From Legionella tucsonensis (lineage in GTDB: Bacteria; Pseudomonadota; Gammaproteobacteria; Legionellales; Legionellaceae), in NCBI RefSeq assembly GCF_001468035.1, contig NZ_LNZA01000001.1, positions 2,712,986-2,776,985 on the forward strand: DNA of 64,000 nucleotides. Direction: 5' to 3'. Positions 1 to 64,000 of the stretch are shown here, in pieces. The notes below the pieces were generated by a model. It had not been told where the DNA came from. It did not search any database and worked only from the letters and a program-made list of their open reading frames with translations. The position numbers and the translations under genes were made by a program. Numbering within the stretch: the stretch's first letter is position 1; each line of letters starts with the position of its first letter.

Positions 1-145
1 TTGGCGAGAAATAACGTTCCTTCTTCACTAAATATCGTCCTTAAATACTTTCCTTAACAAAACCAGAAAGTGGGCAATCCCGTGTCCCGTTTACAACTCA
101 CTAGATTAAGTCGCAAGGCTCTGATATTAGCATTGTAAATAGGAC

Positions 146-1120
146 CTAACCAAATTGATATTCTAATGCAGCTAGAGTTTGATAACTCTGAAAAATTCCA
201 CCCGCATTATAATATTTTTCTTCAACACGAATGGTTGCATTTTTATAAGTTATGGCAATACCCCCGCCTACACGGAACCCGCTTTTATCCATATTCAATT
301 GAGGAAGGGAACCACTTATTATGCTTGCAGGATCAACAAGTGGACGACTATTTGAAAATTGTGCTACTTGAATTAACCCTCCGCTAATGAAAGGCATGAC
401 CGAAGGCTTAATAAAATAACCCAATTCAATATTTTCCAAAATTAAAGTAGCTTTATTTGTTAATGGTTCAATCACTTGAAATATGGCAGTAGATGGGAAA
501 AAGTAATTATACCTTCCAGTATTAATTTCACTGTACAACACCCCGAGATTAGCTCTCATCAAAAACTGTTTCCAAGTTTTTCTATAAATTCCATTTACGC
601 TTACAAACCAATTGTTATTATTATTAGTTGCTTGAGCAATTAGTGGGGTTGGATCTACCGCAATTTCGGTTAAAGTAATCAATTTATTGTAACCATAACC
701 TCCCGACACATCAGCATAAATTTGAGGAGTGAAGATTTTAAATATATGGCCAAAAATTGTATTATTATGTATGGTCTGATCTGAAGTGGTTATAAATCCT
801 GGGCTCAGTAAAAACTTGGAGTTAAGTGCAGTATCAATACCAAAATAATAAATACCTGCCATCATGGTCTGGCCTAAGAAAATGTGGTCGGCTCCTGCAG
901 AATAAAGATTTGAATGTCCATTATATCGGTTAAAATTTTCACCTGAAGTCGAATCAAAATTAAAATCGGTATACCCATAGAGAAATTCTGGTGTTATTTT
1001 TCTTAAGTATTTCGGAATCTTTGTGTTATTTGTTGTTTCATCTTTTGACAACGTATTTGCATTGACGCAGAATCCACTGCATATCAAAAAAACTGATAAA
1101 ATTAAGGATTGTATTTTCAT
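146..1120 (-). CDS. Putative outer-membrane beta-barrel protein
   Basis: Predicted exported protein of 324 residues, probably an outer-membrane beta-barrel. I chose the ATG at 1120 because it opens a clean signal peptide (Met-Lys, a hydrophobic stretch of about 15 residues, then a small-residue Asn-Ala site), whereas an upstream in-frame ATG at 1150 would add ten polar residues in front of it. An AAGGA lies about 14 bases upstream of the chosen start. The mature part alternates polar and aromatic residues, has many Tyr, Phe and Asn, and ends in a strand (ALEYQFG) with Phe next to last, resembling a barrel closing strand. No passenger or enzymatic motif is seen. It stands alone and no function is assigned. 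Confidence 0.6.
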   Translation of the reverse strand: MKIQSLILSVFLICSGFCVNANTLSKDETTNNTKIPKYLRKITPEFLYGYTDFNFDSTSGENFNRYNGHSNLYSAGADHIFLGQTMMAGIYYFGIDTALNSKFLLSPGFITTSDQTIHNNTIFGHIFKIFTPQIYADVSGGYGYNKLITLTEIAVDPTPLIAQATNNNNNWFVSVNGIYRKTWKQFLMRANLGVLYSEINTGRYNYFFPSTAIFQVIEPLTNKATLILENIELGYFIKPSVMPFISGGLIQVAQFSNSRPLVDPASIISGSLPQLNMDKSGFRVGGGIAITYKNATIRVEEKYYNAGGIFQSYQTLAALEYQFG

Positions 1121-1246
1121 CACATCTAAATTCCTTTTCAGAGAAGGCATTCACTTTTGGGGTATAATCATAAACTTAAAATATAAGATTATTCAAGAAC
1201 GGAGTCATAGAGATACTACAAAACAGTGTTTCTATTTTAGAGTTTT

Positions 1247-2269
1247 TCATTTACGCTTAAATCCCAAAGCTCGTAAACGTTGCTCAATCGAAGGATGTGT
1301 TGTAAAAGCATTACTTAAAGATTTCACAGGATCAATATTGGATGGATTAAAGAGATATGATGCCTGCCTGATTTGCTCATGAGGTGTATTACCGTATTCC
1401 TTTGAGTAATGCTCAGCATATTGCTGATGATCGGCGTTAATTTTGAGTAATGCCCGAGCTAAAGGTTCATTGTCACGCATTAACTCTACACAACCAGCAT
1501 CAGCCATATATTCACGCGTTCGACTTAAGAATAAGGCTAATAAAATAGTAATTAAGGGCAAGACATAACGAAGAACTATAATAACCATTAACAATCGATT
1601 GTCTCCACGTCTTCCGTCTCGTTTAAATACTGCTGAATAAAACAGTATATCCACCGCAATCAAAAGAATATTACTTAAAACCGCCACCATTAGAGTTAAT
1701 TTAATATCATAGTGACGAATATGACTTAATTCATGAGCCATCACAGCTTGCAGTTCTGCTCTATTCAACTTTTCTATTAAACCTCGCGTAATTGCAACCA
1801 TTGCTGATTTCTCACTATACCCACTTGCAAACGCATTCATGTAATCTGCTTCGATAATAAAAACTTTGGGTACATACTCCAAACCGGCAGCAACCTTCAT
1901 TTCCTCAACTACATTATATAATTGTTGTTCCTGCAAGTTTTTGGCTGTTTGGGGTGTAATCTCACGATATTCGGTACCTAATAACATAATTCGATCGTAA
2001 AATGCATACGTTATTAACAACGATACTATGGCGAAACCAACCATAAGAATAGTCGCATAGGGAATGACTTTCAGATGAATCAAAGCGAGAAAAATTTGCT
2101 GCAAAGGAACCTGTGGATAGGTCGTTTGCAAAACAAACAAATCAGCAACAAAACCTACAGTAAAAAAAATAGCAACAAAAAAAGCAATTACCGCATAGGT
2201 CTTGCGTTGATTCAACTGTATTTGCGCACGCCAATCCGCTACGCCACCATGATAGTCATTAAGACTCAT
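1247..2269 (-). CDS. M48-family membrane metalloprotease (HtpX-like)
   Basis: Zinc-dependent integral membrane peptidase of 340 residues, expected to act on membrane or misfolded proteins at the inner membrane. Two N-terminal hydrophobic segments (about residues 25-50 and 65-90) precede the zinc motif HELSH with its preceding Ala-Val-Met-Ala. Two further membrane segments follow, then EYMADAGC, which supplies the third zinc ligand Glu. This order is typical of M48B (HtpX) proteins, although the N-terminal region is longer than in E. coli HtpX. The gene lies 9 bp downstream of a lemA-family gene on the same strand, a pairing common in bacteria, so the two are probably co-transcribed. Confidence 0.85.
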   Translation of the reverse strand: MSLNDYHGGVADWRAQIQLNQRKTYAVIAFFVAIFFTVGFVADLFVLQTTYPQVPLQQIFLALIHLKVIPYATILMVGFAIVSLLITYAFYDRIMLLGTEYREITPQTAKNLQEQQLYNVVEEMKVAAGLEYVPKVFIIEADYMNAFASGYSEKSAMVAITRGLIEKLNRAELQAVMAHELSHIRHYDIKLTLMVAVLSNILLIAVDILFYSAVFKRDGRRGDNRLLMVIIVLRYVLPLITILLALFLSRTREYMADAGCVELMRDNEPLARALLKINADHQQYAEHYSKEYGNTPHEQIRQASYLFNPSNIDPVKSLSNAFTTHPSIEQRLRALGFKRK

Positions 2270-2278
2270 ATTCTAAAC

Positions 2279-2860
2279 TCAAAATTTTACAGTATAGTCT
2301 TCTTTCGCTTGAATCTGCTCTTCAGGAAGTCCCCAGTAAACAAATTCTTTGTCTAGAGCGGAAGCAAATAAAGACACCACCATGGATTCAAAGAACGATT
2401 TCTTTTTCGCATTATAACGCTCTATACCATCGTTATACGCCTGCTTAGAATATGCCAATTTATTTTCAGTATTGACGATTTCTTCCTGCAATTGCATTAC
2501 ATTTTGGCTTGCTTTTAAATCAGGATAATTTTCAAACACCACATTTAGTCCAGATGCAATCTGTGAAATTTGGTTTTCTGCTGCAATGCGTCCTTGTTCG
2601 TCTCCTGCGGCTTTAGCTGCTTGAGCTTGATTACGTAAAGCCACAACATCTTTTAAGGTGGTTTGCTCGTAATCCATATATTTTTTTACGGCTTCAATTA
2701 ACGACTCAAATACCTTAAAGCGACGATCCAGTTGGATATCTATTTGTTTTTTGTCATTATTAATGGCCTCAATTAAATGAATTAAGGTATTGTAAATGCT
2801 AATAGCCCATAAAAATAAAAGTACTACAATAATGATTAGAACAATAAAAAAAGTACTCAT
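2279..2860 (-). CDS. lemA: LemA family protein
   Basis: Inner-membrane anchored helical protein of 193 residues. An N-terminal transmembrane helix (about residues 4-22) is followed directly by the LemA-type long alpha-helical region (YNTLIHLIEAINNDKKQIDI, then DRRFKVFESLIEAVKKYM). The length matches the family. The biochemical role of LemA proteins is not settled. The neighbouring M48 protease gene, 9 bp downstream, supports a joint membrane quality-control or envelope role. The divergent DUF2878 gene starts 107 bp away, so that short interval should hold promoters for both directions. Confidence 0.88.
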   Translation of the reverse strand: MSTFFIVLIIIVVLLFLWAISIYNTLIHLIEAINNDKKQIDIQLDRRFKVFESLIEAVKKYMDYEQTTLKDVVALRNQAQAAKAAGDEQGRIAAENQISQIASGLNVVFENYPDLKASQNVMQLQEEIVNTENKLAYSKQAYNDGIERYNAKKKSFFESMVVSLFASALDKEFVYWGLPEEQIQAKEDYTVKF

Positions 2861-2967
2861 TTTTCTTCCTATGCAAAATTTCCTACAATTTAGTTATAGA
2901 TCGAAAATGATAAAAAAAACAGGAAATTCCTGGGATTTTGTTGAACGAACCATAAGAGCAGGATCTG

Positions 2968-3525
2968 ATGAGTAAAAGTAAAATTGGATGGTGTATCCAT
3001 TTTTCATCTTATTATTTATGTTGGATAGTCTGCTTCTATTTTGCAGCACAGAATAAAGTATATCTTGGACCAATACTTGGGTTGCTGTTTATTGCTGTAC
3101 AGATTGCCTGGCAGTCAATTAATCGATTGCCTTACTTAAATGCCCTATATTTTGCACTTCTTATAGGATTTATCGGTTCAATTACTGATATGATTTGGCT
3201 ACATCAAAATTATATTTATTTTAAAGCAAATCCTTTTGGTTCTTATTTTACAGCACCATGGATGATTTGTATTTGGTTAAGTTTCGGATTGAATCTTATT
3301 TTGCTTAATGAAAAATTGACACATTACTATTTTATTTGGTTCCTGCTTATCCTTTTTTTAATGCCATTGGCCTATAAAATCGGCGAAGCATGCAATATCG
3401 TAGTGATCGAACAAGCTTATCCATTCTATTTTTTTGTAGGAATTACTTGGGCATTACTTTTACCAGCCAGCTTTTATGCATACAACTACCTCAAGAAACT
3501 CAATATTATGGACGCGCGAGTCTAG
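2968..3525 (+). CDS. DUF2878-type multi-pass membrane protein
   Basis: Small integral membrane protein of 185 residues with about six hydrophobic segments, including one near residues 60-75 followed by the conserved-looking stretch DMIWLHQNYIYF, and a PWMICIWLSFGLNL stretch near the middle. These features match the DUF2878 family, whose function is unknown. The gene is monocistronic, converges on uvrA with a gap of only 16 bp and is divergent from lemA. Confidence 0.7.
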   Translation: MSKSKIGWCIHFSSYYLCWIVCFYFAAQNKVYLGPILGLLFIAVQIAWQSINRLPYLNALYFALLIGFIGSITDMIWLHQNYIYFKANPFGSYFTAPWMICIWLSFGLNLILLNEKLTHYYFIWFLLILFLMPLAYKIGEACNIVVIEQAYPFYFFVGITWALLLPASFYAYNYLKKLNIMDARV

Positions 3526-3541
3526 GTCTGCTTCCAATTCG

Positions 3542-6394
3542 CTAGATTGAGTCAAATGGAAATGATCGTGTATTTAAAATAGGTTTCAAAAATTGTCCCG
3601 TATAAGAACACTCGCATTCGGCAACTTGCTCTGGTGTTCCTGTTGCCACAATGCGCCCGCCTTTACTGCCGCCTTCAGGTCCTAGATCGATAATCCAATC
3701 TGCTGTCTTAATCACATCCAAATTATGTTCAATAATTACAATCGTGTTCCCTTGCGAACGTAAACGGAATAATACTGCCAACAACTGCTTGGTATCATGA
3801 AAATGCAATCCTGTTGTAGGCTCATCAAGAATATATAATGTACTTCCTGTATCTCGTTTTGACAGCTCGCGGGACAACTTAATTCTCTGAGCTTCTCCTC
3901 CTGAAAGAGTAGTTGCACTTTGTCCCAACTTAATATAAGACAAACCAACATCCATCAAAGTCTGGCATTTTCTGGCTAATGCTGGAATCGCTGCAAAAAA
4001 ATGACTTGCATCTTCAACGGTCATTTCTAAAACCTCGTGAATATTTTTGCCTTTATACTGTATATCAAGAGTTTCTCGATTGTAACGTTTTCCTTTGCAA
4101 ACATCACATGACACATAAATATCAGGCAAAAAGTGCATTTCAACCTTAATGAGTCCGTCACCCTGACAGGCTTCACAACGTCCGCCACGGACGTTAAAGC
4201 TAAAACGCCCTGGCTGATAACCTCGCGCTCTAGATTCAGGAGTTGCTGCAAATAACTCTCGGATATGAGTAAAGATACCTGTATATGTAGCTGGATTGGA
4301 ACGAGGGGTTCTACCAATCGGGCTCTGATCAATATCAATTACTTTATCGCATAAATTTAAACCAGCAATCTCCTTGGCTGTACCTGGAGTAAATAAACTT
4401 GCCCGATTTAACAGATTCGCGGCACTTGGATATAAAGTATCATTGATCAGACTCGATTTCCCTGACCCCGAAACACCCGTGATGCAAGTAAGTAAGCCCA
4501 AAGGAATACTGACATCGACATCAAGTAAATTATTACAAACCACCCCTTTTAAATGAATCATTTTGTCGGCATTAACGGATAACCGAGTCTCAGGAATCTC
4601 TATGGATTGCTTCCCGGATAAATATTGCCCCGTCAATGAAGTAGACGATTGCATAATTTCTTGTGGTGTACCGTGAGCAACAATTTCACCACCATGTACC
4701 CCAGCCCCAGGTCCTATATCCAAGACAAAATCAGCACTTCGAATCGCATCCTCATCATGCTCTACTACGATGACCGTATTTCCCAGATTCCGTAAATGCA
4801 TCAATGTTTTTAATAACCGATCATTATCTCGCTGATGCAATCCAATAGAGGGTTCATCCAAAATATACATGACACCAACCAAACCTGAACCAATCTGACT
4901 GGCTAAACGAATACGTTGTGCTTCTCCACCGGATAAAGTTTCAGCACTACGAGTTAAAGAAAGGTAATCCAAGCCCACATTAACCAAAAATCCTAATCGC
5001 TCAACAATTTCTTTATTAATTTTTGCCGCAATTTCACCTTTATATCCTGTCATCCGTAAATTTTTAAAAAATACATAAGCTCTTTCAATCGAATATGCAG
5101 TGACTTCAGGTAAATTTTTATCATCAATAAACACATGTCGTGCTTCTTCGCGTAATCGTGCACCATGACAGCTCTGACAAGGACGAGATGATAAATATTT
5201 AGCAAGCTCTTCACGTATCATTCCCGAATCAGACTCACGATAACGTCGCTGCATATTCGGAATAATTCCTTCAAATGCATGTCGTTTAATCATATACCCG
5301 CCGCCATTGGGTCGATGATAATGAAAGTCGATAATTTCACGTCCACTGCCGTATAGAACAATTTGGCGCACTTCTTCAGGCAAATCACAAAATGCGGTAT
5401 GGGTATCAAAACCATAATGTTGTGCAAGCGACTCAAGCATCGAGAAATAATAAGTGGTTTTTTTATCCCACCCACGAATAGCTCCTTCGGCCAAACTGGC
5501 TGTTTGATCATGTATGACCCGCTCAGGATCAAAAAACTGATCAACCCCCAACCCATCACAAGCAGGACAAGCCCCTACAGGATTGTTAAAAGAAAAAAGC
5601 CTGGGTTCTAACTCACTGAGGCTATATCCACATTCAGGACATGCAAATTTTGAAGAAAAAACAAGATCGTCAAATTGACCATCCATAGAAGCTACTATTG
5701 CGAGACCTTCTGCTAAATTTAAAGCATTTTCAAATGACTCACTTAAACGCTGAGCAATATCAGGCCTGACTTTAAAACGATCCACAACTACTTCAATGGT
5801 ATGTTTCGTGCGTAAACCCAGCTTAGGAGGAGCATCCAACTCATGAAGCGCACCGTCAATTCGCGCACGTACATAACCTTGAGCTTGCAGCTGCTGTAAC
5901 AGCTGGACCTGTTCTCCTTTGCGTTCGCGTACAACTGGAGCCAAAATCATCACTTTACTGTCAGCAGGCAAAGCTAAAACCTGATCCACCATTTGACTAA
6001 TCGTTTGCGCATGCAAGCTCACGCGGTGTGTAGGGCAACGAGGCTCCCCTACTCGTGCATAAAGTAACCGTAAATAATCATAAATTTCGGTAATAGTGCC
6101 TACTGTGGAACGAGGATTGTGGGAGGTTGCTTTCTGTTCAATAGAAATTGCTGGAGATAAACCTTCTATCGAATCAACATCAGGTTTTTCCATCATTGCT
6201 AAAAATTGCCGTGCGTAAGCGGATAAAGACTCCACATAACGACGCTGGCCTTCTGCATATAAAGTATCAAAGGCTAAAGAAGACTTACCTGAACCAGATA
6301 AACCCGTAATTACAATTAATTTATCACGGGGCAAATCCAAGTCGAGATTTTTTAGATTGTGGGTTCTTGCACCACGTATGGTGATAGTTTGCAT
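3542..6394 (-). CDS. uvrA: UvrABC excinuclease subunit A
   Basis: Damage-recognition ATPase of nucleotide excision repair; it forms a dimer and loads UvrB onto damaged DNA. The 950 residues match the usual 940-950. Visible motifs are the first Walker [10 protein letters not shown] (residues 31-39), a zinc module CPEC...CPAC (about 250-280), the first ABC signature [19 protein letters not shown], the second Walker [10 protein letters not shown] (about 639-647), a second zinc module CEAC...CDVC (about 738-765), the second signature [18 protein letters not shown] and Walker [13 protein letters not shown]. The gene is intact and alone. No LexA-type operator was recognised upstream. A TATAAT-like hexamer on the minus strand lies at 6461-6466. 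Confidence 0.98.
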
Positions 6395-6639
6395 AAAATT
6401 CGATAATTTGGTTTAAACAACTGAATTTGGTTTTATAGTTCGCAGCTACAAAGCTATATAATTATACGCAAAAAAAATAGAGCGTATAGATCAAATGAAT
6501 ATCTTTTAGGAATGAAAAAATCACCTTCAATCTCATTCATCAGCAAAAAATTGTGAGACTCATATTTTTAATTCAAAAACTATACTACAATAAAAACCCT
6601 TAAGTTATTCTTTTTAAAAATTAAATCGGATTTAAAAAT

Positions 6640-7098
6640 ATGAAGCCATTTTTACAAAGGATTCTGTTATGGTTTGTTTTTTTCATCTCTCCATTTACTC
6701 TTTATGCTCAAAGTGATAATCAAATATGTCAATGGGTGAAAGGAACTCTATTAGATACCTTTTCTCTAGATTACACATATAAACCAAGTGATGGCGAAGA
6801 ATTGCGTAAAAGCTACACTGAGAATGCCTGGGATGCACTCACTGAATTTTTAGGAAATTATCTTCCTATTATCCGGGAAAAACGACTAACACTACACCCT
6901 GTATTTATTAAAGAACCATTTATCGCTGAAAAAGGTATTTTTTCTGGGGTTCATTTTTGGCGCGTTAACGAAGTACTGTCCATTCCTGAATTAAACATTA
7001 TAATTGCTTTTTCCGTGTTAGTTATTGAAACAAGTCCTTTATCAAATGGACGTTATCTGATTCAGAGTATGGACATGGTAAAAAAGGAAAGCTCATGA
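6640..7098 (+). CDS. IcmL/DotI-like periplasmic protein
   Basis: Exported protein of 152 residues with a signal peptide or N-terminal anchor (hydrophobic residues about 8-22, ending TLYAQ). The rest resembles the periplasmic domain of IcmL/DotI, a component of the Dot/Icm type IVB secretion apparatus: an aromatic-rich start, a TENAWDALTEFL helix where IcmL-like proteins carry a 'FTxxgW' element, then FSGVHFWRV and a hydrophobic IIIAFSVLVIE strand. Legionella genomes carry several stand-alone IcmL-like paralogues of unknown role, which this seems to be. It overlaps the next gene by 4 bp (ATGA), so the pair is translationally coupled. No other dot/icm gene is in the window. Confidence 0.65.
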   Translation: MKPFLQRILLWFVFFISPFTLYAQSDNQICQWVKGTLLDTFSLDYTYKPSDGEELRKSYTENAWDALTEFLGNYLPIIREKRLTLHPVFIKEPFIAEKGIFSGVHFWRVNEVLSIPELNIIIAFSVLVIETSPLSNGRYLIQSMDMVKKESS

Positions 7099-7568
7099 AT
7101 ATCCTGACTCGTTTCAAATTTTTTCTCTGGACATTTGGTCATTTTAAAGTGCCCATGCTCGGCTATTTAAGACCACGACTGATCCAGCTTACTGACACTG
7201 ACATTATCATTTGTGTACCCTTAAAAAGGCGAAGTAGCAATCATTTAAAATCCATGTATTTTGGAGCCTTATGTGCTGGAGCTGACTTAGCTGGGGGGTT
7301 ACATGGTTTTTATCATGCGTCACAGAAACAACTTAAAGTTTCCCTTGTTTTTAAATCTTTCCAAGCGCAATTTTTACGAAGACCTGAGTCTGATGTTTAT
7401 TTCGTTTGCCATGAAGGAGCAAAAGTCAAAGCAATGTTAGAAGAGTCTCAAAAAACTGGAGAGCGCGTGACCCAACCTATTCAGATCAAAGCCTATACAG
7501 ATTATCCTACTATGACTGAATTGGTTGCAGAATTTATTTTAGAATTGTCAGTAAAAATATACTCTTAG
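7095..7568 (+). CDS. DUF4442 hotdog-fold protein (PaaI-thioesterase-like)
   Basis: Protein of 157 residues resembling the DUF4442 branch of the hotdog superfamily, related to PaaI-type acyl-CoA thioesterases. The segment NHLKSMYFGALCAGADLAGG matches the central hotdog helix and its preceding Asn-His. The catalytic residue cannot be assigned with confidence. It starts inside the last codons of the IcmL-like gene (ATGA overlap), so both should come from one transcript. Substrate unknown. Confidence 0.7.
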   Translation: MNILTRFKFFLWTFGHFKVPMLGYLRPRLIQLTDTDIIICVPLKRRSSNHLKSMYFGALCAGADLAGGLHGFYHASQKQLKVSLVFKSFQAQFLRRPESDVYFVCHEGAKVKAMLEESQKTGERVTQPIQIKAYTDYPTMTELVAEFILELSVKIYS

Positions 7569-7723
7569 TCTAACTCAATTTTTAAAACGGGCTCGAAATA
7601 TACAAAAATTAGTCATTGATTTATCCACAATAACAGGCGAAAATATTACCAAACTGTGATATTGTTAGTGCCGGCTAATATATATTGACAGTATACAATT
7701 TATGACTTCATAGGCTATCTGTA

Positions 7724-10700
7724 ATGATATTTGAAGAATATATAAAATTATTAGAGTCATTTAAGCAGAACCAGATATCTAAATTACTGGAACGAATTGA
7801 CACTAAAATTTTTGACATTCTATACAGCAAGCACGTCAATCCTCGAATAGTTCCTTATTTTCCTTACTATGAATTTTGCTTCATGTCTGATGAAACAGAA
7901 TTAAAGCCCGGAGCGATATATATAAGAGAGAAACAGGGAAAAATAGCCTATTCAGTCATCACACCAGACAAAAAAACGATAAAAGATGCCATTTTAGAAG
8001 AGCTTAATGCCCCTTCACCATTTACATATAAAATTGCCTTGATGACTGAGGGCGGAAAATTGGAAAAAGGCTTATTCTATGTACGTATGGTCGAAACAGG
8101 TCTTGAATACACTGTCCTTAATCCCAAAGGTGACTTAGTAACCGCCGTAATCAAAAAAGAAGAGCTCAAATTTAATTTAAACTCAGGCTTTACTCCTAAA
8201 GATTTAGAGCCTTTTATGCCCAAGATTCTTGAGATTACATCACAAAGAAACCATACCCTCCCTTTTATACTGGATGCTTTTAAAGCACGAATTTTGTCCG
8301 CCACTTCAAGAAAAGGCCATACCTCGTGGGCTCCTTTTTCTAACTATTCTCTTGATCCTGATAATATTTCTCAAATTAAAAAACTAATCAATGCTCTTTA
8401 CTATGCACGTTTGACCTTTTTAGATTTAGAAAACATAGATGTCAGAAACATAAAACGAAGCTATTCTGATCTTAAGTTACTCTACGGTAAAACAATAGAC
8501 CTGGCTTATGAAGCAAGTTACCTGCTTACTCATTTAGATGTTGATCTCAGAGAGATGTTTCAGGAGGAATTATCCCTTATTCTTCCTTTATTCAACCAAA
8601 TACAATCTTTTGCAGAAAAACATGCTAAAGAGAAAAAAGCTATAGTAAAAGCTCTTGATCCCATACCTTTAGCCTATAAAGTAGGGGAAGTTACAGGAAT
8701 CGCCGTAGATCAGCTACGCCCCCTTAGTGGAGATGTAGATTATAATTTTCTTACTCAATTCAGTGCAGTCTTACCAAGCTACATTGATAAATTAACCCAT
8801 TATATAGAACAATTTTCTTCGCAAATTAAAGAATCTGAACCCAAACTTAATCAAAAAAAACTGGATGAGTTACAAAAATCCGCACTTAATTTATTGAATG
8901 ATATAGAAAACTTAAAAGGAAACAGTATTTTCGTTTCACTTAAATTCTTAAATTACATTCATATAATTCGCAATATAATCACTTTATCCATGAGCTCTTT
9001 AGAACAAATAGGAGAGCTTAGTGAATCATCTCAAGATTTGGTTCGTGATAAATTATCACAACTTAAGTATGAGGTGTTGCCTACTTTATTTGCTCTAGTT
9101 GATAAAATCGAAGATTACGCCATGCTTAAGCCCGGGACTTTGTCTGTTCCTCTTATGGAGAAGATCAAATCCCTGTATGAGAAAATACTTTATCTCCCTA
9201 AAAAAGCAATTGATTTTAAGGCAAAAGGAGAAGAGTTACTCGAGATAGAAGACTCTCGATTTATCGAATTAAGATTGGAAATGACCTATAAAAGGATCGA
9301 TAAAGCCAATAAAAAATTATATAAGATTCAAAAAGCATCTATCGCATGCACGCATTTTTTTGCCCTATTAAAAGACATACGTTATAACAACCTTCGTTTG
9401 TATCAACTTCCCCCCGAAATAAAGAAAGAACTAACAAAATACTATAAGCTTCTCAAGCCTTATATGGCCCAACTTGATATCGATTTAAATGAACTTATCA
9501 TCTCGAGATTGGCAGGTCCTGAAAAAGAAGACTGGTACTCTTTTATGGGAAGACCTGTGCGTTTCGTAAGGAGACAGCTTCCTGCAGACCATATAAGTTT
9601 CGTTCTAGCAAAAGAAAGATTATTAGCAGATTTAATCACTAAAGATGAGAACAGTCAGCTTTTTCATATTAATTTAAATAAAGACTTAATTGATTCGGTT
9701 CATAAAAAAGCAAATCTGGTTTTATTCCCATATAGTGAAAAAACGAATGTATATACTCTTGATGAGTCAATACCACTGCAAGTCGAGCAAGATAAAGATA
9801 AAAAATCCAAACTCACAAAAAAAGAGTTTCAACAGGTTCAAAACGCTTATTTACGTTTTGTGCAGTTAGTAAAGGAACACATAACAGAAAAATCAGTTCT
9901 TCATGAAAAGAATTTGGATCTCAACAAGCTTGATGAAAAAGTCAAAAATGAGTGTCAACAGTTATTTCTTGTATTCCAACCTTATTTAAGTTCAATTGTC
10001 TCGTCTGAATTTAAAGACTCAACGAAAAGTCTTGAGCATTATTTATCAGATTTATTTGCAAAAAAAGAGATAACAAGTACCCTCTCGATAAAGCTTTTTC
10101 AGGGATTGGATAAAAATATCCAAGAGTTCCTTAACCATATCCATTTTGAGTGGATTAGTAAAAATGAGTTCCAAAAAATTCTGGGTGCATATACTCGCTT
10201 TGCTCAGATAATAAAAGAACAAATCGAGAAAAAACCACAGTTTTACGGTAATAACTTGTTGTTAACAAGTCTTGATGATAAAGCAAAAGAAGAGTGTCGT
10301 GATTTATTTCCTGTTTTTCAACCCTATTTAAAATTTGTAATACCGTCTAAATTCAAAGATTCTGCTCAAAACTTTGAAAAATATTTCGCTGCGTTACTAG
10401 AAAATAAACCAATAGAAATATTAGAAGCACCACCTGCATCTTTGTTTTTGCAGCTGGACAAATATGCTCAAGATTTTTTTGCTAAATGGGAAGATAAAAG
10501 TCAAACATATTATAATTTTGCAAAAAATATATTCCTTGATGCAAAAGAGTCACAAGCCCTAGCTAGTAAACGCGAAAAAGATGCAGAACTGCATTTTAAA
10601 ATAATAGAAGGCGATAAATTACTGCAAAATCCTGAGCAATTAACCGCAGATCAAACTCTTGAGATCTATCAATGGTATCGAAATAAGCATAACAAATTTC

Positions 10701-13372
10701 TGGTGGTGCAAAATGCTTACGTTCAATTTATTACCTTGCTCAGAAAGGAAATAATAGCAAGACCCCAGATTAAGGGTAATATGTTGCTTCTGGATCGCCT
10801 CAACCCCAAAGTAAAAGACCAATGTCGTAATTTATATAGTATTTTTCAACCCTATTTCATTTGTGCTGTACCCTCTGAAATGAAAGAGGATGCTTTGAAG
10901 TTTGATAAATATTTGGTTGCTCTCTTATCAAACAGAAAAATAAACAGAAAAGATACCCCATCAGTTCGAATGTTCTTGGATTTAGATGGACACTTCCAAG
11001 AGTTCTTTTCGCGCATCACAGATGAATGGAATCGAAGAGCGCAACGGTTTTATAATTTAGCTCAAGAAAAATTTACCCTTGAAAATAACTCAGCAGTACT
11101 GGAGCCAACCCCCAAGACAGGCAGAGAGCACTATGTCATCCAACACAAAAACTATTCCAAGTGCATTCATGAGTTTAGACAATCCTTATTTGAGATAACC
11201 AAACTGTTTAACCAAGCAATGCAGCATGAATTAACACCTTACTCAGCCAGAAAATCAAATTCCCCTGAATTAATCGATCTTTCACCGACAGGAATTTTGC
11301 ACGATGTGAAAGAAACTATGTTTGCTTCATCCATACCACCATTCCCTGAGATGGAGGATAACAACCAGAGATTGGCTCAGAGCAGACAAGTTTGTGCTTT
11401 AAAAGACATATTTAACAGTATGTTCCATTTAGAAGGTATTGTTCTTGAACTAGAAAACTTAAACCATCAAAGTGCAAAAAGTCGTTATGTTTACTATTTA
11501 TTACAAGCTTATGGACATCTTAATGAAATTATTAAGTCAGCCAAACGCTTAGCTGCAGATCCTCATTTAGGATTCATAGCGCGTGATTTACTTGCTAAGG
11601 CCCAAAATCTTTATGCAACCTTCCAAGAACATTCCGATGCATACCAGGTCGGCACTGAACAAGTTCCTTATGGACCAACAAATGTACAATACAATCCACT
11701 TTGGTATGTTCTTAATGCTTTTTATATTAGCCCCAAACATATTAGAGCTTTAAAAAACACGAATTACCTAACAACTGAGGAACTGAATGAATTACATCTT
11801 CGAGCCAAAAAAGCAACCTTGATTATAGAAACTTTGATTAACAATTCTGATTCTTATTTCAAATTGTTCCTGCAAACACCCAATATGATATACCTGTATC
11901 AGGAACTTACAACAAAACTCAATGAATTTACGAGCACTTCTCATGATGGAGTAATGGATAATCTAGAGAAAATGCGTTCTACAGTATTTACTCCAATGCT
12001 TCTTGAAGCTGATCGCTGGGAAAACAAATTAGGACTTTCCCCAGGAACATTGTCAGGTCCATTAAGACAAATCACAGATGAATTCTTTAAAGGATTATTA
12101 CATCCTCTGGACGTAAGTTCCGCAACACGTATACAGTTAGTATGCGATAAGGAGCCTCTAGAGACCAGGACTTCACTCACTAGAAAACAGATCAAAAGCG
12201 CAAAAAGATTTCTAAAAAAAATAGATAAAGATTGCCAAGATATTGAAAATCTATACCATTGGTATCTTGAAGTTACAACGCCGTTTGAAATTTTAGCTCT
12301 TTCTGCTGCTCCCCAACCAAGAGTTCCGCTGGAGCAAGCTAAAATTGAGTTATGTGCTGCTTATAAAAAAGCATTACCTAAACTGGCAAAACTCAAGCGA
12401 GACAAAAAAGTTGAAATCACTCCAAGCCAATATCCTGAAGATCATAAACTTGATAAACTATGTAACTTTGGACTTAAATCCTATGATCCCCATTTTACTG
12501 AAATCGAAGCGTTAATCGTTGCAAGTCATCATTACTATCTAGGCATAAAAGCAACCCATCAAATGCGGTTAGATACTGCAGTAGAAAAATTGGGTTACCT
12601 TGAGAACTTGGTTCTAATTCAAAAACAAGAGAAAGTGGCTTTTATCGAAAAATATACTACTGAATCGTTTAAAAAACATCAGAAAGCAATGCGCAATCGT
12701 CACATAGGCTTACAATACACAGATAAAGAATACAGAGCCGAACTTAAGACTTATTTACTGAAACTCAAAAATGACATTATTGCACAATCCAAAAATGCTG
12801 AAGATATTGATCAAAGCATCAAAAACCTGTTGAAAACGGAAATCAGTAAATTTGAGAAAAAATACTATGCGGAGTATTACCATCTTGATGCAGTACAAGT
12901 AGCTCTGGCTCAATTTAAAATTTATTTTAGCCACTCCCGAGTCGCGATACACCAGAAAACTGCCTTATTTGAAAGTGATGAAACTTTAGATGTAAAATCA
13001 AAGCTTATCAACAAATTGGATGAAATTGCTAACGATAAGACATTGAAAATTCGAGATCGCTTAGACCTGATAGAGAAACAATTTGAAGATCCTCTTTTTA
13101 CAAGAAATGCAAAAATTATTCTGGCCCATAAACAAGTTGATACCTTAAGTTTTGCTTACTTAAAAATGTGCTTTTTCTCCCTGCTTGAAGCATTAGGTTT
13201 ATATACCCCAACCCGACAAAAGCTTCTTGATGGAATCAATGATGCTGTAAAAAAACCATCCCCGCTTGGAGAACTCACCAATCGTTTTGGTTTGTTTGCC
13301 ACCGTCTCAACAGCTAAAGAAGTAGAAACTAAAAGGTATGAAGCACCTTCCTTGCCTATTGCAACTCCATAA
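7724..13372 (+). CDS. Very large SdhA/SidH-like Dot/Icm effector candidate
   Basis: Soluble, helix-rich protein of 1882 residues without a signal peptide or transmembrane segment. Two copies of a PGTLS-type motif (AMLKPGTLSVPLMEKI near residue 470 and KLGLSPGTLSGPL near 1440) recall, from memory, the L. pneumophila SdhA/SdhB/SidH effector paralogues, whose best known member SdhA maintains the Legionella vacuole. Between about residues 697 and 1113 there are three copies of a 115-130 residue helical unit (see the repeat entry). The C-terminus (KEVETKRYEAPSLPIATP) has the Glu cluster followed by a short polar tail seen in many Dot/Icm signals. The flanks are ordinary chromosomal genes. Effector status and family are inferred. 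Confidence 0.6.
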   Translation: MIFEEYIKLLESFKQNQISKLLERIDTKIFDILYSKHVNPRIVPYFPYYEFCFMSDETELKPGAIYIREKQGKIAYSVITPDKKTIKDAILEELNAPSPFTYKIALMTEGGKLEKGLFYVRMVETGLEYTVLNPKGDLVTAVIKKEELKFNLNSGFTPKDLEPFMPKILEITSQRNHTLPFILDAFKARILSATSRKGHTSWAPFSNYSLDPDNISQIKKLINALYYARLTFLDLENIDVRNIKRSYSDLKLLYGKTIDLAYEASYLLTHLDVDLREMFQEELSLILPLFNQIQSFAEKHAKEKKAIVKALDPIPLAYKVGEVTGIAVDQLRPLSGDVDYNFLTQFSAVLPSYIDKLTHYIEQFSSQIKESEPKLNQKKLDELQKSALNLLNDIENLKGNSIFVSLKFLNYIHIIRNIITLSMSSLEQIGELSESSQDLVRDKLSQLKYEVLPTLFALVDKIEDYAMLKPGTLSVPLMEKIKSLYEKILYLPKKAIDFKAKGEELLEIEDSRFIELRLEMTYKRIDKANKKLYKIQKASIACTHFFALLKDIRYNNLRLYQLPPEIKKELTKYYKLLKPYMAQLDIDLNELIISRLAGPEKEDWYSFMGRPVRFVRRQLPADHISFVLAKERLLADLITKDENSQLFHINLNKDLIDSVHKKANLVLFPYSEKTNVYTLDESIPLQVEQDKDKKSKLTKKEFQQVQNAYLRFVQLVKEHITEKSVLHEKNLDLNKLDEKVKNECQQLFLVFQPYLSSIVSSEFKDSTKSLEHYLSDLFAKKEITSTLSIKLFQGLDKNIQEFLNHIHFEWISKNEFQKILGAYTRFAQIIKEQIEKKPQFYGNNLLLTSLDDKAKEECRDLFPVFQPYLKFVIPSKFKDSAQNFEKYFAALLENKPIEILEAPPASLFLQLDKYAQDFFAKWEDKSQTYYNFAKNIFLDAKESQALASKREKDAELHFKIIEGDKLLQNPEQLTADQTLEIYQWYRNKHNKFLVVQNAYVQFITLLRKEIIARPQIKGNMLLLDRLNPKVKDQCRNLYSIFQPYFICAVPSEMKEDALKFDKYLVALLSNRKINRKDTPSVRMFLDLDGHFQEFFSRITDEWNRRAQRFYNLAQEKFTLENNSAVLEPTPKTGREHYVIQHKNYSKCIHEFRQSLFEITKLFNQAMQHELTPYSARKSNSPELIDLSPTGILHDVKETMFASSIPPFPEMEDNNQRLAQSRQVCALKDIFNSMFHLEGIVLELENLNHQSAKSRYVYYLLQAYGHLNEIIKSAKRLAADPHLGFIARDLLAKAQNLYATFQEHSDAYQVGTEQVPYGPTNVQYNPLWYVLNAFYISPKHIRALKNTNYLTTEELNELHLRAKKATLIIETLINNSDSYFKLFLQTPNMIYLYQELTTKLNEFTSTSHDGVMDNLEKMRSTVFTPMLLEADRWENKLGLSPGTLSGPLRQITDEFFKGLLHPLDVSSATRIQLVCDKEPLETRTSLTRKQIKSAKRFLKKIDKDCQDIENLYHWYLEVTTPFEILALSAAPQPRVPLEQAKIELCAAYKKALPKLAKLKRDKKVEITPSQYPEDHKLDKLCNFGLKSYDPHFTEIEALIVASHHYYLGIKATHQMRLDTAVEKLGYLENLVLIQKQEKVAFIEKYTTESFKKHQKAMRNRHIGLQYTDKEYRAELKTYLLKLKNDIIAQSKNAEDIDQSIKNLLKTEISKFEKKYYAEYYHLDAVQVALAQFKIYFSHSRVAIHQKTALFESDETLDVKSKLINKLDEIANDKTLKIRDRLDLIEKQFEDPLFTRNAKIILAHKQVDTLSFAYLKMCFFSLLEALGLYTPTRQKLLDGINDAVKKPSPLGELTNRFGLFATVSTAKEVETKRYEAPSLPIATP
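9812..11062 (+). repeat. Triple internal repeat in the 1882-residue protein
   Basis: Three diverged copies of one unit are visible in the protein, starting near residues 702, 815 and 991. Shared anchors in order are QNAYxRF or GAYTRF, a KExI helix, LDxKxKxEC, LFxVFQPYL (also LYSIFQPYF), SxFKDS (also SEMKED), F-K-Y-L-x-A-L-L and a final LF-x-x-LD...QEFF. Copies 1 and 2 are nearly contiguous. Copy 3 is separated from copy 2 by about 50 extra residues containing TLEIYQWYRNKHN. The pattern indicates internal duplication followed by divergence. Confidence 0.8.
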
Positions 13373-13449
13373 GTTTGATCGGCAAGATGAGCGAACTCTG
13401 GAATTTTGTATCATTGATTCTGAGCCCCATTGTTCCATCAATCGATAAA

Positions 13450-16400
13450 CTATCCTAAAGATTCTTCATCCTCTAAATGTTCAGCCGCAGCTTTTTTTGT
13501 ATGATCTTCCGCTAACCACATATACATTGCGGGAACAACAAAAAGAGTAAACAAAGTACCAATTGAAATACCCGTTGCAATCACTAAACCAATATTATAA
13601 CGACTCTCAGCACCAGCGCCTGTAGCAAAGATTAATGGTATAACCCCCAAAACCATGGCTGCTGTAGTCATTAAAATAGGTCGCAAGCGGATTGCAGCAG
13701 CAGCTTTAATTGCATCTAACTTTTTTTGCCCGTTCGCTTGTAAATCATTGGCGAATTGCACGATCAGAATACCATGTTTACTGATAAGACCAATTAATGT
13801 AACCAAACCAACCTCACTATAAATATTAAGATTAGCATTACCGATGCCCAAACTAACAAAAATCATTGCACCACAAATCGACATAGGCACACTAATCAAA
13901 ACAATAAGCGGATCACGAAAACTTTCAAACAAAGCAGCTAATGACAAAAATATGATAATAAGCGCAAAGAAAAACGTGACAATCAGACTTGCTCCCTCTT
14001 GAATAAATTGTCTTGATTGCGAAGCATAATCTATATAATAGCCTTGGGGTAAAATCTCTTTGGCAATATTAGCAAAAGTATCTAAGGCTTGCCCCATAGA
14101 TACACCAGGAAAAGCAACTGCTGAAATTGTTGCAGAATTGAGCTGTTGAAAATGATTTAAAGATTGCGGAACTACTTGTCGCTGCAAAGTAGCAACCGTA
14201 GATAGAGGGATTGAATCTCCTGTAGCAGTCCTCATATAATAATTCAATATCTGATCTGTATTTAAACGCGTCTCTCTCTTTACTTGCGGAATAACCTGAT
14301 AGGAACGTCCCGCGAAATTAAAATAGTTAATATACCCCTCGCTCAATGCTGACCCAAATAAATTGCCAATATCCTGCATGGTTAAACCGAATTGGGATAT
14401 TTTATCGCGATCTAAATTGATCTTAGTCTGAATTTTATCGATTTTGAGATCAGGATCAATAAAAGCAAAAATACCTGTAGCATAAGCCTTATCTAAAATA
14501 CGTTGTAAAACCTCATTCAATTTATCAAAAGTTTCTGTCGTATTAATCACAAATTGAATAGGAAGCCCACTGCCACCTCCTGGCAATGAAGGTAACTGAA
14601 ACGCAGCTACTTTGGCCCCAGCAATCTTATTGAGCTCTTCCTGAACTAACGGCTGTAATTGATTCGATGTTCGTTGACGTTGATCCCAAGGTTTTAAAAC
14701 CATACCAACTATGGATGTATTTAATCCTTGGGAACCATCAACTTGAAAAATGTGATCCGTTTCAGGATATTTTTTAAAAATTTCATTCACAGCGTTTGCG
14801 TAAAGTTGTGTTTGAGCCAATGATGAATTTGCCGGTGCCGTAACTTGGGCAATAATAATTCCCTGATCTTCCTGCGGCGCCAACTCCGAATCAGAAGTAG
14901 TAAAAAGAAAATAATTGCTAAAAAGGATAATTGCAGCAAAGACAATAACAACTGGCAAATGATTTAATGTTGCCGACAAAATTCGTTCATAAAATTTCTC
15001 GAGTTTTGCAAACGAATTATCAACATAAGTCATAAAACGTCCCTTGCTGCTCCCCTCTCCTATTTTAAGAAATTTGGAGCACATCATCGGCGATAAAGTT
15101 AATGCAATTACTGCCGAAACGGTTACTGCACCAGCAAGCGAAAAAGCAAACTCGGTAAATAAAGCCCCGGTCAAACCACCCATAAAACCAACAGGCAAAT
15201 AAACAGCAATTAAAACGATGGTAATGGCAATAATTGGATTAGCCAATTCACGTGCCCCTAATAACGCAGCTTTAAATCGAGTTTTTCCTTCTTCTATGTG
15301 ACGCTGCACGTTTTCTACAATAATAATCGCATCATCAACTACCAATCCAATCGCAAGTACCATAGCTAATAAAGTGAGCAAGTTAATTGAATAACCCAAA
15401 ATGAGCATAATCCAAAAAGCTCCAATAAGAGATAAAGGAATAGCAATAATTGGAATAACAACAGAACGCATTGATCCAAGAAAGATAAAAATAACGACTG
15501 TTACAATAAAAAATGCTTCTAATAAAGAAAGGATTACCTCTTGGATGGAAGAATTAACAAATAAACTGGCATCATATACAATTTTTCCTCGCAAACCTTG
15601 AGGCAATTGCTCCTGAATTGTTGGAAATATTTTTTTAATGTCATCAATTACCGTCAAAAGGTTAGCTGAAGGTGCCACAACAATACCAATATAAACTGCT
15701 GTTCGCCCATCAAAACTGACTGAAGAATTATAATTTTGTGCCCCCAGATCTACAGTAGCCACATCGCCTAAACGAATGATTGCTCCATTTTGAGCTTTAA
15801 TAATCATCTTCCTGAATTGATTGACGTCAGTTAGATCGGTGCTTGCAGTAAGATTTTGAATAAACATTTGTCCATCGGTACGACCGACTGCTGAAATAAA
15901 ATTATTATTTGCAAGAGCAGTTCCGATTTCTGCTGCAGAAATACCATATCCTGCCAGCTTCACCGGATCGAGCCAAGCGCGTAAAGCAAAAGTTTGATTT
16001 CCAAGTATTTCTGCTTTTTGCACTCCATTAACTGCCTGTAGTTTCGGCTGCACTACCCGAATCAAATAATCGGTAATTTTATTAATGGGGAGTTCATCGC
16101 TATAGAATCCGATGTACATCGAATTAATCGTTTGTCCAACTGTAACAGTAATTACTGGTTGCTGTGAATTTGCAGGGAGCTGATTCAATACCGCATTCAC
16201 TTTAGTGGTTATATCGGACAAAGCTTTCAAGGGGTCATAATTTAGGAGAAGATTTACTGTAATCGTACTTGTGCTAGAAGAACTAATAGACGTCATATAA
16301 TCAATACCATTAGCCTGAGCTATTGAATTTTCTAAAGGAGTAGTAATAAAACCGGCAATGACATCAGGGTCTGCACCGGTATAAGTTGTAGTTACAGTTA

Positions 16401-16533
16401 CTATGGCATTTTGGGTAAACGGATATTGCATTATGGGTAAAGAATCAATAGAGCGTAAGCCCATTGCTAAAAGCATCAAGCTAATCACTGTAGCAAGTAC
16501 AGGTCTTTTAATAAAAATATCCGTAAACCGCAT
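13450..16533 (-). CDS. RND multidrug efflux permease (AcrB/MexF type, HAE1)
   Basis: Inner-membrane proton-driven pump of 1027 residues, the usual length for the HAE1 family. It begins with the family N-terminus (FIKRPVLATVISLMLLAMG). Transmembrane helix 4 keeps the two proton-relay aspartates in GLVVDDAIIIVENV (D400 and D401), and helix 10 keeps the relay lysine in GLISKHGILIVQFANDL. Large periplasmic loops follow helices 1 and 7. It is the last gene of a three-gene OMF-MFP-RND operon, starting 156 bp after the adaptor gene. The substrate cannot be told from sequence, and no dedicated repressor gene lies nearby. Confidence 0.95.
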   Translation of the reverse strand: MRFTDIFIKRPVLATVISLMLLAMGLRSIDSLPIMQYPFTQNAIVTVTTTYTGADPDVIAGFITTPLENSIAQANGIDYMTSISSSSTSTITVNLLLNYDPLKALSDITTKVNAVLNQLPANSQQPVITVTVGQTINSMYIGFYSDELPINKITDYLIRVVQPKLQAVNGVQKAEILGNQTFALRAWLDPVKLAGYGISAAEIGTALANNNFISAVGRTDGQMFIQNLTASTDLTDVNQFRKMIIKAQNGAIIRLGDVATVDLGAQNYNSSVSFDGRTAVYIGIVVAPSANLLTVIDDIKKIFPTIQEQLPQGLRGKIVYDASLFVNSSIQEVILSLLEAFFIVTVVIFIFLGSMRSVVIPIIAIPLSLIGAFWIMLILGYSINLLTLLAMVLAIGLVVDDAIIIVENVQRHIEEGKTRFKAALLGARELANPIIAITIVLIAVYLPVGFMGGLTGALFTEFAFSLAGAVTVSAVIALTLSPMMCSKFLKIGEGSSKGRFMTYVDNSFAKLEKFYERILSATLNHLPVVIVFAAIILFSNYFLFTTSDSELAPQEDQGIIIAQVTAPANSSLAQTQLYANAVNEIFKKYPETDHIFQVDGSQGLNTSIVGMVLKPWDQRQRTSNQLQPLVQEELNKIAGAKVAAFQLPSLPGGGSGLPIQFVINTTETFDKLNEVLQRILDKAYATGIFAFIDPDLKIDKIQTKINLDRDKISQFGLTMQDIGNLFGSALSEGYINYFNFAGRSYQVIPQVKRETRLNTDQILNYYMRTATGDSIPLSTVATLQRQVVPQSLNHFQQLNSATISAVAFPGVSMGQALDTFANIAKEILPQGYYIDYASQSRQFIQEGASLIVTFFFALIIIFLSLAALFESFRDPLIVLISVPMSICGAMIFVSLGIGNANLNIYSEVGLVTLIGLISKHGILIVQFANDLQANGQKKLDAIKAAAAIRLRPILMTTAAMVLGVIPLIFATGAGAESRYNIGLVIATGISIGTLFTLFVVPAMYMWLAEDHTKKAAAEHLEDEESLG

Positions 16534-16689
16534 TCTTACAATCCTTGGATTATTAATTTTAGCCGAAGCAACTTACTTCATAAGCTCTTCGTATACTCCA
16601 TTAAGCAGGGGTGTAGCACACTAAATCGTTAAGATATTCTACATATATTTTCAATCTACCAACTTCTGCCCAAGCAGTTCTCAGTACTA

Positions 16690-17841
16690 TTATTTCTCAG
16701 TTACCTTTGGTGATACCTCATTACTCGGTTGTATTTTATTGTTAATGATAACGTGGCTTCCATTCTTAAGTTTTAATTGACCGCTGGTCACCACTATATC
16801 TCCAGCTTTCAAGCCCTTTAACACAGCAATCTGATCACCTCGAGTCTCGCCAACGGTTACAAAAACCTGTTTGGCTACAAGAATGGGTTGATTATTACTG
16901 TCTTTTTGTTTGCTTTCTTGAACCCGATATATAATATCTCCATAAGGATTAAAACTAATCGCTGATTGCGGTAAAGTCAGATAGCTTTTTTTCATTCCTG
17001 CGGCAACTTCAACTCGAGTAAACATACCTGACTTCAATTTAAAATCAGGATTAGGGATAGTCGCTTCTACCAGCACATTACGGGTTGCGCTATCTACAAT
17101 AGGTTCAATGGTAGTGATTTTTCCTTGAAAAAACGTGTCGGAAAACGTATTAGTAGTGATCTTTACTGCTTGTCCCAACTCTAACTCACCTAAATCTTGC
17201 TGGGGTAAATAAAAATCCACATAAATCGGATCCAAGGCCTGTAATGTAGTAACAGTATCCCCTACATTAAGATACTGCCCTGGATTAATTCTATTGATGC
17301 CTAATTGCCCCGAAAAAGGGGCGCGGATTGTCTTTTTTTCCGTAGTTGCAGCTTGCTCAGCAACCTGAGCTTGTAAATTCTTGAGATTCCATTCATCAGC
17401 ATCTACGGTTTGTTTACTTACTGCATGAACAGCATATTGCGCCTTATTACGTTTATAAGTAATTTTTGCCAATTCGACTTGAGCTTGTAATGAATGCAAT
17501 AATCCAAGCTCAGTTCCCGCATTTAATTGCACCAAAACAGCACCCTTTTTAACCGTTGCACCCGGCGTAAAATAAATTGTCTGTACCATACCCGCAAGCT
17601 CTGTAGTCACATTCACACCAAGACGTGTACGCATACTACCTACTGCTTTTAAAGAAGGTTGCCATAATGAGGCCTCAACTTTCATCGTGGATACCGTAAC
17701 TGCAGGTGACTGCGATTTGAGGAAAAATTGATTTCTCATATAATTACTAAAAGCCTTCCAACCAAAAATCAGGCCGAAAAGAATACCCACGGCAACTAAC
17801 ATAATAATCATCTGTTTTTTCAAAAAAATTTCTTTCATCAT
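16690..17841 (-). CDS. RND efflux periplasmic adaptor (membrane fusion protein)
   Basis: Adaptor linking the RND pump to its outer-membrane channel. An N-terminal membrane anchor (about residues 7-25) is followed by the lipoyl/barrel-sandwich half-motifs GMVQTIYFTPGATVKKGAVL and APFSGQLGINRINPGQYLNVGD, with a helical hairpin between them and a beta-barrel domain after. I chose the ATG at 17841, which forms an ATGA overlap with the stop of the upstream OMF gene, rather than the start at 17862, which would need a 25-bp overlap. That makes 383 residues, typical for the family. Confidence 0.92.
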   Translation of the reverse strand: MMKEIFLKKQMIIMLVAVGILFGLIFGWKAFSNYMRNQFFLKSQSPAVTVSTMKVEASLWQPSLKAVGSMRTRLGVNVTTELAGMVQTIYFTPGATVKKGAVLVQLNAGTELGLLHSLQAQVELAKITYKRNKAQYAVHAVSKQTVDADEWNLKNLQAQVAEQAATTEKKTIRAPFSGQLGINRINPGQYLNVGDTVTTLQALDPIYVDFYLPQQDLGELELGQAVKITTNTFSDTFFQGKITTIEPIVDSATRNVLVEATIPNPDFKLKSGMFTRVEVAAGMKKSYLTLPQSAISFNPYGDIIYRVQESKQKDSNNQPILVAKQVFVTVGETRGDQIAVLKGLKAGDIVVTSGQLKLKNGSHVIINNKIQPSNEVSPKVTEK

Positions 17842-19325
17842 AGACACTCTTTGACACACCAAGGTTTATGCCACCAGCCCCCACCTAAGGCCTGGAATAA
17901 TGCAGCCGTATCGCTGTAGCGCACAGCTTGTGCTTGAATACGACTGATTCGCGTCTGTTGGTACTGCTGTTGCGCGTTTAATAAATTAATGTAACTTACT
18001 CCACCTAAGCGATATTGTTTTAGCGTAAGATTTAAAGAATCACGTGCTGCATTTTCGGCTTTTATTTGTGCTTGCAATGTACGTGCATCGACTTCCAACC
18101 CTCTTAAAACATCCGCCACATCTTGAAAAGCTTGCAATACAGTTTGTTTGTACTGAGCAGCAGTTTGTTGATAAGCCGCAATTACGGAACGTCGTTGTGC
18201 CCATAAAGCCCCTCCATGGAATAGAGGCTGGACTACTTGTCCAGTTAATCCCCAAACCTCATGCCTTTTGGTAAAAAGATTTGCAAAGGAAGTATTAAGC
18301 CATCCTTCATTGGCAGTAATAGTAAATTGCGGAAATAAATTGGCTGTTGCTACCCCAATTTGGGCACACGCTTGATGAAGTAATGCTTCAGCGGCACGCA
18401 CGTCAGGACGTTGGCGAACAAGATTTGAAGGCAAACTCACAGGAAGTTCTGTGGGTAATTTTAAACGATTTAATTTAATAATGGGTAAAGGTGTTTCCGG
18501 AAAAGTACCCACTAACGTAGCTAAAGCGTGTTTGGCCTGAGATAAATTTTTTTGTAGTGGCGGCAATGTCGCTTTGGTCTGCTCAAGCAAGGTCTGTTGG
18601 GTCAATACATTTTCTTGGGAAACACCTCCTAACCGATATTGTTGGTTTAAAATATCAAAAAGCCCTTGTTCCGCCTTGATTAAATCAATAGTAGCATCAA
18701 TTTGTGCTTGATAAGATGCAATTGCTACTGATGTAGTAACGATATTAGAAGTCAAGGTCAAATAAGCAGCGATTACTTGAAATTGCTGATAATTAACCTG
18801 GGCTTTTAATGCTTCAATTTGACGTCGTGCCCCCCCAAAAACATCCAAAGTGTAGGATAAATTAAATGAAGTATAAACAAGATTAAACGTCACACTATCT
18901 GCTGGAAAACCTATTTGCAAACCTGAATAACGCTGTCTTTGCACCATCTGACTTGCATCTATTGACGGCCACATTGAATTGCCAATTTGAACCTTGAGAT
19001 TCTCCTGGGCTTCACGCAATGCTGCAGAAGCCACAGCTAAATTAGGACTATTGGCTAAACCTATTCGAATGAGTTGATTCAATTCCGGTGAATGATAAAG
19101 CTCCCACCACAATAAAGGAATATCTTTATTGGTAATAAAAGCTTGAGCTTGGCCACCTGTCCCAGGAGTGCTTACGGTTTTTGCTGGTAGCGGTTTTTCA
19201 GTATATTTTTTGACTTTAGGTGGATTGGGTGAGTTAAAATTAGGTCCAACCATGCATGAAGTTTGCAGCACAGTGCTCAGCGATATGAGGATAAAAACTT
19301 TTAGATGCTGTCTCAAATCAAACAC
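17838..19325 (-). CDS. Outer-membrane efflux lipoprotein (OMF, NodT family)
   Basis: TolC-like exit duct of 495 residues and first gene of the efflux operon. The N-terminus has a lipoprotein signal (hydrophobic stretch, then Gln-Thr-Ser-Cys and MVGPNFNSP), the standard NodT-family beginning. Two OEP repeats are visible, with long coiled-coil helices and NLTLKQYRLGGVSYINLLNAQ near the end as well as a first-half counterpart (LFDILNQQYRLGGVSQENVL). Overlap with the adaptor gene suggests coupled translation. Its promoter must lie in the 217-bp divergent region shared with the ketoacyl synthase operon. Confidence 0.93.
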   Translation of the reverse strand: MFDLRQHLKVFILISLSTVLQTSCMVGPNFNSPNPPKVKKYTEKPLPAKTVSTPGTGGQAQAFITNKDIPLLWWELYHSPELNQLIRIGLANSPNLAVASAALREAQENLKVQIGNSMWPSIDASQMVQRQRYSGLQIGFPADSVTFNLVYTSFNLSYTLDVFGGARRQIEALKAQVNYQQFQVIAAYLTLTSNIVTTSVAIASYQAQIDATIDLIKAEQGLFDILNQQYRLGGVSQENVLTQQTLLEQTKATLPPLQKNLSQAKHALATLVGTFPETPLPIIKLNRLKLPTELPVSLPSNLVRQRPDVRAAEALLHQACAQIGVATANLFPQFTITANEGWLNTSFANLFTKRHEVWGLTGQVVQPLFHGGALWAQRRSVIAAYQQTAAQYKQTVLQAFQDVADVLRGLEVDARTLQAQIKAENAARDSLNLTLKQYRLGGVSYINLLNAQQQYQQTRISRIQAQAVRYSDTAALFQALGGGWWHKPWCVKECL

Positions 19326-19392
19326 TAACTACAATCCTTTGCAAATCATCCTATGAATAATTATTAATTTATCATGGAACAGCGTAGCTTGA

Positions 19393-19454
19393 CAGTTTTA
19401 ATAAAACTGCATTGTCATTTTATTGGATGCATTTTTAATTCAATATAATTGAAT
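19393..19454. promoter_or_regulatory. Two 7-3-7 palindromes in a divergent intergenic region
   Basis: Between the minus-strand efflux operon and the plus-strand KAS-III operon lie two 17-base near-perfect inverted repeats. One is CAGTTTT-AAT-AAAACTG at 19393-19409, overlapping a TTGACA at 19389-19394. The other is ATTCAAT-ATA-ATTGAAT at 19438-19454, which contains TATAAT at 19444-19449. Their shape and overlap with promoter-like hexamers suggest operators for a dimeric regulator. Neither the regulator nor the direction controlled is known, and the A+T-rich context raises the chance of coincidence. Confidence 0.35.
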
Positions 19455-19542
19455 AATAAATGAACATAAAGTATGATTGATGGCGATTTGCCTGTCTATG
19501 ACCATCGAGAATAGTTTCATTGAAGTAATAAAGGAAGTGAAT

Positions 19543-20532
19543 ATGCCTGCTGTAAAAGTCACAGGAATGGGATGTTATTTACCCAGAAACAAAGTTCTTT
19601 CTACAGAACTCGATTTTCAACTTAATCTACCCAAAGGCAGTGTACAAAAAAAATCTGGATTGATTTCGCGTCACTTTGCATCTCCAGATGAAACAACCTC
19701 TTATATGGGTGCACAAGCAGCGTTGGCTGCAGTGCGACAAGCAAATATTAAATTAACAGAAATTGATGCCATCATCAGTGCTTGCGGCGTGGGAGAACAA
19801 GCAATTCCCTGCACTTCTGCATTAATTCAAAAACAATTGGGCTTGGAACAATCAGGAACGGCCTGTTTTGATATAAACAGCACGTGTTTAAGTTTTATTA
19901 GTGCCTTAGACATTGCATCGTATTTAGTTGAGGGAGCACGATATAAACGTGTTCTTATTGTTTCCAGTGACATTGCTTCAGTGGGATTAAATTGGCAAGA
20001 TATGGAAACCTGCACCATTTTTGGTGATGGAGCTGCTGCTTGTATACTTGAAAAAAGCAATGAAGGAACAAATCGAATTTTATCGTCGCATCATGAGACT
20101 CACAGTATTGGCTCTACATTCTGCCAAATTGAAGCTGGGGGTACACGTTTGCCAGCAAAAAATCCGTTACAGAACATAGAACAAAGCCTATTTTACATGG
20201 AAGGTAAAAAAGTATTCAAACTGGCATCCAAATTATTAGATAACCTCATAGAGAATCTTTTAAATAAAGCCAGTCTCTCTATGAATGATATCGATTGGTT
20301 TGTCCCGCATCAAGCAAGTCTGCTCGCGATGCATCATGTGCAAAAAAGATTGAATATTCCAACTGAAAAATTTGTTTCAATTTATCCTTATTATGGAAAT
20401 CAAATTGCAGCTTCCATTCCTACTGCATTATGCACTTTGATTGACAGCAAGCAATTGCAACGAGGACAATTAGTGCTGTTAATGGGTACCGGCGCCGGTT
20501 TAGCCGCGGGTGGTTTAGTTTTGGAGTATTAA
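19543..20532 (+). CDS. 3-oxoacyl-ACP synthase III-like enzyme
   Basis: Thiolase-fold condensing enzyme of 329 residues similar to FabH and OleA-type proteins. I set the start at 19543 because AAGGAAGTG precedes it at good spacing and the product then begins with the FabH-like MPAVKVTGMGCYLPRN. The Cys-His-Asn triad is present: C115 in NSTCLSF, H256 in VPHQAS, N286 in YYGNQIAAS. The C-terminal GTGAGLAAGG loop is typical. It is the first gene of a four-gene operon and lies 1 bp before the NAD-dependent reductase. It may prime a dedicated acyl product rather than general fatty acid synthesis. Confidence 0.85.
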   Translation: MPAVKVTGMGCYLPRNKVLSTELDFQLNLPKGSVQKKSGLISRHFASPDETTSYMGAQAALAAVRQANIKLTEIDAIISACGVGEQAIPCTSALIQKQLGLEQSGTACFDINSTCLSFISALDIASYLVEGARYKRVLIVSSDIASVGLNWQDMETCTIFGDGAAACILEKSNEGTNRILSSHHETHSIGSTFCQIEAGGTRLPAKNPLQNIEQSLFYMEGKKVFKLASKLLDNLIENLLNKASLSMNDIDWFVPHQASLLAMHHVQKRLNIPTEKFVSIYPYYGNQIAASIPTALCTLIDSKQLQRGQLVLLMGTGAGLAAGGLVLEY

Positions 20533-20533
20533 T

Positions 20534-21517
20534 ATGGTTTGTATTGTTACCGGAGCAACAGGTTGTCTTGGACTCAATTTAACTCAACGATTAATCGCAA
20601 ACGGTCATGAAGTAATCGCTTTAGGACGTAATGTACAGCTTGGTAAAATCCTTAATCAATCTGGGGCACGATTTATAACCCTGGACTTACTCGATAAAGA
20701 GAAATTAAAAAAAGTAGCGCAGGATGCCAAAACCATTTTTCACTGCGCGGCTCTTTCCAGCCCCTGGGGACGATATAAAGATTTTTATGAGGCCAATGTA
20801 CTAGGTACTCAACATGTAATTGAAGCAACGCCCCCCAATACACGATTAGTTCATGTTTCATCACCAAGTATTTATTTTAATTTCACCGAACAACATAACA
20901 TCAAGGAAGATGCAGCATTACCTTCAAAACCAGCCAACTATTATGTAAAAACCAAATTACTCGCTGAGTCTCTGGTGGATAAGGCCTATCAAGAAAAAAA
21001 CATGAATGTGATTACCTTACGTCCACGTGCTATTTTCGGCCCTTATGATCGTGCCATTTTGCCTCGCATGCTCCAGAATGAAAAAAAAGGTATCCTGCCT
21101 GTTATTGGTAATGGGAACAATATAATTGATATTACCTATGTCGAAAATGTAGTAGACAGTTTACTTTTAGCAGCACAGGCAGAACAGAAATTTTGCGGCA
21201 AAAAATACAACATAACTAATGGGGAGCCACAAGCTTTAATGACCATTATTTCGAAACTTTTTAGCGCATTACACAAACCATTGATACCCAAATTTATCCC
21301 TTATTCAATTGCAAAAACATATGCTGGCTGCATGGAAAAACTCTATAATCTTCCCTTTATTCATAAAGAACCGCGTTTGACTCGCTACAGTGCAGCTGTT
21401 TTATGTATGGGGCAAACCTTAAACATTGAAGCAGCTCAAAAAGATTTAGTTTATCGACCAAAAATCACTATAAATCAAGGAATAGAACGTTTTGCCGAGT
21501 GGTATCGAAGATCATGA
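20534..21517 (+). CDS. NAD-dependent epimerase/dehydratase (3-beta-HSD/OleD-like reductase)
   Basis: Extended short-chain dehydrogenase of 327 residues. The N-terminal Rossmann motif VTGATGCLGLNL (residues 4-15) and the catalytic Tyr-x3-Lys in YYVKTKLLAES are intact. GRYKDFYEANVLGTQHV and the C-terminal VDS/TNGEPQ segments resemble the 3-beta-hydroxysteroid dehydrogenase branch, which also includes the beta-keto acid reductase OleD. It starts 1 bp after the KAS-III gene and its stop overlaps the next start (ATGA). A 3-oxo product from the synthase is a reasonable substrate, but this is inferred from neighbourhood only. Confidence 0.85.
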   Translation: MVCIVTGATGCLGLNLTQRLIANGHEVIALGRNVQLGKILNQSGARFITLDLLDKEKLKKVAQDAKTIFHCAALSSPWGRYKDFYEANVLGTQHVIEATPPNTRLVHVSSPSIYFNFTEQHNIKEDAALPSKPANYYVKTKLLAESLVDKAYQEKNMNVITLRPRAIFGPYDRAILPRMLQNEKKGILPVIGNGNNIIDITYVENVVDSLLLAAQAEQKFCGKKYNITNGEPQALMTIISKLFSALHKPLIPKFIPYSIAKTYAGCMEKLYNLPFIHKEPRLTRYSAAVLCMGQTLNIEAAQKDLVYRPKITINQGIERFAEWYRRS

Positions 21518-22335
21518 TAGAGTATCAATTATTTGAAGCGGGATATTGCACACATTGTGAGAAAATGACTTTAAAAAGCGGTCATTGGAAACAATATGAA
21601 TACCCTGCAATCTGTGCTTTAATTAAACACCCTTTCCAAGGTTATATCCTATTTGATACAGGCTATAGCCGCCGATTCAATGACTTAACACAAAAATTTC
21701 CCTTTTCCATCTACCGGCGCTTAACGCCTATGGTGTTAAAAAAATCTCTTAAAGAACAATTAGCAGAACATAATATCCAAGCCTCGGAGATCAAAGCAAT
21801 TGTGATTTCTCATTTTCATGCGGATCACATTGGTGGTTTAAAAGACTTCCCTAATGCCCAATTTTTCTGTCATCCTGATGCCATAAACGACATCCGTCAC
21901 AAAGCAGGAATAAAAGCATTGATGCAGGGATTTTTACCCGAGCTACTTCCTAAAGACTTTTATGAACGTTTGGTTGTGTTAAAAAATGAAATAGTACTGA
22001 AACCAAATTTATCACCCTTTACTGCCGGATTTGATCTTTTTAGTGATGATCAACTTATTGCTATTCCTTTGCCGGGTCATGCTAAGGGACAAATTGGTTT
22101 GTATTTTAAAGCAGCTCAAGAAACTTTTTTAGTTGCAGACAGCTGTTGGCACCAAGAAACCTTTAAAAATCTTGTTTATCCAAGTCTCCTCACTTATTTG
22201 CTTCATGATAATAAAGAGGCGTATATACAAACAATCAAGAAATTGCATCAACTTTTTAAAAATAATAAAAAAATCGATATTATTCCATCTCATTGCCAAC
22301 ATATACGCGCTCGTCTTTTGGAGAGTCAACAATGA
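21514..22335 (+). CDS. MBL-fold metallo-hydrolase (lactonase/thioesterase-like)
   Basis: Dinuclear-metal hydrolase of the metallo-beta-lactamase fold, 273 residues from the ATG that overlaps the upstream stop. The metal-binding motif HFHADHIGG is intact, a later His sits in PLPGHAKGQIG, an Asp in FLVADSCW and the last His in IIPSHCQH. The early region KMTLKSGHWKQYEYP carries no signal peptide, so it should be cytoplasmic. The fold covers N-acyl homoserine lactonases, thioesterases and others. In this operon it could release or hydrolyse an acyl or lactone intermediate. Both ends overlap neighbours by 4 bp. Confidence 0.85.
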   Translation: MIEYQLFEAGYCTHCEKMTLKSGHWKQYEYPAICALIKHPFQGYILFDTGYSRRFNDLTQKFPFSIYRRLTPMVLKKSLKEQLAEHNIQASEIKAIVISHFHADHIGGLKDFPNAQFFCHPDAINDIRHKAGIKALMQGFLPELLPKDFYERLVVLKNEIVLKPNLSPFTAGFDLFSDDQLIAIPLPGHAKGQIGLYFKAAQETFLVADSCWHQETFKNLVYPSLLTYLLHDNKEAYIQTIKKLHQLFKNNKKIDIIPSHCQHIRARLLESQQ

Positions 22336-23603
22336 TGCTTAGGCTACTTTATTATTACTTTAAGACACATTTTCTTAAAAAACGCTTCAAATCACGGGAC
22401 CAATTATCTGCTTATCAGGAAAAAAGATTTAAAAAGCTCGTAAAAACGACCTTGTACAAATCCCCTTTTTATCAACCCTATTTGCATAAACCGTTCAATG
22501 AATGGCCAATTATCAATAAAAAAATAATGATGCAGCATTTTGATGAGATAAATACGGTACAAATAAAAAAAGACCATGCCTTGAAACTGGCTTTAGCAGC
22601 AGAACACACACGTGATTTTTCTGCTTTAATCAATGACATTGCGGTTGGGCTTTCATCTGGAACATCCGGAAGTCGAGGTTTATTTCTTGCCAATGAAAAA
22701 GAACGTGATGCCTGGGCTGGCATTTTACTGGCTAAATCCTTACCCAAAGGACTCAAGAGAAAAGAGCGCATTGCCTTTTTTCTCAGAGCAAATAGCAGAC
22801 TCTATACAACGCTGAGTAAAAGAAAAAAAATTCAATTCTATTTTTTTGATTTACTCGAAAATTTCGAAGATCATATTGATCGTTTAAATGAAATACAGCC
22901 TACCATTATCTCAGCGCCAACCTCTGTATTACTGGCTTTATCCAGAGAAAAGCACCGTTTATCAATTACCCCTGAAAAAATATTTGCTGTTGCTGAAGTT
23001 TTGGAAAAACGCGATGAACTAATTATCAGCAACCTCTTTCAATGTCAGGTGGCACAAGTCTATCAATGCACCGAAGGGTTTTTAGCCATCAGTGATAAAG
23101 AAAGTAATCATTTATTAATGAATGAAGAATATTTAATTATTGAAAAAGAGTGGCTGGATGAAAAGCGATTTGTTCCTATTATTACTGATCTGCTGCGTAC
23201 AACACAACCAATCATCCGCTATCGTTTAGATGATGTCTTAATTGAAGAAATATCAAACGGAGTTTTTACTCAGCTGGCAGGAATTGAAGGCCGCGAAGGC
23301 GATATATGTTATGCAACCAAAAATAATAAAGTGCTTCCGCTTTTTGCCGACCTAATTCGCCAGAAAATGGCATCCTTTCCTTTTGAATTCGAGGATTATG
23401 CTATCCAACAACATGCCTTAAATCAATTTACGATCCAAATCATTCCTGATTTATTAGAAAAAGAAGCATTAATAGCTCATTTAAATGAGCTATTTCACTC
23501 ACAAAATTACGATATCCCTTCCTGGAAATGGCAACCTTTTATAAAAAAAGAATTGGGGGCAAAAAATTGCAGAATTCGCACTCTATTCAAAATTACATCT
23601 TAA
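22332..23603 (+). CDS. F390-synthetase-related adenylate-forming enzyme (PaaK-like)
   Basis: Cytoplasmic enzyme of 423 residues resembling the CoF/F390-synthetase-related and phenylacetate-CoA-ligase branch of adenylate-forming proteins. The ATP-binding P-loop-like motif is SSGTSGSRGLFL (about residues 110-121), followed by VYQCTEGFLA and the YRLDDVLIEE region with the conserved Tyr-Arg-x-x-Asp. It starts in an ATGA overlap with the MBL gene and closes the four-gene operon. By family it would activate a carboxylate as an acyl-adenylate. The substrate is unknown. Confidence 0.78.
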   Translation: MMLRLLYYYFKTHFLKKRFKSRDQLSAYQEKRFKKLVKTTLYKSPFYQPYLHKPFNEWPIINKKIMMQHFDEINTVQIKKDHALKLALAAEHTRDFSALINDIAVGLSSGTSGSRGLFLANEKERDAWAGILLAKSLPKGLKRKERIAFFLRANSRLYTTLSKRKKIQFYFFDLLENFEDHIDRLNEIQPTIISAPTSVLLALSREKHRLSITPEKIFAVAEVLEKRDELIISNLFQCQVAQVYQCTEGFLAISDKESNHLLMNEEYLIIEKEWLDEKRFVPIITDLLRTTQPIIRYRLDDVLIEEISNGVFTQLAGIEGREGDICYATKNNKVLPLFADLIRQKMASFPFEFEDYAIQQHALNQFTIQIIPDLLEKEALIAHLNELFHSQNYDIPSWKWQPFIKKELGAKNCRIRTLFKITS

Positions 23604-23607
23604 TATT
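23599..23607 (+). promoter_or_regulatory. PmrA-like half-site upstream of the 589-residue gene
   Basis: The nonamer CTTAATATT matches the half-site consensus (cTTAATatT) reported for PmrA-controlled Legionella effectors. After a 2-base gap a second, poorer TAAT-containing half follows. It lies about 104 bp before the start at 23711 and overlaps the stop codon of the preceding gene. One good half-site in A+T-rich DNA is weak evidence by itself. Confidence 0.3.
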
Positions 23608-23710
23608 CTACTAATTCAACTCAATACAATTCAAGTCAACTAAAATTCGCAAAATATGCTTTAATTATAATCAATGGGATATTTTTTTTATCATTTATTT
23701 GAGTTGAGTT

Positions 23711-25480
23711 ATGAAAATCACTGTAGGGCAAGCTTTATTAATTCTCCTGGCAAAATACCGTAATAATGCAGAGAAATCTAATGAATTGAAGCATTTATAT
23801 TTGGCGGGAGCAAAAAACGAAACAACTCAATTAGCAATCGATACTTACCTCAAAGATCCTGCTTTATCAGGGTTTCAGATCTCCAGAGCTCCCGAAGATA
23901 TTACCCATGACAGCACTCGTCGTTATTTTGAGACGCATTTGGCTTATGAAACATTAAGCAGCAAGCTGGATAAACTTACTCTAGCCGAAATCAATCAACA
24001 TTTAGACGCCGTTAAAGGAACTGCATATTGCTCTTATGCAGATCTATACGAGGAAGTTTTGCAAGGGGAATATTCCCCATCTGATGCCATAGAGCGTGAG
24101 TATGCCGATTATCTGACCAAACTTCAGAAGAAAGAAATATTTTCGGAGTTTACTGAGGAACAAAGGCAAAAAATCAGCGCGATAGTCTCTACTGCTTTTG
24201 TAGCAATGATCATTGCCTCTCAAGGACCCCATTTACTTCCATTAGATATTTATGGTGAAGGAGTCTACCTGGAAAGAGGAAAAATAACTAAAGCAAATCA
24301 GAGTAAAACAACAACCAGTGCACTTGGTTTATTACAAAGCAGCGATCCTGTTTCTTTGGATGATCCAGCTCGTATGGCCAAAACCCAAGAGTTTTTAAAA
24401 CCTTCTGAACAATCAACATACGATCCTAATGCTCAATGGGTTAAGGATAATTTTTCTCGCCTCGTTCATCCATTCTCAAACTCTATATCAGGAACCATGC
24501 TCTGTGAAATACGCGCTTTAGCAAAAATACAAGAGCTTAGGAAATTAGCCGATTATATGGATGCTCAGGCAAAACCAACTGATGACGTTACACCGCCAAG
24601 TCAAACAATCGATGAAACCACGAAAAAAAATCAAATCGATCTGGTTCTAAGCATAATGGAATCCGGTAAAGTAACCTCTGAAGTTCTAGCTAAAGCCGCT
24701 GAACTCATACATGAAAGCCAAATAACGTATGAAGTAATAAAACACATCAAAAAAACCACTGATGAAGCCCTTTTATCATCCAAAGAAAAATTGGGAGCGT
24801 TCCTGGCTTTGTATGTTTCCGCCTTGTTATTTAATGCTGGAGGACACAGTTTACATGAGTTTGTTGCCCCCTTGGGTCTAGCTCAGATTCAAGAAGAGTT
24901 TGCTGACATTGACGGTTTTAGTACTTTAGATCTAGAGGAATTATTTTTAAATAGCAATAAAGACGCATTTGATAAAGCCTTAGATAAAGCAATTCGCTAC
25001 AATGAACATATGATTAAGAAAAGGGCTGTAAAAGAAGAGCTAGGGAGTCTAAAAAAAGATTTTGATAAAAAATCAATACCTCAGTTAATTACTCATTCCA
25101 AACTAAGTGTTGATTCCAGAAAAAATCTTTCAGAACTTGCACAAAAAGACCCGTATCACGCTGCAGATTGTTTAAGATTAGCTGAAAAATTGCAACAGAT
25201 AATGACTCAAAACGATACTCGAGTTAAATCAGAATATTTTTCATTCTTTAGAGAAGGTGCGCAACGACAAGTAATATTAAATAAAAATCTCAACGATGCA
25301 ATAATAGAACTGAGCAAAGGAAACAAGCAACAAGCAAAAGCAATTATTGAAACCACACTAAATGCACTCAAAGATTTTAAATCCAATGATAAACCTGAGC
25401 TAAAGTCTCTTCAAAGTTTTTATGATTTAATGGAGAGTCAAGTCATTACAGAACAACAAATGGCAATTACTAAAAGTTAG
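23711..25480 (+). CDS. Uncharacterised 589-residue protein, effector candidate
   Basis: Not recognised as a named family. The protein is soluble and mostly alpha-helical by composition, with no signal peptide and one modest hydrophobic stretch (FVAMIIASQG near residue 165) that is too short to be a clear membrane anchor. The middle contains a Ser/Thr/Gln-rich linker (about 195-235) and the C-terminal third is rich in Lys and Glu. The C-terminus (MESQVITEQQMAITKS) is polar with a Glu nearby, compatible with a Dot/Icm signal. Upstream sits a PmrA-like half-site. The setting among accessory genes supports, but does not prove, effector status. Confidence 0.5.
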   Translation: MKITVGQALLILLAKYRNNAEKSNELKHLYLAGAKNETTQLAIDTYLKDPALSGFQISRAPEDITHDSTRRYFETHLAYETLSSKLDKLTLAEINQHLDAVKGTAYCSYADLYEEVLQGEYSPSDAIEREYADYLTKLQKKEIFSEFTEEQRQKISAIVSTAFVAMIIASQGPHLLPLDIYGEGVYLERGKITKANQSKTTTSALGLLQSSDPVSLDDPARMAKTQEFLKPSEQSTYDPNAQWVKDNFSRLVHPFSNSISGTMLCEIRALAKIQELRKLADYMDAQAKPTDDVTPPSQTIDETTKKNQIDLVLSIMESGKVTSEVLAKAAELIHESQITYEVIKHIKKTTDEALLSSKEKLGAFLALYVSALLFNAGGHSLHEFVAPLGLAQIQEEFADIDGFSTLDLEELFLNSNKDAFDKALDKAIRYNEHMIKKRAVKEELGSLKKDFDKKSIPQLITHSKLSVDSRKNLSELAQKDPYHAADCLRLAEKLQQIMTQNDTRVKSEYFSFFREGAQRQVILNKNLNDAIIELSKGNKQQAKAIIETTLNALKDFKSNDKPELKSLQSFYDLMESQVITEQQMAITKS

Positions 25481-25540
25481 AATTGTTTTCTATCAATAAC
25501 GTCAATAAAATATTAACTATGCCCCATTATATTATGTATT

Positions 25541-26263
25541 ATGCCCTCTCCAAAGAAAATCGATGATCAAGGCAATTATCTGGAATTTTCCGGTGTGACC
25601 ATTATTGCTCATGCAGGACAAATAAATCAAAAACTATGGCAGAATATTTACCATTATCTTAAAAGCACTTCAGTGCTATATGACTATTTTTCCCCTCTGC
25701 CTTATCAAAGCTATCACATGACCACCTGTAATTTATATACTCAAAAAGAAATCCCGGAAAATTGGCTTTCTTTTATATCAAAGAAACTGACGATTTTTCA
25801 AAGTATTAATAAAAAACTGATTGAACTACAATTCAATCCCTCAGTTTCAATTGACGCTATAAATTATTTTTCTGAATTAAAGTTAATTTTATCCATACCC
25901 CCAGAACAGCAAACAATAATTCAACAAGTTGCAAAAGAATTTGACTTGGAAAATAAAATACCCAATGATTTTCACATTACTTTAGCATATGGATATAGAG
26001 AAATTGACGATGAACACGTCTTTAAAGAAATTAAAAATAAAATAGAAGAATTGCTAAAAATTTGTCAACAATATGAACAAAAAATTATTTTATCTCCTCC
26101 AACCTTATGTTTTTTTCGTAGCATGGAACAATTTATTCCTTGGGATGGGACTATCAATCCATTTGTTGTAAAATCACCTGCAATCCACTTGCATTTATTT
26201 AGCAGTAAAAATGGAGCTCAAAAGAATGAGGTTTCAAAAACTTCTTTTTGTATCACCATGTAA
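25541..26263 (+). CDS. 2H-phosphoesterase-like (DUF1868-type) protein with C-terminal CaaX
   Basis: Protein of 240 residues with two His-x-Thr motifs, H59-M-T in SYHMTT and H145-I-T in FHITLAY, spaced as in 2H (LigT-like) phosphoesterases and resembling DUF1868. The fold would predict hydrolysis of cyclic or 2',3'-type phosphodiesters, but the substrate is unknown. The protein ends in Cys-Ile-Thr-Met, a CaaX-type tetrapeptide, after a Lys- and Ser-containing tail. Bacteria do not prenylate such boxes, but host farnesyltransferase does, so delivery into host cells is suggested. No strong ribosome-binding site precedes the ATG at 25541, so the start is less certain. Confidence 0.68.
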   Translation: MPSPKKIDDQGNYLEFSGVTIIAHAGQINQKLWQNIYHYLKSTSVLYDYFSPLPYQSYHMTTCNLYTQKEIPENWLSFISKKLTIFQSINKKLIELQFNPSVSIDAINYFSELKLILSIPPEQQTIIQQVAKEFDLENKIPNDFHITLAYGYREIDDEHVFKEIKNKIEELLKICQQYEQKIILSPPTLCFFRSMEQFIPWDGTINPFVVKSPAIHLHLFSSKNGAQKNEVSKTSFCITM

Positions 26264-26288
26264 TTAAAAACCACCAATAAACTGAATA

Positions 26289-26314
26289 CTCCCCATAGCA
26301 TCTTCTATAGGGAG
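26289..26314. terminator. Hairpin between convergent genes
   Basis: A 10-bp stem with one G-U pair and a 6-base loop (CTCCCCATAG / CTATAGGGAG) lies between the 2H gene and the entericidin-like gene, which converge here. No T-run follows on the plus strand and only a weak T-rich stretch follows on the minus strand. It is a plausible bidirectional terminator. Confidence 0.5.
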
Positions 26315-26326
26315 CAGAAGAAGAAA

Positions 26327-26464
26327 TTATCGTGATGCCCTTTGAATATCTTTACCCACGGAAGATACATCTTTTCCAAAACCGTGAACCGTTCCACAAG
26401 AGCTTAGTAAGCCAAGTGCTGTAATACAAATACTTACAATTGCTATTTTTTTCAGAGTGTTCAT
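26327..26464 (-). CDS. Entericidin A/B-like small lipoprotein
   Basis: Short gene of 45 codons plus stop. The product starts MNTLKKIAIVSI, has a hydrophobic signal and lipobox Leu-Ser-Ser-Cys at residues 20-23, then GTVHGFGKDVSSVGKDIQRA, matching the Cys-Gly/Asn-Thr-Val-x-Gly-x-Gly-x-Asp pattern of the entericidin EcnA/EcnB family. A strong Shine-Dalgarno region (GAGGGGA) precedes the ATG. Entericidins are small cell-envelope lipoproteins described as a toxin-antidote pair in E. coli. Only one is present here, so that role is not implied. Confidence 0.88.
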   Translation of the reverse strand: MNTLKKIAIVSICITALGLLSSCGTVHGFGKDVSSVGKDIQRASR

Positions 26465-26844
26465 AGTTTTTCCCCTCTCTTTTTGTTTTTAAAATTTTTC
26501 CTTCTGTAAATTATTCTAGACCATATTTTTATAAAATTAGAAATTAATAATCAGTTTAAATAATATGATCATTAATGTATTTTCCAAAAAAATATTGATA
26601 CATTACTCAATTTAAACACATTTAAAAATTCTAAAAAATTCAAATCAACGCATTATTTTCAACAGCTTAATGATCCGCAATGAGATCAACTTATTTTTCC
26701 ATTGGAGCAATTATCCTGACTTTAGGTTTTATGGTTTATTTGCTAAGCCAGTTATTTTTCTGTTATGGTTATAGACTCAAATGAGATACTTGTCGTGATC
26801 GTTGCAGACCTATGTGTGTTCAACTAAGTAGTGCAGCAGAGTGA

Positions 26845-26873
26845 TTGTTTTATACTCAATACTTCCCTATAAT
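26845..26873 (+). promoter_or_regulatory. Sigma-70-type promoter for the small secreted protein
   Basis: TTGTTT at 26845-26850 and a perfect TATAAT at 26868-26873 are separated by 17 bp. The downstream ATG is at 26909, preceded by AAAAAAGGGG. The remaining interval from 26465 is A+T-rich. It holds one 34-codon reading frame (26680-26784) encoding a hydrophobic peptide without a ribosome-binding site, and nothing else I can support. Confidence 0.65.
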
Positions 26874-26908
26874 CGCACCGGATTTAATAATAAAAAAGGG
26901 GCTCTGTT

Positions 26909-27298
26909 ATGAAAAAATGGATGGTATTGGCTGCCACCAGCTTGATGATGATGAATGCGCACGCAGACAATAAATCTTGGTGTGGTTATAAAGATTATTT
27001 TCGTTTAAGTGATGCATCCCACCCTGGCATTTATGTTGTCAGTGGATTTAGCGATCAGGATGTTTTTCTTCAATTAATTGGTCCTCGCAGTTTTGAAATC
27101 AGAGATGGCTTCGAGTGTCGCAGTGGCTATGCTCATGTTACTGTTGCCTACGATGCTGAGAATTGGTGTGTTCTTGATATTAAAGATGGTCCATTGATGA
27201 ACCATCCAACTGTTAGCGCTTCTTGCAACGGAATTCGCTATATTAATACAGTATACGATGGTATTGGCAGCTACTCATATACTATTAATCTTGATTAA
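26909..27298 (+). CDS. Small secreted cysteine-containing protein
   Basis: Exported protein of 129 residues, unrecognised. Signal peptide MKKWMVLAATSLMMMNAHA (cleavage predicted after residue 19) followed by a mature part of about 110 residues with four cysteines (in SWCGYK, FECRSG, NWCVLD and ASCNGI), consistent with two disulphides in the periplasm or outside the cell. The composition (many Tyr, Ser, Asp, Gly) suggests a beta-rich fold. A good promoter and an AAGGGG ribosome-binding site are present, and the gene stands alone. Confidence 0.75.
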   Translation: MKKWMVLAATSLMMMNAHADNKSWCGYKDYFRLSDASHPGIYVVSGFSDQDVFLQLIGPRSFEIRDGFECRSGYAHVTVAYDAENWCVLDIKDGPLMNHPTVSASCNGIRYINTVYDGIGSYSYTINLD

Positions 27299-27316
27299 TA
27301 CAACAAACCTTGATTA

Positions 27317-27371
27317 GGATAAAGGCTCAAGGGACTGGTAGTTATCTATTGAATGCTCCTTGCCTTTATCC
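27317..27371. repeat. Long inverted repeat downstream of the secreted-protein gene
   Basis: Arms GGATAAAGGC (27317-27326) and GCCTTTATCC (27362-27371) pair perfectly. CAAGG and CCTTG just inside extend the stem after a short bulge, leaving a loop of about 25 bases. It lies between convergent genes but no T-run follows either arm, so an intrinsic terminator is unproven. Confidence 0.5.
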
Positions 27372-27491
27372 ATACCCTATTATGATAAATCCCAATCAGA
27401 TTATCCTCTTTCCTGGAATGCGGTTAATACTTTTTGTCGATACGCAGCAACTGTTTCAAAATACTGAGCTTTAGCCTAAATAATATTACGC

Positions 27492-28256
27492 TTAAGTAAG
27501 GTCAAACTCCTGGCCACGACGGACAAAACCTGCAAAACCATGCGATTGAGCATCAGGTAACTCTCCATCATTGTAATGATATAACCAGATTTTTGCCTTA
27601 ATCTTGGGATCCAATGTATCTAACTGCTTGAAATGAGAATGTACTCCGCTGGAGGTTTCCATAGTTTCGCAATCGTGAAAAATAAGCGTTGCATCTCGAT
27701 AATATTTTTCAAAACGCTCTGGAGTAAACCGTGCATCAGTAGTAATGAAGAATGTTTTTCCTTTAAAACCAATGGCCAAACCATAGCTTGGCATCAGCTT
27801 CTTATTAGAATAAATATGAATAGTTTGAACTAAATTCAGTTTCAACCCTTCCCAATTAAAAATGTGCTCGTCCTTGACTATATTAACCAAAAAATAATCA
27901 CTCAAAATTGCCTCTCTATCATCAAGCGTTCTCAATCCTCCACTTAAGCTATGCTCCCATAACCGATGAACCAAATCTTTATGAATGATTAACTGAGGTG
28001 GGCCATTAGAAGAAGCAAACTTACGCTGAAAGGCAAACCATTCAATACCACCTATGTGATCGGCATGCAAATGACTAATATAAACTGCATCAATATCTTG
28101 AGGAAGATATCCGGCTTTAGTTAATGAAAAACGAATATCCGTACCACAATCTATCAATAGTTTCTTACCACTATCCGTTAGAAGTAGCATATTTGACTGG
28201 AAATTTTCAAAATCCGTTCCGATACCACTACCTGCCCCTAAAAATAGCAATTTCAT
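27492..28256 (-). CDS. MBL-fold metallo-hydrolase (RNase Z-like branch)
   Basis: Cytoplasmic hydrolase of 254 residues with the metallo-beta-lactamase fold. The N-terminus LLFLGAGSGIGTDFENFQSN is like the tRNase Z/Lactamase_B_2 group. Metal ligands are in SHLHADHIGG, TTDARFTPE and IFHDCETMETSSGVHSHF, with a last His in WLYHYNDGE. It lacks the exosite arm expected of a true RNase Z. It is monocistronic, and a function beyond hydrolase is not assigned. Confidence 0.82.
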   Translation of the reverse strand: MKLLFLGAGSGIGTDFENFQSNMLLLTDSGKKLLIDCGTDIRFSLTKAGYLPQDIDAVYISHLHADHIGGIEWFAFQRKFASSNGPPQLIIHKDLVHRLWEHSLSGGLRTLDDREAILSDYFLVNIVKDEHIFNWEGLKLNLVQTIHIYSNKKLMPSYGLAIGFKGKTFFITTDARFTPERFEKYYRDATLIFHDCETMETSSGVHSHFKQLDTLDPKIKAKIWLYHYNDGELPDAQSHGFAGFVRRGQEFDLT

Positions 28257-28430
28257 TAATTAATCCCTGAACTAAGTTAAGGATCAAGTCCGAGCTTGTC
28301 CTAAAAATTTCCTAATGCACAGATATCTTCTTTATTAAAGAATAGCATTTAAAATTAGTTATTAGAAATAGCTCTAGTATTATAAATGAGCTATTCTCAA
28401 TGTAAGTAGATAAGCCAAAATGAGTTAAAC

Positions 28431-29840
28431 GTGCTAAGAAAACTCCATCTTAAGAACACGCGCTTCCTATACTATTTTTTCTTCTTTCTAGCAATCACTC
28501 TTGTGAGCCTTATCGTTTGTTTGTTTTCATTAAAACACATTGCTGTACAAGAAGTTATCGATGGAAATGAACGTTATCAATTGTTTGCGTTAGCGAACCA
28601 ACTTCGCCAGAGCTCTGATGATTTAACTGAGATGGCTCGTCTGTATGTAATCACAGGCGAAAAAAAGTACTATGATAACTATAACGAAATCTTAGCGATA
28701 CGTAATGGTACCTCACCTCGCCCTGAAAATTATGACGAATTGTATTGGGATTTGGTCATTGGTAATAAACGCCCCCAACCTTATGGTCCAGCAAAATCAT
28801 TAGCAGCAATGATGTTGGAGCATCATTTTACTCTAAAAGAATTCTCTTTGCTGACTGAAGCTGAGAATCAAAGTAAAAAACTTGCAGAAACCGAAATCAA
28901 AGCAATGAATCTGGTTGAAGGAAAATATCAGGATAAGTCAGGAAATTATACGATTATTGGAAAACCAAATCGCCAATTAGCCCAACAAATGGTTTTTGGC
29001 GATGACTATTTGCAAGAAAAATTAAAAGTAATGAAGCCCTTACAGGAGTTTTTTACCCTCATAAATAGTCGAACATTCTTAATCAACGAAAAAATTGATC
29101 TGGAAATGTCAAAAATTATCGCTTTAGCACTTGGGCTCTCACTTCTCTCAACCTTACTTATGCTCTTTTTTATCATTCATGCATTAAAAACATTATCTAA
29201 AGTAAATAAGGAAAATGATCTTTTATTATTGAATATCTTGCCAGAGTCGATTGCCTCACGCTTGAAAATGGGAGAGGAGGATATTGCTGATGAATATTCC
29301 CAAGCCAGTGTTATGTTTGCAGATATTATTAATTTTACTCAATTAACTGATCAATTGGGTGCTAAAAAAACAGTAAATGTTTTAAATCGATTGTTTGCTG
29401 AACTCGACAAACTTACCGAAAAATATCATGTAGAAAAAGTTAAAACCATTGGTGATAACTATATGGCTGTATCTGGTGTACCTGAACAAACAACAAGGCA
29501 TGCAATCAACATTGCGAATTATGCTTTAGCTATTCTGGAAAAAATGCAGGCTTTCAATCAAGAAAATCAGATGCAACTTCAATTTCGTATTGGCATTACC
29601 TATGGTACTGTCATTGCAGGGATAATTGGTCATAAAAAATTTGTTTATGACATCTGGGGAAACGTGGTCAACCTAGCCAGCCGACTGGAAGAAACTTCTC
29701 TCCCTAATCAAATCCAAATCTCTGAAAAAATGGCTTTTATGCTCCAAGATGAATTCATTGTTGAACCACGAGGAATTTTGGAAATGAAGGGAATTGGTGA
29801 TGTAAAGACCTATTTTCTTCTTGGAAAAAAAGAAAAATAA
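28431..29840 (+). CDS. Membrane-bound class III adenylate cyclase
   Basis: Probable cAMP-forming enzyme of 469 residues. A transmembrane helix near residues 12-34 and another near 225-245 enclose a roughly 190-residue periplasmic sensor region containing MARLYVITGEKKYYDNY, which resembles four-helix sensor domains. The C-terminal cyclase domain has metal-binding D298 (FADIINFT) and D342 (KTIGDNYMA), adenine-specifying K338 and D407 (VYDIWGN), and the transition-state pair N414/R418 (NLASR). All catalytic residues are present, and Lys/Asp favour ATP over GTP. The start is GTG with a weak upstream site. Legionella encodes several such cyclases, and this one stands alone. Confidence 0.9.
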   Translation: MLRKLHLKNTRFLYYFFFFLAITLVSLIVCLFSLKHIAVQEVIDGNERYQLFALANQLRQSSDDLTEMARLYVITGEKKYYDNYNEILAIRNGTSPRPENYDELYWDLVIGNKRPQPYGPAKSLAAMMLEHHFTLKEFSLLTEAENQSKKLAETEIKAMNLVEGKYQDKSGNYTIIGKPNRQLAQQMVFGDDYLQEKLKVMKPLQEFFTLINSRTFLINEKIDLEMSKIIALALGLSLLSTLLMLFFIIHALKTLSKVNKENDLLLLNILPESIASRLKMGEEDIADEYSQASVMFADIINFTQLTDQLGAKKTVNVLNRLFAELDKLTEKYHVEKVKTIGDNYMAVSGVPEQTTRHAINIANYALAILEKMQAFNQENQMQLQFRIGITYGTVIAGIIGHKKFVYDIWGNVVNLASRLEETSLPNQIQISEKMAFMLQDEFIVEPRGILEMKGIGDVKTYFLLGKKEK

Positions 29841-29853
29841 AACTACGGATGTT

Positions 29854-30273
29854 TTATTCGCCTTTATGGCACCGAGGACATATCCCATAAATATTTAAAG
29901 CATGATCTGTCATCTGAAAATGTGCGCGTTCGGCTATTGTTTTTTGTCTTTGTTCAATAATTTCATCAACAAACTCTTCAACACAACCACATTTGATGCA
30001 AACCAGGTGATCATGATGAGCTCCCTGACTCAATTCAAATACTGAGTGTCCCCCTTCAAAATTATGACGAGTAACCAACCCTGCTGCCTCAAATTGCGTT
30101 AATACACGATAAACTGTTGCAAGACCAACATCTTCTCCTGTTTCTAATAATGCCTTGTAAACACCTTCCGCACTTAAATGATGATTGGGAGATTGTTCCA
30201 AGATTTGTAATACTTTTAAACGCGGTAAAGTAATTTTCAATCCAGCATTCTTAAGCTGCTTACTTTCTTCCAT
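29854..30273 (-). CDS. fur: Ferric uptake regulator Fur
   Basis: Iron-responsive repressor of 139 residues, of usual length. The winged-helix DNA-binding part is at the N-terminus (ITLPRLKVLQILEQ, then VGLATVYRVLTQFEAAGLV). The metal-binding region follows with HHDHLVCIKCG (His cluster and first Cys-x2-Cys) and GICPRCH (second Cys-x2-Cys). It is divergent from bamE, the arrangement typical of gammaproteobacterial fur/omlA loci. Confidence 0.96.
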   Translation of the reverse strand: MEESKQLKNAGLKITLPRLKVLQILEQSPNHHLSAEGVYKALLETGEDVGLATVYRVLTQFEAAGLVTRHNFEGGHSVFELSQGAHHDHLVCIKCGCVEEFVDEIIEQRQKTIAERAHFQMTDHALNIYGICPRCHKGE

Positions 30274-30342
30274 TTAATGCTCCAGGTGTCTTTCAGTAAA
30301 TGACGTGTTATTATGGCGAAATTTTTCACGATAGGCAAAAAA

Positions 30343-30705
30343 ATGAGAATAATAATTTTTCTACTTGGAATCGTATTTACCTTAGCTCTTACCCAATGCT
30401 CCTCTTTTGATCTCTCTCGACGAGTAGCTCAGCAGGGGAATTTATTACCACAATCAAAAATTAATCGTCTCAAAATAGGGATGAGTAAAAATGATGTTGC
30501 TATATTAATGGGAACCAGTTTGTTAAGCCCTACATTTAATAATGACCGCTGGGACTATGCATACACCTGGCGTAGAGGCCGTGGATATACGACTATGGCA
30601 ACCGTAAGCTTATATTTTCACAGCGATAGACTCACACATATAGAGCGCAGTAAGCTAAAACCGGGCGTTGCGTCGCTTAATCACCCAGATGTTAATCAAG
30701 AATAA
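30343..30705 (+). CDS. bamE: Outer-membrane assembly lipoprotein BamE (OmlA/SmpA)
   Basis: Lipoprotein subunit of the BAM complex for outer-membrane protein insertion, 120 residues. I chose the second ATG at 30343 because AGGC lies upstream at usable distance and it starts a clean signal sequence; the frame opens 10 codons earlier without a ribosome-binding site. After the lipid-attachment Cys comes the BamE fold signature NRLKIGMSKNDVAILMGTSL and WDYAYTWRRGRG. The lipobox residue before Cys is Gln (Leu-Thr-Gln-Cys), which is unusual. Confidence 0.9.
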   Translation: MRIIIFLLGIVFTLALTQCSSFDLSRRVAQQGNLLPQSKINRLKIGMSKNDVAILMGTSLLSPTFNNDRWDYAYTWRRGRGYTTMATVSLYFHSDRLTHIERSKLKPGVASLNHPDVNQE

Positions 30706-30837
30706 CCTGAACTTGCGTGTTTTGTGGCTTAAATAAAGACTGAGAACTTATACCCTCAGCCCCGCCTCTATCTCTTACTCACATCGCTGCCTACGCCCAG
30801 CGGGACGTCGGCAACGATCTGTATAGACTTAGATGGA

Positions 30838-31119
30838 TTACACACGGCGGCGAGTAGTTGTTGCCTTTTGACGTCGTTTTTCTTTTGGATCTAAAACCAA
30901 AGGCCTATATATTTCTACTCTATCACCTTCTTGAAGCACATGCGCCAAAGAAACTTGTTTTGCATAAATTCCAACGACCATGTTTCGCGTTTCCGGATGA
31001 ATCTCGTATATTCCTGAGACATTAAGGGCATCAAGAACTGTGGCCCCTTGTTCTAGATTTAAAGTCATATGTACCGTACTTTTATCTACAGCTACATATA
31101 CCAACTCAATTTTCACCAT
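30838..31119 (-). CDS. RnfH/RatB family ubiquitin-like protein
   Basis: Small beta-grasp protein of 93 residues from the internal start MVKIELVYV; the frame could open at 31152. It contains the family segments VYVAVDKSTVHMTLNLEQGA, GIYAKQVSLAHVLQEGDRVE and IYRPLVLDPKEKRR. The tail is basic. Function is unsettled. The chosen start lies within the last codons of ratA, which is the usual ratA-rnfH gene order. It converges on bamE. Confidence 0.85.
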   Translation of the reverse strand: MVKIELVYVAVDKSTVHMTLNLEQGATVLDALNVSGIYEIHPETRNMVVGIYAKQVSLAHVLQEGDRVEIYRPLVLDPKEKRRQKATTTRRRV

Positions 31120-31540
31120 AAACTGCCTTGGCTCTCTCACAAAAAGAATCAACCATTTTATCCGTTACTTGCTCAAACACTGGACCAAGCAACATGGAAA
31201 ACATACGCCCGGCAAATTCAAATTCTAAGTCAAATGAAACTTTGCATCCATCTTCCGTTTCATCAAAACGCCAAAAGCCCTCTAAATGAGTGAAAGGACC
31301 ATCAACAAGACGAATTTCGATCATTTTATTAATTTGTAATCGATTACGTGTAGTAAAGGATTTACTCATCCCTGCAGCACCAATAACTAAAGTGGCCTGC
31401 ACTTCATCTTCATCACGATGATGTACTACACTTTCTGTACAATAAGGCAGAAATTCTGCATAACGCTCAACTTCATTCACCAACGAAAACATTTGCTCAC
31501 AAGTATAATTGACCGTACGTGATTTTTTCACTATGGGCAT
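31106..31540 (-). CDS. ratA: RatA/COQ10-like SRPBCC protein
   Basis: START/SRPBCC-fold protein of 144 residues. Opening VKKSRTVNYTCEQMFSLVNE and VERYAEFLPYC match the RatA/YfjG and COQ10 family. In E. coli RatA has been described as a ribosome-association toxin, while related proteins bind ubiquinone, so the cellular role is uncertain. Its ATG overlaps the stop of the upstream esterase (TAATG), and rnfH begins inside its 3' end, making a three-gene operon. Confidence 0.9.
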   Translation of the reverse strand: MPIVKKSRTVNYTCEQMFSLVNEVERYAEFLPYCTESVVHHRDEDEVQATLVIGAAGMSKSFTTRNRLQINKMIEIRLVDGPFTHLEGFWRFDETEDGCKVSFDLEFEFAGRMFSMLLGPVFEQVTDKMVDSFCERAKAVYGEN

Positions 31541-32217
31541 TATGCTTCTCCCCGAATTTTATGTCTAAACCAAAGACTCAGATCTTTAATTTCCTCAAAA
31601 CAAATTGAATGTTCCATAGAGTATTTATAATAAGAAATATGTTCATATCCTTTTTTCAATAACCATTCTTTACTTGATTCAGTCCATTGAGGTAAAACCA
31701 GGGGATCAAATTGTCCTGCCCCCATAAAAAAAGGTGTGCTTTTATCCAGATTTGCTCTGGTCTGTGCAGCTAAAGGTAAATAAGCAGACAAGGCAACAAC
31801 TCCACCCAAGCAAGCTGGTGTATGAAGAGCCGTATGTAATGCCATGGCTCCTCCTTGTGAAAATCCTGCTAGGAAAATCTGATTGTGTGTAAAACCATCA
31901 TTTAATTGTTCATCAATAACTTTACGAATCAGCAATTCTGATTGTTCAATTCCGTCTTTATCTTCTCTATCAATTAACTTGACACCAATAATATCATACC
32001 ACGCAGGCATGACCATCCCCCCGTTTAACGTTACTGGGCGTTGGGGGGCATTAATAAATACATGGCGTATCGCTACGTCTTCAATCGTTAACTGATCGAC
32101 CAAACTCATCATATCGGAAGCATCAGCACCTAATCCATGCATCCAAATAACACATGCTTGTGTTTGAGCCTGTGACTCATTTATAAATACATTCAAAACA
32201 AATCCCCTCACAGACAA
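31540..32217 (-). CDS. Alpha/beta-hydrolase carboxylesterase (acyl-protein-thioesterase-like)
   Basis: Hydrolase of 225 residues in the phospholipase/carboxylesterase family. N-terminal WMHGLGADASDMMSLV supplies the oxyanion loop, the nucleophile Ser is in GFSQGGAMALH, the acid Asp in GQFDPLV and the His in SMEHSICFEE. No signal peptide, so cytoplasmic. It is first of a three-gene operon with ratA and rnfH. Confidence 0.9.
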   Translation of the reverse strand: MSVRGFVLNVFINESQAQTQACVIWMHGLGADASDMMSLVDQLTIEDVAIRHVFINAPQRPVTLNGGMVMPAWYDIIGVKLIDREDKDGIEQSELLIRKVIDEQLNDGFTHNQIFLAGFSQGGAMALHTALHTPACLGGVVALSAYLPLAAQTRANLDKSTPFFMGAGQFDPLVLPQWTESSKEWLLKKGYEHISYYKYSMEHSICFEEIKDLSLWFRHKIRGEA

Positions 32218-32403
32218 AAAAGAGAAATTATCGCTAATGCATCAACACAGTGCAAGTTATATACTCTCGATATTTTATAGAGGCTTTATTGATTGAAATA
32301 AAATCCAATTGATTTATTTCAAGACGAAAATATCGAACATGATATTCCATTTTTACTCAATATGAGTTATAGTTCGCTAGTGTGAATTAATAAGCAGCAA
32401 AAG

Positions 32404-35334
32404 ATGTTTGAAAAAGAAGAACCATTTACCCTTACGATGCTAGGGACCGATACAGTATATACTCCCACTCTAAAAAGCAAGAAAAAAGCTAAACCCTTAA
32501 AAAAAGGGGATATAGTACAGGAATATTACCCTAAGGGAGAAAGTCTAAGTATTGTTTCTACATTGATTAAAACAAAAGAGAACCCTGTAATTAATCACAA
32601 ACAACCTGCCCCCTATCAATCTTCGGAAGCCACTGTTGTTAATGGACCCAAAACAGACGGAACAGATGTCGGCGAAAAAATTGGAATTGGCCTGGGTATC
32701 GCTTTAAATGCTCTTGTCCGCGGACAAACTGACCTCAATGATATTGCACACAGCAGGGGTGGGGTTGAATCCGTTCTGATTGCTCATGAACTCGATGCGA
32801 TAAAAAAAGCAATTAATTCTTGTGAGAATTTCGAACAACTAATCAAAGAGCTAACGCAGCAACAAACAGCCAGAAAAAATGGCAAACCTTTTAATAATAC
32901 TCCTGACATCATTAAACCTTTATTAACCCAACTACCTAAAGACAAACAAGACCAAGAGCGCTGGTTCAATACGCTAAAAGCTAATATTGCCAATGCATCA
33001 ATGAATCTTTTTATCATTGATCCGGTTCCTGGAGACTGTTGGCCAGTAACATGGTATGACGAACGATTTTTTACTCTTCCTTCTTTTGTAAAACATGCCG
33101 AATTTGTCTATTATGAAAATGAACATTCTGATTGGGGTTTTACTCCAATCTATGTCGATGCTTCAAATCCAGAACAAATAATAATTCGACATACCCTGCC
33201 CGGACATCACGGTACAGGCTCTGCTGGAAGTAATGCATCACAACAAAACGTTGTCGTTTCTCCCGATAATACCAAAGCAACACACGTTCAAAAATTAATA
33301 ATTTTTAAATTACTAAATTTTTTAACATCCCATGGGGTTGAATTTAAAGACGCACGCGAAATTTTTCATGAACATACCAGCTTAGGTAAAAAATATCTCG
33401 CATTTCTGGAAGAAATGGACATTAGCGAGGGCATTGATGTAGCAAAACTTGATTTTCCAACTATATTTCGCAAGCTTTATGACAAAATTTATGAAAATAG
33501 ATCTGCATATGAAGCGTTTAATGCGACTCACTACACATTTATGGGCGTAGCTCCTCAAAGAAAAATGCTGCGTACTGGTCATAAATACGGTCTTTTAACA
33601 GAAGTTTTTCCTAAAAATATCGGATATGTGAATGAAGAGCACAGTACATTAATGAAAGAGTATTTCTTCAAAATACTCCAAGTTGCTTCACATGAAGATC
33701 ATAACTTGGCTGCATTGATTAAATCAGCGAAAAATGTATTATCTAAAAACATTAGAAAAATATCTAATCTTTCATCCTCACATATTGAGCACTCAATTGC
33801 AGCAACAGCAATACTTGACAGTGAAAGTGTACGCCAAGATGTTTTAAGTTCTTTTGGCGCATTAATACAAAGAGTAAACCAACAATATCTGAGCGACGAT
33901 TGGAGCGAAAGCGGTAAACAAAAAGAAAAAGAAGAGCTTTTTGCAGCAATCATTGACATATTTCAAGAATTTAATGAATTATCAAACATTGAAAATGAAA
34001 CCATAAAAGAATTTGTAGCAAAACTGATTAATTTAAGTTTAAAAGGAATTACTCAGACTGTTGAGCAACAACATGCAAACCTTGACGAAAAATTGAATCG
34101 TTTGCAAACACCAACTGATGCCAATTTAAAATACTTTTTTAATTCTTTATTAACTCAAATTAATAAAGATGAAAGTTATTCTGGCCTAGAAATTAATCCC
34201 GAAATCAGTAGGATTTTCGAAAGCCATGAATTTGCTCAATTAACAGATTATCCAGTAACTATAAAAATAGCTTACATCTGCCACCAATTGGGAGAAAAAT
34301 TACCTAAAGAGGGAACGGAAGAAAATTTAATTGAACAACTTACAGAACGATTTAACGACTATTATGGCAGCTCATTTGATGAATTTGAAAAACTGTATCA
34401 TCAAATCGGAGTCTTTATTAATGATACTGCGGCACTCGGTCGATTATTTGTAACTGAAGAAGCCATTTTCAATAAACATGAGCTATCTCTTCGAAAAAAA
34501 GCTGAGGCTTTAATCGATATCGCCGCACAAAAGTTTTATCGAGATCGCCCCCACGCACTACCTGCGCCTGCGGAAAAAAACACGTTCCAGGAGTTGGTTG
34601 AACGTCATGCCATCAATAAATACGGTGTCATTGATAGACTCAAACACGAAAAAGCTGTTTTAGAACAGGAAAATCAGCATTTAAATGTTCGCATCGAAAA
34701 TATGCAGGAACAAATAGTGGAAAAAGAAGAGCAAGCAAAAAAAACGTATGCATCATTAGTGGCTGAAAAGCACAAAAAAAATGAATACCGTGCTGCACTC
34801 AATAATGATAAAGAAGCTGAGTATTTATTACTCATAAATAAGAAACTGATTCCATTAACAAATGAATATTTAGCATTACTCAAATCTCAATTATCCAATA
34901 GACCTACAGAGTTGGAACACGATGATGAAATAGAAAAAGAGGATAAAAAGATAAATTTTAAGATTCAAAAGGTAAATAGGCTGCTTACTGTTTTACAAAA
35001 TAAAGAAAACTTTCCCCATCCCCAAATGCGTTTGCGCTCATTTTACAAAAATTTGGATACTATTGAAGCAGAGCTCAAAAAGCATCGTGATGCGGATTGG
35101 GAGCGATATTGTCAAAATGCCTTAATTGCCGCAGGAATTCTTTTAAGTGGTATCGTTCCAGGATTAATTGCACTCGCAATTTATACTCATGTAGGCTATT
35201 CATCTACAAAATCGTTGTACTTCTGGCAATCTTCTGGACAGAATGTGGTCTCCACAATGAATAAATATAGAAAAGAGCTTGATATCTCAATTGACGATAC
35301 TGATGAAGCAAACATGTTTATAAATGATTATTAA
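32404..35334 (+). CDS. 976-residue putative hydrolase effector with Ser-Asp-His signature
   Basis: Large protein without a signal peptide. Residues 80-275 look like an alpha/beta hydrolase core: a nucleophile-elbow-like AHSRGG (S117), an Asp after a hydrophobic strand in LFIIDPVPGD (D206), and a conserved-looking LPGHHGT (H268 or H269). Spacing and order resemble the DUF2235/Tle1-like lipase group, but this is by eye. A helical region follows, with a coiled coil near residues 745-800, and a hydrophobic segment near 915-945 (GILLSGIVPGLIALAI) could enter a membrane. The C-terminus is acidic. The gene is a single large ORF between housekeeping genes. Dot/Icm substrate status is inferred. Confidence 0.55.
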   Translation: MFEKEEPFTLTMLGTDTVYTPTLKSKKKAKPLKKGDIVQEYYPKGESLSIVSTLIKTKENPVINHKQPAPYQSSEATVVNGPKTDGTDVGEKIGIGLGIALNALVRGQTDLNDIAHSRGGVESVLIAHELDAIKKAINSCENFEQLIKELTQQQTARKNGKPFNNTPDIIKPLLTQLPKDKQDQERWFNTLKANIANASMNLFIIDPVPGDCWPVTWYDERFFTLPSFVKHAEFVYYENEHSDWGFTPIYVDASNPEQIIIRHTLPGHHGTGSAGSNASQQNVVVSPDNTKATHVQKLIIFKLLNFLTSHGVEFKDAREIFHEHTSLGKKYLAFLEEMDISEGIDVAKLDFPTIFRKLYDKIYENRSAYEAFNATHYTFMGVAPQRKMLRTGHKYGLLTEVFPKNIGYVNEEHSTLMKEYFFKILQVASHEDHNLAALIKSAKNVLSKNIRKISNLSSSHIEHSIAATAILDSESVRQDVLSSFGALIQRVNQQYLSDDWSESGKQKEKEELFAAIIDIFQEFNELSNIENETIKEFVAKLINLSLKGITQTVEQQHANLDEKLNRLQTPTDANLKYFFNSLLTQINKDESYSGLEINPEISRIFESHEFAQLTDYPVTIKIAYICHQLGEKLPKEGTEENLIEQLTERFNDYYGSSFDEFEKLYHQIGVFINDTAALGRLFVTEEAIFNKHELSLRKKAEALIDIAAQKFYRDRPHALPAPAEKNTFQELVERHAINKYGVIDRLKHEKAVLEQENQHLNVRIENMQEQIVEKEEQAKKTYASLVAEKHKKNEYRAALNNDKEAEYLLLINKKLIPLTNEYLALLKSQLSNRPTELEHDDEIEKEDKKINFKIQKVNRLLTVLQNKENFPHPQMRLRSFYKNLDTIEAELKKHRDADWERYCQNALIAAGILLSGIVPGLIALAIYTHVGYSSTKSLYFWQSSGQNVVSTMNKYRKELDISIDDTDEANMFINDY

Positions 35335-35348
35335 TATAATTGGAATTT

Positions 35349-35375
35349 GTAGCCCGGGTAATGCCCGATAACCCG
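35349..35375. repeat. Fragment of a CCCGGGT-type intergenic repeat
   Basis: The stretch begins GTAGCCCGGGTAATGCC and ends in a second ACCCG, forming an interrupted inverted arrangement. Similar CCCGGGT-containing blocks occur at other intergenic sites in this window. Assignment as a dispersed repeat is tentative. Confidence 0.35.
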
Positions 35376-35526
35376 TGTTTTTCTCAGGTTTTCCCAGGCT
35401 ATGCTTTTCATCGCCAGGTCCACTCAGAAATGTAGAGGTCTACTTACAGCCTTAGTATTTTATTACTTGAATTTTTACTTAAATAAATGGATAGTTACCT
35501 TCTAACTGTTAATCACTTTGTGTCCA

Positions 35527-35643
35527 ATGAAACGAATTTACTTTTTATTTATGATTTGCATCCCCATATTCTTATTGGGTTGCGGGCAAAAAGGGCCTCT
35601 TTATTTGCCAGAATCAACAAAAAATGCCACAAGTAATAGATAA
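35527..35643 (+). CDS. lptM: LptM (YifL-like) small lipoprotein
   Basis: Lipoprotein of 38 residues. Signal MKRIYFLFMICIPIFLLGC with lipid-attachment Cys at residue 19, followed directly by the diagnostic GQKGPLYLP of LptM/YifL proteins, which help maturation of the LptDE lipopolysaccharide export machine. It sits 20 bp before dapF, the position usual in gammaproteobacteria. Confidence 0.9.
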   Translation: MKRIYFLFMICIPIFLLGCGQKGPLYLPESTKNATSNR

Positions 35644-35663
35644 CTGATTTAATGGTGCAAATT

Positions 35664-36494
35664 ATGAAAATCAAATTTACCAAAATGCACGGCTTAGGCA
35701 ATGATTTCATAGTGATTGATGGGATCCATCAGAAAATCAATCTTAGCCCCCAACAAATCGCCAGTATGGCTCAACGCAACACTGGTGTTGGTTTTGATCA
35801 ATGCTTACTTATTGAATCCAGTCAGCAGGATGGTATCGATTTTAACTATCGAATTTTCAATGCGGATGGTCAGGAAGTTGGTCAATGTGGTAATGGAGCA
35901 CGTTGTCTTGCTTTATTTGCAAAATACTACGGTTTAATTGATAAAAATCACTTAACTGTGGCGACCTCGACTACAAAGATGAATTTATATATCAATTCAG
36001 ACTCAAGCGTCAGTGTCGATATGGGTATTCCACAATTAACCCCATCAGCCATTCCGTTTAGAGCAAAACAGCAAGCCGCCGAATATTTTTTGGAGCTTGA
36101 GCATAATCAAAAAATAAGTTTACATGCACTCAGTGTGGGTAATCCACATGCGGTATTATTGACTGAGAATACAGAAACAGCACCGGTTCATACTGTTGGA
36201 AAACAAATCAGCCTGCATCCAGGCTTTCCTGAGCAGGCAAATGTTGGATTTATGCAAATTGTAAGTCCAAAGCATATCAAATTACGAGTCTATGAACGTG
36301 GCTGTGGAGAAACTCAAGCATGTGGAAGTGGCGCTGTTGCAGCTGCTGCTGTCGGACGCCTATATCACCAACTGGACAAACAAATCAAAGTCACGTTGCC
36401 TGGCGGTGATTTATTTATTGACTGGGCAACATTTAATGAACCAATAATCCTGACTGGTCCAGCCGTCTTTGTTTATGAAGGCATCCTATTTTAG
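35664..36494 (+). CDS. dapF: Diaminopimelate epimerase
   Basis: Converts LL- to meso-diaminopimelate for lysine and peptidoglycan synthesis. The start at 35664 gives 276 residues and the family N-terminus KFTKMHGLGNDFIVIDG. Both catalytic cysteines are in place: the first in GQCGNGARCLA and the second in GETQACGSGAVAAA. It follows lptM closely and both are probably co-transcribed. A frame extension of four codons upstream is possible. Confidence 0.97.
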   Translation: MKIKFTKMHGLGNDFIVIDGIHQKINLSPQQIASMAQRNTGVGFDQCLLIESSQQDGIDFNYRIFNADGQEVGQCGNGARCLALFAKYYGLIDKNHLTVATSTTKMNLYINSDSSVSVDMGIPQLTPSAIPFRAKQQAAEYFLELEHNQKISLHALSVGNPHAVLLTENTETAPVHTVGKQISLHPGFPEQANVGFMQIVSPKHIKLRVYERGCGETQACGSGAVAAAAVGRLYHQLDKQIKVTLPGGDLFIDWATFNEPIILTGPAVFVYEGILF

Positions 36495-36810
36495 AGCCCT
36501 ATTGAATTTATCTTTCAACAATATCACTTTCTATGCCAAAATTAACACAAGTATTGAATTTTATTTACAAAGAGTTATCCTGAAAGAACGCCTAACACTC
36601 GCACCGTTCCAAAACTTACATAACCTCAACTCGACGCAAGAGTCGAGATTAGGCTGCAAAGTGCGAGGAGAAGCGAGAGTGCCGAACCGGACTGTACACT
36701 CAGTCACATAAGGACTCAAGCACCACATCGACAAAGCAATTTGTCACCTCAGTAGCGTTTTTGGAAGAAGTCTATTTTGGAGCTGGGTGCTTGGCAAAAA
36801 GGAGAGTGCC
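36495..36810. other. Intergenic region without a supported gene
   Basis: This stretch of 316 bases holds a small hairpin (CTCGAC / GTCGAG, 36630-36647, 6-base loop) in a G+C-richer block (about 36600-36720) that differs in composition from the surrounding genes. The block looks like an old repeat or fragment, but I cannot assign it. A ribosome-binding site AAGGAG lies at its end, serving the gene at 36811. Confidence 0.5.
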
Positions 36811-39099
36811 ATGACAGGAAGCAAAATACAAAGTTTTGATTTATTCAAGGCGGCTATGGGAAACTCAGAGTATTTAACGGAAATCAATAAGGATAGAGGA
36901 AGCCAATCCCAATTTTTAAAAACTCTTGAAGAAGGAAATTTGACACTCCCCAATATTCTTGAATCCATTCAAATAGTCAAAAATCCGCAGGTAAAATCGC
37001 TCTTGATCATTTACTTATTAAGTCAAAAAGAATTCTTATCTTCTTTAAAAGGTGATTCAATATTAAACAGATTAACCCTTCCAGATCTCCATATTCCTTC
37101 GCGTCTTAATTTCCTGATTCATCAATTAGATTTTAAAACGCTCTCAACTCAATTGATTAGTAAATTGGAACCTGAAGCAGCAGTCAGTGTTCTTTGCTCA
37201 ATTCCTCATTTTCATCAATTAACCAAGACACAAATAGAAGCTTTAATCGAACGATATCCCCTCTATGAAAGACACAAGATTCTAACTTATTGGCTCACTC
37301 ATTTTGTCTCCATGCCTAATGCACATTACATCTTAGCTCATTTAATGAACATTGCCGGACATAATATCATTGATGAATTGAGTAAAATGGAATCTAATCA
37401 GAAAGAAATAGTCATTCTCAATATTATTGAACATCTAGGATTATTTAATAGCATACCTGTTAAATTCCTAGATCATGCAAACAAAGAATCTCATTTGATT
37501 TTGGCGATACGCTTTTATCTTAATGGACATTATAATAAAGCCTATGCGAACTATATTAATCAATTATCTAAAAGATTATTAGATAAAAACCATTCTTTTT
37601 CACTCGAAGCAATTGAGTTACTTTTTTTCCTGAACGATAAACTTGCATTTAAAGAGTTAGCAAAAAAAACAGCTCATTTAACGAATCGCTATTTAAGAAA
37701 TAATGCACTAAAAGGAAATGTTGCATTATTTTATCAAAATAATCGAATTAACATCGAAAGAATGCTGCAACATGTTCATTTAAATCCACTTTTTCCTAGG
37801 GGAGGAGCAAAAGAACAAAAACCCTCAGCAGATCCCGATGAAAACCCCTTTATAGAAGGGTTAATTAAGCATGACAAGTTGATTAATTGTTTTGAGTATT
37901 TTTTAATACACTATAAAGGTAATGCTGAGTCAATTGAGAAACTGCTTAATGATTACATGGAATTTTATGAGCAATCTGAAAATCTCACAATTCGAGCCAA
38001 TGCAATACACCATATTGGTTTCATGCTAGGACGTTCTGAATTAGATGGAACGGTAAAAGAAGCTATATTTACTACTTTTTTAAACCATCCTGATTTTTTT
38101 GATGAGCAAGTCAGCTATCAATTATTTTTATTTGATGCAAAGAGAATCATTCGTTATTTTGGTCTCCGTGGGGGAGCGGAAAATTATCAAAGAGTTATTG
38201 ATTTGTGTACTTTGGCACTAAAAAATATGAACTCTGAAAAAAATCAAGAAATTATTCTCTTTGCTCAAAAAGCACTTTCGGAAGCACAACATGAGTTACA
38301 TTTTACTAAAGAACAAGGATTCTTTTCTGGATTGATTAAATGGCTCAAACGATGTTGGACTTACGGATGGACTGGCCTTTTTAAACCTAACTCACCCGAA
38401 TACGTCGTTCCAGAATCATTGAACCTTAGAGAAAAAAATAAAAAACCATCCAATAATTGGATAAAAAAATCTGTATCAACTCAGGAGTCAGAAAAAAATC
38501 TTCCGGATTTATTAAACGAAATCCGTCTGCCATTAACACAAGAAAAATTTAAAGATATTATTAGGGCTCTAGATAGTTACTCGTTACAAACAACGCCTAA
38601 AGAGGAACTGAACACAAGACAAAAACTTCACCGCTTATATCATTATGTAATGAATCGTAAAGAAGAATATGAAGGACTTTATCAATGGTTAAAAGACAAT
38701 CAAAATCCATTCATTATAAATCAATTTCGTCTATTGGAGTTGATGTTAAAGGAAAGACCCCGCTGTGAGGTGGATTCATTACTTGCACAAGTCAATGAAG
38801 ATTCAGACCATCTACACTATGTTTCCAACGAATTAGATTGTCTGCTGCCTGAACTGGTAATCAAACCCAGTACTAAGCCTTTAAAAAGCTCAGAAAGCTC
38901 TGACTTTGTAGCAAACGCAACTAAAGTGATTTCCGAATATACATGCGAGGCTGCTGTATATGCACAAAGTGCATTGCATTGGGCTGAAGGTTTTTTTGCG
39001 AAAATGAAGAGTCCAGAAAAAGAGGAAGAGACCTTTGAAGTAGAGCATATTGATTCTTTTAAAAAAACAATCAGTAGCAAAGGAATTACTACAACTTAA
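36811..39099 (+). CDS. Uncharacterised 762-residue helical protein, effector candidate
   Basis: Unrecognised. The ATG at 36811 has a strong AAGGAG eight bases upstream; a GTG eight codons earlier is less likely. The product lacks signal peptide and clear membrane segments, and is built of many short amphipathic helices reminiscent of alpha-solenoid repeats (for example residues 130-300). A Trp-rich patch (WLKRCWTYGWTGLF) lies near residue 520. The last 40 residues include EKEEETFEVEHID then a short Lys/Thr tail, an E-block-like end common in Dot/Icm substrates. Its stop overlaps by 11 bp the stop of the convergent acyltransferase gene. Confidence 0.5.
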   Translation: MTGSKIQSFDLFKAAMGNSEYLTEINKDRGSQSQFLKTLEEGNLTLPNILESIQIVKNPQVKSLLIIYLLSQKEFLSSLKGDSILNRLTLPDLHIPSRLNFLIHQLDFKTLSTQLISKLEPEAAVSVLCSIPHFHQLTKTQIEALIERYPLYERHKILTYWLTHFVSMPNAHYILAHLMNIAGHNIIDELSKMESNQKEIVILNIIEHLGLFNSIPVKFLDHANKESHLILAIRFYLNGHYNKAYANYINQLSKRLLDKNHSFSLEAIELLFFLNDKLAFKELAKKTAHLTNRYLRNNALKGNVALFYQNNRINIERMLQHVHLNPLFPRGGAKEQKPSADPDENPFIEGLIKHDKLINCFEYFLIHYKGNAESIEKLLNDYMEFYEQSENLTIRANAIHHIGFMLGRSELDGTVKEAIFTTFLNHPDFFDEQVSYQLFLFDAKRIIRYFGLRGGAENYQRVIDLCTLALKNMNSEKNQEIILFAQKALSEAQHELHFTKEQGFFSGLIKWLKRCWTYGWTGLFKPNSPEYVVPESLNLREKNKKPSNNWIKKSVSTQESEKNLPDLLNEIRLPLTQEKFKDIIRALDSYSLQTTPKEELNTRQKLHRLYHYVMNRKEEYEGLYQWLKDNQNPFIINQFRLLELMLKERPRCEVDSLLAQVNEDSDHLHYVSNELDCLLPELVIKPSTKPLKSSESSDFVANATKVISEYTCEAAVYAQSALHWAEGFFAKMKSPEKEEETFEVEHIDSFKKTISSKGITTT

Positions 39100-39937
39100 G
39101 TTTCCAACGTTTATGCATCCAGTTCCATTGCTCGGGATGAGCTAAAATAATACGTTCTAAAGCTTGATTATAAGCTAATGTATTATAGTATAGCGATTCT
39201 TGAGCACTTCCATAATCTTTCCAAGGGATTGGATCATAAAACTCTAAGACATGTTTTCCATTGGGCAATCTATAGCCCGCTGCCGGAATTACTGGGACTC
39301 CAGTATAACGAGATAAAGTCGCTAAGCTACGATAAGTTCCTGCCTTTACTCCAAAAAACTCTACAGCAATACCGTCTCGATTAACCAAAGAAGCATGTTG
39401 ATCAAGAACGAAAATGACCGCATGATTTTGTTCTAACGCAGCACAAACCTTATCTAGAGAATTCTTTTTAGGAATAACGTTTAAACCTACTTGGTAGTAT
39501 TGCTTAAATAAACTTCGCTCAATAAATTTGATTGACAAAGTACGGCGTATAAAATGAAACTGCCCTTGAAATTCTTTAAAATTTAAAACGCCACCTATTG
39601 GCGCAACTTCCCAATTGCCAAAATGTCCAGTAAGAACCAAAACCCCTTTTTGTTGTGCTACAACTGCCAACATGTTTTCATGGCCACGAACCTCGACTTG
39701 ATTACGTAACTTATCTTCAGACATAAAGCGCAAGTAAATTGCTTCTTTAAAGGATTTAAGTAAATGCGAGTAATAGGATACAGCAAGTCGCTTTTTTTGT
39801 GCGTCATTTAATTGATCGCCATAAACGCGATCAATATTTGCCATAATGACTTGCCGCTTATAGGGTAAAAATTTATATACGAATCGACCCAACAAGCTTA
39901 CAGATAATTCATTAATTTTTCGTTCTAATTCAGTCAC
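39089..39937 (-). CDS. LpxL/HtrB-like lipid A acyltransferase
   Basis: Inner-membrane-associated acyltransferase of 282 residues. The His-x4-Glu active site is in LTGHFGNWEVAP, followed by FHFIRRTLS and FVLDQHAS segments typical of the LpxL/LpxM family. No strong N-terminal membrane helix is seen, although the N-terminus is hydrophobic in part. It is the last gene of the fatty-acid cluster and overlaps the preceding KS gene by 8 bp, which fits transfer of the cluster's acyl chain from ACP to lipid A, like rhizobial LpxXL. Confidence 0.88.
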   Translation of the reverse strand: MTELERKINELSVSLLGRFVYKFLPYKRQVIMANIDRVYGDQLNDAQKKRLAVSYYSHLLKSFKEAIYLRFMSEDKLRNQVEVRGHENMLAVVAQQKGVLVLTGHFGNWEVAPIGGVLNFKEFQGQFHFIRRTLSIKFIERSLFKQYYQVGLNVIPKKNSLDKVCAALEQNHAVIFVLDQHASLVNRDGIAVEFFGVKAGTYRSLATLSRYTGVPVIPAAGYRLPNGKHVLEFYDPIPWKDYGSAQESLYYNTLAYNQALERIILAHPEQWNWMHKRWKLKL

Positions 39938-41204
39938 AAGCTTTGATCACCAAACAGGCATTCATACTGGCAAAGCCGCGATTAATCGTCAATGCATAAG
40001 GGCCTCCTTTTAAAGGCTGATGCTCTGCACTTACAGATAAACCTTTACAACTGGATGCGATATTTTGCAAATTAGCAATACCGGGCACACATTTAGATGA
40101 AAGCACATAGGTTGTCATTACCGCGTCAATCAGGCCGGAAGCACATATGGTATGTCCCATAGACCATTTGAATGCGGTTACTGGAATTTCCTGCTGGGCA
40201 AAAACATTTTGTATTGCCTGAGATTCACTATAATCCGATTTACTATTACCATTACCGTGGGCAACAATAAAACCTAAATCATCAGCATTTAGTTTAACAA
40301 GGTCCAAAGTACGCTGCATCAACTCCGCCAGTTGCTGTCCGCTTGCATCCAGAGAAAATAACCCTTCCGCTTCAGTGGTAGATAATCCACCAATAATCTC
40401 TCCATAACATGTTGCAGAGCGTGCTCGCATGCTTGCTTCACTTTCCAATATCAAAGCAGCAGCACCTTCAGCTAAAATTGTGCCATCATGCGCTGCATCA
40501 AAAGGTTTTAAATGTTGATTACTTAATACACCTAATTGCTCATAGTAAAACAAGGCTTGGGGTTCAGCTATATCATAGGCAACAACCACGGCCCGCTCTG
40601 CCAGCCCACTGCTAATCGCATGATATGCCTCCAATAAAGCTTGCGTTCCACCCACTGCATGATTCGTTACATTATGATTAGGACCTTTAAATTCATAGGT
40701 GATCCCCGTGTATGCTAGAACATTATTAGGTAATATTCGCAATAACCACATCGGATGAACTGTTTCGAACAGGTGCTCTGCAAATTGCTGCATATTTCCT
40801 TGAGTTTTTGCCAGTAAAGGTAAAAAGTCATACTGTTGAAAATATTTATTTCCCGGGGAGCCCACAAAAACAGCAGTTTGCTCATTAAACGAGCCAGGAT
40901 CATCAAGGGTATCGCGATAAGCAATCATTTGACTGTGCTCGATTGCTTGTACCGCAGCATTAATTCCCATCACGTCCTGACGTGAAATAACTTTCAGTAA
41001 CTTACGATCCGGTAACATTTTCGCAGGATTAAAATCTTTTAACTCTCCACACAGTCCATGAGGCCAACTTGATAAATCCCAGTGGCTCATTTTAGCAATT
41101 CCGTTTTTACCAGAAAGAATCGCATCCCAAGTAGCATCAGCGGTAGCACCTGATGCAGTTAGGGCGCTTCGCCCAGTAATAAATACTCTATTGCTCTGAC
41201 TCAT
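39930..41204 (-). CDS. FabF-like ketosynthase lacking the active-site cysteine (KS-beta/CLF-like)
   Basis: Thiolase-fold protein of 424 residues, full length for FabF. Where active KS enzymes have Thr-Ala-Cys-Ala, this has Thr-Asn-His-Ala (H182 in NVTNHAVGG). The two histidine positions remain, in VAHGNGNSKSD and KWSMGHTICASG, although HGNGN replaces the usual HGTGT. It overlaps the intact KS gene by 4 bp, so a heterodimer like the KS-alpha/chain-length-factor pair of type II polyketide systems is suggested. By that analogy it would set chain length rather than condense. The alignment was made by eye. Confidence 0.8.
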   Translation of the reverse strand: MSQSNRVFITGRSALTASGATADATWDAILSGKNGIAKMSHWDLSSWPHGLCGELKDFNPAKMLPDRKLLKVISRQDVMGINAAVQAIEHSQMIAYRDTLDDPGSFNEQTAVFVGSPGNKYFQQYDFLPLLAKTQGNMQQFAEHLFETVHPMWLLRILPNNVLAYTGITYEFKGPNHNVTNHAVGGTQALLEAYHAISSGLAERAVVVAYDIAEPQALFYYEQLGVLSNQHLKPFDAAHDGTILAEGAAALILESEASMRARSATCYGEIIGGLSTTEAEGLFSLDASGQQLAELMQRTLDLVKLNADDLGFIVAHGNGNSKSDYSESQAIQNVFAQQEIPVTAFKWSMGHTICASGLIDAVMTTYVLSSKCVPGIANLQNIASSCKGLSVSAEHQPLKGGPYALTINRGFASMNACLVIKACD

Positions 41205-42499
41205 CGATCTGCTCCTTCAAACTCAGGATGCTTAAATAACAAACAGCTATTTGAGCCACCAAATCCAAAAGAATTGGATAAAACCACGCCTAAAGAGCGT
41301 TCACGTGGCCCATCAACTACATAATCTAAATCACACTCTGGATCTGGAGTCGTTAAATTAGCAGTTCTTGGTATCTGTGCCTGCTCTATGGATTTAACTG
41401 ATAATACAGCTTCAAGCGCTCCTGCCGCAGCAATCAAATGTCCGGTCTGACTTTTAGTCGAACTTACAGGCAAGTTTGCGATATATTCCCCAAAAACTGC
41501 TTTAATTGCATTCGTTTCACTTAAGTCATTCATCTTGGTCGAGGTACCATGTGCATTAACATAATCCACATCAGAAGCCTGAACTCCCGCATCCTGGAGA
41601 GCACGTTCGATTGCCTGAATGGCTCCATCACCATTTGGATGTGAGTCAGTAATTCGATAAGAACTTAAGGTATTCCCTTCACCGGCTAACTCGGCATAAA
41701 TACGAGCACCGCGAGCTTTTGCTTTACTCCATTCTTCCAAAATTAAAAAAGCAGCACCCTCTCCCAAGACAAAGCCATTGCGCGTTGCATCAAAAGGTCG
41801 GCTCGCTGTTTCAGGTGTACTATTATAAGAAGATAAAGCACCCAATAAGCAAAAACTGGATAATCCCAAAGGATTAATCATTGAATCAAATCCACCAGCC
41901 AACATAAAATCAGCTTCTCCCCTGCGAATGACTTGCATCGCCAACCCTAAAGCTTGCCCTCCTGAAGCACACGCTGTATGCACTGAGGAAGCATAACCTC
42001 TGATTCCGAATTGTTGAATCAATAAAGACAGCCCCGAGTTTGGAGTTGTTTTACCAAAATCAGATAATTTGTAAAATTCTCGTGTATTAGCAAGTAATCG
42101 CTCCCAATCCGCTTCACCATCTTGAGCACAAATTTGTTGAAATCGAGACAGAAAATCAAATTCAGCAGTCATCATACCGCTACCCGTAACTACGCCCCAC
42201 TGTGCTGCCGTTTGTTTTGTAGGCAAGATACCTGCATCATCAAACGCTTGTTGTGCTGCCTCAAGAGCATATCGTGTAAAAGGTACAGAAAAGCGACTAC
42301 GTTTTGTAGTTAATTTGGGAGCGAGTGTAAAATTTTTCACCTCAGCCGCAATATAAGCTGGGAAAGCACTGGCATCAAATTGTTTGATTTCAGCAATTCC
42401 TGAACGCCCCTCCAATAAATTGGACCATGTGGACTGCACATCAAGTCCTAGAGGAGAAACTGCTCCCAAACCTGTAATAGCCACTCGTCTTTTTTTCAC
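41201..42499 (-). CDS. Beta-ketoacyl-ACP synthase II (FabF-like, catalytic)
   Basis: Condensing enzyme of 432 residues. Start KKRRVAITGLGAVSPLGLDV; active-site Cys C177 in VHTACASGG; His residues in NAHGTSTKMND and SSTKSQTGHLIAAAG; and the C-terminal SNSFGFGGSN loop. All catalytic residues are present. It overlaps the cysteine-less KS downstream by 4 bp and starts 5 bp after the dehydratase gene. Position and partners suggest elongation of a very-long-chain acyl-ACP rather than general fatty acid synthesis. Confidence 0.93.
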   Translation of the reverse strand: MKKRRVAITGLGAVSPLGLDVQSTWSNLLEGRSGIAEIKQFDASAFPAYIAAEVKNFTLAPKLTTKRSRFSVPFTRYALEAAQQAFDDAGILPTKQTAAQWGVVTGSGMMTAEFDFLSRFQQICAQDGEADWERLLANTREFYKLSDFGKTTPNSGLSLLIQQFGIRGYASSVHTACASGGQALGLAMQVIRRGEADFMLAGGFDSMINPLGLSSFCLLGALSSYNSTPETASRPFDATRNGFVLGEGAAFLILEEWSKAKARGARIYAELAGEGNTLSSYRITDSHPNGDGAIQAIERALQDAGVQASDVDYVNAHGTSTKMNDLSETNAIKAVFGEYIANLPVSSTKSQTGHLIAAAGALEAVLSVKSIEQAQIPRTANLTTPDPECDLDYVVDGPRERSLGVVLSNSFGFGGSNSCLLFKHPEFEGADR

Positions 42500-42504
42500 T
42501 TTAT

Positions 42505-43398
42505 TTACCTCTGGGAATCAAGTACTATATCCACGACACAAACACGTTTTCCTGCAACCTCAGTGCGATAAGCCAAGATCAACCCATCATCTGTTTGTTT
42601 TTTGACTGTTACAAAGCACTCAAGAATATCACCCGGATAAACGAATTCACTCATTTTTATTTTGCGCAATTCACTCACTTTATAGTGTCCTAAATATCCT
42701 GACCGTCGAATAAATTCATATGCCAAATTTAACTTGCATTCCAATAATACTGTCAGGGGTAATACGGGTTTCTTAGGGAAATGATCCGCAAAATAAGGAG
42801 CCGCTCGTGATATTCTTTTTTCAGCGACTAAGCTGACTCCTGGCTGACTGGAGCGAACTCTATCAAAAGTCATGGGCACTATGGGCAATTCCAAACTCAT
42901 AATCAGATCGTCGTTCAATCCTGGTGCACTTTCCTTGCTAATAACTGACCAATCCCCAGGACGATTAATTTCAGAAAATTGCTGCCTTACTTCATCCAAA
43001 TCAATAAAATCAGCCATAGGTAATAAAGGCCCCAAAGCACCTTCAATACGAAAAACAAGCTCATTACCCACCTTTGCTTCGCTATGGTATTGCATTACTG
43101 AATCATCTAAACGATCAATAAATGACTCAAGCAATAAAGTCTCCCCTACATAAGCCGGTCGATGCATGGAAGCACTGGCGACGATACCTGCAACAGGTCT
43201 GCGGGTAAACCCCTGAAGCTCCATCACATTCCATGCGGTCAATTGTCCTAATGTTTCACCGATTAAAGAAGGGATAAAGCAGGGGCGTCCCTGTTCATCA
43301 ACTGTGAGGAATGTATCATTTGAGGTAACATGTTTGACTCCCCGGATCAACCGCCCAGGAGATGACTCTACTATACGATCAACAAATAAGAATCTCAT
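42505..43398 (-). CDS. Double-hotdog FabZ/FabA-like 3-hydroxyacyl-ACP dehydratase
   Basis: Protein of 297 residues, twice the size of FabZ, and apparently two fused hotdog domains. The C-terminal half carries HFPKKPVLPLTVLLECK (catalytic His and the Glu region) and the N-terminal half FIPSLIGETLGQLTAWNV. MRFLFVDRIVESSPG opens the protein in FabZ fashion. It lies between the ACP and KS genes. Such arrangements occur in AcpXL-type clusters. Chain specificity is unknown. Confidence 0.82.
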   Translation of the reverse strand: MRFLFVDRIVESSPGRLIRGVKHVTSNDTFLTVDEQGRPCFIPSLIGETLGQLTAWNVMELQGFTRRPVAGIVASASMHRPAYVGETLLLESFIDRLDDSVMQYHSEAKVGNELVFRIEGALGPLLPMADFIDLDEVRQQFSEINRPGDWSVISKESAPGLNDDLIMSLELPIVPMTFDRVRSSQPGVSLVAEKRISRAAPYFADHFPKKPVLPLTVLLECKLNLAYEFIRRSGYLGHYKVSELRKIKMSEFVYPGDILECFVTVKKQTDDGLILAYRTEVAGKRVCVVDIVLDSQR

Positions 43399-43444
43399 CA
43401 GTATTTATTATGTCCTTTTAACTTGATTTTAAAGTAACACCCAA

Positions 43445-43858
43445 TTAAGCCTCAGCTCCAGCGGTTTGTTGCTCCTTGGTCGCAGCAACAACTAATTTAC
43501 AAAACGTTTCAATGGTAAATAACATGGGTATTTCATTTACTTTCATATTTGGCTTGAATTGCTCTGCAGGAACTTCACATAAATAATTTTGCAAGGCAAT
43601 CAAACCTTGTTCGGTGATAATACCCCCTTTCTCGAATTCATCTTCTGCCAAATCACCACGTGCATTTTTTTCCAATTGACCACGAGGAATTTTAATTTTG
43701 AACTCTTTTTCTAATTGGAAAACCAAATCAAGAAAATCAATAGATTCAGCGCCTAGATCTGCTATCAACCGACTGTTAAGAGATATTTCTTCTACATCAA
43801 TTACTAACACATCAGCAACAATTTCCCTAACTTTAGGATAAACGTCTGCTACATTCAT
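43445..43858 (-). CDS. Specialised acyl carrier protein (AcpXL-like)
   Basis: Acyl carrier protein of 137 residues, longer than the usual 75-80. The phosphopantetheine serine is S39 in LGAESIDFLDLV, with a typical helix after it. Insertions follow residue 60 (NARGDLAEDEFEKGGI). It lies between the enoyl reductase and dehydratase genes in a single minus-strand cluster. The extended length and neighbours recall AcpXL, which carries the 27-hydroxyoctacosanoyl chain for rhizobial lipid A. Confidence 0.88.
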   Translation of the reverse strand: MNVADVYPKVREIVADVLVIDVEEISLNSRLIADLGAESIDFLDLVFQLEKEFKIKIPRGQLEKNARGDLAEDEFEKGGIITEQGLIALQNYLCEVPAEQFKPNMKVNEIPMLFTIETFCKLVVAATKEQQTAGAEA

Positions 43859-43947
43859 ATTTTGTTCCTCAGAGATCAGCTAATTTAAAAAGCCTGGAAT
43901 TATACCATAGATTTTTTTAAAGACACAAAATTAACCGTGATTAGATA

Positions 43948-44703
43948 TTAACCGACCTGACTATACCCTGCATCAACAAATAAAGTATGCCCATTAATCA
44001 TAGATGCCTCTGGCAAGCACAAGAGATAAACAGCATTGGCTACATCTTGTGTTGTCAAGGGTCTGTCAGCCAAAGAGTGGGCTTGATATTCATCAAGTAA
44101 CTGCTCTCTATTAGGGAAATGCTTTAATGCATCAGTATCAACCACTCCAGCAGAAACTGTATTTACTGTAATCCCATCAACAGCCAACTCCAGACTCAAC
44201 GAACGAACTAAAGCCTCAAGAGCGGCTTTAGATGCACCAATAAATGCGTAATTGGGAATCGCCCGAGATGCACCAAGGCTAGATAAGGCAATAATTCGAC
44301 CACCCTTCGGCATTAATAAACGGGCTTCTGTAGCCAAATGATTTAATGCTAAAGCATTGGTTTCCAGACACCAACGCCAATGCTTGGTTGACATCTTAAG
44401 TGCCGGTTTTAAAACACCACTCGCAGCATTACTAATTAAAAAATCAAGGTGATTAAAATGTTCACGAAACTGAATTAACATTTCTTTTACAGACTGATGA
44501 TCTGCTACATTAGCTTGTAAAGCAATTGCTTTACGGCCCATAGCATGGAGTTCTTCAACCAAAGCTTGGGCTTCATCAGAACTGTTGTAATAAACTATAG
44601 CAATATCACTTCCTGCTTGAGCTAACTTTAATGCAGTCGCCTTACCGATGCCTCGTGCACCGCCAGTAATTAATCCAACTTTACCCGAAAAAACCAAACT
44701 CAT
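43948..44703 (-). CDS. FabL-like enoyl-ACP reductase (SDR family)
   Basis: Classical short-chain dehydrogenase of 251 residues. NAD(P)-binding motif ITGGARGIGKATA (residues 13-25). The catalytic region is LSSLGASRAIPNYAFIGASK, where Tyr and Lys are spaced Tyr-x6-Lys as in enoyl reductases, not Tyr-x3-Lys as in FabG. SNAASGVLKPALKMSTKHW and TDALKHFPNREQLL strongly recall B. subtilis FabL. Likely the first gene of the fatty-acid cluster. Confidence 0.85.
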   Translation of the reverse strand: MSLVFSGKVGLITGGARGIGKATALKLAQAGSDIAIVYYNSSDEAQALVEELHAMGRKAIALQANVADHQSVKEMLIQFREHFNHLDFLISNAASGVLKPALKMSTKHWRWCLETNALALNHLATEARLLMPKGGRIIALSSLGASRAIPNYAFIGASKAALEALVRSLSLELAVDGITVNTVSAGVVDTDALKHFPNREQLLDEYQAHSLADRPLTTQDVANAVYLLCLPEASMINGHTLFVDAGYSQVG

Positions 44704-45051
44704 GGAATATTCCTCATCAACTTCAATTTATCTAAATGAATAAAAAATGCAACTGTTGATAAAACCAACTTAAGAAATCATAGTCCCTATATTGCCTGGA
44801 TGAAAACGAAGCAGAACCCCTGAAATTTATTCCCAATAAAACCCGGGTCCGCCTCATTCCACCCAGGCCATGATTTCAAGATACCAAGTGCTTATACATT
44901 GATACCATTGGATAAGCAGTTACAATAGCTACATTTTCATTTTTATTCATCGATAAAGCAATGATTAGATCATTAAATTATTAAATATCTTGTTTCTAGA
45001 GAGCTAACTTTGTACTATCGGCACACGATTAAGATAAACATATATTAATGA
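44704..45051. other. Intergenic region with a degenerate repeat
   Basis: This divergent region of 348 bases between the fatty-acid cluster and the MFS gene has no supported gene. At 44809-44867 there is a block (GCAGAACCCCTGAAATT, then ATAAAACCCGGGT) that resembles the block at 50357-50414. Promoters for both directions must lie here but none is clear enough to mark. Confidence 0.45.
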
Positions 45052-46410
45052 ATGAAGCATTCTTGGTTTAAAACTGTGTTTCCTATAGCCGCGATTTTTT
45101 CCTTTCGCATGCTCGGTTTGTTTTTACTCATACCTGTATTTAGTATTTATGCAGAAAACTTGCAGAATGCCTCTCCTGCTTTAGTGGGACTTGCTCTAGG
45201 AATTTATGGCCTTGCGCAAGGTCTTCTCCAAATGCCTTTTGGCATGCTTTCCGATAAAATAGGAAGAAAACCCATGATTACTGTGGGCTTGATTCTTTTT
45301 GCTTTTGGCAGCTTGTTGGGCGCCATAACTGATTCTATTTATGGAATGATTCTTGCAAGAACCTTACAAGGCACCGGTGCAATTGGTAGCGTTTTAATCG
45401 CTTTACTTGCTGATTTAACGCCTGACGAACATCGTACCAAAGCAATGGCTGTTATTGGTATGACCATAGGCACAACATTTAGCTTGGCCATGATCATTAG
45501 CCCATCCATTACCCATCATTTTGGTCTATCTGGTATTTTTTACCTTACTACTTTATTAGCGATTATAGGAATAGGATTGCTTCATTTAGTCATTCCTAAA
45601 CCCGTAAATGAACCCTTTCATATTGATAGTGAAACTAATCCCGCTTTATTGAAACAAGTTATCTCTAATCTACAATTACAACGCCTGAATATGGGCATTT
45701 TTTGCCAGCATTTTATTCTCACAGCAACATTTTTTGCCATTCCCTACATTTTAAGAAAACAGGTGGAACAAGGGCATTTATCACAACAATGGCATTTTTA
45801 TCTGCCCCTTATGCTCATTTCATTTATACTCATGATCCCGTTTATTGTGATTGCCGAAAGGAAAAAACACATGAAAAGTGTTTTTATTTTATCTGTATTC
45901 ACTATGGTAATAGCACAATTATTATTAGCTTATAATTTTCAAAATTGGCTGAGTCTGTGCTTCCTTATGTTAATTTATTTTATTGCTTTTAACATTCTCG
46001 AAGCTGCATTACCCTCATTAGTATCCAAACAGGCAAATCCCAACAGTAAAGGAACTGCCATGGGCGTTTACTCAACCAGTCAATTTTTAGGCCTTTTTAT
46101 TGGTGGAGCAATGTCAGGTGTTTTGTATCAATGGAGTGGCAGCAAGGGAATTTTTATTACTAATACTATCTTCAGTGCTTTATGGTTACTTATTTCTTTT
46201 TCAATGAAATCAAACGTTTCTATTGCAACACTTATTTTACCTTGTTCCTGGACTGGAAAAGAAGTAAATATCATCAATGAATTGTTACATGTTAAAGGAG
46301 TAATTGAAGTGGCATTCGCAGAAGATGAACGGGTAATTTATTTACGTGTGAACAGAGATCGCTATCTTGTAGGCAGCGCTGAAAAAATAATTCATAAGGG
46401 AAATCGATAA
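45052..46410 (+). CDS. MFS transporter, YajR-like with C-terminal YAM domain
   Basis: Inner-membrane transporter of 452 residues. Twelve hydrophobic segments fill residues 5-395. The loop motif GMLSDKIGRKP between helices 2 and 3 is the MFS motif A. A soluble C-terminal extension of about 55 residues (VNIINELLHVKGVIEVAFAE...) has the ferredoxin-like YAM domain form found in E. coli YajR. Substrate unknown. Alone and divergent from the fatty-acid cluster. Confidence 0.88.
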   Translation: MKHSWFKTVFPIAAIFSFRMLGLFLLIPVFSIYAENLQNASPALVGLALGIYGLAQGLLQMPFGMLSDKIGRKPMITVGLILFAFGSLLGAITDSIYGMILARTLQGTGAIGSVLIALLADLTPDEHRTKAMAVIGMTIGTTFSLAMIISPSITHHFGLSGIFYLTTLLAIIGIGLLHLVIPKPVNEPFHIDSETNPALLKQVISNLQLQRLNMGIFCQHFILTATFFAIPYILRKQVEQGHLSQQWHFYLPLMLISFILMIPFIVIAERKKHMKSVFILSVFTMVIAQLLLAYNFQNWLSLCFLMLIYFIAFNILEAALPSLVSKQANPNSKGTAMGVYSTSQFLGLFIGGAMSGVLYQWSGSKGIFITNTIFSALWLLISFSMKSNVSIATLILPCSWTGKEVNIINELLHVKGVIEVAFAEDERVIYLRVNRDRYLVGSAEKIIHKGNR

Positions 46411-46578
46411 TTAATAGAGTGTTTAAATGAAAATTTCTTTGGAACATCAAGCCACAGAACACAGTAAAATATTATTGGGAGGAATATGCAATTGTTTTAT
46501 TTCTTGTCGGACAGCATGGACAAAGAACAACATCAATTAGTTGGTTAGTTTACTCTGTTCGCTCTATCACTCTATCTA

Positions 46579-46619
46579 AGGTAGGTTGGCGCGCTACACT
46601 TAGCGCCAAACCCACCTAT
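46579..46619. terminator. Imperfect hairpin between convergent genes
   Basis: Arms AGGTAGGTTGGCGC and GCGCCAAACCCACCTA form an imperfect inverted repeat with small bulges and a loop of about 10 bases. It lies between the MFS gene and the convergent MerR-QueF gene. No T-run follows, so this could be a dispersed palindromic element rather than a true terminator. Confidence 0.4.
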
Positions 46620-46652
46620 TTGCCTCCCTATCCGTAAGTTGGCGCAATTAAG

Positions 46653-47903
46653 CTACTGACGGGCCAAGCGCACATTTTTACCTGCAAATGAAGTCTTTTC
46701 CGTAGAGCGATACGGATTGATATCCAAGCCACCTCGTCGTGTATAACGGCCGTATACAGTCAGTTTTTCGGGCTTACAATAGTTCATAATATCAACAAAA
46801 ATGCGCTCAATACATTGCTCATGAAACTCATTATGATTTCGATAGGAAATAAGATACTTCAATAAACCTTCTCGATTAATTTTTTTCCCTTCATAGGTAA
46901 TTTGTACGCTTCCCCAATCAGGTTGGCTTGTAACGAGACAATTTGATTTCAATAGATTGGAAAATAAGGTTTCTTCCACAATTTCATCACTTATAGAGAG
47001 GAATGAAGGCTCAACAAGATAAATAGAACACTCTATATCAAGCTCATCAAGCGATTCCCCTATTAAAGGCTTTTGTACAGCAAACTCAATGGTCTCTTCC
47101 AAAAGATGAATATGGACCCAAACTTCTGCACCAACGCATTTTTGTAAGTCTTTTTTAATTGTATTTTCTAATTCATTAACGTTTTGAATTCGTGTATTGT
47201 TGAATGAGTTAAAATAAAGTTTTAATGATTTTGACTCAATCAAGTTAGGTGAACTGCAGTCATAAAACAATTCAGCAATCGCAACCATAGGCTTGCCTTT
47301 AGCATTAAGCCAGGAAACCTCGTAGTGATTCCAGCAATCAAAGCCATAAAAAGGTAATTGCACTGGATCAACCCCAATTTCCTGTCGCTTTCCTGCCCTC
47401 GGAATAGGGTATAATCGATCTGGATTATAAGTTTCATCATATGCAGATTTTTTACCTAATTCGGATTGTTCCGCTTCGGATTGATATTTTTGTAATACTC
47501 GATCGTTCATTGTATTTAACTCCAATATTTCTATAATTTTTGCCGTGCTTTTCCAATTCACTTGTTGATTCATTTCCATTTGGGTGGAAATATAAGTGAG
47601 CAATGATGCTGCTTCATTAATTCGCATCGCTTTCTCGGTTAATTCACGTGCTTGTATGCCAATGGACGTCATCACATCGAAATGTGGATTTTCCATAATT
47701 TTCTTAATCATTGATAAAGAAAAACCCAAAAACTTTAAGGTGGTAATTTGTTGTAATCGTATTAAATCCGTTTCAGAATAAAGACGATAACCACTTATTG
47801 AGCGTTTTGTTGGTTTTAATAAGCAAATTTCATCATAATATTGTAATGACCTAATGGTTAATGAGGTCATTTGGCTAATTTCTTTAATTTGGTAATATTT
47901 CAT
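46653..47903 (-). CDS. MerR-family regulator fused to QueF-like reductase
   Basis: Continuous 416-residue reading frame. Residues 1-115 are a MerR/TipA-type DNA-binding and dimerisation region (IKEISQMTSLTIRSLQYYDE, SISGYRLYSETDLIRLQQIT). Residues 116-148 resemble the TipA hinge (QKYQSEAEQSELGKK). Residues 149-416 are QueF, the NADPH-dependent preQ0 reductase of queuosine synthesis: AELFYDCSSPNLIESKSLKL, C322 in SNCLVTSQPDWGS, FHEQCIERIF and YTRRGGLDINPYRS. Catalytic residues are present. An internal ATG (residue 132) with GGAG nine bases upstream could also give a free 285-residue QueF, close to E. coli QueF in length. A MerR-type promoter precedes the gene. Confidence 0.88.
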   Translation of the reverse strand: MKYYQIKEISQMTSLTIRSLQYYDEICLLKPTKRSISGYRLYSETDLIRLQQITTLKFLGFSLSMIKKIMENPHFDVMTSIGIQARELTEKAMRINEAASLLTYISTQMEMNQQVNWKSTAKIIEILELNTMNDRVLQKYQSEAEQSELGKKSAYDETYNPDRLYPIPRAGKRQEIGVDPVQLPFYGFDCWNHYEVSWLNAKGKPMVAIAELFYDCSSPNLIESKSLKLYFNSFNNTRIQNVNELENTIKKDLQKCVGAEVWVHIHLLEETIEFAVQKPLIGESLDELDIECSIYLVEPSFLSISDEIVEETLFSNLLKSNCLVTSQPDWGSVQITYEGKKINREGLLKYLISYRNHNEFHEQCIERIFVDIMNYCKPEKLTVYGRYTRRGGLDINPYRSTEKTSFAGKNVRLARQ

Positions 47904-47924
47904 TCAACTTTCTCCTGAAAGTTG

Positions 47925-47955
47925 ATTCTAAACTATCACGTAACGTGAGAGTCAA
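47925..47955 (-). promoter_or_regulatory. MerR-type autoregulatory promoter/operator
   Basis: On the minus strand TTGACT (47950-47955) and TAGAAT (47925-47930) are separated by 19 bp, longer than standard and characteristic of MerR-activated promoters. A 21-base palindrome centred in the spacer (ACT-C-TCACGT-T-ACGTGA-T-AGT, 47932-47952, 9 of 10 pairs matching) would be the operator. Transcription would start about 15 bases before the ATG, leaving a very short leader with AGGAG. A second perfect 8-bp inverted repeat (47905-47924) surrounds that AGGAG but would be only partly transcribed. Confidence 0.8.
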
Positions 47956-47996
47956 TAGCTGAAAGCAAAAAATACATTATAGGGATAACAAAAACC

Positions 47997-48620
47997 ATGT
48001 CTAAAAATGATCTTAGTTGGTTAAAGTATATTACTGAAATTCAAGCAATCGCTCAAAATGGACTGAATTATTCAAATAATGAGTTTGATAAAGAACGTTA
48101 TTTAAGACTTCGCGAGATTGCTTCTGCATTTATGGCGAATTATTCTGATACTCCACTCGCTGAGATAAAACAAATCTTTTCACTAGAAAAGGGATATGCT
48201 ACTCCTAAAGTAGATGTCCGTGCATTTATTCTAAAAGATAATAAAATTTTATTGGTTAAAGAACGTTCCGATGCATTGTGGACCTTGCCTGGCGGTTGGG
48301 CAGAAACAAATGAGTCAGCATCAGAATCAGTGATTAGAGAAGCTAAGGAAGAAACTGGATTTGATGTTTCTGTAATCAGATTACTGGCATTATGGGATAA
48401 ACAAAAACATGAGCATCCGCTACAGTGGCCACATACTTATAAATGCTTTTTTCATTGTGAAATTATGTCGGGAACAGCAAAAGAAAATTTAGAAATCTCT
48501 GAAATTGATTTTTTTGATTTAGCCAACTTACCAGCGCTCTCAACCCCTAGAGTGACACAAAAACAAATTATTCGTCTGCATGAACTTGTTTGCAGTTCCG
48601 ATAAAACACTCTTTGATTGA
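47997..48620 (+). CDS. Nudix hydrolase with N-terminal helical domain
   Basis: Protein of 207 residues. The N-terminal 60 residues (WLKYITEIQAIAQNGLNYS...) form the helical Nudix N-terminal domain. The Nudix box is complete: G-x5-E-x7-REAKEETGF in GWAETNESASESVIREAKEE. Its substrate is probably a nucleoside diphosphate derivative, the exact one unknown. It is divergent from the MerR-QueF fusion, 93 bp away, so the regulator may influence it too. Confidence 0.88.
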   Translation: MSKNDLSWLKYITEIQAIAQNGLNYSNNEFDKERYLRLREIASAFMANYSDTPLAEIKQIFSLEKGYATPKVDVRAFILKDNKILLVKERSDALWTLPGGWAETNESASESVIREAKEETGFDVSVIRLLALWDKQKHEHPLQWPHTYKCFFHCEIMSGTAKENLEISEIDFFDLANLPALSTPRVTQKQIIRLHELVCSSDKTLFD

Positions 48621-48660
48621 GCATGTACTTGACTCAAACCTTATAACATAAATTAGCCTT

Positions 48661-48850
48661 ATGACTAAGGAGGAAAAAGATGAAACAAAGTATGCAAAAA
48701 AGTTTAGTCGATTGACACAAGTTTGTGTAAGAACACTACATCACTACGACAAAAATTGGTTTGCTTAAAGCCAGTTTTACGTCTAAGCAATCATTATCGT
48801 TTGTACCTGATCCGAATCAATATCAAGCATATCAAACCAGAGGTCTTGTT
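48661..48850 (+). pseudogene. Decayed MerR/TipA-type regulator
   Basis: A strong ribosome-binding site (AAGGAGGA, 48667-48674) precedes ATG at 48680, but the frame breaks at once. Reading across frames gives YAKKFSRLTQVCVRTLHHYD, then KIGLLKP, then LRLSNHYRLY, the N-terminal signature of TipA-type MerR regulators. At least three indels are needed, near 48688-48690, 48751-48755 and 48766-48769. Downstream similarity fades after about 48840. The rest of the interval to ssb (48958) holds no supported gene. Confidence 0.8.
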
Positions 48851-48957
48851 TTTTCTATTTAGTAACACAATTAAAAGTTCATCTTTAACTCATCAGTGCA
48901 AGGGATATATAAATTAGGTATACTCTTTTCCTAACTTTCGCATACAGGAGATCTAAA

Positions 48958-49428
48958 ATGGCACGTGGTATAAATAAAGTCATCCTAATTGGCAATGTGG
49001 GTGTTGACCCTGATGTCCGTTATTTACCTAATGGAAATGCAGTCACTACACTATCAATTGCCACGAGTGAAGCATGGAAAGATAAAGTAACAGGAGAAAA
49101 ACAAGAGCGAACTGAATGGCATCGTGTAGTATGTTTTAACCGTTTAGGAGAGATAGCTGGTGAATACGTACGCAAAGGCTCTAAACTCTACATTGAAGGG
49201 AGTTTAAGAACCAGAAAATGGCAAGATCAACAAGGTCAAGATAAATATACTACTGAGATTGTAGCTAATGACATTCAAATGCTTGACAGTAAAGGAGCAG
49301 CATCATCAAGCTTTGATGAAATACCACAAGCCCAATTTACACAAAGCAACCAAAGTGCTGGAAAACAACAACCTGCGCAAGTACCTCAAGATGCTTTTGA
49401 TCAATTGGATGATGATGTTCCATTTTAA
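48958..49428 (+). CDS. ssb: Single-stranded DNA-binding protein
   Basis: Single-stranded DNA-binding protein of 156 residues. OB-fold N-terminus [20 protein letters not shown] and [21 protein letters not shown]; a Gln/Ser-rich linker; and the acidic tip DQLDDDVPF, used for protein partners. GGAG (AGGAGATCTAAA) precedes the ATG. Confidence 0.97.
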
Positions 49429-49463
49429 CTCCATCAGGACCTAAGCCATTATATTGTCTATTA

Positions 49464-49485
49464 CCGCCCTTATATATAAGGGCGG
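49464..49485 (+). terminator. Strong hairpin after ssb
   Basis: Perfect palindrome CCGCCCTTATATATAAGGGCGG, 36 bases after the ssb stop. The T-run afterwards is weak, so it may act as an mRNA 3' stem or an inefficient terminator. Confidence 0.6.
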
Positions 49486-49598
49486 ATATAACTACTCGTT
49501 TATATCTTTTAAAATAACTGTAGCCTATTTGCAGTAAAGCTGACACCAGGAATACTATCTAAAAAAACTGACGCTGTATTTTCAATTAAATCCAGTTA

Positions 49599-50078
49599 TC
49601 ACTCTTTTTTTATAAATGATATATGACCTGTTCTTTCCAAATATGAATAAAGTACTTTATCAAAAGAGGAAGTATTTATTTGTTGACGCATTTGTTCCTT
49701 TATATCACTTTTAGTGATATTTAAACTTTGCAACACGTTCGTTTGAAGAATACCATTTTTTATAAGAAGATAGCGTTTACCCTTAAATAAGCTTTCAAAT
49801 GTTAAAGATTTTCTAGTACATATAGCTAATATTTTATGCGTTACTATCAAGCCAGCTAAACCAATAATTGTAGAAAAAAAAGTAGTAGATCCATTTATTC
49901 CTCTACTAATTAATCCACCTGAAATCACAATAATTAATAAATCAAAAGAGTTGTTTAATTTAAACCTTCGATCACCAAATCGAATCAAAAGTGTACCTAT
50001 TACTAATAACAATACAGCTCTAATAAATACATAAACTAAATTTTGATTTTCATTTATTAAATAAATATAGGAAGACAT
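49599..50078 (-). CDS. DUF421 (YetF-like) membrane protein
   Basis: Membrane protein of 159 residues with two or three N-terminal membrane segments (about residues 14-35, 45-60 and 65-85), followed by a soluble domain. LLVIGTLLIRFGDRRFKLNN and FDLLIIVISGGLISRGINGS match the DUF421/YetF family, whose function is unknown. Standalone. Confidence 0.8.
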   Translation of the reverse strand: MSSYIYLINENQNLVYVFIRAVLLLVIGTLLIRFGDRRFKLNNSFDLLIIVISGGLISRGINGSTTFFSTIIGLAGLIVTHKILAICTRKSLTFESLFKGKRYLLIKNGILQTNVLQSLNITKSDIKEQMRQQINTSSFDKVLYSYLERTGHISFIKKE

Positions 50079-50429
50079 CCATTATCTCCATGATCATCCA
50101 TAAAATTATTAAGATTTCTTTTAAATATTAATTTTACCAAGTTACCATATATGTATCAAAATGTGTTTCTTATAAAAAGAGCTTGAAAAGCTGGAGCAGA
50201 TGAAGAAGTGCATGTCATCTTATTATAACCAAAATCAACAGAAAAACTGTAAGTATTAAGAGTGTTGAATGTGAATAAGCAACCATGAATTTAATTCGAT
50301 AAAGCAAAAGAAAATTCGTATTCCATATTACTTTATTAAAATCGTAGTGAACCCACGGCAGACCCCAGGAATTATGTCAAAGTAAACCCGAGTTAGGTTG
50401 TACTTTAAACAGGTTACACGTTAACTTCT
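50079..50429. other. Intergenic region with a degenerate repeat
   Basis: No gene is supported in this interval. A block at 50357-50414 (GGCAGACCCCAGGAATT, then TAAACCCGAGTTAGG) resembles the one at 44809-44867 and may be a diverged copy of a dispersed repeat. The rest is A+T-rich and unassigned. Confidence 0.45.
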
Positions 50430-50454
50430 AAAAAAAAACCCGCAAATGCGGGTT
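50430..50454 (-). terminator. Intrinsic terminator of the ribosomal protein operon
   Basis: On the minus strand AACCCGCA-TT-TGCGGGTT forms a tight 8-bp G+C-rich stem followed by a run of nine T. It lies 21 bases after the rplQ stop and ends the long ribosomal transcript. Confidence 0.95.
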
Positions 50455-50475
50455 ATCAAATTGGAAGTAGCTAAT

Positions 50476-50859
50476 TTATTCTTCAGCATCATCACTGGCA
50501 ACAGGTCGATCTAATAACTCAACAATTGCCATAGGTGCATTATCACCATCTCTATAACCACACTTGATGATACGTATATATCCACCAGGACGCTCTACAA
50601 AACGTGGGCCTAAATCTTTAAATAATTTACCAACAGCTGATTTAGATCTTAATACATCGAACGCTTGACGACGTGTAGCAACGGAATCAACCTTTGAAAC
50701 AGTAATTAAAGGTTCAATGTAACGTCGAAGATCTTTAGCTTTAGGCAAAGTAGTCTTAATCAACTCATGCTCAATTAAAGAACAACACATATTTGCAAAC
50801 ATAGCCTTTCTGTGGCTACTTGTACGGCTAAAACTTCTGCCTGAATTACGGTGACGCAT
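50476..50859 (-). CDS. rplQ: 50S ribosomal protein L17
   Basis: Large-subunit protein of 127 residues at the end of the alpha operon. [20 protein letters not shown] and [20 protein letters not shown] match L17. I chose ATG 50859, preceded by AGGAG; the frame opens two codons earlier at a TTG. 18 bp follow rpoA. Confidence 0.97.
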
Positions 50860-50877
50860 AACCAAAACTCCTAAACT

Positions 50878-51870
50878 TTATTCGCCAAGATTTGCTGGCG
50901 GCCAATTCTCAAGTTTCATACCGAGCGATAAAGAACGTGAAGCTAAAACATCCTTAATCTCAGTTAAAGATTTTTTACCAAGATTAGGCGTTTTTAAGAG
51001 TTCATTTTCAGTTCTTTGTACTAAGTCGCCGATATAATGAATATTTTCTGCTTTTAAACAATTTGCAGATCGAACAGTTAACTCTAAATCATCAACAGAG
51101 CGTAATAGAATAGGATCAAAATCATTGCGTTCTTTATTATCAGATCGAGATTCTTCAAATTTCATATCAACAAAAGCATGAAGTTGTCTTTGAAGAATGC
51201 TAGCAGAGATCCGTATTGATTCTTCAGCATCAATAGTTCCGTTAGTCTCTAACTCAATAGTTAATTTATCGAGGTCAGTACGGTTTTCTACACGAGCACT
51301 ATCAACATAGTAAGCCACTTTCTTAACTGGAGAGAAACTATTATCAATTTTAAGTTTCCCAACAGATTTTCTTTCTATTTCATCATCGAAATGTCTAATA
51401 AATGAATCAGTAGTGTGGAAACCAATTCCTCGCTCAACTTTCAAAGTCATATTTAATTTGCCTTTTTCATTCAAATTAGCAATGACCAGCCCAGGATTAA
51501 TTACTTCTAATCCATGAGTCAGCTGAATGTCTCCAGCAGTAACTTGACAAGGACCTTGTTTGCTCAATGTTACTGTGGCTTCTTCGCCAACTGTCATTTT
51601 AATTGCAACTAGCTTCAGGTTCAGTAATATGTCAACAACATCTTCCTGTACGCCTTCAATTGTACTGTATTCATGCAGAACACCATCAATCGAAGCTTCT
51701 GTAATTACACTTCCAGGCATTGATGATAACAATATACGTCTCAAAGCATTGCCGAGAGTATGACCAAAGCCACGCTCCAAAGGCTCCAAAACTATTCTAG
51801 CTTTATAGGGCGATTCTGCCTGGACCTTAAGAACATTAGGTGTCAACATTTCATTGATTTCAGTATACAT
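50878..51870 (-). CDS. rpoA: RNA polymerase alpha subunit
   Basis: Alpha subunit of 330 residues. The N-terminal assembly domain contains [20 protein letters not shown]. The C-terminal domain, which binds UP elements and activators, has [19 protein letters not shown] in slightly changed form and [19 protein letters not shown]. It sits between rpsD and rplQ, as in other gammaproteobacteria. Confidence 0.98.
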
Positions 51871-51888
51871 TCAGCTATTTCTCCGAGC

Positions 51889-52509
51889 TTACTTAGAGTA
51901 AAGTTCTACAACTAAGTTTACGTTGTAGTCTGAAGATAAGTCAGTTAACGTTGGTGCTGTAGAAAATGTCCCTTTGCAAGAAGAAGTATCTACAGTAATC
52001 CAATCACATGGAGTTCTTTGTTCTGACAAAGCTAAAGCTGCTTGGATACGACCTTGGCTTCGTGCTCTTTGACGAACAGATATAACATCTCCAGGTTTTA
52101 CTAGTAAAGATGGAACGTTAACTATTTTATCATTAACAAGTATGGCCTTGTGTGTAACAAGTTGTCGTGCTTCAGCACGTGTACTTGCAAAACCCATACG
52201 GTACACGACATTATCCAAACGTCTTTCAAGTAAAGACATCAGATTTTCGCCTGTAGAACCTTTCATACGAGCAGCCATTTTATAGTAGCCACGGAATTGC
52301 TTTTCAAGAACACCATACAATCTTCTAATTTTTTGTTTCTCTCTGAGCTGAATTCCATAACCATTCAGGCGTGGTTTTTTATCACCATGTTGTCCAGGTA
52401 ACTTTTCAGATTTACACTTGGACTTATGATCACGGACACCACTTTTAAGTAATAAATCACAACCTTCACGACGTGATAGCTTACATTTTGGACCAAGATA
52501 TCTAGCCAT
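51889..52509 (-). CDS. rpsD: 30S ribosomal protein S4
   Basis: Primary 16S rRNA-binding protein of 206 residues. [20 protein letters not shown] and [20 protein letters not shown] are typical, followed by the S4 RNA-binding domain ([20 protein letters not shown]). In E. coli S4 also represses this operon by binding mRNA; whether that occurs here is not visible. Confidence 0.98.
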
Positions 52510-52525
52510 TAATTACTCCTGAGTC

Positions 52526-52924
52526 TTATACACGACGTTTTTTAGGAGGTTTACACCCATTATGAGGTATACCTGTAACATCGGTAATTTCAACAATTTT
52601 AAAATCCTGTGATATTAATTCACGAATAGTGGACTCTCTTCCAGGCCCGGGACCATGAACAAATACAGCCACAGATTTCATACCGTATTCTTTCGCAACA
52701 GCAGCAGCACGCTCAGTAGCAACCTGTGCAGCATAAGGAGTACTTTTTCTTGACCCTCTAAATCCTGAACCACCAGATGTTGCCCAGCATAGTGCATTAC
52801 CTTGCCTATCAGTAAAGGTAACTATAGTATTATTAAAAGATGCATGAACGTGCACAATACCATCTGATACGACACGTTTTGCCTTTTTGCGTACTTTTTG
52901 TTGTTTTGACTTTGTTATTGCCAT
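52526..52924 (-). CDS. rpsK: 30S ribosomal protein S11
   Basis: Platform protein of 132 residues with basic N-terminus, then [20 protein letters not shown] and the C-terminal [18 protein letters not shown], identical in pattern to other S11 proteins. Spaced 21 bp from rpsM and 16 bp from rpsD. Confidence 0.98.
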
Positions 52925-52945
52925 CTTACATTCCTACATGAAAAA

Positions 52946-53302
52946 TCAAACGGTAGTGCCTTTTCTGCGACCTTTTCGTGTACGAGCATTAGTTTTCGTA
53001 CGTTGTCCTCGCAATGGCAATCCTCTTCTGTGTCTTAGACCACGATAACATCCCAGATCCATAAGGCGCTTAATGTTCATTGTCACAACACGACGCAAAT
53101 CACCTTCCACTGTTATTTTTGTAATTTCTGTTCTCAAAGACTCAAGTTGAGCATCGGTTAGTTCTGATACCTTTGTTGAAGGTTCAATACCAACTGTTGA
53201 ACATAATTTCAAGGATGTAGGTTTACCAATACCATATATTGCTGTTAAAGCAATCACAATGTGTTTGTGATCAGGTATATTTACTCCTGCAATACGAGCC
53301 AT
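52946..53302 (-). CDS. rpsM: 30S ribosomal protein S13
   Basis: Head protein of 118 residues. [20 protein letters not shown] and [20 protein letters not shown] with a basic tail mark S13. First gene of the alpha-operon part, 78 bp downstream of rpmJ. Confidence 0.98.
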
Positions 53303-53380
53303 TAACTTCTCCGAACGTTATTTTGTTCTGTCGAAAGGGACAGAAGAATACTATTTTTATAAAATTAAATCAAGCGGATA

Positions 53381-53494
53381 TTAACCCTGCTTTTGCTTAT
53401 GTCTGGCATCTTTACAAATTACCCGTATAGTGCCACTTCGTTTAATAATCTTGCAATTGCGACAAATTCGCTTTACAGATGCTCTTACTTTCAT
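53381..53494 (-). CDS. rpmJ: 50S ribosomal protein L36
   Basis: Short gene of 37 codons plus stop. The product [20 protein letters not shown] and the following [14 protein letters not shown] carry the zinc ligands Cys, Cys, Cys and His of the zinc-binding L36 form. It lies between secY and rpsM, its standard place. Confidence 0.96.
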
Positions 53495-53512
53495 TCCTAA
53501 CTCCGATAAAGA

Positions 53513-54841
53513 TCATAAAAGACCAGGTAATTTAGTACCTTTAAAATTAGCCTTTTTCATTAAAGAATCATATTGCTGAGTCATTAAGTGAGCTTGTACC
53601 TGAGCTACAAAATCCATAATAACAACAACGATAATCAGCAATGACGTTCCTCCGAAATAAAAAGGGACATGCCATGTATACATCAAAATCTGAGGCAAAA
53701 GACATACCAAAACCAAATAAATCGCGCCAACTAATGTTAAGCGAGTCATTACACCATCAATATATTTAGTTGTTTGTTCACCTGGTCTAATTCCAGGGAT
53801 ATATGCACCAGATTTTTTTAAATTATCAGCAGTATCTTTGGGGTTAAACACCAAAGCTGCGTAAAAAAACGCAAAAAATATTATAGCAACAGCATACACG
53901 ATTAAATACAAAGGTTGTCCAGGAGATAGAGCCATTCCAACATCAGCCAACCATCCCAAACCCTTAGTATGTGAGAAAAATTGAGCTAAAGTTGCAGGCA
54001 ATAATATGATGCTGGATGCAAAAATAGGTGGTATTACTCCAGACATATTGATCTTCAAAGGTAAATGACTCGTTTGCGCAGCATATACCTTTCTACCTTG
54101 CGTTCTTTGCGCATAATTAACTCTTATACGTCTTTGTGCACGCTCCATAAATACTACAAATCCTGTTACAACCACTACAACAACAGCAATAATAACTAGG
54201 GTTAATGCTTGCATTTGCCCTTCTTTAACCTGTTGAAGAACTGATGCTATAGCAGAGGGCATACTTGATACAATTCCTGAAAAGATTATTAAGGAGATAC
54301 CGTTACCGACACCCTTTTCAGTAATTTGTTCACCCAACCACATTAAAAACATAGTTCCCGTAACCAAGGTAACCACTGCAGTAAAGTAGAATGAGAAGTC
54401 AGCTTGCAGTGCAATCTGTTGTCCGGCTAACCAACGCGCCATTCCTAAAGACTGAAATATCGAAAGTACCAAGGTCAGGTATCGAGTGTATTGATTTATT
54501 TTTCTACGTCCAGATTCACCTTCTTTTTTTAGTTGTTCAAGTTTAGGAGAAACAACAGTAAAAAGTTGAAGAATAATAGATGCAGAAATATAAGGCATAA
54601 TACCAATTGCAAAAACAGTCACCCGTGATAATGCGCCTCCAGAAAACATATTGAATAAGCCAAAAATTGTATTCTGCTGCTCATTAAAAAAGTTAGCTAA
54701 TCGTGCAGGATCCAAACCAGGAACTGGTATATGAGCTCCCAAGCGATAAACTAAAATTCCAAGAACAACAAAAAGTAATCTTGATTTCAATTCAGCCAAT
54801 CCTCCACGTGATTGGCTTGCATTATGCTTTTGGTTTTTCAT
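53513..54841 (-). CDS. secY: Protein translocase subunit SecY
   Basis: Channel subunit of the Sec translocon, 442 residues with ten transmembrane helices. [20 protein letters not shown] and the plug-near [20 protein letters not shown] match SecY. The cytoplasmic loop [19 protein letters not shown] is conserved. The ATG at 54841 has AGAAGAG ahead of it. A GTG two codons earlier overlaps the rplO stop and could also serve. Confidence 0.97.
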
Positions 54842-54843
54842 AG

Positions 54844-55278
54844 TCACTCTTCTATGCTGCCGCCTAAACCCTCAATGGCTAAACGAGCTCCTTTAGTGAC
54901 CCTTAAACCTTTTAGCTTGATGGCAGTAGTTAATTCACCGGACAAAATAACTTTTACATCACTAATTGAATTGCTAATTAGACCTGCTTCACGTAATGTG
55001 TTTAGATCAATTACGTCAGCAGATAACTTTGCAAGCTCACTAAGGCATATTTGATCTACAGTTCTACCAACTCGTGACTTAAAACCCATTTTAGGTAGAC
55101 GTCTTTGAATAGGCATTTGACCGCCTTCAAAATTAATTTTATGAAAGCCACCAGCACGAGCTTTTTGCCCCTTATGACCTTTACCACTTGTTTTACCTAG
55201 CCCGGATCCTATACCACGTCCTAATCGTTTTTTGGGACGTTTTGAACCAGGATCTGGTGATAGTGAATTTAAATTCAT
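54844..55278 (-). CDS. rplO: 50S ribosomal protein L15
   Basis: Protein of 144 residues. Gly-rich basic N-terminus ([20 protein letters not shown]) and [17 protein letters not shown] are diagnostic. Overlaps rpmD by one base and abuts secY. Confidence 0.98.
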
Positions 55279-55463
55279 TATACACTCTCCTCAACCAGCA
55301 ATAGATACTCAACTTTATTAATAAGGCCACGAATTGCTGGGGTATCATTATGAGATACGCTCGAATTAGTTTTACCTAAACCTAATTGCTTTACGATAGA
55401 AATGTGCTTTGGCTTTCTGCCTATAATGCTTTTAACCAAAGTTATTTTAATTTTCTTTTCCAT
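55278..55463 (-). CDS. rpmD: 50S ribosomal protein L30
   Basis: Protein of 61 residues, [20 protein letters not shown] with the later [20 protein letters not shown], as in bacterial L30. It starts 2 bp after rpsE and overlaps rplO by one base. Confidence 0.97.
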
Positions 55464-55465
55464 AA

Positions 55466-55975
55466 TTAGCCCGCCATAACTTCTTCAACAGTTTTACTAC
55501 GCTTGGCAGCAACATAATCTGGGGTTCCAATATTAGTTAAAGCAGCGATTGTAGCTCTTACAATATTGCTAGGATTGGTAGAACCAATACTTTTAGCTAA
55601 TATATTTTGCACGCCCAATACTTCCAAGACGGCTCTCATTGCGCCACCAGCAATAATTCCAGTACCTTCACTTGCAGGCTTCATAAAAACCTTTGAAGCA
55701 CCGTAATTCCAAGTGATTTCGTGAAATATAGTTGATCCAGAAAGTGGAATATAAACCATATTTTTCTTAGCTTGCTCCATTGCTTTTTGAATAGCAATTG
55801 GAACTTCTCTCGCTTTACCTCTACCAAAGCCAACTTTGCCCTTGCCGTCACCAACAACAACAAGTACTGCGAAGCCAAAAACACGGCCTCCCTTAACAAC
55901 TTTAGCTGTACGATTAACTGATACAAGCTTCTCTTGGTAGCCATCTGATTTAGTTGATGATTCATCGAATGCCAT
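55466..55975 (-). CDS. rpsE: 30S ribosomal protein S5
   Basis: Protein of 169 residues. [20 protein letters not shown] and [20 protein letters not shown] form the double-stranded-RNA-binding fold; the C-terminal half is [20 protein letters not shown]. Central to decoding fidelity. Confidence 0.98.
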
Positions 55976-55984
55976 AATCGTTCC

Positions 55985-56344
55985 TTAAAAATCTAATCCA
56001 GCTTCGCGCGCACCTTCTGCAAGTGCTTTCACTCGGCCATGATATTTATAACCAGCACGATCAAATGCAACTTGAGTAATGCCACGCTCGCTTGCACGCT
56101 TCCCAAGAAGTTTACCAACTAGGTTAGCTTGTTCTACTTTACATTTACCGGTCAGGCTTGTACGCAATTCTTTATCATTAGTTGAACATGACACCAATAC
56201 TATATCACCAAGCTTATCTGCTTCGATGATTTGTGAGTAAATGTGCAAACCACTTCTATAAACGACTAGTCTTGCTCTGCCTGATTTACGAATCAGTGCT
56301 TTTGCTTTTAATCCACGTCGAGCACGTGTGTTGTGTTTATTCAT
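55985..56344 (-). CDS. rplR: 50S ribosomal protein L18
   Basis: 5S rRNA-binding protein of 119 residues. [16 protein letters not shown] and [20 protein letters not shown] with the terminal REAGLDF are typical of L18. Nine bases separate it from rpsE. Confidence 0.98.
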
Positions 56345-56354
56345 GACTTAAACC

Positions 56355-56894
56355 TTATTTCTTTTTCGCTTCTTTACGAGCAATATACTCGCCAGCAAGT
56401 TTAACACCTTTACCCTTATAGGGCTCTGGTGGTCTAAATGCTCTTATTTCAGAAGCAACTTGACCCAAAATTTGTTTATCAACTCCTTTCAGCAATATAA
56501 CAGTATTGCTTGGAGTTTCAACTAAAACATCTTTAGGCAAGTGGTATTCTATAGGATGAGAAAAACCTAATGATAATGTAATCGACTTATCTTTAGATTG
56601 TGCTCTATAACCTACACCAACCAGTTCCAAGGTAACAACAAAACCTTCCGTCACACCCTTAACCATATTGCTTACTAATGCACGAGCTGTTCCAGCGTGA
56701 GCCCAAGCCTTAGGATCATTTTTTGCCGGCGCAAACTCAACATGATTAGATTCTTTGTTTTTAGTTACTTTAACTAACCTATTAATTTTTTGGGTTAGTG
56801 TTCCTTTAGGCCCTTTAACAGTAATTTCACCATCACCTATTGTTATTTCAACATTTTCAGGTTGAACTACCGGGGCTTTTGCTACTCTAGACAT
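56355..56894 (-). CDS. rplF: 50S ribosomal protein L6
   Basis: Protein of 179 residues with two repeated L6 folds. N-terminal part VTVKGPKGTL-like (ITVKGPKGTLTQ) and the C-terminal signature PEPYKGKGVKLAGEYIARKE. Supports the GTPase-associated region. Confidence 0.98.
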   Translation of the reverse strand: MSRVAKAPVVQPENVEITIGDGEITVKGPKGTLTQKINRLVKVTKNKESNHVEFAPAKNDPKAWAHAGTARALVSNMVKGVTEGFVVTLELVGVGYRAQSKDKSITLSLGFSHPIEYHLPKDVLVETPSNTVILLKGVDKQILGQVASEIRAFRPPEPYKGKGVKLAGEYIARKEAKKK

Positions 56895-56911
56895 ATTATT
56901 CCTCGCAAGTA

Positions 56912-57307
56912 TTAAGCCACTTCACAAATGACTTCGCCACCAACGCCTTTCATCTTTGCAGATATATGAGTCATTATACCTTGTGATGTAGACAAAATAG
57001 CTACGCCAAAACCAGGAACAGATGTCAAATCTCTATAAGACTTATAGACTCGCAATCCAGGCCTGCTAATTCTCTTAATCAATTCAATAACGGGTCGGCC
57101 ATGATAATATTTCAGCTTAATCGTCATTAATTTAAGATTATTATCTAGTGATTCTACAAAGAAGTTTTCAATATATCCTTCTTCCTTTAAGACACGAGCA
57201 ATTTCTTCTTTCAATTTAGAAGAAGTTAAAGTTATTTGCTGATGCTTTGCTTGTTGACCATTTCTAATTCGGGTCAGCATATCAGCAACTGGATCATGCA
57301 TACTCAC
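56912..57307 (-). CDS. rpsH: 30S ribosomal protein S8
   Basis: Protein of 131 residues. MHDPVADMLTRIRNGQ start and SRPGLRVYKSYRDLTSVPGF with ILSTSQGIMTHISAKMKGVG near the end. In E. coli S8 is the translational repressor of the spc operon. Confidence 0.98.
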   Translation of the reverse strand: MSMHDPVADMLTRIRNGQQAKHQQITLTSSKLKEEIARVLKEEGYIENFFVESLDNNLKLMTIKLKYYHGRPVIELIKRISRPGLRVYKSYRDLTSVPGFGVAILSTSQGIMTHISAKMKGVGGEVICEVA

Positions 57308-57328
57308 AATCGTTCTCCAATTAAAAAA

Positions 57329-57631
57329 TTACCAGCTGGATTTTCTTCCGCCAGGTATATTACCAACCATTAGTTGTTGTCTTAAGCAAATTCTACAAAG
57401 TGCAAACTTACGATAAACCCCATGTGGGCGACCACATTGCTGACATCGTGTTTTAAAACGAACAGGATTTGAATTAACAGGCAATTTAGCTAACTTTAAC
57501 TGACTATCCATAATTACCTGAAAATCATCAGATGATTTAATCAATTTTTTCAATTCGTTTCTGCGTTTACTGTACTTATTTACTAGTTTGCTACGCTTTA
57601 ACTCTCTAATAAGCATTGATTTTTTAGCCAC
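57329..57631 (-). CDS. rpsN: 30S ribosomal protein S14, long form with zinc-type cysteines
   Basis: Protein of 100 residues, the long form usual in gammaproteobacteria. Unlike E. coli S14, it keeps Cys-x2-Cys-x12-Cys-x2-Cys ([14 protein letters not shown], then CRIC), the zinc-ribbon pattern normally associated with short (about 61-residue) S14 proteins. The rest ([31 protein letters not shown]) is standard. Confidence 0.95.
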
Positions 57632-57641
57632 AATTTCACCC

Positions 57642-58193
57642 TTATTTTTTATCTCTATCTTTTAATGGAAGGTTAAAGGCTTCTAATAAAGCTTTAGCTT
57701 CTTCATTTGTTTTAGCACTTGTAGTTATGCAAATATCTAAACCACGAATACCATCTGTTTTATCGTAATCAATTTCAGGAAATACGATTTGCTCATGTAT
57801 TCCCATACTGTAATTACCAGTTCCATCAAAAGACTTAGGATTTAAACCACGAAAATCTCTTACGCGCGGTAACGTTACGGAAATTAATCTGTCTAAAAAC
57901 TCATACATACGTTGACGTCTTAGTGTTACTTTACAGCCTATTGGCCATCCTTCCCTAATTTTAAAACCAGCAATAGATTTTCTTGCTTTAGTAACAACAG
58001 GTTTTTGTCCCGCAATTAAAGTCATGTCTTCAACTGCATGATTCATTACCTTTTTATCACCAACAGCTTCGCCAACACCCATATTTAAGGTGACTTTAAG
58101 CAGCTTTGGAACTTCCATAACGCTGGAATATTTGAACCGTTTCATCATCATAGGGATGATTTCTTTTTTATAAAATTCATTAAGTCTTGCCAT
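57642..58193 (-). CDS. rplE: 50S ribosomal protein L5
   Basis: 5S rRNA-binding protein of 183 residues. The ATG at 58193 gives [17 protein letters not shown] and has AGGTGA upstream; the frame opens three codons earlier at [18 protein letters not shown] and [20 protein letters not shown] are diagnostic. Confidence 0.98.
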
Positions 58194-58206
58194 TTCAATC
58201 ACCTAA

Positions 58207-58536
58207 TTAAACACGGTCAATTATTTCATTGTCAGATTTAAAGTATCTAACTTTCTTACTTATCCCGTTACTATCAATAAATTTAAACCCTACTTTATCT
58301 GCTTTCTTTGTGTTGGGATTATAATGAGCAACGTTAGAAACATGTACTGGCGCTTCAAGGGTAATTATACCACCCTTATTTTCTGGCTTTTGTGGATTAG
58401 GCTTAACATGTTTTTTGATTAAGTTTCCGCCTTCAACAACAACACCATTTTCAGTCACACGCAAAACCTTACCTCTATGACCTTTACTTTTGCCGGCAAT
58501 TATAACTACATCATCGCCTTTCTTAATACGTTTCAT
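58207..58536 (-). CDS. rplX: 50S ribosomal protein L24
   Basis: Assembly-initiator protein of 109 residues with an N-terminal KOW motif (KGDDVVIIAGKSKGHRGKVL) and NLIKKHVKPNPQKPENKGGI. Starts 13 bp after rplN. Confidence 0.97.
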   Translation of the reverse strand: MKRIKKGDDVVIIAGKSKGHRGKVLRVTENGVVVEGGNLIKKHVKPNPQKPENKGGIITLEAPVHVSNVAHYNPNTKKADKVGFKFIDSNGISKKVRYFKSDNEIIDRV

Positions 58537-58549
58537 ATCTAAATCCTTC

Positions 58550-58915
58550 TCACAAAACTTCTGCAGCCAGAGATATTATTTTCATAAATCTCTCTCGTAG
58601 CTCGCGAGTAACAGGGCCAAATATACGAGTACCAATTGGCTCGTTTTGGTTATTTAACAGTACTGCAGCGTTACCGTCGAAACGAATCAAAGAGCCGTCG
58701 TCTCTACGAACGCCTTGTGCTGTACGAACAACTACTGCTTTCATCACAGCACCCTTTTTTACTTTACTTCTGGGTATTGCATCTTTAATACTTACTTTGA
58801 TTACATCACCTACACGTGCATATCTACGATGTGAACCGCCAAGCACTTTAATACACATAACCTTACGTGCTCCGCTATTGTCAGCCACTTCGAGCACCGT
58901 CTGCATTTGGATCAT
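58550..58915 (-). CDS. rplN: 50S ribosomal protein L14
   Basis: Protein of 121 residues. [20 protein letters not shown] and [16 protein letters not shown] match L14. An 88-bp gap separates it from rpsQ upstream, the widest gap of the block, possibly holding an internal promoter or processing site. Confidence 0.98.
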
Positions 58916-59003
58916 TTTTTACTCCAGCTCTGATTTCGACCAGAAAAAGGTTGCTGATTATATCAGTCCTTTTAGGGTTTTAAAAGTAAATCAACATGAT
59001 TGA

Positions 59004-59255
59004 TTAAGAAATTACTTCGACTAATACCCAGCTTTTTGTTTTAGAGAGTGGTCTTGACTCACGGATTTTTACTATGTTACCAATTTTACATACTTGATTT
59101 TCATCATGAGCATGTAACTTTGATCTACGTTTCATAATTTTTCCATACTTTGGATGTTTAACAGAACGCTCAATCATCACAACTATAGTTTTATCCATTT
59201 TGTCACTAACTACTTTTCCAACCATTGTTCTGGCATTTGATTCACTATTAGACAT
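59004..59255 (-). CDS. rpsQ: 30S ribosomal protein S17
   Basis: OB-fold protein of 83 residues, [20 protein letters not shown] and [20 protein letters not shown]. One base separates it from rpmC. Confidence 0.98.
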
Positions 59256-59256
59256 G

Positions 59257-59451
59257 TCACTTACCTGCCTTTTCAGTCAACATTGTTTTTACTCTTGCCA
59301 CTGACTTACGCACCATGGTGATGAGATGTGTTTTATCTAGTGAGCCACTTGCTTTCTTCATTCGTAAATTCAATTGTTCTTTACGCAATGAAAGCAATTC
59401 ATTTTGCAGTTCTTCTACTGATAAACCGCGTAATTCATCAATTTTTTTCAT
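59257..59451 (-). CDS. rpmC: 50S ribosomal protein L29
   Basis: Protein of 64 residues, two-helix hairpin at the tunnel exit; [20 protein letters not shown] and [16 protein letters not shown] are typical. Overlaps the rplP stop by one base. Confidence 0.97.
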
Positions 59452-59864
59452 TACATTACCTTCCTTTCTTCAAATATAACTTTGAAAGGTAGTTTTGCTT
59501 TAGCCAGATCAAAAGCTTCCATAGCAAGCTCTCTGGATACACCTTCCATTTCAAATAAAACCTTGCCTGGTTGTATTTGAGCAACCCAATATTCAACACT
59601 ACCTTTACCTTTACCTTGTCTTACTTCTAAAGGCTTTTGTGTAATAGGTTTATCTGGGAACACTCTAATCCAAATTTTACCGCCACGTTTAATATGACGT
59701 GTCATTGCTCTTCGTGCTGCTTCAATTTGTCTTGCAGTTAAACGTCCACGCTCAAGAGCTTTCAAACCAAATTCACCAAAGCTAATGTTACTGCCGCGTA
59801 GAGCTAAACCTCTGTTACGGCCTTTCATCTGTTTTCGGTATTTTGTACGTTTAGGTTGTAACAT
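59451..59864 (-). CDS. rplP: 50S ribosomal protein L16
   Basis: Protein of 137 residues. [20 protein letters not shown] and [20 protein letters not shown] with [19 protein letters not shown]. Needed for A-site tRNA accommodation. Confidence 0.98.
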
Positions 59865-59880
59865 GATTCTTAATCCTCAC

Positions 59881-60537
59881 TCACTGGGCAACGTCAGATG
59901 ATCTTTTCTTTTGCGGGAGAACTTCACCCTTGAAGATCCAGACTTTTACACCAATAATACCGTAGGTAGTTTTAGACTCCGCCGTGCCATAATCAATATC
60001 TGCTCTAAAAGTATGTAAAGGTACACGACCTTCTCTATACCATTCACTACGAGCAATTTCAGCACCACCTAGTCTACCACTAACACAAATTTTAATTCCT
60101 TTAGCTCCTGCTTTAAGAGCTGAGGTTACTGCACGTTTCATAGCACGTCGAAACATAACGCGCTGTTCCAACTGCTGCGCAATCCCTTCAGCAACAAGTG
60201 TTGCATCAAGTTCAGGTTTTTTAATTTCTTCAATATTAAGATGAACAGGCACACCTAATTTATTAGAAATTTCATTACGTAGCGTTTCAATACCACCGCC
60301 TTTTTTACCGATAATCACACCAGGCCGAGCAGTTTGTATTGTAACAACAGCATTATTAGCAGGACGCTCAATAAGAACCTTGCTTACTGCAGCTGCCATA
60401 AGCTTCTTTTTCAGTTCAGTACGTAATTTGATATCTTGAATTAGAAATTCAGCGTATTTTTTACCTGCGAACCATTTAGAGTTCCAATCCTTAATAATAC
60501 CAAGACGTATACCTATAGGGTTAACTTTTTGTCCCAT
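59881..60537 (-). CDS. rpsC: 30S ribosomal protein S3
   Basis: Protein of 218 residues at the mRNA entry site. N-terminal [22 protein letters not shown] domain with [18 protein letters not shown], and C-terminal [20 protein letters not shown]. Confidence 0.98.
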
Positions 60538-60539
60538 TA

Positions 60540-60875
60540 CTATTCCTCGTCAGACACTTTTATCGTGATATGGCAGGTACGTTTGCAAATTCTATTTGCA
60601 CGTCCTTTAGCTCTGGGACTAATACGCTTTAATGTCATTGCTTCGTCAACGCAGACCATACCTACTTTTAAATCATCAATATCTGCGCCATTATTATTTT
60701 CAGCATTTGCAATTGCTGATTCTAACAATTTAAGCATTAATTGAGCACCTTTTTTTGGTGTAAACTTGAGGACATCAAGCGCACCAGATACATTCATATT
60801 TCGTATCATATCTGCCACCAATCTGCCCTTCTGAGCGGATAAGGGAGCACCTTTTAACTTTGCTGTAACTTCCAT
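60540..60875 (-). CDS. rplV: 50S ribosomal protein L22
   Basis: Protein of 111 residues with a tunnel-lining hairpin; [16 protein letters not shown] and [20 protein letters not shown] are diagnostic. Two adjacent ATG codons are possible (60878 and 60875). The second is better spaced from AGAGGA. Confidence 0.97.
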
Positions 60876-60884
60876 CATATCCTC

Positions 60885-61163
60885 TTATTTGCCTTTAGCC
60901 TTTCTGTCACCAGAGTGGCCTTTGAATGTACGAGTCATGGCAAACTCACCTAATTTATGACCAACCATATTATCTGTTATATAGACAGGAACATGGTCTT
61001 TGCCGTTATGCACAGCAATTGTTAAGTCAATCATTTCAGGAACGATCGTTGATCTTCTTGACCAAGTTTTGATTGGTTTTTTAGATTTTGATTCAATTGC
61101 AGCTTCTACTTTGGCAATCAAATGATGGTCAACAAAAGGACCTTTTCTTATAGAACGAGACAC
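60885..61163 (-). CDS. rpsS: 30S ribosomal protein S19
   Basis: Protein of 92 residues. I chose a GTG start at 61163: it has GAGAGGA upstream and yields [16 protein letters not shown], the family N-terminus. The frame opens five codons earlier at a TTG overlapping the ribosome-binding site. [19 protein letters not shown] is diagnostic. Confidence 0.97.
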
Positions 61164-61181
61164 TTGATATCCTCTCAATAA

Positions 61182-62009
61182 TTATTTCTTCTTACGTCTT
61201 CTGACAATAAAATTATCAGTACGCTTATTACTTCTGGTTTTATAACCTTTAGTAGGAACACCCCACGGTGACACTGGATGACGTCCACCAGAGGTACGGC
61301 CTTCACCACCACCATGTGGGTGATCAACCGGGTTCATAGCTACCCCACGAACAGTTGGTCGAATACCTCTCCAGCGTTTTGCTCCAGCTTTTCCTAATGC
61401 ACGTAAACTATGTTCACTATTACTGACTTCACCAATCACCGCTCTACAAAGAACATGAATTTTACGCATTTCACCAGAACGAAGTCTTAATGTTGCATAA
61501 ATACCTTCTTTAGCAACAATTTGTCCGCTTGCTCCAGCACTTCGTAATACCTGGGCACCTTTTCCTGGCTTCATTTCAACACAATGAATTGTAGTACCAA
61601 CAGGAATATTTTTTAATGGAAGACAGTTACCAATACTGATTGATGAATCAGCACCACTTATAACTGTGTCACCAACATTCAAATTAGCTGGTGCAATAAT
61701 ATATCTTCTTTCACCATCTTTATAAACAATTAATGCAATCAGTGCAGTACGATTTGGATCATACTCGATGCGCTCAACACGTGCTTCAATTCCATCTTTA
61801 TTACGTTTAAAATCAATGATGCGATATTGATTACGCTGACCGCCACCGATATGTCTTACAGTAATTCTACCTTGGTTATTACGTCCGCCAGTTTTTTTCA
61901 GTTTTTCAACTAAAGCCGCATGCGGCTTCCCTTTATGAATATGGTGGTGAACCACGCGTAATTCGCCACGCTTTCCTGGCGATGTAGGTTTAGATTTTAA
62001 TAGTGCCAT
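61182..62009 (-). CDS. rplB: 50S ribosomal protein L2
   Basis: Peptidyl-transferase-centre protein of 275 residues. [20 protein letters not shown] and the catalytic-region loop [20 protein letters not shown], with a Lys/Arg-rich end. Highly conserved and intact. Confidence 0.99.
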
Positions 62010-62020
62010 CTTAATCTGCC

Positions 62021-62317
62021 TTATTCGGTAGCTGTAAAGTCAATATCTTGATCAGCATGAAGAGTTACAAATGCTTTTTTCCAATCACTACGTTTTCCGC
62101 TTGTTTGTTTAAAACGCTTTGTTTTTCCCTTCACGTTGATAACAGATACATTTTTAACTTTAACGTTAAATATATTCTCTACCGCCATTTTTATTTCATT
62201 TTTAGTTGCAGTTTTCAATACCTTGAAAGTGAACTGTTTCAGCTTATCAGCTATGACAGTAGCTTTTTCAGAAGTATGTGGTTCACGTAAAACCATCAAC
62301 AATCTTTCAGCGTTCAT
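62021..62317 (-). CDS. rplW: 50S ribosomal protein L23
   Basis: Tunnel-exit protein of 98 residues; [20 protein letters not shown] and [20 protein letters not shown]. It overlaps rplD by 4 bp (ATGA), indicating coupling. Confidence 0.97.
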
Positions 62318-62919
62318 TGTAACTGTTCCTCAATTTTTTTAATTGCAGCTTCTGTAACAACAACTTTTTCAAATCTGAGTAAAGAAACAGGATCTATAGT
62401 TGTGACGTCGCAGATATCATAATCAATTAAGTTTCTTGAACCAAAATATTCATTCTCACCAACTTCACTCATCACGATAAGTGCGTTATTAATATTGAGT
62501 TGGCTCATTTTATTAACAAAATCTTTGGTTTTTTTGCTTTCACATTGGAAATCACTAACAACAACCAAGTTTCCAGTGCGACAAAGCTCGGAGATTATAC
62601 TACGTAATGCACGTTTGTACATTTTTTTATTAATTTTTTGTGAATAATCTCTTTTTTTAGATGCAAAGGTTACCCCACCGCTTCTCCATAATGGACTTCT
62701 AATGGTACCAGCTCGAGCACGTCCAGTACCTTTTTGATTCCACGGTTTTTTACCACCGCCGCGTACTTCGGAGCGAGTTTTTTGAGCGCTATTACCACTG
62801 CGCGCATTGTTCATATATGTTATCACAGCTTGATGGATTAAGCCCTCGTTATAACCATATGCAAATACTTCTTGGTCAAGTATTAATTTTGAATTTGTAT
62901 CTATAGTAGTAATTTCCAT
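62314..62919 (-). CDS. rplD: 50S ribosomal protein L4
   Basis: Protein of 201 residues. The ATG at 62919 overlaps the rplC stop (TGATG) and has GAGGTGA ahead; a GTG one codon upstream is less likely. [20 protein letters not shown] is the tunnel loop. In E. coli L4 represses its own S10 operon through a leader that is not present here. Confidence 0.97.
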
Positions 62920-63569
62920 CACTCACCTCGCACTTGCTTTTTAACTGCAGGCTTAATCTCAACTTGTGAGCCAGGAGCACCAGGTATTGCACCCTTGATA
63001 AGAAGTAAATTTCTTTCTGCATCTACGCGCACTAGTTCAAGGCTTTGAACGGTACAACGAACATTACCTAAATGACCAGCCATTTTCTTACCTTTGAACA
63101 CACGTCCTGGAGTTTGGTTTTGACCAATAGAGCCAGGTACACGATGCGATCTGGAATTACCATGAGTAGCATCTTGTGTTCTAAAATTATATCTCTTGAC
63201 TGTGCCAGCAAAACCTTTACCTTTAGTGATTCCAGCAACATCAACAAACTGTCCCACAGCAAAAACATCCGATACTGTGATTACCTGACCTGCTTTAAAT
63301 GCATCTTCTGAATCAACTAAAAATTCTACAGACATATCACCTGCTTCAATTTCAGCTTTTGCAAAGTGGCCTGTCAAAGGTTTGTTAACTTTGCTTGCTT
63401 TTTTTGTACCGCCTGTTAATTGAACAGCGGTGTAACCATCAGTTTCTTTAGTTTTAACCTGGGAAACTCTATTAGGGTGAACTTCAACAACAGAAACAGG
63501 AACTGAAACTCCATCTGCCGTGAAAACCCGCGTCATACCGACTTTACGGCCTAATAAACCGATCATCAT
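62919..63569 (-). CDS. rplC: 50S ribosomal protein L3
   Basis: Protein of 216 residues. [20 protein letters not shown] and the extension [20 protein letters not shown], which contains the Gln methylated by PrmB in E. coli, are present. AGAGGTG precedes the first ATG. Confidence 0.98.
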
Positions 63570-63603
63570 TCTAACACCTCTTTAATATCCTTCACCCTAA
63601 CAT

Positions 63604-63921
63604 TTAGTCATCAAGGCTAATCTGAACATCAACCCCAGCAGCCAGATCCAACTTCATCAATGCATCTACTGTTTTTTCAGTTGGATGAACGATAACGACC
63701 AAGCGTTTATGAGTACGTAATTCATATTGATCTCGAGCATCTTTATTAACATGCGGTGAAGTCAATACAGTAAATTTCTCCTTACGGACAGGCAACGGTA
63801 TTGGTCCACGCACTTGCGCACCAGTTCGTTTTGCTGTCTCTACAATTTCACGAGTTGACAAATCAATCAACCGATGATCAAAGGATTTTAATCTTATTTT
63901 AATGTTTTGATTGTTACTCAT
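63604..63921 (-). CDS. rpsJ: 30S ribosomal protein S10
   Basis: Protein of 105 residues; [20 protein letters not shown] and [20 protein letters not shown] are diagnostic. Only 5 bp separate it from the upstream tuf stop, so there is no room for an S10-type leader with an L4-responsive attenuator. Confidence 0.98.
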
Positions 63922-63926
63922 TCTAA

Positions 63927-64000
63927 TTACTCAATAATTTTAGCGACAACACCGGCGCCAACAGTACGGCCACCTTCCCGAATTGCGAAACGCAAACCTT
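63927..64000 (-). CDS. tuf: Elongation factor Tu, 3' end only
   Basis: The last 23 codons and stop of an EF-Tu gene that runs off the right edge. The visible C-terminus reads [20 protein letters not shown] then Glu, identical in form to EF-Tu. It is directly upstream of rpsJ, joining the str and S10 regions. Confidence 0.96.

What the first reader, a model, noticed from the sequence alone, without database searches (positions are those of the whole stretch)
46653..47903. MerR/TipA regulator fused in frame to queuosine reductase QueF
The sequence shows one uninterrupted frame with a MerR DNA-binding head and hinge followed by a complete-looking QueF including its catalytic Cys (C322). In TipA-type regulators this position carries a ligand-binding domain, so QueF may have taken its place as a sensor of preQ0 or preQ1. 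An internal ATG at residue 132 with an upstream GGAG could also yield a normal-sized free QueF from the same gene, giving an enzyme and a regulator-enzyme from one locus. I know of no described MerR-QueF protein.
Basis: partly seen in the sequence, partly recalled or inferred. Interest (0 to 1): 0.7.

Follow-up and report, generated by a model that had tools for sequence, protein, structure and literature searches.

The report
Self-regulating queuosine enzyme fused to regulator
In many Legionella-type bacteria the enzyme that makes a building block for tRNA is joined to a DNA-binding switch whose target site lies in the gene's own promoter, and a second start signal inside the gene appears to make the plain enzyme as well, so the enzyme probably controls its own supply.

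Summary
Confirmed. Frame 46653-47903(-) joins a TipA/Mta-type MerR head to a complete bimodular QueF, the only QueF found in this genome. Intact fusions occur in 40 of 143 Legionellaceae genomes, none outside that family among 369 class genomes. All 42 distinct fusions have a MerR-type promoter (19-bp spacer) just before the ATG; two match the published mta promoter at 25 of 26 bases. Of 48 exact copies of this site in 143 genomes, 47 lie within 900 bases of QueF and the last leads a broken MerR-QueF: autoregulation is the only visible role. The internal ATG (residue 132) has a Shine-Dalgarno in 42 of 42 fusions, other in-frame ATGs in 4 of 244; in ten head-loss copies it is the only well-signalled start. 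One gene very probably makes a long regulator-enzyme and a short enzyme, as tipA does. Likeliest mechanism: preQ0 bound by QueF switches the head on at its own promoter; the ligand is inferred, not shown. No description found in open-access papers. A new variant of the TipA design with an enzyme as effector domain.

The parts
46653..47903 (-). merR-queF fusion gene, 416 aa (long product)
   Evidence: intact in 40 of 143 family genomes
47691..47894 (-). MerR_1 DNA-binding domain, residues 4-71
   Evidence: fold matches SkgA, 3qao, MtaN, TipAL N-terminus
46653..47510 (-). predicted short product: free QueF, residues 132-416 (285 aa), from the internal ATG
   Evidence: only well-signalled start in ten head-loss copies; one public annotation of an intact fusion uses this start
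47508..47510 (-). internal start codon ATG (residue 132)
   Evidence: Met in 42 of 42 distinct fusions
47520..47523 (-). GGAG, Shine-Dalgarno of the internal start (codons L127-E128)
   Evidence: E128 is GAG in 42 of 42, overall GAG share of Glu codons 32%
47109..47441 (-). QueF_N domain, residues 155-265 (T-fold 1, NADPH motif E223-Y230; motif role recalled)
46695..46922 (-). QueF domain, residues 328-403 (T-fold 2)
46938..46940 (-). catalytic Cys322 codon
46812..46814 (-). Cys364 codon, counterpart of Cys236 of bimodular QueF
   Evidence: invariant in 111 of 111; role from PMC5372742, passages
47925..47955 (-). MerR-type promoter/operator TTGACT-N19-TAGAAT with dyad TCACGTTACGTGA (47936-47948)
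47912..47915 (-). GGAG before the first start codon

Best explanation
A self-regulating enzyme gene built like tipA. The promoter at 47925-47955 is a MerR-type promoter with an over-long 19-bp spacer, weak until the regulator twists it. The gene makes two in-frame products: long MerR-QueF, which binds this promoter, and short QueF (residues 132-416), which does most of the catalysis (NADPH-dependent reduction of preQ0 to preQ1 for queuosine). When preQ0 builds up faster than it is reduced, the QueF part of the long form carries preQ0 (probably as the covalent thioimide on Cys322). This frees or reshapes the head so that it activates its own promoter, more QueF is made and preQ0 is drained. Shown by sequence: the fusion and its conservation, the promoter type and its link to this gene, the conserved internal start, intact catalytic residues, sole QueF found in this genome. 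Inferred: that the head binds and activates, that the ligand is preQ0, that the thioimide is the signal, and the ratio of products.
For: Head: best solved relatives by sequence are MtaN (3.3e-19), 3qao, then 3hh0, TipAL N-terminus and SkgA; by fold 7cla (SkgA) and 3qao align over 119-123 columns (model of pLDDT 82.6 from 37 of 42 fusions). Promoter: TTGAC within 60 bases of the ATG in 42 of 42 distinct fusions, the 31-base site ending 16-24 bases before it; identity to the 26-base B. subtilis mta promoter printed in PMC7762955 is 19-25 of 26 over the 42 (22 in this window, 25 in L025 and L030). Target: 48 exact sites in 143 genomes, 47 within 900 nt of a QueF copy and the 48th in front of a broken MerR-QueF head; reversed-pattern control 0. 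The divergent NUDIX gene is not found beside the fusion in several relatives while the site stays. Internal start: M132 in 42 of 42, Shine-Dalgarno tetramer in 42 of 42 against 4 of 244 other in-frame ATGs; GAG at E128 in 42 of 42, next best of 13 other conserved Glu columns 71%. In ten head-loss copies this ATG is the only in-frame start with such a signal. Enzyme: TIGR03138 over cut-off; only QueF found in the genome, beside QueC, Tgt and QueA. Precedent: tipA makes TipAL and TipAS from two starts, captures its ligand by a Cys and is autoregulated (PMC7762955, passages; PMC6078987, passages); AlbA has a 19-bp-spacer promoter found once in its genome (PMC10189885, passages); QueF forms a thioimide with preQ0 (PMC5372742, passages).
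Against: No ligand, DNA binding or protein product was observed. The head has been lost many times while QueF stayed, so the control is dispensable. Two headless copies keep a nearly perfect operator (L219 0, L217 1 mismatch), as do the two copies with a broken head (L133 0, L021 1), so the site does not always vanish with the head. Not every headless copy keeps the internal start signal: 12 of 20 read have GGAG-N7-11-ATG there. No other queuosine gene was seen to carry the site, so any sensing would govern QueF alone. The QueF part shows almost no fusion-specific conserved residues (2 columns, 156 and 163, also kept in the headless group), so nothing in the sequence marks a special signalling surface.
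Confidence: 0.55

Rival explanations
1. Ligand-independent homeostat: the head simply sets the level of its own gene (repressing or activating in proportion to its amount), and the QueF part is only an enzyme carried along. Two products are still made.
For: Exact operator found only at merR-queF loci; almost no fusion-specific conserved residues in QueF; repeated loss of the head.
Against: The TipA-class heads studied in PMC7762955 are controlled by the domain behind them (passages); the fusion is kept over deep divergence with a fixed number of residues between L127-E128 and M132.
Confidence: 0.27
2. Redox switch: the pair Cys322-Cys364 forms the disulfide known from QueF under oxidative stress, and this, not preQ0, changes the head.
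For: Both Cys invariant in 111 of 111 QueF sequences, 42 residues apart like Cys194 and Cys236 of bimodular QueF; the disulfide of the B. subtilis enzyme is described as allosteric-type (PMC5372742, passages).
Against: The pair is equally invariant in QueF without a head, so it is not specific to the fusion.
Confidence: 0.12
3. Accidental fusion: two neighbouring genes ran together and the head has no function; the internal start is a relic.
For: Head loss is frequent, and QueF usually stays.
Against: Head dN/dS 0.05-0.15, like QueF, in nine comparisons; promoter kept in 42 of 42 fusions; GAG at E128 never drifts to GAA in 42.
Confidence: 0.04

Closest known systems
TipA class of MerR regulators (TipAL/TipAS, Mta, SkgA, AlbA)
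   Same: Head sequence and fold, promoter sequence and 19-bp spacing, autoregulated gene, two in-frame products predicted, a reactive Cys in the part behind the head.
   Different: The effector domain is a complete metabolic enzyme, QueF, instead of the TipAS drug-binding domain; the proposed ligand is a biosynthetic intermediate, not an antibiotic.
Bimodular QueF (E. coli/V. cholerae type, TIGR03138, PDB 3S19)
   Same: Full-length match, catalytic and NADPH-motif residues, same fold.
   Different: Carries a 131-residue MerR head and a MerR-type promoter of its own.
Trigger enzymes that also regulate genes (PutA, BirA, NadR; recalled, no call)
   Same: One polypeptide that is both enzyme and DNA-binding regulator.
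   Different: MerR/TipA type head, a separate short enzyme from an internal start, queuosine pathway.
preQ1 riboswitches (review PMC11625349, passages)
   Same: Control of queuosine genes by pathway metabolites.
   Different: RNA sensors; no Rfam match at 44000-50500 with E up to 1, and the leader before the first ATG is very short.

Membership tests
MerR family | N-terminal winged HTH (PF13411/PF00376) and coiled-coil helix | tested here: met
   (helix 77-110)
MerR family | Promoter with 19-20-bp spacer and dyad | tested here: met
   42 of 42 fusions; DNA binding itself not testable here
TipA class | C-terminal TipAS domain (PF07739) | tested here: not met
   no PF07739 among the families with E up to 1; QueF_N and QueF stand there. 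So it is not a TipA-class member by this definition
TipA class | Autoregulated promoter of TipA-class sequence | tested here: met
   22 of 26 bases equal to mta; 48 of 48 exact sites at merR-queF loci or their remnants; sequence level only
TipA class | Long and short product from two in-frame starts | tested here: inconclusive
   Internal start signal in 42 of 42; products not seen
TipA class | Ligand captured through a reactive Cys | not testable with these tools
   Cys322 present; no ligand data
Bimodular QueF (TIGR03138) | Score over curated cut-off, full-length | tested here: met
   399.7 against 293.45 bits, positions 3-275 of 275
Bimodular QueF (TIGR03138) | Catalytic Cys/Asp/His/Glu and NADPH motif | tested here: met
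   nine positions identical in 111 of 111
Bimodular QueF (TIGR03138) | preQ0 reductase activity | not testable with these tools
   supported only by being the sole QueF found beside QueC, Tgt, QueA

The most novel reading that the evidence does not exclude
The catalytic intermediate is the signal: the covalent preQ0-thioimide on Cys322 of the long form, which lasts only when preQ0 outruns NADPH-dependent reduction, drives transcription, so the gene measures unmet enzymatic demand directly. An enzyme's own reaction intermediate would thus act as the ligand of a transcription factor, with the short form competing for the same substrate and damping the signal.
Probability: 0.33. Interest if true: 0.86.

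Novelty: new variant of a known kind. Interest (0 to 1): 0.74.

Why it matters
If true, it shows that the TipA plan (autoregulated MerR head, long and short product, covalent capture) is not confined to drug defence but can turn a housekeeping enzyme into its own regulator. As far as my paper searches show no protein sensor has been proposed for the preQ0/preQ1 step. It offers a natural series of gain and loss of regulation around one enzyme. It also shows an annotation trap: one public record starts this gene at the internal ATG and so hides the head.

Tried and rejected
Assembly error: rejected, same frame in 40 of 143 genomes. NUDIX gene as the operator's target: rejected as the general rule; it is not found in the fetched flanks of several relatives while the operator stays. 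Wider regulon in this genome: not supported; with up to three mismatches the 17-base core gives 2 forward and 2 reverse hits against 4 and 4 for the reversed control; two of the four are this site itself read on both strands, and the other two have no TTGACN at the -35 place. Riboswitch: no Rfam match at 44000-50500 with E up to 1. Phage origin: 0 of 92 phage records cover 80% of the query. Leader hairpin: a perfect inverted repeat in this window is shared mainly by close relatives (mean best stem 4.6 against 3.7 shuffled), set aside. Single-sequence fold: pLDDT 36, not used. Fusions outside the family: none among 369 class genomes, at least four of which are of the family; one QueF there in a 586-aa open stretch proved to be an ordinary queE-queF-queC row with a stop between. 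The head in 398 phylum genomes gave, besides this gene, three relatives at 34-44% identity in 283-333-aa frames, one of them in this genome. The 'order' search returned the same 143 genomes as the family.

Dropped rows: the tree used 111 of 113 distinct QueF sequences; the frame-broken L075 type and L082 were left out. The alignment for the fold used 37 of 42 distinct fusions. The operator test on one-mismatch sites read 6 of the 14 sites away from QueF. The operator pattern was drawn from the fusions themselves; of 46 fusion loci (44 intact, 2 with broken head) all but that of G055 have a match on their contig within one mismatch.

Full report
What is there. The frame at 46653-47903 on the minus strand is open for 416 codons. 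Its first 131 residues hold a MerR DNA-binding domain and a coiled-coil helix; the rest is a complete bimodular QueF. Pfam gives MerR_1 at 4-71, QueF_N at 155-265 and QueF at 328-403, each over its curated cut-off. NCBIfam's QueF equivalog TIGR03138 scores 399.7 bits against a cut-off of 293.45 over positions 3-275 of 275. The catalytic Cys322 and eight other key positions are identical in 111 of 111 aligned QueF sequences. The model built from 37 of the 42 distinct fusions (mean pLDDT 82.6, pTM 0.61) matches V. cholerae QueF at 1.6 A over 261 columns and, with its head, the TipA-class structures SkgA and 3qao (which I take to be the Lmo0526 of PMC7762955) and the MtaN and TipAL heads. None of the 50 chains listed there covers both parts well.

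Whose gene it is. The window lies in a 3.36-Mb genome whose nearest named relatives for this protein are Legionella anisa (93%), L. parisiensis, L. bozemanae and Legionella sp. PC1000 (92% each). One QueF locus was found in it, this one, together with QueC, Tgt and QueA. So the fusion is the only candidate found for reducing preQ0 to preQ1 in this cell.

How widespread it is. Of 143 genomes of the family, 40 hold at least one intact full-length fusion (44 frames, the relatives at 61-93% identity). In the 45 genomes of the genus, 27 hold an intact fusion, 2 a fusion with a broken head (G056, G062), and 16 only a QueF without a head; among these 16, the QueF of G065 is frame-split and G092 also has a broken fusion copy. 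Of the 29 with a fusion only one, G093, also has a separate headless QueF; four have a second fusion and seven a frame-broken copy. Outside the family no fusion was found among 369 genomes of the class. On a tree of 111 QueF sequences the fusions are scattered among headless ones and starred branches force at least 10 changes of the fused label (bootstrap not settled). Together with the remnants described below, this fits one old fusion followed by many losses of the head, plus movement between replicons; I did not test one origin formally.

The promoter. Each of the 42 distinct fusions has TTGAC within 60 bases of its ATG, followed after a fixed 19-base spacer by a -10 hexamer of the form TANNNT that ends 16-24 bases before the ATG; between them lies a dyad close to TCACGTNRCGTGA. 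Further upstream I see by eye no common sequence among distant relatives (not tested). The first 26 bases equal the B. subtilis mta promoter, as printed in PMC7762955 (passages), at 19-25 positions over the 42 fusions: 22 in this window, 25 in L025 and L030. Over-long 19-20-bp spacers with a dyad are typical of MerR-type promoters (PMC10189885, passages).

The promoter belongs to this gene. In 143 family genomes the pattern, drawn from these fusions, has 48 exact copies and none for the reversed control; 47 lie within 900 bases of a QueF copy (fused, broken or headless) and the last leads a broken MerR-QueF head. Of 22 one-mismatch copies 8 lie beside QueF; of the other 14 I read six: five lead MerR-type frames and one looks like the remnant of a lost merR-queF junction. 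In this genome no other site stands out. The divergent NUDIX gene at 47997-48620 is not next to the fusion in several relatives, and in more distant ones none of the window's neighbours is found in the fetched flanks, while the site stays with the fusion. Autoregulation is therefore the only role that the sequence shows.

The internal start. Residue 132 is Met in 42 of 42 distinct fusions although the three residues before it vary. Nine bases before it stands GGAG, made by the codons of Leu127 and Glu128, in 41 of 42; the 42nd has GAGG there. Glu128 is GAG in 42 of 42, while GAG makes up 32% of Glu codons in these genes and at most 71% in any of the 13 other conserved Glu columns; Leu127 is TTG or CTG in 41 of 42 against 32% overall. 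A Shine-Dalgarno tetramer precedes M132 in 42 of 42, the first ATG in 34 of 42, and other in-frame ATGs in 4 of 244. Nature has made the matching deletions: ten headless loci (L050, L051, L056, L057, L063, L163, L166, L208, L218, L219) still carry linker codons before QueF, and in 10 of 10 the old internal ATG is the only in-frame start with a Shine-Dalgarno tetramer. In L219 a perfect operator is followed directly by the linker remnant and that start. Other headless copies lack the signal: of 20 read, 12 have GGAG-N7-11-ATG there. NCBI's annotation of an intact fusion in L. adelaidensis also starts at this codon (locus position 6394). I conclude that the gene very probably yields a free QueF besides the fusion.

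Selection on the head. In nine comparisons with close relatives the head has dN/dS 0.05-0.15 and QueF 0.07-0.11. The head is not a relic in these species, although it is dispensable over longer times.

Most likely mechanism. The anatomy repeats tipA point by point: a TipA/Mta-type head, a TipA-class promoter on its own gene, a long and a short product from one gene, and a reactive cysteine in the part behind the head. In S. lividans TipA the short form is the main product, binds its ligand through a Cys, and the liganded long form activates the gene (PMC7762955, passages; PMC6078987, passages). QueF binds preQ0 through Cys as a thioimide (PMC5372742, passages). I therefore think it most likely that preQ0 held in the QueF part of the long form switches the head on, and that the short form is the working enzyme. 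The ligand and the direction of control are inference. Rivals are a ligand-independent homeostat and a redox switch through Cys322-Cys364; nothing here excludes them.

Against this reading. The head has been lost repeatedly; two headless copies (L217, L219) and the two broken-head copies (L021, L133) keep a good operator, so operator and head do not vanish strictly together; QueF in fusions shows almost no special conserved residues (two columns, shared with the headless group); and no product, binding or activity was observed.

Known or new. By the defining TipAS domain it is not a TipA-class protein, but it is built, and probably works, like one. I found no report of a MerR-QueF protein: QueF with MerR gave 65 papers, of which the 20 listed are unrelated by title or abstract start; queuosine with Legionella 17 papers, none on this by title; queuosine with 'MerR family' 6, likewise; QueF with fusion, transcriptional regulator and preQ0 one review, whose passages do not mention it; the reductase's full name with Legionella none; MerR-enzyme fusion terms none. 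Subscription papers and preprints are not in that library.

Noticed in passing
L075, L076, L077, L079 (5001-6247); L202 6001-7247: A frame-broken merR-queF copy, letter for letter the same in four named contigs, appears in seven genus genomes and, as a two-piece match, on four Legionella plasmid records, one typed conjugative; its promoter is intact, its QueF is split. Annotated neighbours include acetyltransferases and aminoglycoside phosphotransferase family proteins. Described only.
   Followed up: partly
L089 4935-6469: In a distant Legionellales MAG a normal QueF gene is followed at once by a MerR frame (stop and ATG overlap), but that frame has an early TAA: a separate queF-merR link in the opposite order.
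   Followed up: partly
L205 (G000:C1:1466641-1467012) and L033 3281-4225: MerR paralogues (314-333 aa) with a similar head (37%) whose linker also carries GAGG-N8-ATG at the matching place; the one in this genome also has a 19-bp-spaced promoter-like sequence. Pfam shows no TipAS in the L033 one. The two-start plan may be older than the QueF fusion.
   Followed up: partly
47905-47924: Perfect inverted repeat CAACTTTC-AGGA-GAAAGTTG between the -10 and the ATG, overlapping the Shine-Dalgarno; shared mainly by close relatives.
   Followed up: yes
G000:C1:2116810-2117622: A partial Tgt-like frame (287 aa, under cut-off) directly beside queA, while the Tgt over cut-off lies on another contig.
   Followed up: no
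L260 (G127): What looks like a merR-queF operator and junction remnant survives in front of an unrelated large gene in a species whose QueF match lies elsewhere: perhaps a scar of a lost copy.
   Followed up: no
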